Below, piece by piece: positions 1 to 64,000 of a stretch of DNA of 64,000 nucleotides (position 1 is its first letter; the number at the start of each line of letters is the position of its first letter). A program made the translations under genes and the position numbers. The DNA is from Bolinopsis microptera. Its lineage: Eukaryota; Ctenophora; Tentaculata; Lobata; Bolinopsidae. The notes under the pieces were generated by a model, which ran no database searches, was not told the origin of the DNA, and saw nothing but the letters and a program-made list of their open reading frames with translations. Location of the stretch: contig NC_087076.1 in assembly GCF_026151205.1 (NCBI RefSeq), forward strand, positions 13,439,675-13,503,674, in the 5' to 3' direction.

Positions 1-180
1 AGCCATGATATGGCCGCGCATTGTATCACGTTTTGACCCCCATTGTCGTTTCACTATGTGTCGCGGCTACGCGATACAGCCGCGCCGCGCACTCTTGCGC
101 GGCAGGTCAACAACGTATGACAAGCCTTTGCTTTGTTTGTGAACACGTTCATTTGAAGATATTGATAAACAAAAAAAAAA

Positions 181-550
181 CAAGTTTTAGGTAAACAAGT
201 TTAAAATTTTGGTATTTATTAATAACAATCAAAACATATCATATCTTTAAAATAAAGCCACGCGTTGGTTGGCTACTTCACCTAACCATGTGTTTTTGCG
301 CCGCTGCGGCCGCGCTGGTTTCACAAGTACAAAGCTAAAGTAAAAACGGCGGGTGCGCGCTACTGCAAGCCCAAGGACTTTAGATAAAGCCAAAAGCGAG
401 TTGGCTACATCAAAGTAAAATAAATAATTTAAGCTTGAAGGTGCGTTCGCGTTGAGCATTTTCAAAAGCTTACGTGGCCCGGCGGCGATCACGTGATCAC
501 AAGGACCTAGCTGTGAGCGCCAAATTTTATTTAAAGTTTTTAAGAATCAT
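181..550 (-). repeat. Interspersed repeat R2, copy 1
   Basis: This stretch matches, in reverse complement, the sequence at about 4590-4800. Shared blocks include TTTATTAATAACAATCAAAA near 220 and TAATTTAAGCTTGAAGGTGC near 424, followed by a similar GGCGATCAC block. The outer edge carries a short tandem (GTAAACAAGTTT-like), as do other repeat ends in the window. It could be a LINE tail in minus orientation or one terminal inverted repeat of a 4.6-kb element. No coding sequence is convincing inside. Confidence 0.6.
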
Positions 551-1689
551 TCTATTACGAGTTATTTATGCTTTTGACTTATAGTAGAGCGGATTTTCAG
601 GTATTTCATTCATTCATACATAGTCGGTTAATAAAAAGTTGTATAATATTTAGAACTCACTATTGTTGAAACTATGAATTACGAAAACAGAACGCAGATA
701 ATGGACAATATACCGATAATGATATCAGAAACCCGAGTGCCGCATTGACTTTTCCGAATCCGTTTTTATCGAAGCTGCTCATTCACCAGGCAAAATTAAG
801 CCACAATAGTGGCTTAATTTTGGCATCTGTAATTAACCTAGCACGTCCAGAAGTTCTGAACGTTAACCACGTGACCCATATAATACTCCCATATGCACTG
901 CTTAGAAATAAAATTTATTGTTGTGAAAATTTATTGTTTCATTGAATACTTGGATAACTTTGGCACTAAAATGCACTGTTTTGAATGATTGCGTAATACA
1001 CACACTTGGTTATTGGGAAATGAGGTTAATTCTGTCACATTTTATAGACTTTTCACTTACCTACTTACTTATTGTCGAAATCATTCATATCAATAAATTA
1101 CTGTCATAAAAAAGGAATGATGTACACGTGATCTGAGATACCAATATCTCAATATCAAAAGGATAGTGTCTAGAAACATTCATAGTCCATGGTGGCAGGT
1201 ATCAAGTTAAACGAAGTTACACTGACTGGCAATGTATACGATTGCCGTCTCCCTCTCTCACCCCTGACCGCTATCAGGGTGCTCCTGAGGATTGAGAATC
1301 TAATCCTGGTGCGCATGTAACACATAATAGCCGCATAGTCTTCTCCTCTCTTCTGGGATAGTTTTTCAGCAAGTCTCTTGTGGTATCTTGTGGCTTGTGG
1401 ACCCCATCCGCCATTTGTTGAGTATATAAGTGGGGTAAATCTGCTTTTAGTTTGAAAAGCGGGAAAAATCCATATAAGGAGTATGGATGATACAGTTGAT
1501 TCTGATTCTAGAGAGGACTTTTGATATTAACATGGTCACAAAATGATGCGACGAAGTCAACATTTCTTGTCCCTATTTTGAAGAACTGTACCTCTGTTAG
1601 AATTCAATATTCTTTTAAAAATAAGATTCTGAAATTTTATGATTTTGTTCATAGAAGTCCCAATGGTCTTTCAATTTGAAATTGCGAGA
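551..1689. other. No gene recognised
   Basis: AT-rich sequence without a credible reading frame, splice-site-bounded exon or clear repeat of other parts of the window. The short open frame near 745-945 has no recognisable domain. Confidence 0.4.
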
Positions 1690-1905
1690 CGATGTAATAA
1701 ACTTCATATTACTGCGGCAGCTGCGTGCTGATAAATGTCCTGTGAATCAATCCACCCACTAGAGATGATAATATATTTTTGTGTTTGGCTGGTTTTAGGC
1801 CTGGGTGTGTGCCCCAGAGGTAAATCGGGTGCTAGTAAAGCTCTCACAGGCAACTGGCTCCTTTTGTCAACTGCTTTTGTTTTAAAGGGTGAGTAAATGC
1901 GATTT
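1690..1905 (+). repeat. Repeat R1, left half of a split copy
   Basis: It matches the reverse complement of about 55745-55950: a block with GCGTGCTGATAAAT, a block with CAATCCACCCA, and GTAAAGCTCTC...CAACTGGCTCCTTTT. In the 55-kb copy these blocks run straight on into the part that here lies at 3600-4080, so about 1.7 kb now separates the two halves. A further weak match to the CAGGCAACTGG block is at about 47550-47600. Confidence 0.65.
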
Positions 1906-2673
1906 TTACGACACATGTTTAGTGCTCTGTAATCCAAAAGTTTAATTACAGCAACAGTTTAGTCGAAGTTTGAAGTCTCTATCTACTTCCTTCACCCCGC
2001 TAGCGCTAAAATAAAAAATGACTGTATACGTCATGGTGTCTCCTCCATTAGCAAGCACTCTCAATTCTAGCTGTGTTTGTGTGTCTGCTACGTTTCTCCA
2101 AACTTTTGTTGTCTATGCTATGTTTATTTTCTTAGATTAACCTTTTATTTTCCCGATTAGCCACAAAACAAATATTTTGCTTGAAGGTTTAACAGAAAGT
2201 TACATAAATAAGTATACAATTACACGTCAGTGTCACACAGGAGACAAACATAAGGAAATAATGATAATTGAAAAGTTATTAAATCGAACAATGATTACTT
2301 TTTGATCCGTGACATCTGTTGATCAATCATAAGTTTCTTGTCAGGGGGTTTTAGCCCATGGAACGTCGTAGGAATGTCTTTAATGATATATGAGGTATTA
2401 TGTAAGTCGAAGGGAAGAAGAGTATAGTTTTTAATGTTTTCATCGACGTTCAATAAAATGGCTTTCTTAAATGTTAGATTGTCATATAGATTTCTATTTT
2501 TTAGGACATAGGATTTATTCGCTCTGGAGTAGGCTCTACATATATAGGTTTTCAGCAGGTTTCCTCCTTGTACGCAGAGGTTATTTTGAGAGGCTGCCTA
2601 CATTGTAAGGATAATCATTGTTTGCATTTCAAAACTGTGTAGTTTTGGCAAATACAACAGCTTCATGCTGTGA

Positions 2674-2916
2674 AATGACTCCAATTTTCCCGTGTGCAAA
2701 AAGATTTGCCGAGATATGGAAGGCAAAATTAAACCAGAAAGCCTGAGACACATTGCTTACGGAACTTTTTTGCAAATTTGCTGTCTTAGATTTATCGGAA
2801 AGGGTCGGAGATATGCTCTCCCATCATGTGTTGTGAAGAGGATAAGAGAACTATACCCTTCACCAGACGGTCACTATGCTGATTTTCAGCAAGGTGTAAT
2901 AAACACTAGGGTTTAG
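2674..2916 (+). pseudogene. P2X7 C-terminal-like domain fragment
   Basis: An open frame of about 80 codons follows a stop at 2671-2673. It resembles the cytoplasmic tail domain of P2X7 receptors, which also occurs alone in many invertebrate proteins. The recognisable pattern is LRHIAYGTFLQICC, then ALPSCVVKRIRELYPS, then GHYADFQ. There is no receptor part (no transmembrane segments or ATP-binding ectodomain) and I see no clear flanking exon. It lies inside the segment that separates the two halves of repeat R1, so it may be cargo or coding remnant of a mobile element. It could also be one exon of an unrecognised host gene. Confidence 0.5.
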
Positions 2917-3589
2917 AATAGCAATGTCAGATATTTACGGAATTATAATTTTACAGTTTTATAGTTTAAGCTTCATCGAACTTGTCACCTCTGCAAATTT
3001 CTTTATATTTTTACTTCAAGCACAGTTTCAACAGAAGTAGAAAATAAGACGGTAACTAAAACGAGAATACAGGCAAAATATACATGTTAGGGTATGAGGG
3101 CCAACAATGACATTATGAATTGCATATAAACTTAATAATAGTGAAACCGGCAAACTGACTTAAGTTTTTAATGCAGGAGAATCTCATATTGCTGTCCTTG
3201 CTGTACGGCAAGGAACTGAAACCGAGGGGTTCCGTTTAGGCCCTTCACACTTTGTTTCTGTCTGGTTCTAATATACCGTTACAATAATGACTTCAATATT
3301 AAGAGTATTTAAAAATTTAAACGAAATTGGAAATCTGAAATGCCTAAAAATAGTAAAATAAAGCAGCCACAAATCATATACAAAGACTGCAGTAACACGT
3401 AGATTGATAGTAGGCAGTAGAAAGGGAGACACTTTGACGTTCCGACTGAATTAGAGTAAGCAAGCGATATCTAGCGTAATTTGTGTGCTAGAAAGTTCGT
3501 TGTTTGATGTAATTACTTAGGAGACCATTCTGAATTCAAGGAAAGATATATGTTATTAATATACGAAAGTCAAATCTCACATTTACACG

Positions 3590-4080
3590 CCCTTTAAGTA
3601 CTAACCTACGTCTGGAACCAGAACGGGTATAATTGTAATATCCCACGAGGTCAGCATGCTAAATTATCTCGTTAAATTTCGTTTTTTCAACAATATTTAG
3701 AGTTTAGGCGCGGCACCGCGAATTTTTGGTGCGGTGCCGAGCGTAAGTTGCAGCCAGCAGCAAAAGAATTAAAAATAAATTTCCTTTACATATTTCCGAT
3801 CAGAATATTTTCGGTTATATTGACTGTCATGTTGATATTATTTAATTGATTAAATTTATTTTTGTATTTAAAAATGATGTAGAGTATTTACTATGACGTA
3901 GAATTATAGCTAGATCAGTATGGCCTATGCATGCGCGTCAGAAACCTGCAAGTTCTTTTTATTTGTTAGTAGAGCATCTTGGGCTATACTGGTTCTAACA
4001 AGTTTATTATCGGATGTTTACTTATATTTATTGTGATATTATTATTCATTGTAATGGCAATAAAATTCAAATTTGTATGT
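3590..4080 (+). repeat. Repeat R1, right half of a split copy
   Basis: It is the reverse complement of about 55225-55745. Shared blocks include CGGGTATAATTGTAATATCC (3627-3646), GGCGCGGC, and TAACAAGTTTATTATCGGAT (3998-4017), then CATTGTAATGGCAATAAAAT. The end near 4080 corresponds to the 55-kb copy's tandem (AAATTTTGTTTTACTT)n edge, so this looks like a 3' end in plus orientation. Confidence 0.7.
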
Positions 4081-4589
4081 TACTATATACAAAGGGAGAA
4101 GATATTTATAATATAACATAATATCTGTTACTACCATTCTACTGACACCACTATCTCGACTTCATTTTGTAATAGCGCCAAACAATATTTCTTTTAGTAA
4201 CAAATTCTTTGGAACAAATTTTTTAAATGTGTTCAATTTATTTTTTTTCTCAGTAATCATAAATTTGTTACTAAAAGTTTCGTCCCATAAAGCTGATTAC
4301 GATAATGTACAAATTATTTCAAAATAACGGATGCTTTCAAAGTTGCATTTTAAGTCTGAAATCGATAATTTGTTTGAACTTTTATACACAAATATTTCAA
4401 AAACGTTGAGGCCTGATTTTACACCTTGAACTCAGAATTCCGAGAAATCCTACTGTAAAATTATAATTACTAACTTCTAGCTTGATTGCATAGAATAATA
4501 ACACTATGTACTTACTGTTGGCCTTGGTATAGAATAATTTCTGTTTTGGCTTTATTGAGTATGAGTAACTTGTAGTGATCATGTATGAT

Positions 4590-4800
4590 TTCTAGAAACT
4601 TTAAATTAAATTTGGTGCTCACAGGTCCTCATGATCATGTGATCGCCGCATGAGGTTCTGTAAATGCGCGGGGCACCTTCAAGCTTAAATTATCCACCTT
4701 ACTGAGGCAGTCAACCAACGCACAGCTTTATTTTTATGATATGATATGTTTTGATTGTTATTAATAAATACCACAATTTAAATTTGTTTTCCTATTCGAA
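4590..4800 (+). repeat. Interspersed repeat R2, copy 2
   Basis: Reverse-complement partner of 181-550. The shared blocks appear in the opposite order and orientation. It ends about 80 bases before the start codon of the transporter gene, so it may lie in that gene's promoter or 5' untranslated region. Confidence 0.6.
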
Positions 4801-4880
4801 TTTTCAGGTGTCCTTGATATTGAAACCCCTGTATTGTAATGATTGTAATGATTTGTTGACACAAACTATTATTCAGAAAT

Positions 4881-7800
4881 ATGGCATCATTAGCAGTGTC
4901 CACATCTGATGATGAAATGAAAGAGAAGAAAAGACGGATATTTACCCCCCATTTTTACTTTTTCCTCTGGTGTGGCTGTATTGCTGCTCAGTCTATGTTA
5001 GTCTCAGGCTTCTTGAACGTTGTTCTGACCACCATCCAAGTGGAATTCCAGATGTCAAGTGCAAAAGCAGCATTGTTCCCCAGTAATTATGATATTGCAG
5101 TAGCTGTGACAGTGCTTGTTGTTGCTCATTTTGGTAGTTCGCACAAACCAAGAACTTTGGGCATTGGAATGATCTTGCTGTCTACAGGAGCCTTGTTCTT
5201 TGCACTTCCTCATTTTATATATGGAAGAGACAATATAGTGGAAGCAAAGAACTCAGATAAAATGTATTTATGTGAAACATCAGATTCCACAAATTCAGAA
5301 ATTAAGAGTGACTGCCTTGACGAAACGATGGGTAATTCTGGTGCTTATACATTATTAACAATTGGTTCAATTTTAATTGGGCTTGGTGCTTCACCTGTGT
5401 ACACGGCTGGTACCACTTTTTGTGATGAAATCTTTTCACCTCTAAAAGTGAGTGTATATTTCGGAATATCTTATGGAATCGGTGCCGTAGCTCCAGCTGT
5501 GGGATACATTCTGGGTGGACTATTTCTGGGATTTTACAAAAGTCTGGGTGAACCACCAGAAGGTTTGACTGTAGATAATGCAAACTGGGTGGGGGCATGG
5601 TGGCTTGGATTTCTTATCTGTGCACTTATTGGATACATTTTCGGATTTCTCCTACTCTTGTTTCCTGCACAGGTACGTCTGGAATGTATCATGTTTAAAG
5701 TCTCAAATTTCTTGCCAATTCAGTGGAATATTAAGTTCGGCAATGAAAATAATATGAAATAACCTTTCTATTGCGGATATATGATAAAATTTGAAGTCAC
5801 ATTCTTTGATTAATCCTGCAGCTACCAGAGTGTGAAGACGTGAAACGAAAGAAGCTTGAGTTGAACATCCAAATTGCAAATGGAGAGGAGGTAAAATCGA
5901 TTTATTTAAGTTAACCATCACTCTGCAATACCTTTTTTCTCCCATGGTCTTTACCTGCCTCCGTCATTTTTTCCTGTCAAATAACTCGATTTTTGACGGC
6001 ACTGAATGCAGCACAGTGTGCCTGCATGCTTTCATGAGTGATTTTCATGAATTGTCTTTACACATCTCCTACACACCCCCCCCCTTGTGGTATGTTTGTG
6101 ATTTTGCCTCTGATCAATAATAGCATTCTACATTCTTAGGCCCCTACTAATGAGGCTGCTACCGTTGCTGAGGTGAGAGAGACAGCTAAAACCTAGCTGG
6201 GGTTATATACGTCTACTGCATGCTTGCTAGATGTGGTTTATTTTATAACCCTGTTTTTTTGTTGTTGTATGCTATATTGTAGTTCTGGTAATTCATGTTT
6301 TCTATGTAAAGATCACTTTTCAGTGTGCGTTCTTGGATTAGCTTGTCAGTGTTTCCTATTGATTATTGACTTGTTAAATATTGGTACAATGTATAATTAT
6401 ATATCATGTAGCGCAAATTAGTTGATAAACTTTCGTGTGCTGATTAAAATGAAACTTTAGTTCAAGGGTAGATTCGATGTCACACCTGTAACTTTCATGT
6501 ATGTAATCTAAACATCATGTCATTGTCTTGATACTAGAATGATGGGAAAGTTTTCCTATACTTGATATGTTTTACAGGGTGTTTCAAAAACCCTGCAAGG
6601 ATGTACGAACAATGTGAGTTTGCCTGGCCACTCTATAGTCCTGATTTAAACCCTTTGTGTCTTCTCAAAAAAAGTTCTTTCCTCTTTAGGTTGATTTAAG
6701 CCCTTAAGTCTGTAAAGCCTTGTTTATAAGAGATCCTGTGCCCAAAAGTGTCGAAGAACTGAAAAACGCCTCTAGAAAAGAAATTAAACCGCAATAAAGA
6801 AGTTTTTGCGTCAGTATGTGAAATCTTTCGTATTCAACAACTTTTGAAACTTTAGTTGAAGGCTAAATTCGTTGTCACACTTGTAAATTTCATGTACAAT
6901 GTAATCTAAACGTCATGTCGTTGTCTAGATTAGAATAATGGGAAAGTTTTCCTATATGTTTGCCTTGTTTATAAAGATATTGCAAGACAACACCCTGTAG
7001 ATTTGTAGCCAGCTGGTAGTAGCGAAGTGGTCACGGTCATTAACTGAAACAATAGCTCCTGGCTTTTAAATGTGTTGTAAGAACTGCAGCAATCAGTACA
7101 ATATAACGTATTATCCCTAAATGCAAATTTCTCTTTGTTAAATTTGATATTAAATAATCAATTTTAATCCTTTCAACAAAAGCATATGATCGCATTTTTA
7201 TTAAAAAACGAAAAAGCAAATTATATTAAAGATCCTCCCATAAGAATTGACCAGTTTTTTAATGAATGGCTAATATTTTAGTGAGATTCTATACATTGTA
7301 TACATTGTGAACATTGTACTGTATTTGAGACCAGGTTTATCTAGAGTGAATTAGTTGCACCAGAAGCTGAAATGCCAAATCGATAAGAAAAATGAACAAT
7401 CACATTAAATCAAATCAGTCCAATCATCTTACGAACATGTCTTCCAATTATATCCTCATTAAAATTAAGCATGCTTAACGCTGATATTTACCAATCACAT
7501 TCCACATAACTAAATCAGTGGTATTTAATTGTAAAGCTTAAATAGAGATACTTCCATTTCAGGACCATACGTTCCTGGCCCTGCTAAAAGACATGCTCCC
7601 CCTTCTCAAGGGAGTCCTCATGAACCCCGTGTTCGTTCTGATAGTTCTTGGGTCTATCACTGATTCTCTGATTATCTCCGCTTTTGCTGCGTGGCTACCA
7701 AAGATGGTAGAGTCCCAGTTCGGGTTAGTACAAGTAACAAGTTGACTAAATAAATATTAATTGTATTCTGTGAGATATAACAGGGATCTGATTTAGACAT

Positions 7801-10800
7801 AATCGAGTTTGAGCCTTAAAATCCCTATTTAATGACTTAAGAGCTATCCTGAATCCATTAATTATTATTTTACCAGAGTTAAGATTTTGATTGTTGGAGG
7901 AATATTATAATATATATTTTAAAGGTTACGTAGTGATGGTGAATAGTGATTTTAAATACTAAACATAATGACCTTGCTTATTTGTGCCCCACAACCTCAG
8001 CCTGTCCCTATTATGCCCCAGTTCTAAGTGCTAACCCTGAAACATACCATTGTTGAGGGTCCGTGGCTATATAATATACTATAATATAATATAGTGTAGT
8101 CCAGTGAAGACACAATTATAGGGGAGAACATTGTAATTTAAATGTAACAATCCAAGAGATATGATAAACTAAACATCCAGAGTGTTCTGATTACTCTGAA
8201 AGATTAGTCGGTACGGAGATCAGATAAATAAAAAGATAAAACCAGTGGCACAATGGTGGCCTAAATTATTGTTTCTAAACGACGCGATAATCGCCTCTTT
8301 ACATAGTACCCGTCATTGTTAAAGGCGTGGCACTGCAAAAAACGACAATTTTCTTCAGAACATTATTCTTCATTAACAAATCACACGATAAGCTACAATA
8401 TGTAGCCATGTTTATTCCATATGAGGCATCTGAGCCATGTTGATTGAGTGAGCTGATGAAGAGTAGCGCTGCGTGTGATGGCGTACCCATGGTTACCGGG
8501 TGTAATATGTGCAGTAGAGACTACTTCTCATATCCTGCTTGTCTGGCTTTATAACCCAACATTTGAAGTATTCTATACAACCACTGACAATAAATCATGA
8601 TAAAGCTTTGTTTCTCCTTATTATGTCATTAGCCGATGATATTATATATATATATATTGAACTTTTACATGATCCCACTGTTTTTTTTTTTCAGAGTGTC
8701 AAGTTCTATAGCAGCCTATATAACCGGAGGTGTGACAGTTCCTGGAGCAGCGGGAGGAATTATAGTCAGCGGGATTATAGTCAAGGTTTGTCAAATAATG
8801 TAGCTTACAATATGTTTATCAGGCATGTAGTGTTAATTAATGTTGGAAATCCTAAAATATGTCTGAGAGGTCTCTCGTTACTTTCTTCCCAATATCATTG
8901 TTAACCGTGTAGCTGTTAGTGTTAGTCATGATAGCTCCCTCATAGAATATAATGTAATACATCCTTACTCCTTACACTTGAGCAAGTTAGGACATCAGGA
9001 TCGGCCAGGAAGCGACTTGAAGACGTTTCATGGTTTTTATTGCTCAGTATGACATAACTTTTCCTTACGATTTGAACCAGGGGCTAATGATAGATTAACA
9101 AATTCACAGTCGATTATAGAAGGATAACCCTCTAACTTTTACACTAATATGATCTGTATTTTGGTAATGCGTTCTGCAAAATGAAACGGTTAAATTCTGG
9201 CTGCGCATGACTCCAAAATATGATTTTATACGTAACTGTATTTAGGTATCTTCTCAAACGATTAAAGCGAATGACCGTTAGTGACGTGGAATTTCAACCA
9301 GGACATTTAAGAAATTAAGCGGAAATGATATTACTGATGTTTTCATTGCCATTTATCCTGTTATAATTTATATGGCATCTTTCGATATGTGGCATCTTCC
9401 GTTAAAGGCTTTAAGTCTACTTTAATACCAAAAATATAATATTAATATGATATCCAAAGCTTACATTAAAAAATATATATTGTTACATATAATGCTGTTT
9501 CTTAAGAAAGATAGGTTCACTTTGTCGACACAAATAAACAATCACATTTTAGTCAACATGAGGCTTCTGCATTTTCAACTATCGTACAGTTATAATGTAC
9601 ATTGTACACTGTAGAGTGTAGGTGTGTTATATTAGTATTACGTGTATCATACCACATAATTCTAAAATATCGTTATATAGTACACACAGTATGTTACTAT
9701 ATAAATTAATTGAAAACCAGCCGGTCATTCGTCGTAAATCTTCAAAGTAATTTAATAATCATCCATTCCTTGTCAGTCGACGATCTTTAACCCTTCCTCA
9801 AAATCAAAATTAGAACCGAGGTTATTGTATTTTAAACTTGCGAAGTGTTTTATACCTACAATTATTTCGTATTAACGCTAAGTTAAATTCAACACACGGT
9901 CGCCATCACTATAATTTGATAATATGCAGTGGTTAGCGGTTTTATATTTAACTATCATGTGGTTTTATAGTTCAAGTTAAAAATTAAAATGGTCCTGAAA
10001 GTAAACATAAAACAAGACACGAAGTAAACTGAGTGTTGTTTATCTTAACCACATACACAATGTACCATCTTACAAATCAACCACACACCATTTCATACAC
10101 ACATAATTCTAACATCGACACGAAACTTGCCAAGTCTACAAGACAAGTTGCCTGATATGATGTAACATTGATAATCTTAATATCATGCATTGCATGTCCA
10201 TACTCCATGGTTATTAACAAAATAGCTTTTTGATAGCATGTACTTTTGTGTCTCGTTACTTGCTAACGATAAGAAACGTCAACCGCAGCTGCTTTTCAAG
10301 ACACTTACAATTTTAAATATAGCTTGAGGGGACATCGTATTGAAGGGACCTCGTATTGAGGGGACCTCGTATTGAGGGGACCTCGTATTGAGGGGTCCTC
10401 GTATTGAGGGGTCCTCGTATTGAGGGGACCTCGTATTGAGGGGACCTCGTATTGAAGTATTGAGGGGACCTCGTATTGAGGGGACCTCGTATTGAGGGGA
10501 CCTTGTGATGGTCAGAACGCAATTTGGTGATGTTGCTCTGACATTTGACCACATTATGCAACAGTTGTGTTACTTAAAGACTTATAAAATATTGTGTGTG
10601 GTAGGTAATTGTGAGTGGCTATTAAGTTAATACAAAAACCTCGAGATGCTCTTGGTATCTAAGCGTGACCAGTATGTTCCTGAAGTTACAAAAATGTTGC
10701 AAATCATTCTCCTGTTTTGTTAAAAGATAACCTTAAAACTTTTCTTTAAAATATCAAACACCCGATGATACGTAACGTATGCAGAAATTTATTTGATAAT

Positions 10801-13800
10801 CTTGGGGCAGGATGCAAAGAAGCATCCTTAGTTTCGCTTAGTGATGACATTTTAGAAAGATTAACGGAATTGTTAAGTCAAAGAAAATCTTTGTTTGGTT
10901 TAAAAAGTTAATAGAATTAGATTTTACACATCAATTCCTTATAATATTTTAAAATACGTTATATTTTTAAATTTCATTAAACGATAATTCAAATCCCAGA
11001 ATCGAAATGCCCTTCTTGAAAACAAAGATGATAATTCCTCCATAGTCATACACAAAACAACACAGCAGATTCTAGTTCGACCTCAACCGGCAAAAGCCGC
11101 CAGCAGCGAGACAAGTATGTTCTTAAAAGAAGAAGAAGAAAACTTAATGTACGCATTAAAGCCCTCACCGAAAGAAACCCGTCTTCTCAAAACATTGCTA
11201 AGTTGAGTAAAGAAGTGAGCCTACTCACATTTGAAATTAGCGAACTGATTACTAAGCAATTGAATGAGAATGAAGCTAAAGCTGTAAGCACTATCAAAAC
11301 GAATCCACGCTTCTTTTACAGCTATGCAAAACGATTTGCTAAGACGAAGTCGTCTGTCTCCCCCATCAGAGATAATAGTGGGACTCTGAAAACGGACGCA
11401 ATTGACAAAGCAGAGCTTCTCCAGGCGCAATACGTCAAAGTATTCAGCGACCCCAACGCCGCCAACGTCGACGCATGCCTTGCTGGACTAAACCCCGTCC
11501 CAGATAGAAATCTGGACAGCATAACCTTCACTGTGGACGACATAGTAGAAGCCATTAAAGAACTGGATCCCTACTCTTCAACTCCTGATGGAGATATCCC
11601 AGCTAAAGTTCTCACAAAGTGTAAGGATAGCCTTGCAGTCCCTATATTTTTACTTTGGCACGATTCGTTTAGATCAGGAGTAATACCACCAAGTATGAAG
11701 ACCCAGTATATAACACCAATATACAAAAAGGGAGACCGCACATCAGCAGCCAACTACCGCCCAGTCTCCATCACGTCTCATCTAATCAAGATTTTCGAGA
11801 GAGTGCTAAGAAAACACATCGTCCAGCACATGGAATCAAACAGCTTTTTGTCTCCGCACCAACATGGTTTCCGTAAAAAAAGGAGTTGCCTCACTCAACT
11901 TTTGGACCATGTAGACAATATTCTGAAGACCCTCAATAGTGGCGATGAAGTGGATGTTATATACCTTGATTACGCCAAGGCGTTTGACAAAGTGGATCAC
12001 AACATTCTTCTAGCTAAAGCCAAACGCTACGGTATCACGGGCAAAACTCTACAGTGGCTTGCTGAGTTCTTAAAGAATCGCCTGCAGACAGTGGTCGTCG
12101 AAGGAGAAAAGTCGTCCTTCCAGATTGTGATAAGTGGTGTCCCACAGGGAACTGTGTTAGGTCCAATCTTGTTTATTCTGTATATAGATGACCAACTGGA
12201 CACGTTATTAACTGCTCTTGGAAAGGTCTTTGCTGATGACACGAAGCTTATAAGCAAAATTACTGATTTAGTAGCAAGGTGTTTGCTTCAAGAAGATCTG
12301 TTTAATGTCATCAAATGGGCCCTGCAAAATAACATGCAGCTAAACGAAACCAAATTTGAAGTTATCAACTACAAGCTGAATAAATCCCTGCTATTGAGAG
12401 AACTTCCCTTCTCCAACGAAGACTACAGCTACAGCTCAACAAACGGGGAAATTATCGAACCAACGCAAACAGTCAGAGACCTTGGAGTACTCCTCTCAAA
12501 TGACTGCTCATGGACGCCCCATATCCATCAGATGCTGAAAACTGCTAAGAAAATGGCATCGTGGGTTTTCAGTGTCTTCAGTGACAGATCACCTTTCCTG
12601 ATGCTCACCCTTTTCAAAACAATGGTGAGGAGCAGGCTAGAATACTGTTGCCCGGTCTGGAACCCCAGCAAAATCACCGATATAGAAGCAATCGAAAATG
12701 TTCAGAGGAACTACACTCGCCGTATCATAGGTTGTCAGCAATTGGACTATTGGGACCGTCTTAAGAAGCTGAACCTGCTCTCCCTGCAGAGGCGGAGAGA
12801 GCGATACATCCTGATCCATACATGGAAGATGGCAAACGACCTTGCTCCAAATGACATCAACATGGTATTCAAGGAAAACGCTCGACATGGCATAAAAGCC
12901 ATAGTCCCACCACTGAACAACAAATCGCAACGATCAGTGGCCACTCATTACGAGAATTCCTTTGGAGTGAATGCAGCGAGACTATGGAACCTCCTCCCAC
13001 GACAAGTGAACATTTTAACTGCTCTAGGACCCTTCAAGGTATTACTTGCTCGATTTTTGGAGACGTTTCCCGATACCCCGCCAACCAAAGGATACACCGC
13101 CATCACCAACAACTCACTCCTGGAATGGAATCTACAGAAAGATCTGAACCAGGAATGAATGGAGGACGTACTAGTTACTGTTGTCCAGAAGCAATCCCTG
13201 CCAAACCAACCTAAAGTACCTAAAGTAAGTAAGTATTTTTAGCGAATATCATTTTTAACACCGACGCATGCACAGATTTTGCGATTATTTTGGTTCAAGC
13301 CATTGTCCGAAATTCGATCCGAGGGCGAGCGATAAATTCTCCTTTAAACGTCCTCTGGGTGTTCACATTATCAAGTTGTCTGAATGAACATTATTTAATT
13401 ACGTTACTGGTGCCACCTAGTACCAGTGCTAGCCCAGTCACCTCATGATGAATCGCACATACATTACAAACTAGACTAAATGATACAGCCGTGCCCTGGG
13501 CTCGTCTGACCCCTTTTAATTTTAGGGCTCGAACTTTGTCTGTCACTTTTAATTTTAGGGCCGATAGAGAAGACAGCGTAATAGTATAGTATACGGAATT
13601 TAACAAAATTTGAGACAATCTTATCGGGTCATATGCTCAAATTCGGTAATATTAAATTCTTCAATGAAGTATGGAGGAAAATACAGACAAATTCTGTGAG
13701 CGTTAAAGCGACTGCCGAGATCATTGGAGCCGTTTTTCCAGACTTTGAGAGTATGACTCTAAAATTTACAATTATTACGCTATATATACAACAATATTGA

Positions 13801-16800
13801 AATCATGTTGTTCAAAACTGACGTTTTGATTTGAAGGTATTATGCCCTATTCAACCCCGGCAGATTTTAATTCGAAAACACATCACACCTCAGAGTTCAA
13901 ATTACTGACATTTTCACTTATTTGTCTGATTTTATCATAACTTACGTCAACTCAGCTCACTTGGGAGTCTGTTAATTTGAACTAGACGTGAAACACCCGT
14001 CAATTATCTAATATCTACCGAGCTGAATACGTTATAAAAAGTAGATTCATAACACTAGGTCAGAGTTTATTGCACGAGTATTGAGTAGCTATGTAACGAA
14101 AGCATTACCAAATATGTTTGCCGTATATGTGCTCTGAACATTGTTTTTAGTACCAAGAGCAAGTTGGTACTAGACCAACAAAAAGGCAGGGATTCATTTG
14201 CCGCATTTTTAACAGCGATTCACCCCAGCACACTGGCTCATGATACCAAAACACCAAAGCACATGCATTTGTATTTCCATTACGGATGGAATTTAAAGTA
14301 TTTCTAAGGTTGCCTGTCCCAGGTCTCTGCCTGACTGAGTCTTTTCTCAAAGTTTCACCGACAAGATAATCAGAAAACTGACTCCTGATTTGGTTTGAAT
14401 GGTGCCTGGTGGCATATATCTGATATCAAGGAGCCTTGAACGTCTTTGACAAAATTATTACAATTATTAATTTTCCTTTGTGGCACACTTTGTCTCAAAA
14501 GATAAAAGGTATCACAATTCACATACACAAATTATAAACCGTTTATCACAATGTTTTATCAACCACCAAGACGTGCTGAAAGTAATAATCACAGACAGAC
14601 CATTTTACCCCTGCACTGTGTTTTATCAAACATCAGGACGAGTTTAATGACTTAGAGTGCCTACTAGTCGGACTTCTCATAAAATTGGTTGAAATTTGAC
14701 CGTTTTGAGCTCCTGTAAAATGTACGTGAAGTTCTAACTCGATAAATTTTCACGGCAAACGTCCAGTCTTAACAACATCATACTTTAGGGTGCTCAATTT
14801 GCCGACTGGTTTAACTGTATAGAGTTTCAAAAATGAACACGTGGATTCAAAACCACAAACAGAGATTGCAAAATATTTCTTGAATCTTCCCCCTACTAAC
14901 CTGAGTTTCGGGATTTTCCTTAATTTTAATCTCATTATCCGGCTCATTATCCGGCTCCGAAATGAGCATTCTTAGGAATCTAAAGACGGCATTATTTTCA
15001 CTGATGATCATTGGAAAAGTTCTAAAAACCACATTCAATTAGAAACAATTACTTACTTTGTTACTTTGTAGGGTTTCATAGAATCCTCTATCGGGCCATC
15101 GAAAAAGTCGACCCCCCGGACAGTGTAGAAACTGTTTTATCACCACTCCAATCAAGCAAGGAGTTTCCATTCCGACGGCTGTATCCTGGAGCTGGAGGCT
15201 CGTCCGGAAATGACTTCACAAAGTTCGTTAAAGCCGCTTTGAATTGCATAGGATCCTCGATGGTGTGCATATGTGTTGGGATTACATTCCATAATCGAGG
15301 TCCAGTGACTGCAAATGAGTTGTCATGTAGTGCTTGATTACGTTGACTGCTGGACTTAGCTATACTGGGCACAACTGCTTTTTGACCATGTCTGAGAGTC
15401 ACCGAGAACTGGATACCAGTTATTTAGTAATTACCTCAGATATTCCTCTTTACCGGAGCTAAAGCCCGTCCTTTAAAGCTTTTAACACATAATAATAATA
15501 ATAAGATTAAGATTATGTAATTCACTGATTTGTCGTTGTAACCTAATAATTTAAGTTGTTTTAATAACATGATAATAACGTAATAATCTAACAATTTTAT
15601 AATAACTTAATATAAGAACTTAATAAGAACTTGATGATAACTTAATAATAACTAAATGATAACATAATATATTTTCAGTACAGGAAGCTGAACGGTCTAC
15701 AGTGTGCTAAATGGCAAGCATTTATCGGTTTGGTCTGTATTTTGTCCCAGCTGGGCCTCCTTATACACTGTCCCACCCTCAACATTGACGGGATCAACCC
15801 ACAAGCTGACACCTCCAAGTGAGTAACACCCCACCTTATTCCCCCGGAATTTAACCGGGAATTTGTAAGTTTTTTGTCGGAATTTGCCGTTGGTTGGCAG
15901 CAAATATTCACCTTGGAATTTGGCGTTACTTGGCTTTCCGTTTCTCTTCAGTTTCACAGCTTTTGATTAAAGTATGCAGTACATCAGGTAATTTATCACT
16001 TTTAACACGCGGAATAATACCTCAATTTGTTAAAAGCAGTAGGTTAATGCACTATAATGTTGACACGTTCAATGGGTGGTATCACACATTTGTATATATC
16101 ACACGTAATATCACACAATCACACATGTCTAGTGTGACAACCTGTAAATAGTCGCAACTCTACAGATGTGACACAGACTGTTACAATTGTTCCCAGTCTG
16201 TAACACACGTTACAATAATAGAGACAGGGACACCGTAAAACTATAAAACGCCAGAAATAATGGGGGGAGTTTGTGTGGGAAGCCGTGAAAAGTAAGGAAA
16301 CATGCTGTATCAATAAGTTGGTGGGTGGAAAAGATCCTGAGTCTAGACTGCCAATATGACCGATTTTACACGGCACCCAAGATATTCCCACAATACCCTC
16401 TCACCGATCATTTAGGTAACTTGCGGATCATTGATTTCGAGCCTGTCTAGATTACAGTGTGTCTTAACGAATTGTGGATATGATATTTTTATTGTTCACG
16501 CAGGTAAAAAGCATGTATAATAAACTGTAGTTGTTATCGAATTAGAGGCAGAGTCTCGGGTTATTGATCTGTCTACTTGACGTCTACAACCAGAACCAGC
16601 AAACTATAACGTCTCCCCTCCAGTCTCCCCTCCAGTCTCCCACCATGACTACCACCCTGCCTCATTCCCACCAAACATCCCCTCACTCGCTATAAATAAA
16701 CACTGTCATCACTCATCACAGACCATCCTTCTTTTTCTCTCCCTCTCTTTCACAGACCACCCTTATTGCTCGTAATTAAACTTAATACCTGAATTGCACA

Positions 16801-19800
16801 GTGGTCATTGGCGGGCATTATCGGCCCCCTATATACCTTACTCGGGATTATTATGACCGGGATAAAGTGGCGGGTTTAGGGTAATTTCGCCATATTTTTC
16901 CCGAACCACATTTTCACCGGTCGTTAATAAATCCGCCGACTCAGCTTTGTCTTATATTCACTAAAGAAGACTATTGGGACACTTGTTGTAGGTTTTTCGA
17001 CTTCATTTGGCTAAAACTGCAAAAAATTCACCTTTTTGCCCAATTCTTGTCATATATCCTTATTGTCAAAGTTGATTTAAATAGGCCAATTTTTAATTTC
17101 TTAGGTATTGACTATCTCTACATAATGAAATAGGACTCAAAGTAAAAGTAACAGTTAAATTAAAACTCGAATTAATTAAAACGGTCAATAACATGAATCA
17201 GTTTCATCAGTCATTTATTCATAATTCTAAACAATGTGAACGATGCATTCTTTCGAAGATTTTCTACAAATTGAGTCATAATGGTTATTTGATACACGTA
17301 AACATGTAATGCTAATTCAAAACAACGAATTTGCTAGGGTCTACTTTCAACAATTATTGATAATTCGACTTGTTTCACAAGTTTTAGCAATGCGAAAATT
17401 TCTGAACCTGCTTATCTCTAATAAGGAAATTTACATCTGAGACAAAATTTTTGAATCTAAAATTGAAAGGTTTGACACCGGTAAAATGGCGACCGGGAAA
17501 ATGTGGTGGGTTTTGAGCAATTTCGCCATATTTTTCCCGAACCATATTTTAACCGGTCGTTAATAAACCCGTCGTAATAATCCCGAGTAAGGTAAACAAG
17601 TTTAGGGAGCTGTGAGCTGGGAAGATTGATGCTTGTGTGTGTGTGTCCTCCCTAACTCGATATTCAAATGAGTAACGAGAGAGGTAACTTCTGAAGATGG
17701 TACATCATCCTCCGAGTGAGGAAGGACTAAGGTGACGTTAAAATTTGAGGAGTTGTGAGCGTTGCTATAGGGCTCGGTAATCAGTTAAGTAATATAATTT
17801 AATAATAACCCTAAATAAAGTGTTTAAAATTGGTCCTTAGTCCTTGGTCAGCATGCCACGCTAGTTCGACTCAGTGACTGCTATATTCGCTCAAGTTTGC
17901 ACAAACAGTAGAATCCATTCCAATGCACCTTTTTGAAAATTCAGGATGCAATTGCCTTGGATCCACCTTCAGGAAAAGCAAGTCATCAGCTTCACGGCTA
18001 ATTCCCTCAAAGTGATCCCGCTTAGTTTTGCCCCTCCTGTTTCTTATATTTGGGAAAGTTAATGAGATTTTTGTAGTTTTATGGTTTTGAAGAAAGAAAT
18101 GTAATAAAAAGCACCCTTGAGTAAACGAATGAGAGCCGTGCCTAATGGTGTTTCATATATTATAAATTATATATTAGATTTAAAAACATCCAAGCATGAC
18201 TGAAATCGGCATCTCATAACTCATGATTTGTGAAAGGTGATACTAGTCACCATTAGATCCTTCTAATATCATCCCTCTCCGCTAAGCCATGGGTTTTGCC
18301 GTACAGTGTAGATTTAATTTCATATATTTGTGAACGAGTGCAGCAGCTGTGCGGCAAAATATATAAGGATATTATATTTGAAATTTGAAAACCTCCAAGC
18401 TGAACTTAAATCTGCATCTCATCATGACTCGTATTTTGTGAAAGGAGGTACAAGGCACCGTTGGATTTTACTAATATTAAGCCATAGTTTTTACTGTTCA
18501 TCGCAAAGGGTGTGTGTCGCCCGGTGCACTGTGTGTGGGGGCCCGGTGCACTGTGTGTGGGAGAGACATTTCTTATCCCAGTAAGTTAATTTACAACTCC
18601 CAAAACTTAATCCTTAGAGAGACGATAAGCAGGCCGTGTGAAATATGAATGATGATGAAAATCTAAAATATATGGCTAAAATGAGCATTTTAATTTAACA
18701 ATATTAATTCAATCCTATAATGTGCCATGTAGTAATATCAAAACCGTTATATGTATCTACTTAACAAACTTCTTATCGGTCATGTAATCCGGAAAATGTG
18801 TTGCTGTTAATAGATAAGCAGCGTTTAAATTTTTAATTGTCTATCCATCACAAATCACAATCGTGTGAAATAATAATAATATTCATAAAAACAGATTGTA
18901 AGACCCTCCTTCTCCTCTTCAACAAATTTGAAATACCCCCGTTTACTGTGTACATCTAATACATCAACAACCTCAGTCCCCTCTCCTGATCCGAATATGT
19001 GCATATTAGCGAATATGTGAGATATTCAACTTGAAGAAGGTTAACAGGATGTTCATACAGTGACTGTTCTTACTTGAACTGTTTTATCGCTGTCATGTGA
19101 AACGTTGTTTATATCTCCATTCTCAGCTGTATATGTCACATTGAGTGGATTCTATTCAGTAGGTAGAGAATGTACGAAGGTTGCTAATTATGAGAACTAA
19201 AACATCTCATACATTCAACAAATGAAACAGAATATTTTCACATCAACTGGAGGTTGACATTGCTTAGGTTGCTTGTTGGGCCTCCATAAATATACGTAGG
19301 TTGCTCGAATGTAATTAAACTTTGGAATGATATCTATGAAAATTGTTTTGATAATTTCATTGATTATATCAAGAAAGGCATTTGTGACGTGCGTATCTGA
19401 AAAATTTGTCACGGGTGTTGAATGAAGAGTACAACTCCTTCAAGTGCCCATGAAACACATGTCCTTGTTTTGGCAACTATGGTAGGTATGGGCGAGATTG
19501 CATGAGATATTTAGTTCCACCCAACGCGAACGTAGCTATTTCTGGCGAGCTCCTCAGTTAACTGCTGTCCCAACACTTCACAGAGTTGTTAAAACACGTA
19601 CCGTGAAAATAGGAACCAGCGTGAATTGTACCACGTGGTCGGAACAACAGCGCTAACTGTAATAGGTGTAAATTGTAATGTGATTATGAATCACGTGCAA
19701 ACTTAAGTGTGAACTGTATGAAGGATATGGATTATAAGATGAGCTGGCAACTTAACAAAACGCGTGAACTTTATGGAACACGTGAACTGTATGGAACAGG

Positions 19801-22800
19801 TGAACTGTATGAAACAGGTGATATAATATAGGACATAAGACACGTGAAAGAGAGTATGAACTGGGACTGTGTTCCTACCAAAGTGCTCTATATTGGACAC
19901 CTGTTAAGTGTTAATGACCTAAGTTAACGCTTTAATGTAATCCTGATAGAGTTAGTTACTCGGCCGAAACACCTGCTGTAGTCTCGACTGCTGCAGAGAA
20001 TTTAGTATTAAATCTTACAGACTATCTTACTTATAATTCAAAGAATTATAATACAGCATGTATTAGCAAAGCGACTTTAGATTCTTTAATCTCTATAAGT
20101 TAGTTTCGACGCATATTAATATATTACGCCGCCTGCCATAAAGCAATTTATGCAGCAAATTCACGATCAGACGTATTTCTCTTACTGAAACGTTGCAGGC
20201 TTAGCGTTGCAGGGGATTCGGAGTAATTAGATACGAGAGGAAGTACTTATAGCATTTAAAGTATAACCAAGATTGGGTTTTTATTACGATTTCGGGTTTT
20301 ACATTTAAATACATCCCGTTTGGCGATTTTCTGGGATAGACCAGTCTTGACTGTAGGTTAAGATATTTAGTGGTAGTTATATAGTTGTCGTAGTTCTGAT
20401 TTTAAACGGATCCTTGGTGGTAAACAAGACTTCAGTCTCGTTATATATACGGAGTGCTTGTCAACCGTTTGATACAGCTGATAGTGGTACCCAACATTTA
20501 AAAATGGTTTTACCTTACACCCGGCCCCGATTTACTGCACTATTTTCCTCAAAGTGTGCTTTATGTCGTGACTAGACTGTATTAGACTGTATATCGTTAT
20601 CTGTAGCCTGTATTATCATACACATTGTTAGAATTTAAACTTAATGCATTTCATTATTTAAACTGTTTATAAGCAGTACTTAACAACTAAACTGCGATTG
20701 CTTTGCGTGACGTCACGACCACCCACACTGTAAAACCCTTCATAAAACATGACAGAAACAGTCTTGATGTGTAGGATTTCAAGATCTCAAGACAGCATAT
20801 AATTTAGTAAGTATTCATATCCGACTGTCATTTCCCGAAAATCACTAGATTAATAAGTCTTGGTATGCGCTATTCCATTACCTGGAGCTGAGTTTCAGAC
20901 AGCTAAAGCGAGTGTAAGAAATGTGTAGGAAAAGGAAGCGGCTGTAGCATTTCCGGTCTCCCCGGCCTGAATGATATCACGGACACAAACCCTCCTCTCA
21001 ATAATACAACATTGAAAACACCAAATTTAATCTAATTTCAGGACGGCCCCCCTAAAACACACCATCAGGATATAACCTGCATTTCCCCGTCCTACCATGA
21101 TGTGACTACAATTTGTCGGGCTGTGACCACGGAAGGAGCGTCGGGAGCAGGAACTAAGTGGTACTAATGACTCGGTAGAAGGGTGGAACTGTCACGGTGG
21201 TGTGAGCTGAACAAGGTGTCATACCACCGCGTATAGGGCTTTACAATTGACACCCCAACACTTATGATATTATATATATCAAGTGTGCGGGCTGTGCTGG
21301 TCCGGGTATTTGATAAACTCACCGCTAAATTATTTGATACAACACCCCCACCGCCCATTACGTCATGATCTCTGCCCTGTGGATGTGTCTAGTTCGTGTC
21401 TACTCTACTTCTCATCCTACCAAATATGTAGCTTCAAATACTGTTAACATGTCTGTTCATTTTTATTTCCGGGGTAATATTATGCAATCAGTTCCGGGAT
21501 CTTTCCGGAGTCTAGGCTTTCTTCCGTAATACTCCTAGGCTTTAGGCTTCCTCTACTTGGACAGTTACTGGTGTACAGATCTCCATGCGGGTAACCGTAA
21601 ATAACCATTAACCACTTATATATTAAACAACAGACGGTATAACCGCGTCTTCTTAGAATGTAATTTAGTAATCGTATTGAGAATAACAATAACGACGTCT
21701 ATTTTGGTCAACGGCTCGAGCAAAGATAGTACCCAGCGAGCCTGAGTAATTATAAATTGTGCAAGCGTATTAGTTTACTTCACTGTTAAACTGCTACATA
21801 GCTGTCATTCTTAGCATATCTCAGGATATTTTTAAAGGCGTCGTACACAATATTACAACTTAAGAATGACGAAGGACGTGAAAGGTTGGAACGATATAAT
21901 CTATCTAAAATGGGGATGATGACAGTTTAGGTCTAACAATATTATTTAAAAAACCGAGCCATAACCCCGGATCCCCACATAATATGTACAGTGAATCTGG
22001 AGGAAGAAGCCCCGCCATGGCAAGGGACACTTCAATTAAAGAAAACATAAAATATACCCCACAGTGTTCGGTATTCAAGTACACTTATTAGATTTCCACT
22101 AAATTTCAAGGTTATCAACTTAGCTTGCCTCATTTCTCGTAGTTATCGTGAAACCCTATCAGTCCCCAGCCATGCTGGTGCCGGGATATGTAACCTAGTA
22201 CACAGCGAGTATCTCCTGCTAGCTTGCTAGGTGAGATGTATTTTCACTATAACAGAGGGGGGAGCAGCTATATTTTACCGTGTTAACACAGTATACTAGC
22301 TGTGTCAAACTCTGCCATGCTAAATTCACATTGGGGTGCCATATGATTTGGTCATTCCTTGTATTGAAAGAATACAATTATTTCGCGCACTTTGACAGAA
22401 AGATTCATGGTCACTACTGCAGAGAAAGGGTTGTTGTTGTTGTTGGCCGTATCGGTGCTGGTGGTTATAATTACCAATTTTGTTTAACATCAGTACCTGT
22501 TTAAAAACCTGCAACCAGACAATATTATGAAGACAAATCCCCAAGAGGGCGCGGCACTTCACACCAAAATATACATATCATTATTATTATGGTTATTATG
22601 GTTATTAGATGTGATTCTCTACTGAAAAATATACCATTGTATCATTAATCCTGTGGTTAAAAAGAACCCCCCCCCCCCATTGTATAATTTATCCTGTGGT
22701 TAAAAAGAACCCCGCCCCCCCCCCCCCCCCCATTGTATAATTTATCCTGTGGTTAAAAAGAACCCCGCCCCCCCCCCATTGTATAATTTATCCTGTGGTT

Positions 22801-25800
22801 AAAAAGAACCCCTCCCCCCCCCCCCCCCCCCATTGTATAATTTATCCTGTGGTTAAAAAGAACCCCCCCCCATTGTATAATTTATCCTGTGGTTAAAAAG
22901 AACCCCGCCCCCCCCCCCCCTCTCACTCTCCCAGAGTTGCAGAGTAGTGCACTTACATAGCTTCTCCCGCTATGTGGCACCCTGTTCGTTACTAAAAACA
23001 GAGCACTAACTCCGTCACCATTGAGCAGTGTTAATAGTCTGTTCCCAATTACTGCAGCCCAATTACACCCTATTAACCAGGTCCAATGGAATGTTCAGGA
23101 TACTTGTGCCCTGTGAAACTGCTCCTCATGTAATCAGGATATAACAGCTGCAGCTGTAGTGCTGTGTATCACAGGTGAAGATATAATATGTAGACATTAG
23201 AATGTGGCAGTAGCTCATTTTAACACTTCGTCACAAAGAATCTGACCTGCTAGAAAAGTAAAAGACTCCCTGGTGACAGGATAGAAAAGTAAATGATTCC
23301 CTGGTGACAGGTCTGACAATGCGGTGATGATGTTGTGATGAAATGAGGGGAGATAAACTAAGATAACACACAGATTTGCTACATAGCCCTGCCAAAATTG
23401 AGCAACCATTTGCTGAGCTGCAGTGAGCTTTAAACTTGGGTAGCGCAGGCTGAGCATACCTTTAAAACTTGTTGTTTTCAGCATTTATCTAGCGAAAAAC
23501 CCCCGCACTTCACTTGTCTCGTGCTCTACTATCTATCTGGTCCTCTGTTAAACTTGACCTTTCTATGTTTTATTGAACTTGTACCCTGTTTAAAGTAGTA
23601 AGGGGTCTGACAACCTACATTCCATGGTGTTGTTATAACACCACCAGCTCACCAACTGGTGTTAAACTTGTTTTAACTGCTGTTCTTCTACTCACAAAAC
23701 CGAAATGGTTCAGTTCCGACCAACTGGCCTGACACCCTGTCAACATTACTGTGTATCCTACTCACTGATATACTCAACACCGTCCTGACTCCTGTACCCT
23801 ATTACAAATGATTATCACTCGGCAGATAAGGCAGAACATCACCTTGTAATCTAGGGCGTATTTAGGATATAATGGGAAATTTCTTTATATTCTTCATTAT
23901 ATCAACTGGATTAGAAAACTGAAATGAGTGTTAAGTTTGATCAAACACAAACGCAATAATAATCGAGTTCAGATATTGACTAATAACATTGAGAACACTA
24001 AATTAACCACCTCACAACAACGTGATATAATTATTAATAAGTAATAACCTCTAATATAATAAACTACTCAACTGCCCTTTAAACGATTAGTTGGTGGATA
24101 ACCGTCCCAGCCACGTCCTGAAGCGTGGAACTATCCCTGAACTCGTATATTTTACATTAATATTTAGATTGTGGTTGCTCAATCGTTTGTTCATGTGTGG
24201 GTGTAATGACGTTGTTATGGTGACGAACAACGCCTGAAGATTGTAATGTTGTTATTGAGTAGGCACAGCATGTCGTGATCTAGTTAACACTGTAGTGCTA
24301 AAGCACTTTTGGTTAATCATTTTCGCATTATCAGAGATTAATTTTGTTGCTAGATAGTGATATGATTGAAAATTGTTATTGAGTAGCTACAAAGCGCACT
24401 TATCACACTAGAGAACTTTTAGTTACTCATATTAATTTTATAATACTGTAAAATCATTAATTTCCGCGGCGTGAAAATGCGTGAAAATGTGTGCCGCGAA
24501 ATTGATTGCTCCTAAGTCATGTCTACATCGTATCATTTGAATCCGCAAAAATTAGTGTCTGAAAAAATATCTGGTTTTACAGTACAGCATCTCTGTCGCA
24601 AGATAACAGGATGTGTTACCTCTCATTTAACGTTAATGAATATTAAATAACCATTGGATTAATTGGTCACGTGATAAATGTGAATTACAAAGAATTCCTT
24701 TGTAGTACTATAATAGCACCAGGAAATGCACCTGCAGGGTATCATAGGTAGACAAAGATAAGCAGACAACTGTTCTGTACTTAGTGTAAACTTATTGTAA
24801 ACTGGAGGTTGAGAAAACTAGAAAAGTGTAAGAACTGATGTGGCATGTGGGTCGTTGTGACTTGTGATATAAAACCATTATTAGACTGCAACTTCCTTAT
24901 TCTTGTTGTGAAGAGTTTTCACAGTGGTCTACATAATCACTTAATGGCTGGCTTAAAGTTAGAATATCCAGGTCAGTCACTATGTTCTTGTAATTGTGGG
25001 CGAACAGTTACAAAAATGGGCGTGAGAAACTTGTTTTAATATACCCTTTTATGCTCAGAATTCGAAACAAATATTTACCCCGATGATAAGATTACTTTAC
25101 TCTGGCAGAATAGCAAATTATTATTCTATCATTTACCAAAGGAGTTTTTAATCACTGCATGTCCTATTCTGCCCATTTCAGACGTTATGTAAATTAGAAT
25201 GTTGTATGAGTTCCGCCCACAAGAGACGGACGTCGGGCACTCGATCTTTTTAAAACTTGTACATAATTGACAGGCTAGAAGGCCAGAAAACTAAACTACT
25301 TTCCATTTTTTTAAACTGATGTTGGAGTTTTATAATTACAGACAAATTTTTATCGACCGAAAATATAGAAAGTTGAGTGAAAGCGGTGGATATATTTCAA
25401 TATTCTAAGTGTCGAATATCTTTTGAGAATTACGCCCTTTTTCACTCATGCCATAGAAAATAATAGTTTGATCGAGCTAAATACCTGTATTGATACATTG
25501 TAAGATAATTTACCATTAAGAAAGGTTTCCCTAACGACATGATTTTGATTTAGGTACCATGCACAGTGATTAGTTCTTGCTAAGTTCCTAATCAGTTCCT
25601 GTTAAATTCCTACGTCAAATATATCATGATCAATCATCATGCACAGTTTTAATGATACACGTTCCCGTATCTTTATAAAGTGCTACACTATGCGACGTGT
25701 TTCTACACAAAAGAGGACTTTGAGGATGCCGAAATTACCGGTATACGGCTCTTTATCCTCTGGAATTTCATCTCACGACATTTTCTATGAGGTGCTAGGA

Positions 25801-28544
25801 ATGATAAAAATTAGAAATTTTAAAGAAATATTTGTTCGTTGCACACCCTGGTGATAGACGGCAGACATTTCAGATAAACCCCATGTTATCTCGATTGTAG
25901 TTCTGCTTTTGTAATTTTATATTTACCCCTTGCTCACATGATGTCTGGATTTAAGTAATAATACACTACAGATCGGATGAGTTCTTCGGTATTTCTTACA
26001 TTTCTTCATTTCTAGTCCTAACAAATCAACATTAATGTATACCGTATATTCACTCTAACATATTTCAGGTGCAGTGCAGCTTCAGCGACAACTTGTAAAG
26101 TAGCCTGTCCCGAAAATGACGTGTACGAGCCAGTGTGTATTGATGGCATCACATACACGACACCCTGTACCGCCGCTTGTACCAGTTACAATGCCACATC
26201 TTCCGTGAGTGTGTAACGGTCAAATGTGTGTCTATTAATGTTTGTGTGTGATCTTTGGGGAATGTTGTGGCATTCTGCCAGGATGTTTGTCAATTATTTC
26301 ACAACATTTGTTCTGTTAACTTTATTACAGGAATTTACAGATTCCTGTAATGGCCTCAATGCTCATCGTAGCTATTATTTTCTAAAAGCAATATAAACTG
26401 TCACTCATATTCCGGCTGGCTGCCAAGTCTGTGCACTGATCCTATTACTCTATTACAAATATGATAGCGATATCCGCTAACTTTTTATTACTATTTTCCG
26501 ATATTCAAAGTAGCGTGTCAGCTAAGTTTTACTTTCCAAACATGTGTCACAATAGTAGAGGGGATTGGGGAATGTGTGGGGATTGGGGAATGTGTGGCTG
26601 GTAAATCTCCAGGGACATCGCGTCATCGCTGTCCTGACGTTCTGTCTAGCATCTAATTATATTCATAACGAGAAGTTAATGTTGTAATAATTGAATTTGT
26701 TAGAAGACGCTGAGGATTAAGTAAGTTCCATAAATGATCTGCCAGCTCTGACGTTTAATTTACGAGATATTTTGGGATTAGGAAATAAAGTGCCACATAT
26801 TACAGATTCCTGCCACAAACTTTGAAACTTGGTTAAACGTGCATAATGTAGAATAATCAAGGATAATCGAATTTTAAAATTTATTTTTGTTTTTTTCGGC
26901 AAAAAAGGTTCTATGGACTCTAATTTCTGGGAGTGTAGAGGAATTTAGACTGCCATAACTTCCACAGAGAACCTTGATTTCTGCTCACTTCAGCTGTCAA
27001 TACCTGTATGTGTGCCAATAGTGATAATAGAGAGCAGCTGCTGATTGTTAATTGTTCTGGCAATAAAGCATTAGGTAATTACTATAGATAATCGTTAAAC
27101 GACAGGTATAATCCATTAAACGGGACAATTTGAGTATATTTAGGGTCATCGTTGTGACGCGCATTGCCTTGCATGTGTGGGCTAGTGCGTCCTGAGAGCA
27201 ATTATCGGACGCGCGCAGCGGCATATTCTGGCGACCCACGCGTGCTATTTCACTGACGTTACCTTCAAATTTAATTGTGTGTCATCGCAGCATACAAAGA
27301 TAAAATTAGCTAATTCGTGTTGATAAGCAGCTGCATGATAAGATATTAACACTGGGTGAAAGTGTTTGTTCAATATGAGTGATTTGAATTAAGGTATAAT
27401 ATGATTAATGTCAGGATATTGAGTGTGCGATTAGCGGTTCAGTGTCCATTTCCACTTTACAACGAACAATGAAGGTGGCGAGCCGAGCGAGTATTATAGC
27501 TGCATCCAATAAATATCATGACGGTAAACCTGTTGGTTTACTAATAAATTTCTTATTTCAGGATTTCTATGACTGTTGCGGCGCTGAAACAATCGCCACA
27601 GCCGGATCTTGCGATACACAATGCAAATGGCTGATACCTTACATTATCTGCCTTTTCTTAATAATGTTCTTCACCTTCCTCAATAATGTCATATTCCTCA
27701 CTGTTAACTTACGGTAAGTGTGATTATTATCGAATCTTGAATCGAATCTTTTCGGATTTCTGAGAAAATTATCACCCTAACTAGCAGTAGAATTATACTG
27801 AAACGTTGGCTTTAAATATGATTTCACTTGTGAAGGACTTTTAGAAATCTTGTTTAGTAATGTTGGTTATTTTCAGGTGTGTGAAGGACAGCGAGCGAGT
27901 AATGGCGATATCTTTACAGAGTGTAGCTTTTAGGGTGTTTGGCGCATTTCCAGGACCGATCATACTCGGAGCATTTATAGACAAAGCTTGCATCCTTTGG
28001 AACGTAAGTACCCATTTCATCCACTTCCTCGCCCTTTTTATGGGATTTTGTGTTTATTACAGTTTTCTTATATTTATTATGTCTAAGGAACATTTTGAGC
28101 TAATCATACCAGTATGGTATAGGTATTAAGGAGGTAAATACAACTCTACAATGTTCTGAAAAACTTTGAGTCCAAGATAATGGTGGATCCAGTAACACAC
28201 TTTTTCATGTACTACTGCAACCAAGTACCAGCAATTTTTCTAATTCCGATACTTTCCAGGAAAACGAGTGCGGTGAGAAGGGCGCTTGTCAAGAATACAA
28301 CAACTCCGAACTGATGACGGGAGCCGTTACCATGGCAATGATCGCCAAAATAGTCGGCACCATTCTCTACTTCATCGGCTGGAGGCTATGGGCCCACAGA
28401 GAGGCACAAAACTCCTCGATACCCTATTCGGACGATGTTAAATGTGGAGTTGTAACCAATGCTGTAACCGCTGATAACGAATCAGACGATCTTGAGTTAA
28501 AAGAAGACCTTAGTAAAGTTGAACTTTCAAATATATCTTTGTAG
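4881..28544 (+). CDS. SLCO-like: Organic anion transporter (SLCO/OATP family)
   Basis: A plasma-membrane organic anion transporter of the 12-helix OATP family, which carries amphipathic anions such as conjugated steroids and related compounds. I assembled ten coding exons with GT-AG borders and matching phases: 4881-5672, 5822-5890, 6140-6172, 7563-7723, 8695-8785, 15679-15818, 26069-26204, 27562-27713, 27877-28003, 28260-28544. They give 661 residues, normal for the family. Exon 1 covers the first six helices and carries the superfamily signature as NWVGAWWLGFL (about 235-245). The extracellular Kazal-like domain spans about 430-495, with Cys at 430, 438, 442, 452, 462, 466, 479, 480, 491 and 495. 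Family landmarks follow: TATAG-like IATAGSCDTQC, FFTFLNNV, and GAFPGPIILGAFIDKACILW. The tail is acidic and cytosolic. The start is the first in-frame ATG; candidate acceptors at 4808 and near 4879 suggest an upstream untranslated exon. Subfamily and substrate cannot be judged. Confidence 0.95.
6140..6172 (+). other. 33-nt in-frame microexon of the SLCO gene
   Basis: Eleven codons (APTNEAATVAE) sit between a TTCTTAG acceptor and a GTGAGA donor, in phase 0 on both sides. They fall between the exons ending at 5890 and starting at 7563. It would lengthen the intracellular loop between helices 6 and 7. Skipping it keeps the frame (650 residues), so it is a natural candidate for alternative splicing. 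Support is from splice signals and phase only. Confidence 0.6.
6444..6965. repeat. Direct duplication of about 125 bp
   Basis: 6444-6568 and 6838-6960 are diverged direct copies. Both run from GAAACTTTAGTT through TAATCTAAAC.TCATGTC to GGGAAAGTTTTCCTATA. The space between them, and part of the second copy, belongs to the mariner-like remnant at 6575-6997. Confidence 0.7.
6575..6997 (+). mobile_element. Mariner/Tc1-like remnant
   Basis: The ends are CAGGGTGTT and AACACCCTG, each flanked by TA, the target used by the Tc1/mariner superfamily. Inside, from 6624, a broken frame reads WPLYSPDLNPL. This matches the transposase C-terminal motif around the last catalytic acidic residue. Further on comes PKSVEELKNASRKEIK, the usual tail region. 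Most of the transposase is gone, so the element is dead. It lies in an intron of the SLCO gene. Confidence 0.75.
8786..10327. other. SLCO intron sequence, nothing recognised
   Basis: AT-rich intron without a credible exon or identifiable element. Frames here are short and carry no domain signature. Confidence 0.4.
10328..10503. repeat. 16-bp minisatellite
   Basis: About eleven head-to-tail copies of GGGGACCTCGTATTGA with few substitutions (two units have GGGGTCC), interrupted once by the 8-bp partial unit AGTATTGA. Both strands stay open through the array in some frames, giving artefactual repetitive peptides. It is intronic. Confidence 0.95.
11035..13158 (+). CDS. LINE reverse transcriptase ORF2, 5' truncated
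   Basis: Reverse transcriptase of a non-LTR retrotransposon. The frame is open from 11035, after a stop at 11032-11034, to 13158 (707 codons). No ATG marks the start, because the endonuclease domain is missing at the 5' side. A basic linker (YVLKRRRRKLN) precedes the RT domain. RT blocks are visible: ITPIYKKGDRTSAANYRPVS, DYAKAFDKVDH, GVPQGTVLGPILF and the catalytic FADDTKL. The C-terminal region of this clade follows (PVWNPSKITDIEAIENVQR; FGVNAARLWNLLP). The RT part is uninterrupted, so the copy is relatively young. The Jockey/CR1/RTE-like clade cannot be fixed by eye. It is inserted in sense orientation in the SLCO intron. Confidence 0.92.
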   Translation, partial: FLHSHTQNNTADSSSTSTGKSRQQRDKYVLKRRRRKLNVRIKALTERNPSSQNIAKLSKEVSLLTFEISELITKQLNENEAKAVSTIKTNPRFFYSYAKRFAKTKSSVSPIRDNSGTLKTDAIDKAELLQAQYVKVFSDPNAANVDACLAGLNPVPDRNLDSITFTVDDIVEAIKELDPYSSTPDGDIPAKVLTKCKDSLAVPIFLLWHDSFRSGVIPPSMKTQYITPIYKKGDRTSAANYRPVSITSHLIKIFERVLRKHIVQHMESNSFLSPHQHGFRKKRSCLTQLLDHVDNILKTLNSGDEVDVIYLDYAKAFDKVDHNILLAKAKRYGITGKTLQWLAEFLKNRLQTVVVEGEKSSFQIVISGVPQGTVLGPILFILYIDDQLDTLLTALGKVFADDTKLISKITDLVARCLLQEDLFNVIKWALQNNMQLNETKFEVINYKLNKSLLLRELPFSNEDYSYSSTNGEIIEPTQTVRDLGVLLSNDCSWTPHIHQMLKTAKKMASWVFSVFSDRSPFLMLTLFKTMVRSRLEYCCPVWNPSKITDIEAIENVQRNYTRRIIGCQQLDYWDRLKKLNLLSLQRRRERYILIHTWKMANDLAPNDINMVFKENARHGIKAIVPPLNNKSQRSVATHYENSFGVNAARLWNLLPRQVNILTALGPFKVLLARFLETFPDTPPTKGYTAITNNSLLEWNLQKDLNQE
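13159..13240 (+). mobile_element. LINE 3' end with short tandem tail
   Basis: Short 3' untranslated region of the preceding LINE. It ends in CCTAAAGTACCTAAAGTAAG then TAAGTA. A simple repeat tail instead of poly(A) is typical of CR1/L2/RTE-like LINEs. The related fragment at 15045-15402 ends in a similar tail. Confidence 0.65.
15045..15402 (-). pseudogene. LINE ORF2 C-terminal fragment
   Basis: A 104-codon minus-strand remnant related to the C-terminus of the LINE at 11035-13158. Both share SQR, then NSF.V....LWN..P, then FP(D)EPPAPGY and NSLL(D/E)W. On the minus strand it ends in ACAAAGTAACAAAGTAAGTA, resembling the tail of the longer copy. It is a 5'-truncated insertion in antisense orientation in the SLCO intron. 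Confidence 0.85.
16834..17593. mobile_element. MITE-like inverted-repeat element, about 760 bp
   Basis: It starts TACCTTACTCGGGATTATTA at 16834-16853 and ends with the near reverse complement TAATAATCCCGAGTAAGGTA (17574-17593). A second shared block, ATTTCGCCATATTTTTCCCG, occurs near both ends in direct orientation (about 16885 and 17521), followed by ACCGGTCGTTAATAAA. No coding sequence is visible. Superfamily unknown. Confidence 0.7.
18150..18490. repeat. Diverged tandem duplication of about 190 bp
   Basis: Two diverged direct copies, about 18160-18300 and 18355-18495. Both contain AAAAC.TCCAAGC, CTGCATCTCAT-like and TTTGTGAAAGG blocks and end near AAGCCAT.G.TTTT. It is intronic and non-coding. 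Confidence 0.5.
18600..22630. other. SLCO intron, nothing recognised
   Basis: About 4 kb of intron. Short open frames appear on both strands, but none has a domain signature or splice-site framing in the transporter's phase. A GTGAACTGTATG-like short motif recurs at 19700-19830. Confidence 0.4.
22636..22920. repeat. Poly-C minisatellite
   Basis: Six copies of a unit of about 40-52 bp: CATTGTATAATTTATCCTGT, then GGTTAAAAAGAACC, then a run of roughly 9-18 C, sometimes broken by a single G or T. The copies differ mainly in C-run length. The G-rich complement could form quadruplex structure. It is intronic. Confidence 0.95.
23000..26060. other. SLCO intron, nothing recognised
   Basis: AT-rich intron leading to the Kazal exon at 26069. 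A small direct duplication (AGAAAAGTAAA.GA.TCCCTG at about 23252 and 23283) is the only structure I noted. Confidence 0.4.
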
Positions 28545-29600
28545 AGAAGGGAGTTTGTGTTATCCTGTTCGGGAGATGTGTAATTCTTTAGTTCTTTCCA
28601 TAATTCCCAGTCAGTAATAATGAGCCTTAATCACTGGGACTACGTTGTACCTCTTAAATTAAAAGTGATAAAACTTTACCCAGTATTATACATCTTCCGT
28701 AGCATTAACTCTTTCATTTCATTGCAATTTCATCCTAAAATTCCTGTCATGTTGCATTAAATATTTTTGTGTTAACCATTATATTAGATAATTTTCGCCG
28801 TTTGTTTACCCGTATGATGTATATAATAAGTAACACATCCAAATAGAAACCACGTGTTTGGGGTTAACAACGTTCTGTTTTACAATAAGTGACTTCCAGG
28901 TAGGCGATGCTTTACAGAGTGTACAGTTGAATAAGTTTAGATGTAATCTAGTTAAGTAAAAGTTAAGTAAAAATGATTTATAGTGTTTGTAGTTGTAATA
29001 TGAATCAGTGATCGCAAGCTGGGGGAAATTACTGACGATTATTTAATAGAGTTGTAATATTTCAAGTTTAAAATAGAACTAGATAGAGGTTGTATATTGT
29101 AAACTATTCGATCGATGGAAGACTGTCCGGCAATTATATATCAATGTTTAAGAATTTTTAACCATTTAGTCGTTATGATCAGCTACAAAATTTTGATAGT
29201 GTAAGATTTTTAAATTTCTGTGTTTTAATATTGAAATTAGATTACTTAGTTTCACATGAAATAATAAAATCGTTTTCTTGTTCCAGTATGACCATATATT
29301 TTTAAATCTTAAAGACTCGCTGCAGTGCTTGCCGGAAAAAGATACACGCAATGTGTGGCAAACTGAGCCGCGAAATCCAACATTTAATTTCCTTCCGACG
29401 CCACTATCCAAAATACTGGTCACAACAGGACTGACACTTTACAAAAAATAACGCATGCATTTGTATATTGTTAGCAACTACATAAAATATTTACAACTCG
29501 TATAAAGACTTAAATACATGACTTTAAATTAAAATATCGGAACTGTGCGTGTCGGAACGCAAAGATTAAAACTACTGACCCTCAATCGATAAGAAATATA

Positions 29601-29739
29601 CAGGATGGGCCAAAATAAACTGAACATCCAATTATTCCAGTTGCTCCCAACACGAAAGGAAGCTGACCCAATACTCATACTGCTCAGTTTCCCATGTGTA
29701 GAGTTAATTTAAATGTTCAGCATATTTTGGTCCATCTTG
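29601..29739. mobile_element. Small mariner-like MITE, 139 bp
   Basis: The terminal inverted repeats are CAGGATGGGCCAAAATAAAC at the left and CAAGATGGACCAAAATATGC at the right (read on the minus strand), both followed by TGAACAT. A TA precedes the left end. It has no coding capacity. It lies in the tail-to-tail spacer between the transporter and the phosphatase gene. Confidence 0.75.
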
Positions 29740-29899
29740 TGGATGATAAAATGAACAAAATATGAATGATAAAACTTGACAGTGCGCTAGCAAGGCCTCA
29801 GTCAAGAGCTAATAAGAAATAGTTTCGTTATCTCAGAATAAATAATTTCCTATCCTATGTATATCATGCAAAGGTTTAGTGATTAACTAAGTTAAAAAA

Positions 29900-30077
29900 G
29901 GGTCGTTCACATATTACGTAATCAGCCGAGGGGGAGAGGTTTTCAAATGAAAACGGCTGATGCCGGATCTTTAGGTTTGGATCTTGGGGCCGAATAAGAT
30001 GTCGTAATATTGCTGCCAGGAATGGGGGATCGGGAGGATGTGTAAAACTGCCAACAAATTGATCATGTGAACGACCC
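29900..30077. mobile_element. MITE with 13-bp inverted ends, 178 bp
   Basis: It starts GGGTCGTTCACAT and ends ATGTGAACGACCC, a perfect 13-bp inverted repeat. It is non-coding. A second copy that has only the left end starts at about 35119 (GGGTCGTTCACATATTTCTT). The superfamily is not clear. Confidence 0.8.
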
Positions 30078-30244
30078 CAAATAAAGGTAAAATCTCTCGC
30101 AATGATCTTTAAAGAACTGTAGATCTGTAGATGAAAAAGTAGTTATGAGGTTAAAATGTGTGATGCTGATCTCGGCTAAGAATATGATTAAGATAAAATG
30201 GTAACAAATATATTTGAGCCATCTTATAACCACAACAATGTTCC

Positions 30245-30250
30245 TTTATT
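30245..30250 (-). promoter_or_regulatory. AATAAA overlapping the PTPDC1 stop codon
   Basis: On the minus strand the last codons read AGT AAA TAA AGG, so AATAAA overlaps the stop codon. It is followed by GT-rich sequence (CATTGTTGTGG). If used, the 3' untranslated region would be only tens of bases long. Confidence 0.5.
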
Positions 30251-33200
30251 TACTGGGCTTCATAACTCGCAATATTTCGTTGCGTTTCGAATGCAGTAAC
30301 GCTGTCAGTATAGGACTTAACCGTTTTAACTCTACCGTATCTTGACTCCCCTCTGCGGAAAATAAATTGTGTCCAGTTAATGCTTGGATATTACAAACCT
30401 AGCAACTATAATGCAACTATAACTTCTTTATAGCAAGGTTATTGCCCAGATATGATCAGCCTTAATTTGGACAATGTAGGGTCAGTTTTGTTCGTAACAC
30501 ATAATTTGTTCAGTGAACCTTACCATCAAAATCTATCTTAAGCATATTTTTACAGGAGGCATTGATCGAACAATACTTACTAGTGTCTTTTTGAGTGAGG
30601 AGATGCTGTAAAATTGAGAAAACCTCGCCACTTTTAAGATGAAATGGTCCATAAAGAAGCTGAAAAGAAAATGTTAAACTTATAAAAAGTAGTAGTAGTA
30701 CATAGTTGACAAAATGATCATAAAACATGAGGATTTTAAAATTTGCATAAGCTTCTATCCGTCAAGGGAATCAGATACAAATCTAAGCAAAAAATATCTC
30801 ACCACTGCGAAAGCAGTTGCCAGACAATGAACGGTAGCAACCAAGGGCGGAGACAGCGTATCAAAAGCGTTTGCAAGCCTCTCCAAGTACTTTGGAGTTG
30901 TTTCACCCTCGTTTCTGACTCTGATATCGCACTTTCTCAACAGAGCCTCCATCTCGAACACGCTGAGGACCGGTTTGGAGAGAGAGTTAAACCAGGCTTT
31001 CAGAAGGCTCCCTAGCTGGAACGGTGCCAAGTCACTCGTCTGAAAGAATGTTTTTAACCTTCATGTACTAAATAGTTTGACTCAATATTTTAACTTGTGT
31101 ACTCAATTTCACCAACATTTTGAAACCATCATATAAAATCACTGAACAAAACTTAGACTCTAAATAAAAGAGTACTTACTGACTCCCAGACGCCCACGTT
31201 TATCTGAGATATGACCAGATCTATATCGTACTTCGCACCACTGCCTTCTCCATCCTGTAACTCTTTACCAGATACCCCCGCTAGAAACTGCTTGATTGCA
31301 GTGTCAGCATCTTCTGAGATGTTGTGTAGATCTAGGATGCTGGCCGAGTCTCCCTTAAAATATATCCATTATCAAATGCAAATGTCATGATCATTGATAT
31401 CATGATATAATGCCTTACAAACAGTTAAAAGACACAGAAAGATGTGCTAACATTATCTATACTAAAGGTACTAAGAGCTAAAAAGATCGTCCGAGATATA
31501 ACCATCACTAATAAAAATACTGGATTCATTGACTTCATCCATGGTACTAATGATGCAAATCTCAAGTGATAGTTGATATGAATATGTCAGGTTACATCTG
31601 ACAGACCTCCTGAAGTAGGTCATTCTCCGGTGCCTCCACAGAGTCAGACGACACAACAGTGTCAGAAGAATTGGCCTGGTCCTGGTTGATGTGGGTCTGT
31701 GTCCGGGAAGACCTGGGACTCAGGTTCAGACGATGTGATATCTTGTTGATCCTGATATCCTGAGGTTGGATAATTGTTGCTTCACTGACAATACACTGGC
31801 AACATCACAGTCATAGTATTACAAAATGTATTCCCCCATATATGTTAGAACACAAGTCACATGAATATAACACAATTAACAAATTGTAGTAACTAACGTA
31901 GGGATGAGAAGGAGAAGGGAGGTCGGGTACGTTCTCCACACTCCTGGATCTCCTGAAGACCCCTGTAGTTGACATCAGTCTCTCAAGTTCCTCCACTTCT
32001 TTCTCTGTACACTCGGCTCCGTTCAGCGAGTCTAGGTCATCTTCATCTAGATCATACTGCTGCAAACAAAACTAAAATAACGTACAGTTATAGTCTAGTT
32101 GATCGGACATTCTCAGTTTAAAACTTAATTGACTCACCCTAGAAGTCTAATCCGTGTTTTTTTGTTGCCTATTTTAATCCAAAAACTCGGCCAGTACGAT
32201 GGATTTCCACGTGCATATAATCAGATCAAAAAAACCCAAAAGAAGATAACCTGGTAACTTGAAGGACACGTGACTGGTCTTGAAACTTCGTTATTAGCTC
32301 TGATCCTCTTGTGGAGAACACTGGTGGGCTGTCCTACTTTCTCCATCACCCAGCAACATACCATGTAAACAACCTGCAGACACAAATGTCTTAATCTTTG
32401 GAAGTTTTTGTACAAATTTTAAAGATGATATCGAAATTCTGCAGTAAAATGCATAGACGTAAATATATGTATGTCATGGTTATCATTACCGGAATGAACA
32501 ATAGTTGTCAGTATATTGTTATTTTGTTTTTAGTGTTACCTTTGGGGTGTACTTGAGTGTCTTCCCCTCGGTGCCGTGAAGAACTATTTTCTGATTTGCT
32601 ATAATCTCTTCAAGGTTGTAGCTTGGTAACAACGGCGCACTAATAATAAGCCGAAATGACATTGTTTTTTATTATACTGTTATAGTTTAAATATTTTAGA
32701 AACCTCCATGATCAAGAAAAATATTAAATCAAGAATGATCATTTAAAAAAACTTACTGTGAAGGGAATTGTATCCATAGTGGAGAAAGAAAGTTAGCGAA
32801 ACGAAATACAGCTTTCAGTTGTCCTCTCGTCTGGATGGACCGTGGCCTGTTCTTTCTCACCAGCAGAATTGCCTGAAATGTCGAAATGAGGTTAAATATT
32901 GGTCCCGTAATCTAATAAATAACTAATTAATACTCCATTACTCAAGAGAGAGCAAAATTTCTTCTGACCACTTGAAATGTAACTTCAGGTTGAGTTAAAT
33001 TAACGTTCTACAGAATAATAGGATTACGGATATATCTTTCCTTCAGCAGTTTTAGTTTGTCGTCATGCGACTTTATTATTGGAAACAAACTAATTGGGTG
33101 ACTAAATTGGTGCACTTGTCACTTTCTGGGGATTGGGAAATATCGTCTGAGTTCTGAACCGAGAAAAATTGAAGCTCTGCTGCAGTCTACGGGAATATTT

Positions 33201-36200
33201 AGAAATGAAAGTTATTCTGCGCGCAACAGATCGTGTTGTCAAAATGCTACACAAAATGCTGAAAGTCAAGTTTTTATATAAAACAGTTTACGCGCGTTAC
33301 AATATTGTTTCTTCACGATAGTGACAGTTCCTTACCATTTTACTCTTATATACTTGATAGCTCAGACAACAAGAGCGGAGACAATGTTCAGTGTTTACTG
33401 AATGGAAACCATGGCAACAAAAAAATGAGGAAATTCCAAATAGTTCACGATGTCATTCTACGAAGCATTCTATCGTAAAACGTATATATTTTAAGGAGAA
33501 ATACATATTAGCTAACAGCTAATTGTTTTTACAAGTGACCTATAACCGCCAATTAACGTGCAAATGACAAAACTAGCATGCTCGAACTTTTAACTTTAAG
33601 CAGAGGAAAATTTTGTGGGTCGAGACCTGGACATTTTGGGACTGAGATCTGAAAATTGTATTGTGACATGTTAATCTCTACTATAATTCAAAGAATTGTT
33701 TCTGTCTGTATGTCTGTACGACCGCCGACGTGCAAATTAGACGAGAAATAGGAATTTAGGTAACAACCAAAAGGTTCCATAGCAACGGTGTTTTAATGCA
33801 CACATGCACGTGCAAAGATTGTTTTAACGTCATTTTGATCGGTTTTGTGGTAATAACGTTGTGTTCAGTGCGAGCTACATTTTAATCGGCTGTATCTTCG
33901 GTGGGGATGAATACTTTTTGAAACGATTTGAACTTACTTCGAAAGAATACTATTAGGTTCCTCCCTGTTACCACGGGCTTTCTAGTAGCTTTATAATATT
34001 AACAATTGGTAGAATAATTCTTCTGGAAGCCAGCATGATAGGTGTGACTTATCCACCGATGCGTAAACCCATCCTCCGATGTATAACCAATCCTCCAGTT
34101 AGGATCGGAACAGGTACTTCAGTAGCAGGGAGGAGTTGAGTGTGCACTTCGATGTATAGAGTTTTTTGCTACTGGATATGGTAAAATAGGTCATTGGTTA
34201 CTCAAATCACCGAGGGCCGCATGTTGTGTGGAGCCACGCCCATATTTCATATCAGGCACGTATATGGGATATTTTTATCTCAGCTTCTGAAGGATTCTTT
34301 GTATGGTCATTCTGCATCAGAATTGATAAGGTATGCAAATCCTAGGGGGGATTTCTACCATAATTGATAATTAAGTACATGTTTGATGTTACTATTTGTT
34401 ACATTTTGTTTTCTGACAACTTAAAAGCTCAAAAATCTATCATGCCCCACACAAAACGGGCAAAGAATATAGTAAATTGGAGTTTTACTGTACGTGGTTT
34501 CGAGAAAAACGAAATCGTCAGGAACCTGTTCAGAGCGTAATAGCGTAATAACGTCATGGTCGATATTGCGAAATCCTTATTAGAGGCCATTCTATTTCTA
34601 CTGCATGGGGTTTACTATTAAGTTTCTATAAAGGAGGTGGTTGGCAGAACCACCTGTATTTAATTGTTATTGTTAGAGTAGTATTCTACCAGCTACCTTT
34701 TCACAAACTTTATAACGTCATTTTATTTAAATATCACTATGATTTTAGCTAATCTACAAACACTTACCTGAGGACCTCAGGCTGAGATTCGGCGGAATGG
34801 CAGGCTGAGAGTAGCCCAGTAAACAAGCACCTGCTCAAATTTCCTTTTGAATTCGATCACTAAATCGGTTCAATGATTTCTCTCCTAACAGCAGAATAGG
34901 CATTAGTGCCATAATATATTTGATTTTGTTGCCTATGGTCTTTGTAGCAAATTATTTGCAGCTGACAAACCTGGTAATGAACACACCTGACTTAGATTTG
35001 TAATCGTTGACAATAAAAAGCGTAGCTTTCTTTGCCAATTATACTTAGTGTGGTAAGCCAGTTTCTGTGCAATTCGAAATTGCATCGATTAATATTTATT
35101 TTTTGTTTTTTTATTTAAGGGTCGTTCACATATTTCTTAATCAGCGGAAGGGGGAAGGGGTATAGTTCCTAAGTTTAGTTCTTTTGGCGGCCAAATTCTG
35201 AAAAATGCCCGCCAAATTTCAGAATTCGGCCGCCAAATTTGAAGGCCTAACTCAAAATTCCACTCCAAAACTTAAGGTCATCAGACAATACGTTGATTCT
35301 GAAAATTTCATGAAAAAATATTGAGGGGGGGGGGGGGGGTGGGGTAGGTCTTGATTACGTTTGATTACGGAGGGGGGAGGGGGATAAAAATTGCTATTAA
35401 ATATTGATTAGTGATTCTCTCTGAGTAATTTTTCTAGCCCATCACTCAGTCTTTTTAACAACACAATTTGGAATAACTTCGATACAGTTGAGCGTAGAGT
35501 TATCCCTCTGTTATTGTTGCAATATGTGATATTGGGATGATGGTGATTATTCCTTTTCTCCAATCATTAGGAATATCCTCACTTTTCCATACCGTTTCAA
35601 AAAGATCCTTTAACCAAGGCAGAAGTCCAGGAGAACCTTACTTTAATAGTTCTTCAACTTCTTGATAGCTTCCTCAATTTCAAACAAGGACTGTGGTTCA
35701 TCATCATTACTAAGGTATTCAAAAGAGAGTACCTTTTCATCCTGATCCAATATAAAGAAATCCACCGCATTTGCTGCTGGTGTCAACTATATATCGCTAT
35801 TAAAAATAGTAATTCTGGCAAGGGATCATACAGATACCATGTGCATTGTGCTAATAGACTCTGGGGTATTTAAACACAAAAAGGGTTCAAATTTCATTAA
35901 ATCGATAGAGATCGCATTTGTGTCGTTTGTTCGGTAAGGTATTTAGTGACTTTGTCTTTGATAATTGAAAATTTGTTCACTCGCCGTGACCTCACCCACA
36001 TTATCTATGCTAGTATGAGATAAAGTAGGCACTCCATCCTGTACAGTACCGTTGGTACCCTGATTTTGAACGGGAACCGGTCACTGTGGCGGAAGTCACT
36101 GCGGCGGTGTTTTAAAGCTAATCGATTTTGTTATTATATTAGCAGTGCTAGGTCTATCTTATAGGTTTAGTTTCTAGTGCCGCCGTACTGTCCAAAGTAA

Positions 36201-39200
36201 AGTGGGTGTCATGTGATCCGCCGTACCGTCCAACCTTTTTGGAAAGTACCGCTGTACCGGCCTCCGCTGTACCGTCCTCCGCCGGACTGTACACCGCCGC
36301 AGTGACTTCCGCCACAGAGTCCTATACCCTGTACTAACCTCTAAGCTCACGGTCACTAGTAGTTACTACTATTTGTTATGAACCTTCCTTGAATAAAGGT
36401 CTGTGTTCTTGCATTTTTATTTTTTAACCTGCATGTTGATAAAGGTAAATGTTTATAATATGTTGTATGTGGTCCAGCATTAAGCATTAACCACTTGGTC
36501 AGGACTGCCTCTCTAACGACACACCAAAATAACAACCTAGATTATGAGCCTTCAAATAGTTAACAGTTGTCTGGCCACATCTGTTTTATCTTTATATATT
36601 TTATAACTTCTAATGTGCTAATCTCACGATCGTTCTCAAGACCCATTATGCACCATTCTGTAGATATAGGTTTTTATTTTGTACGAGGTCCAGTATTATA
36701 AGTACTGATCTTAGTGGTCCAGTGCAGGTATTGACATTAGCCAGGGCAGGGCTGATGACACACAGAGAGAACAACTTAAATCAAGCATGCAGACTAATAG
36801 CAGTCGAGCCACGTACTGGATTACTTTTCGTGTTAAATTTAGGGGGGGGGGGGGGGGGTTTGACATGTCCGCCAATGTCTGCCTATGTACTGTCCTTTTT
36901 GGATTTTATGAGACATTTTTTTGGACATTAGCGGACATTGACGGACATTGGCAGACTCGGACGGACATTGGCGGACATTAACTGACAAACATTATGAAAA
37001 TGTTTACAAACATCATAATCATCCTTTGGAACTATCCTAACGACCACTACCAGGGCAAATTACTTCGCCCTGATAATATTAACGCAAGGAAAGGACTATT
37101 TTTACCACAAAAGACAAGATAATGCCCGGCACGTGGACTATGCCATTTAACCGTCACGTGCACAGGGGCTCTTACTGAGATTCCTAGCATCAGTTAATTC
37201 ATTTTATTTCGCTATCACATTTTGTTGGCCGGCAGAGGCAATAAATTTATAACCCCTTTAACCTGACGATTCTCCTCCAGGAATGGATTGTCCTCCAGGA
37301 ATAGTAGAGATGATAACAAACTCTTCAACAGATGACTCGTTCATCCCGCACGCTACGGGTGAGCGCTACGTTCTTCTAGCGTGGACGTGCGCGTGCGCCA
37401 TCATCTCCATCCCCGGTAACATAACAGTACTAGCAGCAGTGTTAGTGTACAACGCTATAAGGTTAGACCGGGTCTCAGTCATACTGATCTGTAACCTAGC
37501 TGTGTGGGATCTGATCTACACCACTATTGGCATCCTGCCCACTATACCGGCCCTGGCTACGGAGAAGTGGGTGTTTGGAACAGGACTCTGCTGCTTCCAA
37601 TACTGGGTAATTTGGCTGGCTCTGTTGGGAGATGTTACACTTGTCTGCTCCCTTAACATTAGTAAGCTGACTAGTCTGTTGTTCCCGCTGGACGCTAGAC
37701 TGCGCGCACGCAGGACCGGCAGGTACATAGCACTGTGTCTGTGGTTGGGAATCCTGCTGTTCTCCGTTCCTGTAGCAATGAACGCTGTGAGGGGGGAGAT
37801 GAAGATGAACTCTGGTTCCTACAGATGCGACTCTTCCAGCTCTCGCTCTGCTAGTGTGTGGTGGGTTCCTGTGTACTCTGTCCTCTTCATCATTATCCCC
37901 ATCCTGCTGATCATTGTGACTACAGTCTGGCTGCTGTGGTATGTGAACAAGGAGAGGGGACTACAGAGACAGAGCATTCTTACTCTCATCCTTATCTCCG
38001 GGGTATTCGTACTATCTTACATTTCTGTTGCTGCTATGTTGATATGCTACATATTTGTTGATCCTGGTGATCCTGAGAACGCCAACTTCTACGATCAATT
38101 CTTCAAGGTTTCCATGTTTATCAACTATGTAAACTTCACATTGAACCCCTTGGTGTATTACAGATCTATCTCTAGTTTTAATAGGTTCGTTAAGACTAAA
38201 GTGTTAAGAGTAAGATTACAGATTACACCACAGTTGGGTATTACTACTAACTTTAGGATGAAAAACTCTGTTAGGGTGACAGGACCTCAACGGCCTATTC
38301 CAGTGTTTTATAGAAATTCAGGTTAATTAACAATTATATTATAACAAGTGAGGATTACTGAACTTATAACTTGATATTTCTGTAGCATTTATTGTGGTGT
38401 AATGAATGTCTGTCAGTCAAGACTGAAACTGATTTTAATAATTTGAACCAAATTCGCTTGAATGATTGATTATAGGGGGGGTTACATGTCTGCCAATGTC
38501 CGCCAATGTCCTGTCCTTTTTGGATTCTATGAGACAAACGGACGTGTTTATGGGACATTAGCGGACATTGGCGGACATTAACAGACAAACATTATGAGAA
38601 TTTTTCGCACAAGATTTGGACACAATATTTTCCGCTCATAATGATCATGACAGCTTGAAACATGAACAAAAGTCCTTTCCAGAAAAACGTTGAAAAAATT
38701 TTCGGTCCGAGTCATCCTTGATGACTCGCACTGCAAAGGGGAGGCCTGCATTCCGGGATCGCATTACAAGAGGGAACCCTCGAGTCCAAAAATCGTATAT
38801 CAAAGGGTAGGTCCGGACGGGAGGCCGACAAAGGGGGGCCCCCGATTATTAGGGGTCAGATCATATGACGTATAATTAGTGATGTGACGAATAATTAGTG
38901 ATGTGATCCATCAGTAGAATTTAATTGACCCAGAAATTAGCTAGATATAGGGTAGAGTTCACATGTCAATTCTGTAAATAATATCTGTATATTAAGAAGT
39001 AAACATGATCTGACTGCTCGACTCGTAGATCACATAAGGGACGGGAGCTTTTGCTAAAGGGGGTTCTTGTATCAAGGGATGTGAGACGTACGTGCCAAAG
39101 GCATGCAAGGGGAGTGAGCCGATCAAGTGTTCTTAGGTATATTACTGGAAGATGAAAGACAATAGTATCGGTCGGACAGGATCTCAACAGCTACTTGACT

Positions 39201-42200
39201 CTGATGGATACATCTACTGTCGGAAGAAGAGCAAGGATTCAGCCCTCGCATCTTCCTGGCGGTGCTGCAAGCACAAACTTTCTACGAAGTGTCCGTGCTA
39301 TCTATCCCTCTCAGACGATTTCTCATGTCCTTGGCCAGAGTGAATGCTTTTATGAAGAATTTGCCAGGATGGGATGTGAGCAATTGCTACTTTCACCTCT
39401 GTCAAGCTGTTCTTGTTCGCTAAGAGTCGAAGGAATTGCCATACCCAACTCCACGATATCTGTTCATTTTACTCCACATACTCTAGCAAGATCGAGTATT
39501 TGTTTTCTGTAGCCTCAGTGTTTGGGCACGATATATTGTAGTAAATTATAAATCAAAAGTACGGAGTTAAACTGGGCTAGATATAGGGTAGAGTTCACAT
39601 GTTCTGTAAATCATAGCTGGTGGATCACATCACTAATTATACGTCACATCACTAATTATACGTCATATGATCTGACCCCTAATAATCGGGGGCCCCCCTT
39701 TGTCGTGCAGCAAAAATATTTTCGGCTAATAATGATCAGGGTAGCATGAATCTTTGATTAGATTTTGACTTAGAAAATTTTCGGTCCGAGTCATTCTCGA
39801 TACGTACCTCTGAAGGCAAGTGCTCCCGCTTCCGAGCTCGCACTGCAAAGGGGAGGCCTTCCGGGATCGCATTACTCGAGTCCACAATCGTATATCGTAG
39901 GCCCAATTTACTACATTTGTTTCTTGGTTACTATTTTGGTTGGTACTGAGCTGTCACAATGTTCCTTTACAAGGTTGAAGGTACTACACTTTTTAAACGT
40001 TCAGCAGTCAGGAAATTAAGAAATTGAACAATTAACGCTGCATTACATTTCTAGTATAAAATCAAACTGATGTGGAGAGGATAATATATCAACCGATATA
40101 AATAACATTGATAGTTTTCATGCCTTGCAGTTGAATGGAAGAAATCTCAGGCCTTAGCCTTAGGTATTTTAGTAAACGATTTTCTAGCCTTATAACTGTC
40201 AGTGTAGAGTAAAGTGTTTAAATTTACTGATCACGTCTCTAGAGAAGGATTTTTGAGGATTTATTATATTGTTTATATGTTTTCTTTCTCTATCTTTGTT
40301 TTTATGTTGTTGTATTAATTTGTGTCAACCCACCAAAATTGAAGGTCTTAGACTACACAGTATTAGACTAAACAATTACAACTCGGTTACCAAGGAATCC
40401 ACAGAGTAGGCAACTTCTCACAACAAAGAGAGGTGATTTGTAGGAAAATGTCAAAGCAGAATACAAACTTACATCTTTAGGTTTCATCTTGTGATGATAG
40501 ACAAGAAAGCAAGCTATCACCACACCAGTTCGTCCCAGTCCAGCATGGCAATGTATAGCCACACAACCTTCACTCTGTGCAAAGGTCACTACTTTACAGA
40601 TATCCAGTAGGAATCGTTGTAGGGGTACTGAGTAGTCCTGAAAAATGTACATTAGAAGTGTCATGGTATGTCACTTATTCAAGTTTTAACTAGAGTACAG
40701 ATTCAAATCAAATCAGAGTCGCAAAAAGAAATTTGCCAAATGTAAAGTTCACAACTACATATTACTAGTCATTCATCGACCTGCAATCTTGCTAACCTGG
40801 ATATTGAAGTTATAATAGTAAATTTCGTTATCCATAAACTCTATGGGATCGTAACTGAAGCCTGAACTGTGAAGCGAATTTCCACAGCTGGCATGTTCAC
40901 CTGTTTCTTGAAGATTTATAATAGCAGTGATGCCTGATCTGAAAAGTGAATTTAGCATTTAGGTTTCTGAGCAAACAAGCATACAGTGACTCATTTTAAA
41001 GACCAACTAATTCAATCCTGGACCAAAATAGAATCGGACCAGCTAGATGCAATACATACTTTTTAAAAGAGTCTATCATACTGTGTTTCTTCATCTCGGT
41101 GTAGTTTGGTCTTGCCATTGCAAGAATATTATCCGTCACCCTAGTAGATAGAGCATTAAATACCTAAGAATCGATATAATTATTATTTGAGAATAAAAGA
41201 GAAAATCGTGTTGTATTTCCAAGATAGCATGCATTCCCTCATAACATGCATTCCTACATACCAGTGAGAAAACAAGCCAGGGATAGCCATCTGCTCGGCA
41301 CTCCACACATCTGACCTCTCATACTTGCACGACTTTCCACCACAGAAAACCTAGGGAAAAAGTCTTTTTTGTGAAATGGCAAGTACCAGTGAAAGCAATG
41401 AAACACCAAGGGTATAAGGGAAGGGATATCAAACAAGGCTCCACTAGCCTAAGACACATAAACAGGAAACATATCTCCTGAAACAGTTATATTGTAGTAA
41501 TTGAAAGTATTAAAACTATGTTAATGGAAATACAAACATTCACAATCTCCCCTTTCTTTCTCTTTAATAAAAACTTAAATAGATAAAAATGCTCGTGCTC
41601 GAATGAGACCAATTCATCTGATAAATTGTAATTATGATAAAAATAATAAATATATACCTTTATTCAACTCTTTAAAAACTCTTAAAAAAACGTTCGAATA
41701 CGAACTAATACATCACACATAAAATTCATATAATTCAATTGTTTTTGTAACCAACAAATAAGCGTTCTAAATTCCATTGAACAATAAAGCTGATACAGCT
41801 TTGGGAAGTTTCCCATCCTCAATAGTCCCACGTAGTAGCCCCGATGAAGCCCCTGCCTTAGTAAGGCAGTCTGCCAGTTGCAATCCTGTCGGAACCCAAA
41901 CAAATTTGACCTCATCTCGGTTAAATCGTTGCCTCAGACATGCCATTGGAATCCGCAAGCCCTTATCTTCCAGAGAGTTGGTTGTTCTAATCGCATCATA
42001 CAGTGACTTACAGTCTGTTAGACCGATGATAGGGAACAAGCCCTTTCCCCTGAAGATCTGGTCGAGTTGGGTTGATATTAGCTCTGCTGCATCTAGAGCA
42101 TCAACTAGAGCCCAACTCTCTGCACCGAGTGTACTCTTGCAAACTTTACGTATCTTTCGGCTCTGCCAGGTAAGAGGGCAGCATTTTCCACTCTTTTCAG

Positions 42201-45200
42201 CCATGAATATTTTGTGTCCACCCTGAGAAGATCCATCAGAAAGATTTCCAAATGAGGCATCACTGAAGACTATGATAAATGCCCCATTAAACTGGATTTT
42301 CGGGAATTTCAGTGATAACGGGTTTCGCTTCATAAACCGTATTGTTTTATTTACCAACTTCAGATCACGCACAGTTCCAGAGGAGTACGAGTTTGCGGCA
42401 ATACAAGTTCCATAGCTTATGTCAGGCCTCGTTTGAGTAGCAACCCACAGCAGTTGTCCAGCAGCTGACCTGAGCTGTCTCTTTTCAACCTCGTTTATTG
42501 GCACATCGTTTAGTTTTACTCTAGCTGAATCGATTTTGATCTCAGATATTTGTTCAATGTATCCAAACTGAGAAACATTGATGAGCATGAAACTCTGCTT
42601 GATATCTAGACCAGTGTACACAAAAGAACCTTCAACTTCAGTGCTCAACTTAAACTTGCTCTTCAATGAACCCATGACATGGCTTAAGAACCACTCATTC
42701 CCTCCAAACATGAGGTCATCCACATGAATGGCTATCAGACCAGCCAGCTCTTCCCCCTGGTGTCCAAAGAAAAACGATTCATCATAACTAGAGATTGTCA
42801 TTCCCAGATCCTCTAGAGTACGTCTCAGAGTAATATACCATTTTCGAGGCCCATCAATCAGTCCGTAGATGCATTTTTTCAGCTTCCAAAGCATTACTGT
42901 TGATGCTTCCTTTGGTGGCTTTATAAACAATGTTCTTGTTAACTGTTCCCCTTGTAAGAAAGCAGCTTGTACATCTATGTGTTGAATGAGCCACTTCAGT
43001 CCTTGGCACAACATTGTAACGATACGAATAGTATCCTTACTACATGTCGGTGAGTCAGCCCTCAAACCTTTATCCCTCTCTTGGTAGCCCAGAGCAACCA
43101 ACCTTGCTTTTGGTTCTCCTGTTGTTTTTCGGGTAACTACCCATCTTACACCAATTGTAGACTGACCATCATTTCCCACTTCATCATAGACCTCATTGCG
43201 CTTGAATTTCTCGAGTTCTGCAATCTTTGCATCAACTATATCTTGCTCAAACATCTCTCCATTGGTGAACATGACTTCATGCTCTTGTTCTTGCTCTTGT
43301 TCTGGATCAGCATGCCACTCAGAAGCAAGTTCAGACCAGTCCACACATTGGGTAGTGCTTTCCCCATCGAGCTGAATGTTCAGACACTTAGCATATTTTC
43401 CAGAGGCTTTTCCTGCTCTACTGTGAATATAAACCTTCTCCCATGTTTCTTCTTCTCCGTCTTCAGGGTATTTTGCTCGAAAGAGAACATGTGTCTTCAC
43501 TTTGGGGAGCTCTATCTTTTCTACAGACTCTTGTTGTCTACTTGCCGCAGGTACAATGACTTGAGTTGCCAACTCGCGGGTGTCAGCAGTTACTACCGTG
43601 CTTGTTGTAGGAATTCTCAACTCTTTCTTTCTAGAAGCTCTCTGCTCAAGTGAAACTTCTTCAGAATAGTATCTTGGAGTCTGATCTTCATCAACCATCC
43701 TTTTTTCTGTGCCATCATTACTTTCGGGTGAAACAAATTGATGCTTCTCTTGGGTCGTCTTCTTAGAGATATGGCATGGGTGCACTTTCACTATTTGGAA
43801 GCCATGTTTGACAACAAAAGTTTGACCATCACGTCCTATCACAACACCAGGTCCACTCCATCTGTCAGAATTGTTTCTCTTATAGAGAACCTTTTCACCC
43901 ATCTCCAGCACAGTGTCTTGACAGGTACGGACCTGTGACCGCAAGGCACGTTTGATTTTAGCACTATTCTCTGCTTTTATGAACTCCTCACGTGCAGTCC
44001 TCATTGCTCTCAGATTGTCTTCCAGATGTGTACTGGCAACTTTCTCCTCCAAGGCAGGAAGATGATTATCTACCACATTTGGCAATGGCGGGTTCTTTCC
44101 CAAGACAAGCTGGTACGGGGAATATCCTCCTGACATCTGAAGTGAGTTCTTTGCACTGACAGCCCAAGCTAGTGACACCTCCCATGTGCATCGTACATCT
44201 TCTTTTGTCTTCACCATCATCTCGGCTATTATTCTATGGTGCCTTTCCACCATCCCATTACTGAATGGGCTTTCTGCTGCAGATTGCTGTAGTTCCACAT
44301 TAAACTGCTCACACATCTCCACATATTCTGCATTGGAGAATTCACCACCATTGTCTGCCATGAAACGCCTCGGACTTCCAAACAATGCAATCCAGCTTGT
44401 GCACACTGCATCAACAACAGTTTCCTTCTTTTTGTTCGGGATTATCTTAGCAACCGAAAATCTAGTCGCACAATCTATCATGTGGATGAATGTTGGCTGT
44501 CCTTGCACAGTTTTCAAGTCCATTGCCACACAATCATTGAAAACAGTTCCCCTTGGCAGCCCGACAACCGGTCTTGGTTTTGGCTTAGCATATCTTTGGC
44601 ACACTTCGCAGTTACTGCATACTATCTCTAGAGCCTTCATAAACTCTTTCTTAGTGAAGCCTGCATTCCTCAACATACTCTGCAGCTTGTATGCTGGAGC
44701 ATGAGCAAACTGCCTATGCAGTTTCAAGGCTTTCTTTTTCATTTCTTTTTCATCTGTGCCACCCATAGTATCTTCAGTAACTGTCAATACCAACTGCACA
44801 CTTGAGTCGCTGAGACATCTCCTTCTGTTGCACAGGGGTACACAGTAATGTCCTGACTTACACTCAAGCAATTTGACCTGTTCTCCGTTGAACATCATTG
44901 TGTCTTTGGTGAAGTCAATTACTGCTCCTGCCTTCTTCAAAGAGGGTTTGCTCAATAGTAGGGGTAAGTCACAACTCACAACATTTGCATCGATGAGTAT
45001 TTTCTGCGTCCCTATCCTCCCTGGGATCTTTATCTTTTCAACTGAGGTCACCTTCTTACCATCTCCGAACTTGAAAGGGGTTGCACATTCAGTTGGAGTC
45101 ATCATCCGTCTTTCTTCTTCTCCCAATGTTTCTGCATACTGTTCAACCCAGTTTCTTCCAACCACAGTCTTTGTGCAGCCAGAATCAATGACTGCACACG

Positions 45201-46747
45201 ATAGTGTCTCGAACACTAGTGAGCTGGAATCAGGCTTCTCCTGAATGAGGGTGGTTTCTTCTACCATCAGAGTCACGTAGGCGCTTCCAGAGTTCTCTGA
45301 TTCCATTTCTTCCTCCGCGAAGTACTGAGCACCTCTTGCTTTCTTTGGACAAAAACGAACAATATGGCCCTTATCTCCACACTCAAAACAGCCGCTATTG
45401 AACCTGGTTCTAGCATCTCTTGAATATGGAAATGAAGTTCCTCTGTTGGTTCCTCGGTTATTTTTATACGGACCACTGTAACTCCCTGAACCTCTTGAAC
45501 CTCCTCTAGAGCCTCGTCTCCAGTTGTTGTTGTAGGTAAAGTTACACTCTTCTGGCTCACTCTTTATCACAGTAGTTTCACTTCCGTGTTGCTGACTGTC
45601 GGTGTTTGGGAGTCGTGTGAAGATTTTCCCTATCGTTTTTGCCATCTCTGCATAGGTCATACTCTTCACAGTTGCCAATGCAAGATCGACTTTCTCTGGT
45701 GCCAGCTTGGCACTGTTCAATACTCTATATGCAAGTACTTCTTCTGGCAGCTCGATCTTGTGCTTTTTCAGATCGTCGTACAACTTCTCGAACTCAGATA
45801 TATAACTCTGCAGATTCATTTCATTGCGCCTTTCATACTGTTCGAACTTACAGTATATTTTATATGCTATATGTGACGAGTCTTCCTTGTAGATCTTATC
45901 TAATCGAGCTATTATCTGCTCCAAGCCATCCTCAGCTATGAGCACTTCCTTGCCCAAGGATCTAACATGGTTCTTGACTTTTCCTTCCTTCAGCTCCAAA
46001 AGAAACGCAGTTGCCCTCCTCTTCTTGGGAAGAGCCGTAAACTCACTCCACAGATCAATGTCCAACCTCCAGTCCTCATAGCAGCGACCTTCCTTGTAAG
46101 CCGGTGGAGCCTTGTATCCAGTTCTATTGTTACCCGGGCTTGGTGCAGGTGTCTCCAATGAGTTTTCACCTGTCATCACGGTAGATCTCAAATCAGCAGG
46201 TTCACTTCCTTGCTACCAATGTGAAATGGCAAGTACCAGTGAAAGCAATGAAACACCAAGGGTATAAGGGAAGGGATATCAAACAAGGCTCCACTAGCCT
46301 AAAACACATAAACAGGGAACATATCTCCTGAAACAGTTATATTGTAGTAATTGAAAGTATTAAAACTATGTTAATGGAAATACAAACATTCACATTTTTA
46401 TCTAACAAATCAAAGACATAAGACTTGTAAAATATTTTTGCTCCTGCAAATATGGATCTGGTCGAATTTTCCGTTTTAAAGCTTGAAATAATTTCTGGAA
46501 CTGAAAGATTGTTTATTTGAAACTGGAGGGATTCTCTAAACAGTAAACATGATACTGCATCGGGACAATCTGGCATTGTGATAGATTCCACATCATCAGC
46601 ATAAAGAATGGCAATTGTTTCCCTTACCTGACATTGGAGAGGTCCAGCAGTCACATGTCGGAAAGCCTCAGATAGACGAGAATAAGAGGCATTTACAGAC
46701 TTGGGATTATGGTGAGTTGTTGTAGGAGTTTGAGAGACAACCTGCAT
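30246..46747 (-). CDS. PTPDC1: PTPDC1-like protein phosphatase
   Basis: A dual-specificity-type protein tyrosine phosphatase orthologous to vertebrate PTPDC1. I joined 14 minus-strand exons with GT-AG borders and consistent phases: 46628-46747, 41262-41350, 41060-41140, 40797-40938, 40473-40637, 32757-32872, 32540-32639, 32251-32373, 31898-32059, 31607-31795, 31180-31353, 30803-31039, 30581-30659, 30246-30352. They give 627 residues (human about 750). The order matches the family. FCGGKSCKYE and WVTDNILAMARP come first, then INLQETGEHASCGN, then a candidate general acid at Asp145 in NFNIQDYS. The P-loop HCHAGLGRTG is at 173-182 (Cys174, Arg180). RPRSIQTRGQL follows, then a long acidic linker, then the C-terminal domain with FQLGSLLKAWFNSLSKPVLS (about 296-315). 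All catalytic residues are present. The ATG in frame at 33336 is not the start: exon 6 continues exon 5 in phase 0. Intron 5 (7.6 kb) holds a GPCR gene and intron 1 a Copia element. Confidence 0.93.
33340..35110. other. PTPDC1 intron 5, nothing recognised
   Basis: No exon or gene is recognisable. ACTATAATTCAAAGAATTG at about 33680 resembles 20033-20051, which may mark an old short repeat. Confidence 0.35.
35119..35400 (+). repeat. Partial MITE copy with poly-G tract
   Basis: It begins GGGTCGTTCACATATTTCTT like the element at 29900-30077, but the matching right end is absent. It contains a G-run (about 35325-35345) and a duplicated TTGATTACG motif. Confidence 0.5.
35480..35760 (-). pseudogene. 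Decayed LINE reverse transcriptase fragment
   Basis: Conceptual minus-strand translation in two frames gives FEIEEAIKKLKN, then after a frameshift SPGLLPWLKDLFETVWKSED and IPNDWRKGIITIIPI. This is the finger region just upstream of RT block 1 in LINEs (...I+AIK.LK...IP.DW+.G.I.PI.K). Stop codons and a frameshift show it is dead. It lies in sense orientation in PTPDC1 intron 5. Confidence 0.6.
36084..36317. mobile_element. GC-rich MITE, 234 bp
   Basis: A perfect inverted repeat of about 27 bp bounds it. The left arm starts CTGTGGCGGAAGTCACTGCG at 36084 and the right arm (36291-36317) is its reverse complement. CCGCCGTACTGTCC-type motifs recur inside. It is GC-rich compared with its surroundings and non-coding. 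Confidence 0.8.
36855..36990. repeat. Palindromic repeat, copy 1 (left of GPCR)
   Basis: After a G-run come ACATGTCCGCCAATGTC, TGTCCTTTTTGGATT.TATGAGACA, then GGACATTAGCGGACATTG and GGCGGACATTAAC. The right part is the reverse complement of the left, so the whole can fold. Copy 2 lies at about 38475-38595 in the same orientation. Confidence 0.8.
37283..38326 (+). CDS. Class A (rhodopsin-like) GPCR, intronless
   Basis: A seven-helix G-protein-coupled receptor of 347 residues in one exon; the ligand cannot be predicted. The N-terminus carries an NSS glycosylation site (13-15). Helix 1 has GN at 45-46, helix 2 has LAVWDL (72-77), and the first extracellular loop has WVFG with Cys103/104, which can pair with Cys182. 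Helix 5 has a proline-centred FIIIPILL (202-209), helix 7 has NPLVYY (288-293) and a short basic tail follows. The DRY motif after helix 3 is missing: the matching region reads NISKLTSLLFPL (125-136). This is seen in large lineage-specific receptor sets of early-branching animals. The gene lies wholly inside PTPDC1 intron 5 on the opposite strand and is flanked by two copies of a palindromic repeat. The start is the ATG after GACGATTCTCCTCCAGGA. Confidence 0.9.
   Translation: MDCPPGIVEMITNSSTDDSFIPHATGERYVLLAWTCACAIISIPGNITVLAAVLVYNAIRLDRVSVILICNLAVWDLIYTTIGILPTIPALATEKWVFGTGLCCFQYWVIWLALLGDVTLVCSLNISKLTSLLFPLDARLRARRTGRYIALCLWLGILLFSVPVAMNAVRGEMKMNSGSYRCDSSSSRSASVWWVPVYSVLFIIIPILLIIVTTVWLLWYVNKERGLQRQSILTLILISGVFVLSYISVAAMLICYIFVDPGDPENANFYDQFFKVSMFINYVNFTLNPLVYYRSISSFNRFVKTKVLRVRLQITPQLGITTNFRMKNSVRVTGPQRPIPVFYRNSG
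38475..38595. repeat. Palindromic repeat, copy 2 (right of GPCR)
   Basis: Second copy of the foldable repeat at 36855-36990, in direct orientation: ACATGTCTGCCAATGTCC, TGTCCTTTTTGGATTC, GGACATTAGCGGACATTGGC, then GGACATTAACAGACAAACAT. Both are preceded by G-runs (about 38475). Confidence 0.8.
38826..38910. repeat. 85-bp inverted repeat, left arm
   Basis: It contains GGGGGGCCCCCGATTATTAG and TCATATGACGTATAATTAGT. Its reverse complement is at 39621-39705 with about one mismatch. The arms flank the MULE transposase remnant. Outside them, TTTTCGGTCCGAGTCAT occurs twice in direct orientation (38699 and 39778), and CTAGATATAGGGTAGAGTTC occurs twice (38941 and 39577). The locus has therefore been rearranged. 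Confidence 0.8.
39152..39445 (+). pseudogene. MULE transposase remnant with FLYWCH zinc finger
   Basis: The first frame (39152-39343) reads like a FLYWCH zinc finger: LLDSDGYIYCRKKS, then SSWRCCKHK, then CPCYLSL. After a stop, a second frame (from about 39354) reads PGWDVSNCYFHLCQAVLVR. This matches the conserved C-terminal part of Mutator-like (MULE) transposases (..GC.FH..QA+.R). The catalytic core between them is deleted. FLYWCH plus MULE is a known domain pair in animal transposons. It lies in PTPDC1 intron 5. Confidence 0.65.
39621..39705. repeat. 85-bp inverted repeat, right arm
   Basis: Reverse complement of 38826-38910, with CGTCATATGATCTGACCCCT and AATAATCGGGGGCCCCCC. Together with the left arm it brackets the MULE remnant. 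Confidence 0.8.
41370..41544 (-). repeat. Copia 3' LTR
   Basis: 175 bp, TG...CA ends, two differences from the copy at 46220-46394. A polypurine tract abuts it on the internal side. Confidence 0.95.
41767..46191 (-). CDS. Copia Gag-Pol polyprotein
   Basis: A single 1474-residue frame without a stop. The order is Gag (about 20-200), CCHC knuckle CFECGDKGHIVRFC (about 268-281), aspartic protease with DSGCTKTVVG (about 335), integrase zinc motif LHRQFAH...CSNCEVC (about 488-535), integrase core D, D, E (AMDL about 555, ADNGGEFS about 610, ERHH about 650), reverse transcriptase with DVQAAFLQGE and catalytic HVDDL (about 1155), and RNase H with SDASFGN (about 1307) and GAESWALVDA. Integrase before RT defines Copia. 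HVDD replaces the usual YVDD. The RT style (ADSPTCSKD) and short single-ORF layout recall the GalEa group of marine animals; that is inference. Every catalytic motif I can check is intact. Confidence 0.96.
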   Translation of the reverse strand: MRSTVMTGENSLETPAPSPGNNRTGYKAPPAYKEGRCYEDWRLDIDLWSEFTALPKKRRATAFLLELKEGKVKNHVRSLGKEVLIAEDGLEQIIARLDKIYKEDSSHIAYKIYCKFEQYERRNEMNLQSYISEFEKLYDDLKKHKIELPEEVLAYRVLNSAKLAPEKVDLALATVKSMTYAEMAKTIGKIFTRLPNTDSQQHGSETTVIKSEPEECNFTYNNNWRRGSRGGSRGSGSYSGPYKNNRGTNRGTSFPYSRDARTRFNSGCFECGDKGHIVRFCPKKARGAQYFAEEEMESENSGSAYVTLMVEETTLIQEKPDSSSLVFETLSCAVIDSGCTKTVVGRNWVEQYAETLGEEERRMMTPTECATPFKFGDGKKVTSVEKIKIPGRIGTQKILIDANVVSCDLPLLLSKPSLKKAGAVIDFTKDTMMFNGEQVKLLECKSGHYCVPLCNRRRCLSDSSVQLVLTVTEDTMGGTDEKEMKKKALKLHRQFAHAPAYKLQSMLRNAGFTKKEFMKALEIVCSNCEVCQRYAKPKPRPVVGLPRGTVFNDCVAMDLKTVQGQPTFIHMIDCATRFSVAKIIPNKKKETVVDAVCTSWIALFGSPRRFMADNGGEFSNAEYVEMCEQFNVELQQSAAESPFSNGMVERHHRIIAEMMVKTKEDVRCTWEVSLAWAVSAKNSLQMSGGYSPYQLVLGKNPPLPNVVDNHLPALEEKVASTHLEDNLRAMRTAREEFIKAENSAKIKRALRSQVRTCQDTVLEMGEKVLYKRNNSDRWSGPGVVIGRDGQTFVVKHGFQIVKVHPCHISKKTTQEKHQFVSPESNDGTEKRMVDEDQTPRYYSEEVSLEQRASRKKELRIPTTSTVVTADTRELATQVIVPAASRQQESVEKIELPKVKTHVLFRAKYPEDGEEETWEKVYIHSRAGKASGKYAKCLNIQLDGESTTQCVDWSELASEWHADPEQEQEQEHEVMFTNGEMFEQDIVDAKIAELEKFKRNEVYDEVGNDGQSTIGVRWVVTRKTTGEPKARLVALGYQERDKGLRADSPTCSKDTIRIVTMLCQGLKWLIQHIDVQAAFLQGEQLTRTLFIKPPKEASTVMLWKLKKCIYGLIDGPRKWYITLRRTLEDLGMTISSYDESFFFGHQGEELAGLIAIHVDDLMFGGNEWFLSHVMGSLKSKFKLSTEVEGSFVYTGLDIKQSFMLINVSQFGYIEQISEIKIDSARVKLNDVPINEVEKRQLRSAAGQLLWVATQTRPDISYGTCIAANSYSSGTVRDLKLVNKTIRFMKRNPLSLKFPKIQFNGAFIIVFSDASFGNLSDGSSQGGHKIFMAEKSGKCCPLTWQSRKIRKVCKSTLGAESWALVDALDAAELISTQLDQIFRGKGLFPIIGLTDCKSLYDAIRTTNSLEDKGLRIPMACLRQRFNRDEVKFVWVPTGLQLADCLTKAGASSGLLRGTIEDGKLPKAVSALLFNGI
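46220..46394 (-). repeat. Copia 5' LTR
   Basis: 175 bp. As the upstream LTR of a minus-strand element it should hold the promoter. It is followed on the minus strand by the primer-binding site. Confidence 0.95.
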
Positions 46748-46749
46748 AC

Positions 46750-48520
46750 CATGCTAACATATCTTCTGCATACCTAGGCCTAGTTTGGATTATTTATAGT
46801 GTGATGGATTACTAACTTTCCGTTACAAGTGACAACCAATTATTCGAGAAACTGTGACCGTTAATTCCTTGTGTTTCTAAAACATCTTTTATATAAATTA
46901 CTGATTTTAAAAGTCCTGCTAGTTGATACAATGTCAGATATAAATTGTTAAGTCAGAATTACTCATATGGGCATTAGTAAAACAAATTTTTTTTTAGTAA
47001 AAAAAAATTTATTTTAAACCCACAATCAATTGCCTTGACCTTTCGGACGAGTGTTTGCCCACCGGGGATCCAAAAATATGATCACCATGAACATTACTTT
47101 GACACGTGAACTTATCAAACGACTGTAATGATTCCATTAAATTTTCTTAGTACATTTAGCTAGTTTATAGTAGATACACACGATCACAGAATAGAAGAGC
47201 ACAATTGGGCTCTTTGTTCTGCGACCGTGTTTCCTCGGTGGGCCGACAGGTTTTTGTTGTGTAGTAGTGCTGGGAAAAAACACGCTTTAAATATCAATGA
47301 ATGTAAATATTGTTAATTGACATTAGTGCCACAGTTTATGTGGTAAAAACAAATTTATGGTCAAACATTATATATCGTAGAATGGCATGATTTACCCACA
47401 TCACTAAGCATCTGGATGGATAATTAGCACACAAGGATAAACTGATCTTTAAACATGACCACCAGCAATATCATATAACCATAGCTCCAAAATAAATAAA
47501 TTGCTCTACATAGAAACATCTGGCCTGATCTTATCACATTGCGGTCCCCTGGGGTTCGGTAAAGCCCTTACAGGCAACTGGGTCCTTTTACCAGCCACAA
47601 TAAAACTAGTCATGCCAGTACTGTCATAAACTGTAACCAACTATTTAACAATAAGATATCTTTTGCTAGAATTTTAAATTTTAAGCCATAGAGCAATCTT
47701 CTCAATTTTAAAATTTAAAAATAACATTTTACCCTAACTATGATGTGGTGGCATTTCATACTTAACTAAAATTCAACTCTGAAAGTCAATAGATTATTAG
47801 TCACAACAAAATTATAGTTTAAGACATCCATTTTGCATTGTGTTTCCAATATTAGAATTTATGATATGTATTGATAGAATAATTGGTAATAAATTTAACT
47901 TTTGTTTTATTAACTTTTGTTTTATTAATTCATATTTAGTTCAAATATTTAAAGTCAAAATAACCATTTCACATAAGTGGTTTTATTATAATAAAATAAT
48001 TTGTGATAAATTAATAAATTAATTTACACTCAAAAATGAACAAAATATACACAATTTTTACCTAGTGCAACACTGGTTTGGCGCGCGGCTGATCAAAAAA
48101 GTTTGGTTTGCATTTACTAACTACAGTGTACAGCGTACATGAAAAAATAACTTACTGAATCTTTTAATACTAGACACATATTAATTCAGATGTTGTTCAA
48201 TGAGTTAGCCACAAAAATGTTCAAATTATGCAGGAGGGTAAAGGACACAATTGCTAGAAGTGCTTCTTTGTGCCCGTTGCCCGTTGACTACAATGAACAT
48301 TTTGCGGAGTTTTTCCAAGCGGCTTTTATCGGAGTGCGTGTTATTTACTTGGTTATGCACAAGCCAGGCCAACATTTTGTTTTTGTGTCAGCCGCGCTAC
48401 CAGGTTGCAGAGCTAGAGTATGATAAACACTAAAAAATTATACACTATACAAATTTGCTAATACAATATCAGAGTCCGATCTAGCTGCAAACGTCAAACA
48501 CCACAGTTCAGCCGCCAAGT
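46750..48520. other. Intergenic, old repeat fragments
   Basis: No gene recognised. A tandem edge (TTAGTAAAACAAATTTTT-like, about 46975-47020) resembles the ends of repeats at 55205 and 57262. CAGGCAACTGGGTCC (about 47570) resembles repeat R1. The rest is AT-rich with short frames only. Confidence 0.45.
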
Positions 48521-48526
48521 ACCGTT

Positions 48527-50495
48527 TAAGGGGGCAGGGGGGTCTTCATGGAAATTTTCTCAAAATCGACTTTAATTTGAAAATTCAATTAATTATTATA
48601 TATATAAATCAAGCGTTACATTTCAGCCATGCAAAATTACAATGACATATTTTGATATACTAATTGATAAATGGAACTGCAATATAAGTTGCTTAATGTT
48701 TGGCCGGATGACAACTAACTAAAAGAGAAAAATAAACTTGATTACATAATAATTAATTCGGCTGAACCAACACATAGCAAGAGCCACATTAATGTTGGGG
48801 CCGTCTACCAAATTTGAATGACATACAATAACAAAAAATCAAACATATCATAAATAATTATATATGGATTTTGTTCATTACAATTCCGTCACAACTGATA
48901 GAAGAAAAAAGAAAGGACAAGTGGATAGGAAATTGGACGGCAGAATTGTAACCAACAAAAACACATTTGAGCTAGTCTGGCCAGACTGTATCGGCAGCCC
49001 AGAGGTACTTGATCAGATTGGCCTTAAAAGTAGAAATCCGCTCTGACTGCCGGATACATACTGGTAGACTATTCCATTTCAGCATAGATCTATGAAAGAA
49101 GCTATTTCGGAAGGTATCCGAGCAGGGCACAGTGGTACTCATGTAAGTTGAAGTATCCGACCTATCAATTATTTGAGCATTGTGCCTAGTGTATCGGGTG
49201 CCCTCTGGACGGCATAGGACTATATAAGTAGAAAGCGAAACTGGGATTATGCTATTCACTATTTTATAGAAGGTCATAAGATCGTTATAAATAAACTTCT
49301 GCATGACAGGGAGAATATTTAGCTTCTTTTGCTCTGTAGCAAGTTTATCGTCATTATAACTGGAGTAGGGTTCACCATTGATCCATTTAATAGCCCTCTT
49401 TTGGATAGCAACAAACTGTTGAAGATGAGTTGCAGATTGAGGGGACCATATGACAGAACAATGTTCAAATATAGACCTAATTACCGCCAAATAGAACGAT
49501 CTTTTCTGCCTTTTATCAGTAGTGAAATGACATGTTCTCTTAAGTAGTCCAAGTCTGGAGTTAGCTTTGGAAACAAGCGCTTTACATTGTGCACCCCAAT
49601 TAAACCTGGAGTTTATTGCGACTCCTAAATCTGACTGAGAGGGCACAAAGTCAATATCACTTCCAGAAAGTTTATAGAAGAAGGTATTGAATGGCAAGTT
49701 ATCCAGCACGTTTCTTTGCAGGGACACAGAAAGGGCTTTGCACTTTTGTGGATGGAACTTCATTCGATTTCTCACTGACCAATCATACAATCTATTGATG
49801 TCATTTTTTAGTTGTTTCTGATAGAGGGGAGTGATATCTATCAGATGCTTTTAATCCGATAGAAAAATACTGTTCCTAGCCGAAATTATAGCCGGTAAAA
49901 GGTCAGCGCTTGTGTGTAATTGTATTGCGCGAGCGATTTTTGATCGCGTGCCCTGAAAATCGAGTCTAAAAATCTATCTTCTCCTACATTTTTTGAGCAA
50001 TCACCCTCAAACTTTCAGGATATGTTCTAAGGATCATTTAGAAGGGATTGTCCAGGCAAAATTTTGAGATAGGCCTTTAAACATTTTTTATTCGATTTTA
50101 AAAATCTTGGACCTCGAAAAATCGTCAAAAAACCAGGTCCAAGATTTTCAAAATCGAATAAAAAATGTTTAAAGGCCTATCTCAAAATTTTGCCTGGACA
50201 ATCCCTTCTAAATGATCCTTAGGACATATCCTGAAAGTTTGAGGGTATTTGCTCAAAAAATGTAGGAGGAGATAGATTTTTAGACTCGATTTTCAGGGCA
50301 CGCGATCAAAAATCGCTCTCGCAATACAATTACACACAAGCGCTGACCTTCTACAGGCGATAATTTCTGCTAGGAGCAATATTTTTCTATCGGATTAAAA
50401 GCATCTGATAGATATCACTCCCATCTATCAGAAACAACTAAAAAGTCGATTTTGAGAAAATTTACATGAAGACCCCCCCCTGCCCCCTTAAGTGA
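48527..50495. mobile_element. Long foldback (inverted-repeat) element split by a LINE
   Basis: The outer left arm, 48527-48582, starts TTAAGGGGGCAGGGGGGTCT and is the reverse complement of 50449-50495. The inner left arm, 49807-50114, pairs with 50135-50448 around a 20-bp loop (50115-50134). Removing 48583-49806 joins the two left pieces into one arm of about 365 bp, nearly perfectly complementary to the right arm. TTAA stands at both outer ends, so a TTAA-targeting (piggyBac-like) origin is possible. The arms encode nothing. Confidence 0.85.
48972..49805 (-). pseudogene. 5'-truncated LINE reverse transcriptase, C-terminal part
   Basis: The frame is open right from the insertion edge at 49805 to the stop near 48972 (about 277 codons). 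It starts NDINRLYDWSVRNRMKFHPQ, the region downstream of the RT catalytic motif, and continues with SDLGVAINSRFNW and FRNSFFHRSMLKWNSLP, as in other animal LINEs. The catalytic part is absent. The 3' untranslated region runs to about 48583. Both edges coincide with the break in the foldback arm. Confidence 0.88.
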
Positions 50496-50717
50496 ACACC
50501 GAAACACGAGGTTTAGGTGTCATTTTGTAAATCACTTTATGGATGGATAATTCAGTAATTGTTGTAGAAAATTACAGTCACTGCCACCTATAGCGTTATG
50601 TCATGGGTCTGATTAATGGCCAAGAATAAACGTACGTTCGCGCTTAAGAAACCCGCGCAAATGTTGAAGTAGTGAATTGAAATGTTAACTGGTCATGTAA
50701 ACCATGTGACAGAATAT

Positions 50718-51890
50718 TGTGCGCTTTAGGGGGTTAATTTGGTAGAAGGAGTTAAAGTTGAGAGTTTTAGGCGAGGTCAGAGGTGTCTTTAGCTTTTCTT
50801 CACTTTCGAGATAGAGGGGGGACAATTGAGACAAGTTCGTAAACTAATGTAAAGCGAAGTGGAGTAAAGTATAAATACTACTTGTCACAAAATGAGTCAC
50901 AGTATAGGATTCTGTACCCTCAGTACTGGAACTTACAAACTTAAAAACGTCAAACATTGGGACTTAAGAGTCAAGGCCCAAGAAACAAGAACCCAGAGCT
51001 CAAAAGACAAGAACCTATAACCAAGCCCTAAGACCTAAGGGTCTGAAGCCTAAAAGTCAAGAGCCCGAAGCCACTTATTGGATAAAAATACGACCTTATA
51101 AATAATTCCTTATCGCATTCATGACGTCATTCACGTGTCTGAATCGTAACAATATCATTATCAATGTCTCTGAATTCCGTGCAAAATTCAAATCAATTTC
51201 TCTGATCTCGTTCTTAAAAGTGTTATGATTGTCTTCGTAAATCTCGTTGCTACTAAAACAATATTGCAAAACATTCTTACGTCCTTCTCTTTCAAAGGGA
51301 TAACCTCCTTATCTTTCAAAGGGAAAACTCGTCTTATAAATCATATGCTACAACAATATTGCAAAACATTCTTACGTCCTTCTCTTTCAAAGGGATAACC
51401 TCCTTATCTTTCAAAGGGAAAACTCGTCTTATAAATCACGTTGCAAATACACAAAACTCGAACAGCATAAATTTGTCTCCGTGCGAATCTCCACAGTAAC
51501 ATATTTCTTCACACGATCTTATTACTTTAAAAATTCTAAAATAAGCGCACGTGAAAGTCTGATTTAAATTCCTGCAGGCTTGGATCATTAACCTGTAAAT
51601 AATTCTAAAACTTTGTTAATTATCACCTTATCATGAAACCTGGAGATGAGCCGACTGGCTCAATCAAAATACCAGTCAAGACCATTCAAAACTAACCACT
51701 TGGAATGCTCGAAATATCAAGAACTTAAATCTAAACAGCTTAAAATAAGGGTACAGAATCCGTGGGAGGTTCCGTAGTAAATGGGCTGTAAGTTTCAAGG
51801 TCTTTACAATAATTTACGATCATATTAAAATGTGTTATTTGGACTTAAAGAAATGCTCGAATCAGGACGGATATTAAACAGCGTACAACA
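50718..51890 (-). repeat. LTR of non-autonomous element (3' LTR)
   Basis: 1173 bp, identical or nearly so to 54014-55186 by reading, with TG...CA ends (TGTGCGCTTT, GTACAACA). It contains an internal tandem duplication of about 95 bp (about 51260-51440; TCTTTCAAAGGGATAACCTC occurs twice), present in both LTRs. On the minus strand a purine tract (AAGAGGGAAG, 51891-51900) precedes it. Confidence 0.92.
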
Positions 51891-54013
51891 CTTCCCTCTT
51901 AAAAAATGCTAAGATTGATTCTCTCTGTACAGTCTTTCAGTTAAGATACAGCTAACAGATCTCATATCATATTACATGCAGTGTTTCTATGAATCCTTAA
52001 AGTCTAAATCACATGCTGCGTTATTAAAGGCTTACGATCATCGATGATAATATAATTATAACATGTCATATTTATCGGGTTTATAATCACGAAAAAGTTA
52101 CAATGTAATATCTAGTTCGATAAGGAAGCAATGTTTATTCATGACTGCATTAGGCAGTGAGCTTCAAGTTCATATATCAAATACTGTGTCTTTAATTCGC
52201 GGCTGAAATCTGCAGAGTTATTCGTTAGCTTTGTTTCAATCTTCCAAGCTTGTCCGATGTCTTTTCCGTGACTTTTTTCGAGGAACAGCTTGTCTAAAAC
52301 TTGCTGGGGTTGTTATAGAGTGAAGAAGAAGTAGTGAGAGGGTAGTTTCCGAAGTGGTATCGTTATACCTTCTGTAGGGTTCCTGTTACATAAATTGTGA
52401 TTCTGCAACTATTATTCGCAATATGAGATCAATTCTTTTGGATCATGTCCATGTTCGACCAGTGAGTTATCCTCTGTTGTCGAACTGAAGAGTGGGCTGG
52501 AGGTTCTTTCAGGAGTGATTTAATGTCAGCTTCGGCTTGAACTTTTGCACTCAGCAACATTCATTAGACCTGTTTTCTTACTTTCAAATCAGCATTTCAA
52601 TCGGAATGTCTAACTATTTATGGGTATCAAGTGCAACCTTTGTCATCAAGTTCGAAACAGTTAAAAGTTTCAGCCGTTGCAAAACTACTTATACCAACAG
52701 GTAGATCAAATCTTCCAAGTATTTACTACATGGACTCATCAACTAATGGTAGCAACTCCTCGTCAATGCTTCAATGAATCACTACTTGGTAGAGTTAACC
52801 AGCCAGATAGGCATTCATAGTTCTTTCCGTCGTAATAAGTGTCTTTCAGTAACTTTCGGTGCTTTCAGTGTCTTTCAGAATCTTTCAAAATTGCATGTGG
52901 AAAGGGAGACAGGACCAGTTTTGGCCAGAGTAGACTTGAGAGACGATGGAGCGAACAATGCAAATTAAAGCTTGGGCTAACCTTTGAAGAGCGAAAAATA
53001 TCCTTTTTTGGTCTGGGGTTGTACCTAAGTTGTTCAGTCTCTGAGAGGTCCGCGTCCGGGGCATTGTTTTCATTCATGGGTTCGCTGGTTGGTGCTTCCA
53101 TTTCCATAACAGTGCCGAACATCAGTTTCGTCCTTTCACTTTCGTCCATCGGATCAGATATCTTGTGGTTCTCATCGTCATTGGTGATCTTTTCAGTAGC
53201 ATTGCCGGTTCCTTTGCATATCAAGGTTCTTCTAATTGATATCTCTAGAGTGCTCGGATCAATTCGACAAGTCTATACTTCGCTTATTATCAACTAAAGC
53301 TAGCAAGTAGCGATCAACGTAACAACTGACAAGGGTCATCGTGATGCTAGAATGTGGTCTCTGGGAGGTAGATCTCAGCTAGGGTATTTGCTGCGGGTTC
53401 ATCAGCAAAAGCAGCAACTCCTTGCAATGAACCACTACTCTTAGCTGGGACCCGATCATATGAACAATCACATTTGTTGATTTTATCACCATAAGATATC
53501 AGTCCTTGACATTTCTGTAAGTAAAAGTCATAATCCTTCAGGTGGACGAAACTAATTAGTAATTAGTTAGAATGTTAGATGTGGATCCTAACCTAGCTTC
53601 ATCAACTTAGGCATGTTAGTTTCATCGGGTTGTGCTTGTAAGGTATTGTTATCTAGTGTTGACTAAGAGTTTCAGCTTTGCGTTAATTTGTAGGGATAAG
53701 CTTTATTGTGTCAAAATGGCACACAATCTGCTTATTCGTTTCCAGGTGTTGTACCAGGTAGGTCCAAGAGGCTAGGACTTTGAAGATCTTCGAGGGTTCA
53801 AGGGTTCCAGGACTGTGTCAATTCTTGAATTTTCTGAAATCTGTAATGGAGAGGCTAAGAAGTTTCCACATTAGGACCAAGTCGTCTTCAACTCTAATGT
53901 AGCAAGTGGATCTCCCATGACTAATGTAGTAAATTATAACCTCGTTTGGGATCGGTTGGCTGAGTTCCAATAGACTGCAGCGTACAACTCAGTGCCCGGG
54001 TTCTCCACCAAAT

Positions 54014-55186
54014 TGTGCGCTTTAGGGGGTTAATTTGGTAGAAGGAGTTAAAGTTGAGAGTTTTAGGCGAGGTCAGAGGTGTCTTTAGCTTTTCTTCACT
54101 TTCGAGATAGAGGGGGGACAATTGAGACAAGTTCGTAAACTAATGTAAAGCGAAGTGGAGTAAAGTATAAATACTACTTGTCACAAAATGAGTCACAGTA
54201 TAGGATTCTGTACCCTCAGTACTGGAACTTACAAACTTAAAAACGTCAAACATTGGGACTTAAGAGTCAAGGCCCAAGAAACAAGAACCCAGAGCTCAAA
54301 AGACAAGAACCTATAACCAAGCCCTAAGACCTAAGGGTCTGAAGCCTAAAAGTCAAGAGCCCGAAGCCACTTATTGGATAAAAATACGACCTTATAAATA
54401 ATTCCTTATCGCATTCATGACGTCATTCACGTGTCTGAATCGTAACAATATCATTATCAATGTCTCTGAATTCCGTGCAAAATTCAAATCAATTTCTCTG
54501 ATCTCGTTCTTAAAAGTGTTATGATTGTCTTCGTAAATCTCGTTGCTACTAAAACAATATTGCAAAACATTCTTACGTCCTTCTCTTTCAAAGGGATAAC
54601 CTCCTTATCTTTCAAAGGGAAAACTCGTCTTATAAATCATATGCTACAACAATATTGCAAAACATTCTTACGTCCTTCTCTTTCAAAGGGATAACCTCCT
54701 TATCTTTCAAAGGGAAAACTCGTCTTATAAATCACGTTGCAAATACACAAAACTCGAACAGCATAAATTTGTCTCCGTGCGAATCTCCACAGTAACATAT
54801 TTCTTCACACGATCTTATTACTTTAAAAATTCTAAAATAAGCGCACGTGAAAGTCTGATTTAAATTCCTGCAGGCTTGGATCATTAACCTGTAAATAATT
54901 CTAAAACTTTGTTAATTATCACCTTATCATGAAACCTGGAGATGAGCCGACTGGCTCAATCAAAATACCAGTCAAGACCATTCAAAACTAACCACTTGGA
55001 ATGCTCGAAATATCAAGAACTTAAATCTAAACAGCTTAAAATAAGGGTACAGAATCCGTGGGAGGTTCCGTAGTAAATGGGCTGTAAGTTTCAAGGTCTT
55101 TACAATAATTTACGATCATATTAAAATGTGTTATTTGGACTTAAAGAAATGCTCGAATCAGGACGGATATTAAACAGCGTACAACA
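54014..55186 (-). repeat. LTR of non-autonomous element (5' LTR)
   Basis: Second 1173-bp LTR; see the partner at 50718-51890. I found no difference in the stretches compared, including the internal tandem duplication. Confidence 0.92.
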
Positions 55187-55204
55187 TTATGCACACCATC
55201 ACCA

Positions 55205-55950
55205 GTGCAGTAAGTAAAACAAAATTTTAAGTAAAACAAAATTTAAATTTTATTGCCATTACAATGAATAATAATATCATAATAAATATAAGTAGACATC
55301 CGATAATAAACTTGTTACATCCAGTACAACCCAAGATGTCAGCCGACGCGACTTACAAAAATAAAGAAAGCTAGCATGTTCATTGTTGATAGTTTTTCTA
55401 ACGAGCATACTTAGGCTGTACGGAAATAGCTTTAATGTTTAATTCTACGTCATATTAAAAACATTTCACCATTTTTGCTAGATACAAAAATAAATTTTAA
55501 AATAAATAACTCTTTTGCTGCTAAGGCGCGGCACCGCGCTGGGTCCACATGTTATACAGCGTGTAGCATCACAGCGCTTAAAATATAAGATGATTGAGCT
55601 ATAACATATAAGCGGTGCGCCGCGCCTAAACCTAAAAACATAAACTTTAAATTGTAAATATTGTCGAGATGTTTAAACGAGTTTTGAGAAATAATATGAC
55701 ATGCTGACTTCGTAGGATATTACAATTATACCCGTGCCAGTTCCAAATGTGAGTCAGCGCTTAAACCAAAAGCAGTTGGCAAAAGGAGCCAGTTGCCTGC
55801 AAGAGCTTTACTAGCACCCGATTTACCACTTTTGGAGCACAAACTCAAACCTAAAACCGGCCAAGCACAAAAGTATGTTATTGCCACGATTGGGTGGATT
55901 GATTCCCAAAATATTTATCAGCACGCAGCACTAATAATATGAAGTTCATT
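55205..55950 (-). repeat. Repeat R1, contiguous copy
   Basis: A more complete minus-orientation copy of the repeat split at 1690-1905 and 3590-4080. The edge at 55205 is a tandem AAGTAAAACAAAATTTT motif. The GC-rich block GGCGCGGCACCGCG-like (about 55523) and GCGGTGCGCCGCGCC (about 55613) is shared with 3708-3745. No coding sequence. Confidence 0.75.
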
Positions 55951-56322
55951 ATCGAATTTTAGATATGCCATGGATCGTTTAACACATATATAAAAGGTTA
56001 TTAAAGAATAATTAATGTTTGGTTGTTGGTATAAATCGATATTAATCAATTATTTAAAATAGTATTTGTGTTTGTTATTATTAACTATTGAGTTACGTTC
56101 GATTTAAATATTAAAACACTACTACAATACATTTCACAAAACAAAACGACGGGGACACAGAAAGGAGAAGGACAACACATCACACGGACGGGAACTGCTG
56201 CTGTTGACGAGTATCTGATTATATTAATTATGGGTCTCTTGTTCATTAAAATAGGTGTGATCATACTTCTAGAGTATATTGGGCTGACACAGTTGCTGCA
56301 AGGTACCAATTGATTTGGCAGC

Positions 56323-57036
56323 AAATTCTTAAGTGTTGTTATAGATAGTAAGCTAAACTGGATTGCCCACATGCACTACATCCGTAAAAAGCTGCGGACC
56401 ATGACTGGTGCAATCTGTAGAATCCGGCACTCTATACCTGCTGAACTATACTTGAAAATATATAATGCTCTTTTTGAATCACATCTCAGTTATGGTATAA
56501 GTGTTTGGGGTGTTGTCATCAAGGAACGGTCCAATGACAGTCTTTTTATTACTCAGAAGCACTGTATAAGGATCCTTTTTGGTGATCTCGACTCATATCT
56601 AGATAAACAATCAACATGTGCAAGAACTAGACCATATGGTATGCAAAGATTAGGCCATAAACATTTTGAAAAGGAGCATACAAAACCCATTTTTAATAGA
56701 CTAAAAATTCTTACAGTTCAAAACTTGTTCAAGTACCATTGCATTTCAGAATTCTCTAAGATTATCAAGTACCACTGCCCATACTCCCTTTATGAGGCCA
56801 TCAACATTTCAAACCGTACAACGAGTTTAACAGTTATTCTTCTTAATAAATCAAATACTTTTTTGTTCACTGCAGCCAAGCTTTGGAACACTGTTCATAA
56901 AAAAATTCTAACCTCAAGCAATTGCCTAGAAACTTCCATTAACTTGATAAAATTGAGAACCAAGGCACTATTATTACAAGTACAGGCTGCTGATTTAAAA
57001 GATACTTGGAATCCAAACAATTTTAAATTGCAGTAA
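56323..57036 (+). pseudogene. LINE reverse transcriptase C-terminal fragment
   Basis: About 237 codons open in one frame, starting FLSVVIDSKLNWIAH, the post-catalytic block (FLGVIID..L.W..H) of LINE RTs. LSYGISVWG and FTAAKLWNTVHKKI follow. The RT core is absent upstream. The copy continues as 3' untranslated sequence to about 57760, and part of it recurs inverted at 61885-62640. Confidence 0.85.
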
Positions 57037-57762
57037 TCTATTCTTATCGCAGCAGCACACACTTAACACACTTAATATTACTATCATGATTGTATTATAG
57101 ACTGAAAAGCTCTCAGATCAATTTTGGGCGTTTTTAACCACTTGTTGTAATGTTTTTAATTATTTAATATCTTAACTTAACTAAATTTTTATTCAGATCG
57201 AATTAACAAATAATATTTGATAATTTATTTGATAGTTTAGTCTGATATTGATATTAGTGAAACAAATTTTTAGTGAAACAAATTTAAAATTTTATCCTTT
57301 ATTTTACAATCATAATATAATAATATAAGCCTCCGTTTTGAAAGTTTTAAATTTTAATTTTATTTTTTTATTATTTTAATTTTATATTGACTATATTGAT
57401 ATTGTTATTATTGAATGAAGTTAACTCCAGACGTACATAATATTACTTCTTTTAACAAAGGGACTTGGAGTATAAACGACCAAGTTAGCATACATTTTCA
57501 ACCAACCAAGAATTCTGGAGGCAAAGGTGGGTGCGTAAACTTTATGGTCTGTACTCTCCGATCCTGTATCACCCAGGATTCTTTTCGACGTTTTTGGTAA
57601 AAGGTATATACCTTCTAGTCAATCTCTTGCTACTCCAAGTCCCCCAAGATTTCTAAACTAAAGTTCGTCCTAGTTATATTATATTATATAAAATATATTT
57701 TTTGTTTGCTGTAACTGATACTAAATAAAATTGTTGTTTTCCTGAAATTGTTGTTTTCCTTA
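57037..57762 (+). mobile_element. 3' part of LINE copy, with tandem tail
   Basis: It matches 61885-62480 in reverse complement. Two features stand out. An insertion of about 125 bp (57262-57385), absent from the inverted copy, begins with two copies of TTAGTGAAACAAATTT. The end (57730-57762) is a tandem of GAAATTGTTGTTTTCCT, also present in the inverted copy at 61888-61925. Confidence 0.75.
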
Positions 57763-57879
57763 ATTTTTACCGTGACCATTTTAAGAGCGAACTTGCCCTA
57801 TTAGTTATAACTTTGTCACTCCGCAAAGTTATTTTACGCAATATTCTGAAATCTGAATTAAATTGGTATTGGCGCACAA

Positions 57880-58105
57880 TAGGGTTTGCATTATCGGTCC
57901 AATAATTTTTATCGCTGATAATTGACCATTGTTAATGGTCTGACCCGGCGCGCGCTACTTCGTAGCACTTGCCATCGGGAAGAAAGTGGCGCGCGCTACT
58001 TCGAAGAAATTTAGACGAGTAACATCCGTCAACGCTGATAACCGATAACACTTTTGAAATTATCGGCGATAACGATAATTATCGGCGATAAAATTGGGTC
58101 ATAAC
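57880..58105. mobile_element. Possible MITE with ATTATCGG motifs
   Basis: TTATCGGTCCAATAATTTTT at the left and AATTATCGGCGATAAAATT at the right are roughly inverted, with CCGATAA/TTATCGG motifs clustered. Two GGCGCGCGCTACTTCG blocks are repeated inside. Class is uncertain. Confidence 0.45.
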
Positions 58106-58522
58106 AATGAGCTAGCATATTTACTATTAAGCATAAAATTCCTTATGGTCAGTTTTCTAAAACTCACTATAAGTATAAGTTGCCAGTGGTGAAACGTACG
58201 TACTTAAATATTTATAGCGCTAGACCGAATTATATACAATTCCAAATGTCACGTTACACGTATGTTCGAGAGAAAACACATATTAATTAATTATAAAGTC
58301 AAAAGTTTTTGGAGTTCGACAAAAAACGGAGACTGCAATTTCTCACTGTTTATCAATGAAACAAGAAATTCAATAAAACAAGAAATTTAATTTTAGTACA
58401 TTTTTACAGAATAAAAAGGTATAAAACAATTTATGAAATATAATGCCTATTTGTTGTATGACTATTTGTTTAACGGGTGATAATGTACTCGTAAAATATT
58501 TGTTCCAGGACCGTACATCAAC

Positions 58523-60339
58523 CCCAGAAACCCTGACCGGATGGGGCTTAACTTTGAAAGTAAAAGAGTTAGAGACTTCCGGTTTTTGGTAACATGTTCC
58601 TCTTTTAAAAGTAACGTTACCTCTCCAGGAGGAAAATTCAAGACAACGTAATTGTTGAGTTATCTCAAAATCTCCAGAAAAGTCCCCTTTCAGGCCGATC
58701 AAAAGTTTGCAACTTTAACTTTGCGGATTCCTGTACTCTGGTTGGCTGAATTGTGTCACGTGGTAGCTGCCTGAACATTGGAATACGCCACGCGTGCAAA
58801 TCATGCTTGTTGTTGCGCGCGAGGTCAAGCCGTCTGTTTAAATTAAACCAACTCTAGTACCACCACCAGCCGGTAACTTTTCCTGGGTGCGAAGTAACCA
58901 ATTAAGGCTATTGAATGCCGAACACAAGGATATTTCGTATTCGGATCATATGCCTGCAGGCTGTCTGTCGCTTAAGACCATGGTCGCTCTTAACTGAGCG
59001 ATAAGTGACGTTAAGTGAGACCGTGAGCACCACTTCTTGCCAAATTTGCTTTTGAATTACGGCCCCCCCCCCTCCCCTCCCCCCCCCATCATGAAGTAAA
59101 ACAGTACAAGTTGTGGTTTAACGACAAAATACAGCGAATTCTAGCCCTTGAAAGTTGTAGGTTTGGAAGATCAATACGGCTGCTTTAATTCTTAAAATTC
59201 TTAAGTTAGAACGGCCAAAACACCCTACTCGGCGTCAGTCAACTGCACCCAGAAACCCTGACCGGATGGGGCTTAACTTTGAAAGTAAAAGAGTTAGAGA
59301 CTTCCGGTTTTTGGTAACATGTTCCTCTTTTAAAAGTAACGTTACCTCTCCAGGAGGAAAATTCAAGACAACGTAATTGTTGAGTTATCTCAAAATCTCC
59401 AGAAAAGTCCCCTTTCAGGCCGATCAAAAGTTTGCAACTTTAACTTTGCGGATTCCTGTACTCTGGTTGGCTGAATTGTGTCACGTGGTAGCTGCCTGAA
59501 CATTGGAATACGCCACGCGTGCAAATCATGCTTGTTGTTGCGCGCGAGGTCAAGCCGTCTGTTTAAATTAAACCAACTCTAGTACCACCACCAGCCGGTA
59601 ACTTTTCCTGGGTGCGAAGTAACCAATTAAGGCTATTGAATGCCGAACACAAGGATATTTCGTATTCGGATCATATGCCTGCAGGCTGTCTGTCGCTTAA
59701 GACCATGGTCGCTCTTAACTGAGCGATAAGTGACGTTAAGTGAGACCGTGAGCACCACTTCTTGCCAAATTTGCTTTTGAATTACGCCCCCCCCCCCCCT
59801 CCCCTCCCCCCCCCATCATGAAGTAAAACAGTACAAGTTGTGGTTTAACGACAAAATACAGCGAATTCTAGCCCTTGAAAGTTGTAGGTTTGGAAGATCA
59901 ATACGGCTGCTTTAATTCTTAAAATTCTTAAGTTAGAACGGCCAAAACACCCTACTCGGCGTCAGTCAACTGCACCCAGAAACCCTGACCGGATGGGGCT
60001 TAACTTTGAAAGTAAAAGAGTTAGAGACTTCCGGTTTTTGGTAACATGTTCCTCTTTTAAAAGTAACGTTACCTCTCCAGGAGGAAAATTCAAGACAACG
60101 TAATTGTTGAGTTATCTCAAAATCTCCAGAAAAGTCCCCTTTCAGGCCGATCAAAAGTTTGCAACTTTAACTTTGCGGATTCCTGTACTCTGGTTGGCTG
60201 AATTGTGTCACGTGGTAGCTGCCTGAACATTGGAATACGCCACGCGTGCAAATCATGCTTGTTGTTGCGCGCGAGGTCAAGCCGTCTGTTTAAATTAAAC
60301 CAACTCTAGTACCACCACCAGCCGGTAACTTTTCCTGGG
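58523..60339. repeat. Tandem array, unit about 726 bp, 2.5 copies
   Basis: Units at 58523-59247, 59248-59974 and 59975-60339 (partial), beginning CCCAGAAACCCTGACCGGAT. Copies look identical except for C-run lengths in a poly-C stretch (about 59061 and 59788). The same 62-codon minus frame recurs in each unit, but it has no recognisable domain and I do not call a gene. The near-identity implies a recent duplication or ongoing homogenisation. Confidence 0.95.
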
Positions 60340-61440
60340 ACGAGTTCAAATCGGCGCGCGTCCTGGTAGGTTATAAACCTACAACTTTTTGTCCTTGACT
60401 GCTAGTTTGGTTTTGGAAGGATAGGTAACTAACAGGGCAAGGAATGCGCGTGCCTGGAAGCTGTTGCACACCGACTTCACATAGCCATGTGCCTACGCGT
60501 ACTGCGTGACGCGCTTGTTTCACAAGCGAGAGGGCTCTGGTTAGAGCTCTGGTTAGAGCAACACACCGACCCAAAAAACTTCACCGCCTGCAGGGCTCGC
60601 TAGAGGTGATAGATTTTCAACAGCACGTTTGTCGTCGTGCGTCACGTCAAGATTACCTTTCGCACGCTGCATTTAGCCTAGTAGTCATGACAACGACATT
60701 ACTTTGCAAAGTTTAAAAGCTGTGATCTTTTATTTAGCCTAAAATCAAACTTTTAGAAATATTTTGAAAATTGACTGTAGATTGTAGCGTGATGCACTAC
60801 TGCATACTGGGTCATGCCGCGCATCCAATAATGCCTCTCGCAACCACATAACTATAGATCGGCGAGATGCACCACTGGGTCTTGATGTCAAGGATATTAA
60901 CTTAGAGCCAACAAATTGAATTGGCTACTTTTACTACTACAAAAAAGGGTTGTTATGAAATTTTTAAAGATTTTTTATTGAATTTTTATATAGAATTTGT
61001 ATATAGGGTTATTATATATACATCGTTCTGAAAAAAATGTACTTCTTAACAGATCGAATCTTAATCGTGTTCTGATATGATTTTTGACTTGGCTCCTGGC
61101 TTCTGTCCTGGCTTCTATCTATCATCTCAGAGACACGATCTACAAACACAGTGCAGAGCGTCCCATACCTCCGGAGGTTATGAAGTCTAGAGGGACAAAG
61201 GATCCTTTCTCCGACTGAAGTACTCTCTCTTCATACAAATCTTTCTTTTCTTTCTCATGATCTCTATAGATCTTATCTAGTAAGATGTATTTGTGTAAGA
61301 TCTAGTAAGATAAATGTATTTGTGTCACAGTTAGGATGTGTGACCCTGATGTCATAGAATGTTCATTCAAAGGGTGCTTCATCCTGGGTGTTGGTCTTCC
61401 TTGAGAATGAGCTTGGTTGGATTGTCAGGAGTGCTGGTTC
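60340..61440. other. Intergenic, nothing firm
   Basis: No gene recognised. GTTAGAGCTCTGGTTAGAGC near 60540 is a short tandem duplication. The part next to 61440 may continue the decayed mobile-element frame on the minus strand. Confidence 0.4.
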
Positions 61441-61445
61441 TATCC

Positions 61446-61865
61446 TTACACTTCTCGAAGGAGGAAAGCAGCAGTGTCTCTTATGGCATTGTGGCGCATG
61501 GAAACGTATCCACCTAGTTTACAGTCAAGGGCGTGGTAGATACTGTTTACATTTACGCAGGCACATTTAAAGGGCACTCCTTGGATCTTCCAACCATAAC
61601 GTAGGCGTATGCTGTCTTGGAACTCCTGCCTGTTCAGAACATAGTTGAGGTCCTTCAGTGGTAGTGTTGAGAGCCATGTTGAGGCTCCCTTCTCTCTTGC
61701 TTGGCCTAGGTGGTTCTTAAGTTGATGATCTGACTCATTATAGAGCACCTTGAACCTTTGGGAGAGAAACTCCTCTTTCTGTTTCCTCAGTTCTTCTTTC
61801 TTTTTTTTTATCTTGCCCAGGTCCAGCTTGGTGATATCCTGGTCTTGTTGGTTGATCAAACTCAC
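61446..61865 (-). pseudogene. Mobile-element-associated ORF fragment
   Basis: 139 codons on the minus strand. The pattern STWLSTLPLKDLNYVLNRQE, then LRYGW, then CACVN, then HALDCKLGGYVSMRHNAIRD is a conserved segment I recognise from many repetitive, retroelement-linked proteins of cnidarians and other invertebrates. It has Cys/His residues spaced like a metal site. A charged coiled segment (KIKKKKEELRKQKEE) precedes it. After LLREV the frame meets stops, but an alternative frame continues (CKDRTSTPDNP), suggesting a frameshift. I cannot assign the element class. Confidence 0.55.
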
Positions 61866-61884
61866 AAGGTTTTTAGTTACTGCT

Positions 61885-62640
61885 ACTCAAGAAAACAACA
61901 ATTTCAAGAAAACAACAATTTTATTTAGTATCAATTAAAGCAGACAAAAATATATTTCATATATATATAACTAGCACGAACTTTAGATCAGATATCTTAG
62001 GGGACTTGGAGTAGCAAGAGATTGACTAAAAGGTATATAACTTTTACAAAGATACGTCGAGAAGAATCCAGGGTGATACAGGATCGGAGAGTGCAGACCA
62101 AAAGTTTACGCACCCACCTTTGCCTCCTGAGTTCTTGGTTGGGTAGAAATTTATGCAAACTTGGTCGTTTATACTCCAAGTCCCTTTCTTAAAAGAAGTA
62201 GTATTAACTATGTCTAGAGTTAGCTTCGTTCAATAATAACAATATCAATATAATCAATATCAATACCAGATAAACCTACCGAATAAATTATTAAATATCA
62301 ATTAATTCATTCCGATAAAAAATTTTATAAATTTAGATATTTAACTTATCTAAAAACATTACAACAAATGTTTAAAAAGCGCCCAAAATCGATTTGAAAG
62401 ATTTTCTGTCTATAGTACAATCATGATAGTAATAGTAAGTGTGTGCCGCTGCAATTAGATTTGATTACTGCAATTTAAAATTGTTTGGAGTCCAAGTATC
62501 TTTTAAGTCAGCTGCCTGTGCTTGTATTAATAGTGCTTTGGTTCTCAGTTTTATCAAGCTAATGGACGTTTCTAAGCAATTGCTTGAAGTTAAAATTTTT
62601 TTATGAACAGCGTTCCAAAGCTTGGCTGCATTAAACAAAA
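61885..62640 (-). mobile_element. Inverted copy of the 56-57 kb LINE 3' end
   Basis: Minus-orientation copy of about 56870-57762, without the 125-bp insertion. It starts in the RT C-terminal region (reading AAKLWN-like on the minus strand), runs through the 3' untranslated region and ends in the tandem GAAATTGTTGTTTTCTT tail. It is 5'-truncated. Confidence 0.8.
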
Positions 62641-63270
62641 ATGTATTTGAGTGATACTAGTATGATTATTGAAAGTGTCAACTCCAATTGTAGCTTGGAG
62701 GACTTTGCCGCTTCGATTCCCCTAAATGGGTCGGCGCGGGCGGTGCATCAAAAACGTCAATTGCAATTACATCGCAATGTGATTGCAAAAAGCAAATTTT
62801 CTGCTCTTATTTCTTTGTTTGAATTGAAAGGTGAGAGGAAATTCCCCTAGACATAATTTGTTATTCAATAGATTTAGGACTTACATAGACCTTGGATTTG
62901 AATAGTTGCTATCTGATTCTCTATGACATATAGTGAGAGCTCCTGCTCAGACAAAAAATGCTGAACAGGAAATATGATTAAAATTCCAGTTGTTATTCTT
63001 GGTGAACATACTGCATCCTATACCATGCCCTGACGCTGCCTGTATCAATCGAATCGGTAATTTGAATCCTGCCTCTTGAAGGTTTATGGATGATCCCTGT
63101 AAATATTTGTTTCAACCTCGGCGTATGGGTTATAAACATACAACTATATTTAATCCTGTTTACAACTTTTAAAAACATGTTTCTTAAAAGTTGACCAGTT
63201 TCCTCTTTCATCGAAATTTCATCTAGCAATGTAGAGCTCAACAAGCTTATAACATATATGCTTATTTTTA
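62641..63270. other. Upstream region of the amidase gene
   Basis: No convincing coding sequence. ATGCTTATTTTTAG directly before 63272 looks like a splice acceptor, so an untranslated first exon may lie in or before this stretch. Confidence 0.4.
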
Positions 63271-63274
63271 GGCA

Positions 63275-64000
63275 ATGGACGGTAAAAACCAGAACCTCTT
63301 CAAATATCTCCTTCCGGTATTATGCAGCATCCTAGCTTCTCATCTGCTGATGGTTTATGTTGTCACAGACTACCAGTACCCAGGAATGACAACTCATCTG
63401 TCTATTGATGGTTCAAACATTACTGTGAAACGCACAGAGCACCTGACATTGGTGGGATATGGGGAAAATACTGCATCAGATTTTTACAAAACTCTAGGTT
63501 GGATGCACGCTCGAGACAGGTATGTTCAAATATGTCTCACAAGACTTGCTGCTCAAGGACGGCTTACAGAGACCTTCCCTTATGCTGAGACCAACCACAA
63601 ATTGGATCTTATCTCCAAACAGTTTGGTTTCCACGGCAGGAACAAAGCTTACTATGCAGGTTACGAGGATGGTGGTCTTGGAAAGGACATTCTTGAATCA
63701 TACGTTGCTGGAGTAAACAACTACATGAAGAATCATAGACGTCCTTTCGAGTTTGTTCTTATTAACTACCATCCAGAACCATTTGTGCCAACTGATGTAA
63801 CAACCTTCATCAGCTTCGTGTCCTTTGTTGGTTTGGAAGAAATATCCTTTGCAGTGGAGAAAACCATTATCGAATTTCTGCGATCAGACAAAGTCTCTCA
63901 TGAGTTTTTAAAACAGGTTTTTCATCCTCATTTGAACAATCTCACCATGGAACATGTTGCAATGTATAAAAGTATCAAGGATCTCAAATCAAATGATGGA
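63275..64000 (+). CDS. Penicillin amidase family protein, 5' part
   Basis: An N-terminal-nucleophile hydrolase of the penicillin/acyl-homoserine-lactone acylase family, which cleaves amide bonds of N-acylated small molecules. 242 codons are present and the frame is open at the window end. A hydrophobic signal or anchor segment lies at about 9-30. The alpha-chain hallmark is at 68-101: SDFYKTLGWMHARDRYVQ, then LAAQGRLTET. ESYVAGVNNYM and a YHPEPFVPTDV segment (family: PEPW.P.D) follow. The self-processing site with the nucleophilic Ser lies beyond the window, so activity cannot be judged. A potential N-glycosylation site (SNIT, about 47-50) fits secretion. The ATG lies 3 bases after an AG acceptor, so a 5' untranslated exon is likely. 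The long exon is AT-rich like its surroundings. Confidence 0.88.
   Translation, partial: MDGKNQNLFKYLLPVLCSILASHLLMVYVVTDYQYPGMTTHLSIDGSNITVKRTEHLTLVGYGENTASDFYKTLGWMHARDRYVQICLTRLAAQGRLTETFPYAETNHKLDLISKQFGFHGRNKAYYAGYEDGGLGKDILESYVAGVNNYMKNHRRPFEFVLINYHPEPFVPTDVTTFISFVSFVGLEEISFAVEKTIIEFLRSDKVSHEFLKQVFHPHLNNLTMEHVAMYKSIKDLKSNDG

Follow-up and report, generated by a model that had tools for sequence, protein, structure and literature searches.

The locus described here raises the question of how an uninterrupted receptor gene came to lie antisense within an intron of a phosphatase gene of the ctenophore Bolinopsis microptera, with a similar repeat on either side of it, and of whether its lack of a DRY motif belongs to this gene or to its family. 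The window, meaning the whole stretch of 64,000 nucleotides analysed (C5:13439675-13503674), was compared with the rest of the genome (264.65 Mb, 232 contigs) and its features are given in Table 1. The explanation considered probable for the locus as a whole is that the receptor is a recent and intact copy of a GPCR gene on C7, made by a DNA-based route, with left ends of a common transposon (F) inserted or captured nearby, the nonDRY and intronless states being traits of the family.

Table 1. Features of the receptor locus, with positions numbered from the first nucleotide of the window.
Feature	Position	Strand	Basis or remark
Class A GPCR ORF, single exon, one ATG-to-stop frame of 347 codons (347 aa), TM3 NISKL (K at 3.50)	37283..38326	+	ORF list and Pfam
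Host intron holding the receptor and repeats	32873..40472	-	7600 bp, GT-AG, phase 0
Host phosphatase catalytic exon with HCHAGLGRTG	40473..40637	-	Pfam profiles
Duplicated segment in common with C7:4243780-4245043	37253..38474	+	BLAST, ends refined by eye
Copy A of the repeat: left end of a truncated F element, with G-run, anchor and (GGACATTRGC)n	36842..37003	+	
Repeat E fragment, truncated on both sides, ending in ATAAATTTATAA	37003..37252	+	C13-enriched; >1 kb in other copies
Repeat copy B, second F left end and body, with nested inverted-terminus element	38475..39904	+	Right terminus not found
Element with inverted ends nested in B	38826..39705	.	GGGGGCCCCC-type ends
AATTTA directly before copy A, perhaps a target duplication for the whole block	36836..36841	.	
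AATTTA right of B body end, possible target duplication of whole block	39905..39910	.	

The receptor was first annotated as having one exon, which its single open frame bears out. Its product matches the Pfam family 7tm_1 (E-value 6.3e-22) with 78.7 bits against a curated cut-off of 30.5, across the full model (1-260 of 260), and this places it in class A. A single-sequence AlphaFold2 model (mean pLDDT 45.6) is too poor to judge the seven-helix fold. The best sequence matches in the PDB are LPA5, PAR4, HCAR2, and GPR174, and like these the receptor possesses the 7tm_1 profile, D2.50, the two extracellular cysteines (C3.25 and C45.50), P5.50, N7.49, and Y7.53 (residues are numbered by motif columns, with 5.58 taken as P5.50 plus 8). 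It differs from them in having K3.50 without D/E3.49 and T in the 5.58 column, and in lacking both W6.48 and P6.50.

The host gene is one that we take to be PTPDC1-like. Its catalytic exon (..VAIHCHAGLGRTGVVIACFLVYHHKMKPKD) matches the Tc-R-P profile above cut-off (4.5e-10) and the DSPc profile below it (1.1e-06, 29.0 bits, cut-off 33.5), and it ends at 40473 with the donor GTAAGT. Coding resumes at 32872, in the next exon (AILLVRKNRPRSIQTRGQL..), after the acceptor TTTCAG and in phase 0. The receptor lies wholly within this 7.6-kb intron on the opposite strand, as the initial annotation stated, and is by prediction a nested intronic gene, with its coding frame inside one host intron whose splice sites and phase match. 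In the ctenophore Hormiphora californensis 2357 genes are nested in introns; transposable elements flank 1109 of these on one or both sides, and 176 of them on both, according to the available parts of its genome report (PMC8527503). A receptor nested beside transposons is therefore of a kind already known in ctenophores, but in contrast to the Hormiphora genes as those parts describe them (PMC8527503), a likely parent copy and breakpoints are identified for the receptor. Upstream of the phosphatase exon there are also domains of a Copia-type retrotransposon at approximately 42544-44532 on the minus strand (RVT_2, 8.4e-29; rve, 3.6e-08), apparently within another intron of the host gene.

The closest other match to the receptor in the genome is found at C7:4243807-4244853 with 94% amino acid identity, while the next has 49% and the others no more than 39%. 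In DNA, BLAST aligns the window with the C7 locus in two pieces, 37256-38438 (96%) and 38434-38471 (95%), and the flanks are unrelated. The copied segment measures approximately 1.2 kb: to the complete ORF it adds some 30 bp of upstream DNA and some 148 bp beyond the stop codon, and the 3′ part of the C7 segment has 38 bp extra relative to the window copy. Judged by its 96% DNA identity, the receptor is a recent dispersed duplicate of the C7 gene. The receptor segment aside, the 4-kb C7 locus has only weak matches in the genome, which makes C7 the likely parent, and the direction from C7 to C5 is favoured because the C7 flanks are near single-copy; the copied segment in the window ends in repetitive DNA at both sides. 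With the relative at 49% (L003) as outgroup, 17 of the 20 amino acid changes are unresolved and the other three match the window copy and not C7. When the 7.4 kb to either side of the C7 gene were scanned in six frames against Pfam, there was no support for the parent being nested too, with a PapD-like match just below cut-off and repeat-type Fibrinogen_BP matches being all that was detected. An F left end lies some 6.2 kb downstream of the C7 gene.

Comparison of the two coding frames identifies 20 nonsynonymous and 15 synonymous changes (dN/dS 0.41), no stop codon and a single in-frame indel of 6 bp. The nonsynonymous changes are fewer in the 7TM core (8 of 20) than the synonymous ones (12 of 15; Fisher p 0.037). 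The low dN/dS and this avoidance of the core suggest that both copies are kept, although a pairwise comparison cannot prove constraint on the daughter alone. As the copied segment carries almost no upstream DNA, expression would need a new promoter or a trans-spliced transcript. A candidate for the former is the TATA-like ATAAATTTATAA with which repeat E ends next to the start of the copied segment, 31-42 bp before the ATG. Trans-spliced leaders are reported as widespread in Hormiphora in the available parts of its genome report (PMC8527503).

Copies A and B have the same orientation and are 87-93% alike across their aligned blocks. They had been placed about 0.3 kb before and 0.15 kb after the receptor, which agrees with their starts at 36842 and 38475 (A approximately 0.28 kb before the ORF and B approximately 0.15 kb after it). 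When the window was searched with the repeat seed (at most 3 mismatches), six matches were found, at the places of A and B only, the shuffle mean being 0.03. The repeat had also been tied to the receptor family, with the proviso that many copies genome-wide with no link to that family would speak against the tie. A first repeat survey gave 958 candidates, 40 of which were scored, and the exact 21-base F anchor has 806 matches in the genome (reversed control 0). For the 19 nearest relatives of the receptor, no copy of the repeat lies closer than 1.5 kb. The repeat is thus rejected as a hallmark of the receptor family.

Among 100 listed anchor places there are 42 same-strand neighbouring pairs within 6 kb and no opposite-strand pairs. 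Twelve of the same-strand pairs were fetched (L097-L108) and 11 of these proved to be single elements with terminal inverted repeats (TIR) filled with tandem repeats, the twelfth (L101) being two left ends, and so the notion that such pairs are terminal direct repeats of gene-carrying elements was discarded. The left end of F has a G-run and TGTCAYGTCC, and the right end has GACGTGACAC and a C-run. The 6-bp flanks are identical in 10 of the 11 two-ended elements, and in the remaining one they differ at a single base (in L105 this assigns one G of the run to the target). Tandem repeats make up 79-94% of the interior of these elements vs 6% of the DNA between the window copies, and 20 F loci together with a further F copy (L158, left anchor confirmed) gave no match when compared with 60 GPCRs for receptor cargo. 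Elsewhere in the window C-run arrays are present at 22667-22920 and 59063-59814, and at 59787 the unit from around 59063 appears again, its flank nearly identical.

No F right terminus was found in the window, where the terminal motif is present at the two left ends only. Given that A and B are both left ends, the bracket is not formed by the two ends of one standard element, for which inverted left and right termini would be expected. In the subfamily of B many F copies lack the right terminus, which was seen by eye in three of eight loci within the stretches fetched (L110, L112, L114), and L110 and L112 have equal 6-bp flanks. The body of B is interrupted by a nested element with many copies elsewhere in the genome, which contains a small ORF (39152-39343), presumably FLYWCH-like (unscored). 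Repeat E has nine loci beyond the window (L021, L022, L046-L052), seven of them on C13, a contig with approximately 6% of the genome. Most of the other E copies continue past the point where the window copy ends, and in L049 another element is inserted at the same TTATAA point at which the window E stops. E was also considered as a known RNA gene, which is rejected with no Rfam match in the window and five of the nine E loci.

The copy is real and its likely parent has been found; its route was probably DNA-based. In the favoured reading, the segment of about 1.2 kb with the whole ORF, which stands antisense in the repeat-rich intron of the PTPDC1-like gene, would have been copied from C7 as the putative parent by repair, template switching or a transposon end, and not via mRNA. 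Its 5′ side is joined to the fragment of repeat E and its 3′ end lies at the left terminus of an F transposon, the C7 homology on the right running up to the G-run at 38475 where B starts. The direct repeats are two left ends of the common F element, which would have entered beside the copy by insertion or capture, and are not machinery of the receptor family. The initial annotation had suggested transposon-mediated or recombination-mediated capture, and of this the dispersed duplicate between repeats stands, while the idea that A and B are opposite ends of a single standard element does not.

It is quite possible, if short of our preference, that the original copy was longer, that A, E, and B were inserted later with deletions trimming the copy, and that the bracket is a coincidence in a repeat-rich intron. 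The surrounding DNA consists largely of repeats, and the left flank of B (ATTATA) corresponds to ATTTTA at C7, so that B could simply have inserted into the copied segment. Right-truncated F copies like those at this locus are common, as noted, and L115 is an F-free counterpart of the second left end of L111. Beyond the copied segment, however, F repeats are the only C7 sequence that DNA comparison detected in the 64-kb window, and later insertion would need deletions on both sides.

It is unlikely that the whole block was transposed as one unit, i.e., an F element with A as its left end and CCC (39902-39904) as its last bases, carrying E, the GPCR, and the second F left end; the accompanying proposal, that the cargo was gained by template switching and the whole block inserted with duplication of the 6 bp AATTTA, is held in the same low regard. 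F generates 6-bp duplications, and AATTTA is found on both outer sides of the A-B unit, directly before the G-run of A and directly after the CCC ending the B body, with a chance of approximately 1.6% (20-bp search, from the 6-mer frequency in the intron, 6 in 7600 bp). The copied GPCR segment moreover stops exactly at the G-run of B, and the block is a patchwork of A, E, GPCR, and B in order. It is these matching outer flanks that leave room for arrival on an aberrant element. The left flank of B, ATTATA, was not found at the right end of the B body (region of 39905). Against transposition as one unit are the missing right terminus, the interiors of the 11 two-ended elements, which are tandem repeats without a GPCR, and the occurrence elsewhere of close double left ends without a receptor (L101, L111). 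In addition, inspection by eye found no matching 6-mer at two F copies that end in body and C-run (L109, L023), and AATTTA occurs three times between 38606 and 40472. Pack-TIR and transduplicating DNA transposons carry host gene segments between transposon ends as a mosaic of fragments. The block in the window resembles these in having a gene segment between transposon ends and a mosaic structure, but differs from them in having two left ends and no right terminus.

Retroposition, in which a LINE-type mechanism would have reverse-transcribed the C7 mRNA into the intron before F copies arrived, is improbable and was rejected as the main reading: the copied segment is gene-sized, comes from another chromosome and begins some 30 bp upstream of the ATG, where an mRNA might start, but the parent frame on C7 (only the frame being examined) is itself open throughout so that no intron was lost, inspection by eye shows neither poly(A) at the 3′ end of the copied segment nor a target duplication around it, and the shared 5′ stretch has a pyrimidine-rich, acceptor-like tract (CTCCTCCAG) which would be absent from spliced mRNA if the site were used.

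The single exon had itself been read as a hint of retroposition, and the question had been raised of whether the closest relatives bear introns or are flanked by the same repeat. Neither is the case for the C7 gene as regards its frame, or for the 19 nearest relatives as regards F within 1.5 kb. The family list has 117 scored matches including the window receptor (counts made by hand), in 105 of which residues 45-290 are covered by one match, and 106 have no internal stop. Ionotropic glutamate receptor frames, with 32 matches in the genome, are also in some cases uninterrupted, at up to 989 amino acids (917-970 in L053-L056), and the PDB matches of one of these receptors include, though not as the best, ML032222a of Mnemiopsis. 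With uninterrupted relatives and such long frames, intronlessness is no sign of retroposition here, and the intronless state is, going by the open frames, a trait of the receptor family. The nested copy is one recent example, with its breakpoints mapped, of single-exon receptor genes reaching introns.

The missing DRY motif is more interesting than the nesting, and the family with lysine in place of arginine merits a second look. Of all the activation residues in class A receptors, R3.50 is taken to be the best conserved. TM3 of the receptor reads NISKL, in accordance with the initial annotation, where two of the PDB matches have NVDRY and SLDRY. This was noted as a peculiarity of the gene, and while true of the receptor it is shared by its family. 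In an alignment of the window protein with 59 relatives, those fetched among the 116 other matches (three of them, L011, L060, and L062, with an internal stop each), K is at 3.50 in 60 of 60, 3.49 is S, C, T, N, A, F, L, or G and never D/E, and 3.51 is L in 56. A further sample of 20 from the other 57 relatives has K in 19 and R in one (L136). K3.50 is thus present in 79 of 80 sampled members and D/E3.49 in none, counts which describe the receptor family and not all receptors of the genome, as the relatives were picked by similarity to a K3.50 receptor.

The receptor falls outside the canonical E/DRY subset (D/E3.49 with R3.50) with its SKL, and of the canonical switch residues W6.48 and Y5.58 it has Y and T instead. 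Among the 60 aligned members T5.58 is found in 49 and P6.50 in 57 (S in the window copy), W6.48 is not among the common residues, and conservation is high at N7.49 and Y7.53 (60/60 each), C45.50 (58/60), C3.25 (56/59), and D2.50 (54/55). The receptor would work as a 7TM receptor whose TM3 switch may rest on the invariant K3.50 with T at 5.58, replacing arginine. More tentatively, a large and mostly single-exon class A family might have rebuilt its activation switch, with K3.50 and T5.58 for the R3.50-Y5.58 pair, Y7.53 and N7.49 kept and a lysine-centred G-protein contact, and might still be spreading as short dispersed intron copies with flanks supplied by transposons. No report of a K3.50 receptor family was found in the literature searched, which leaves out most subscription journals. 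The available parts of a study of choanoflagellates report rhodopsin-type GPCRs that have lost E/DRY (PMC12716839) and do not mention a ctenophore K3.50 family. These resemble the receptor family in being of the rhodopsin type without E/DRY in an early-branching lineage, but the receptor family, unlike the choanoflagellate case as given in those parts (PMC12716839), has Arg replaced by Lys across a large family.

The K3.50 family beside R3.50 receptors in the same genome provides a natural experiment on the need for the arginine in signalling. As a control, 20 higher-scoring class A receptors by Pfam profile (147 scored) outside the family list (L137-L156) were inspected, of which 17 have R3.50 and three have K (L139, L148, L153). 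L153 scores like a family member with 78.5 bits, and L146 aligns weakly with 5.8 bits. Most of these receptors combine R3.50 with Y, H, or another residue at 3.49 (YRL, HRY), two having DR (DRF, DRW) and one having DKL.
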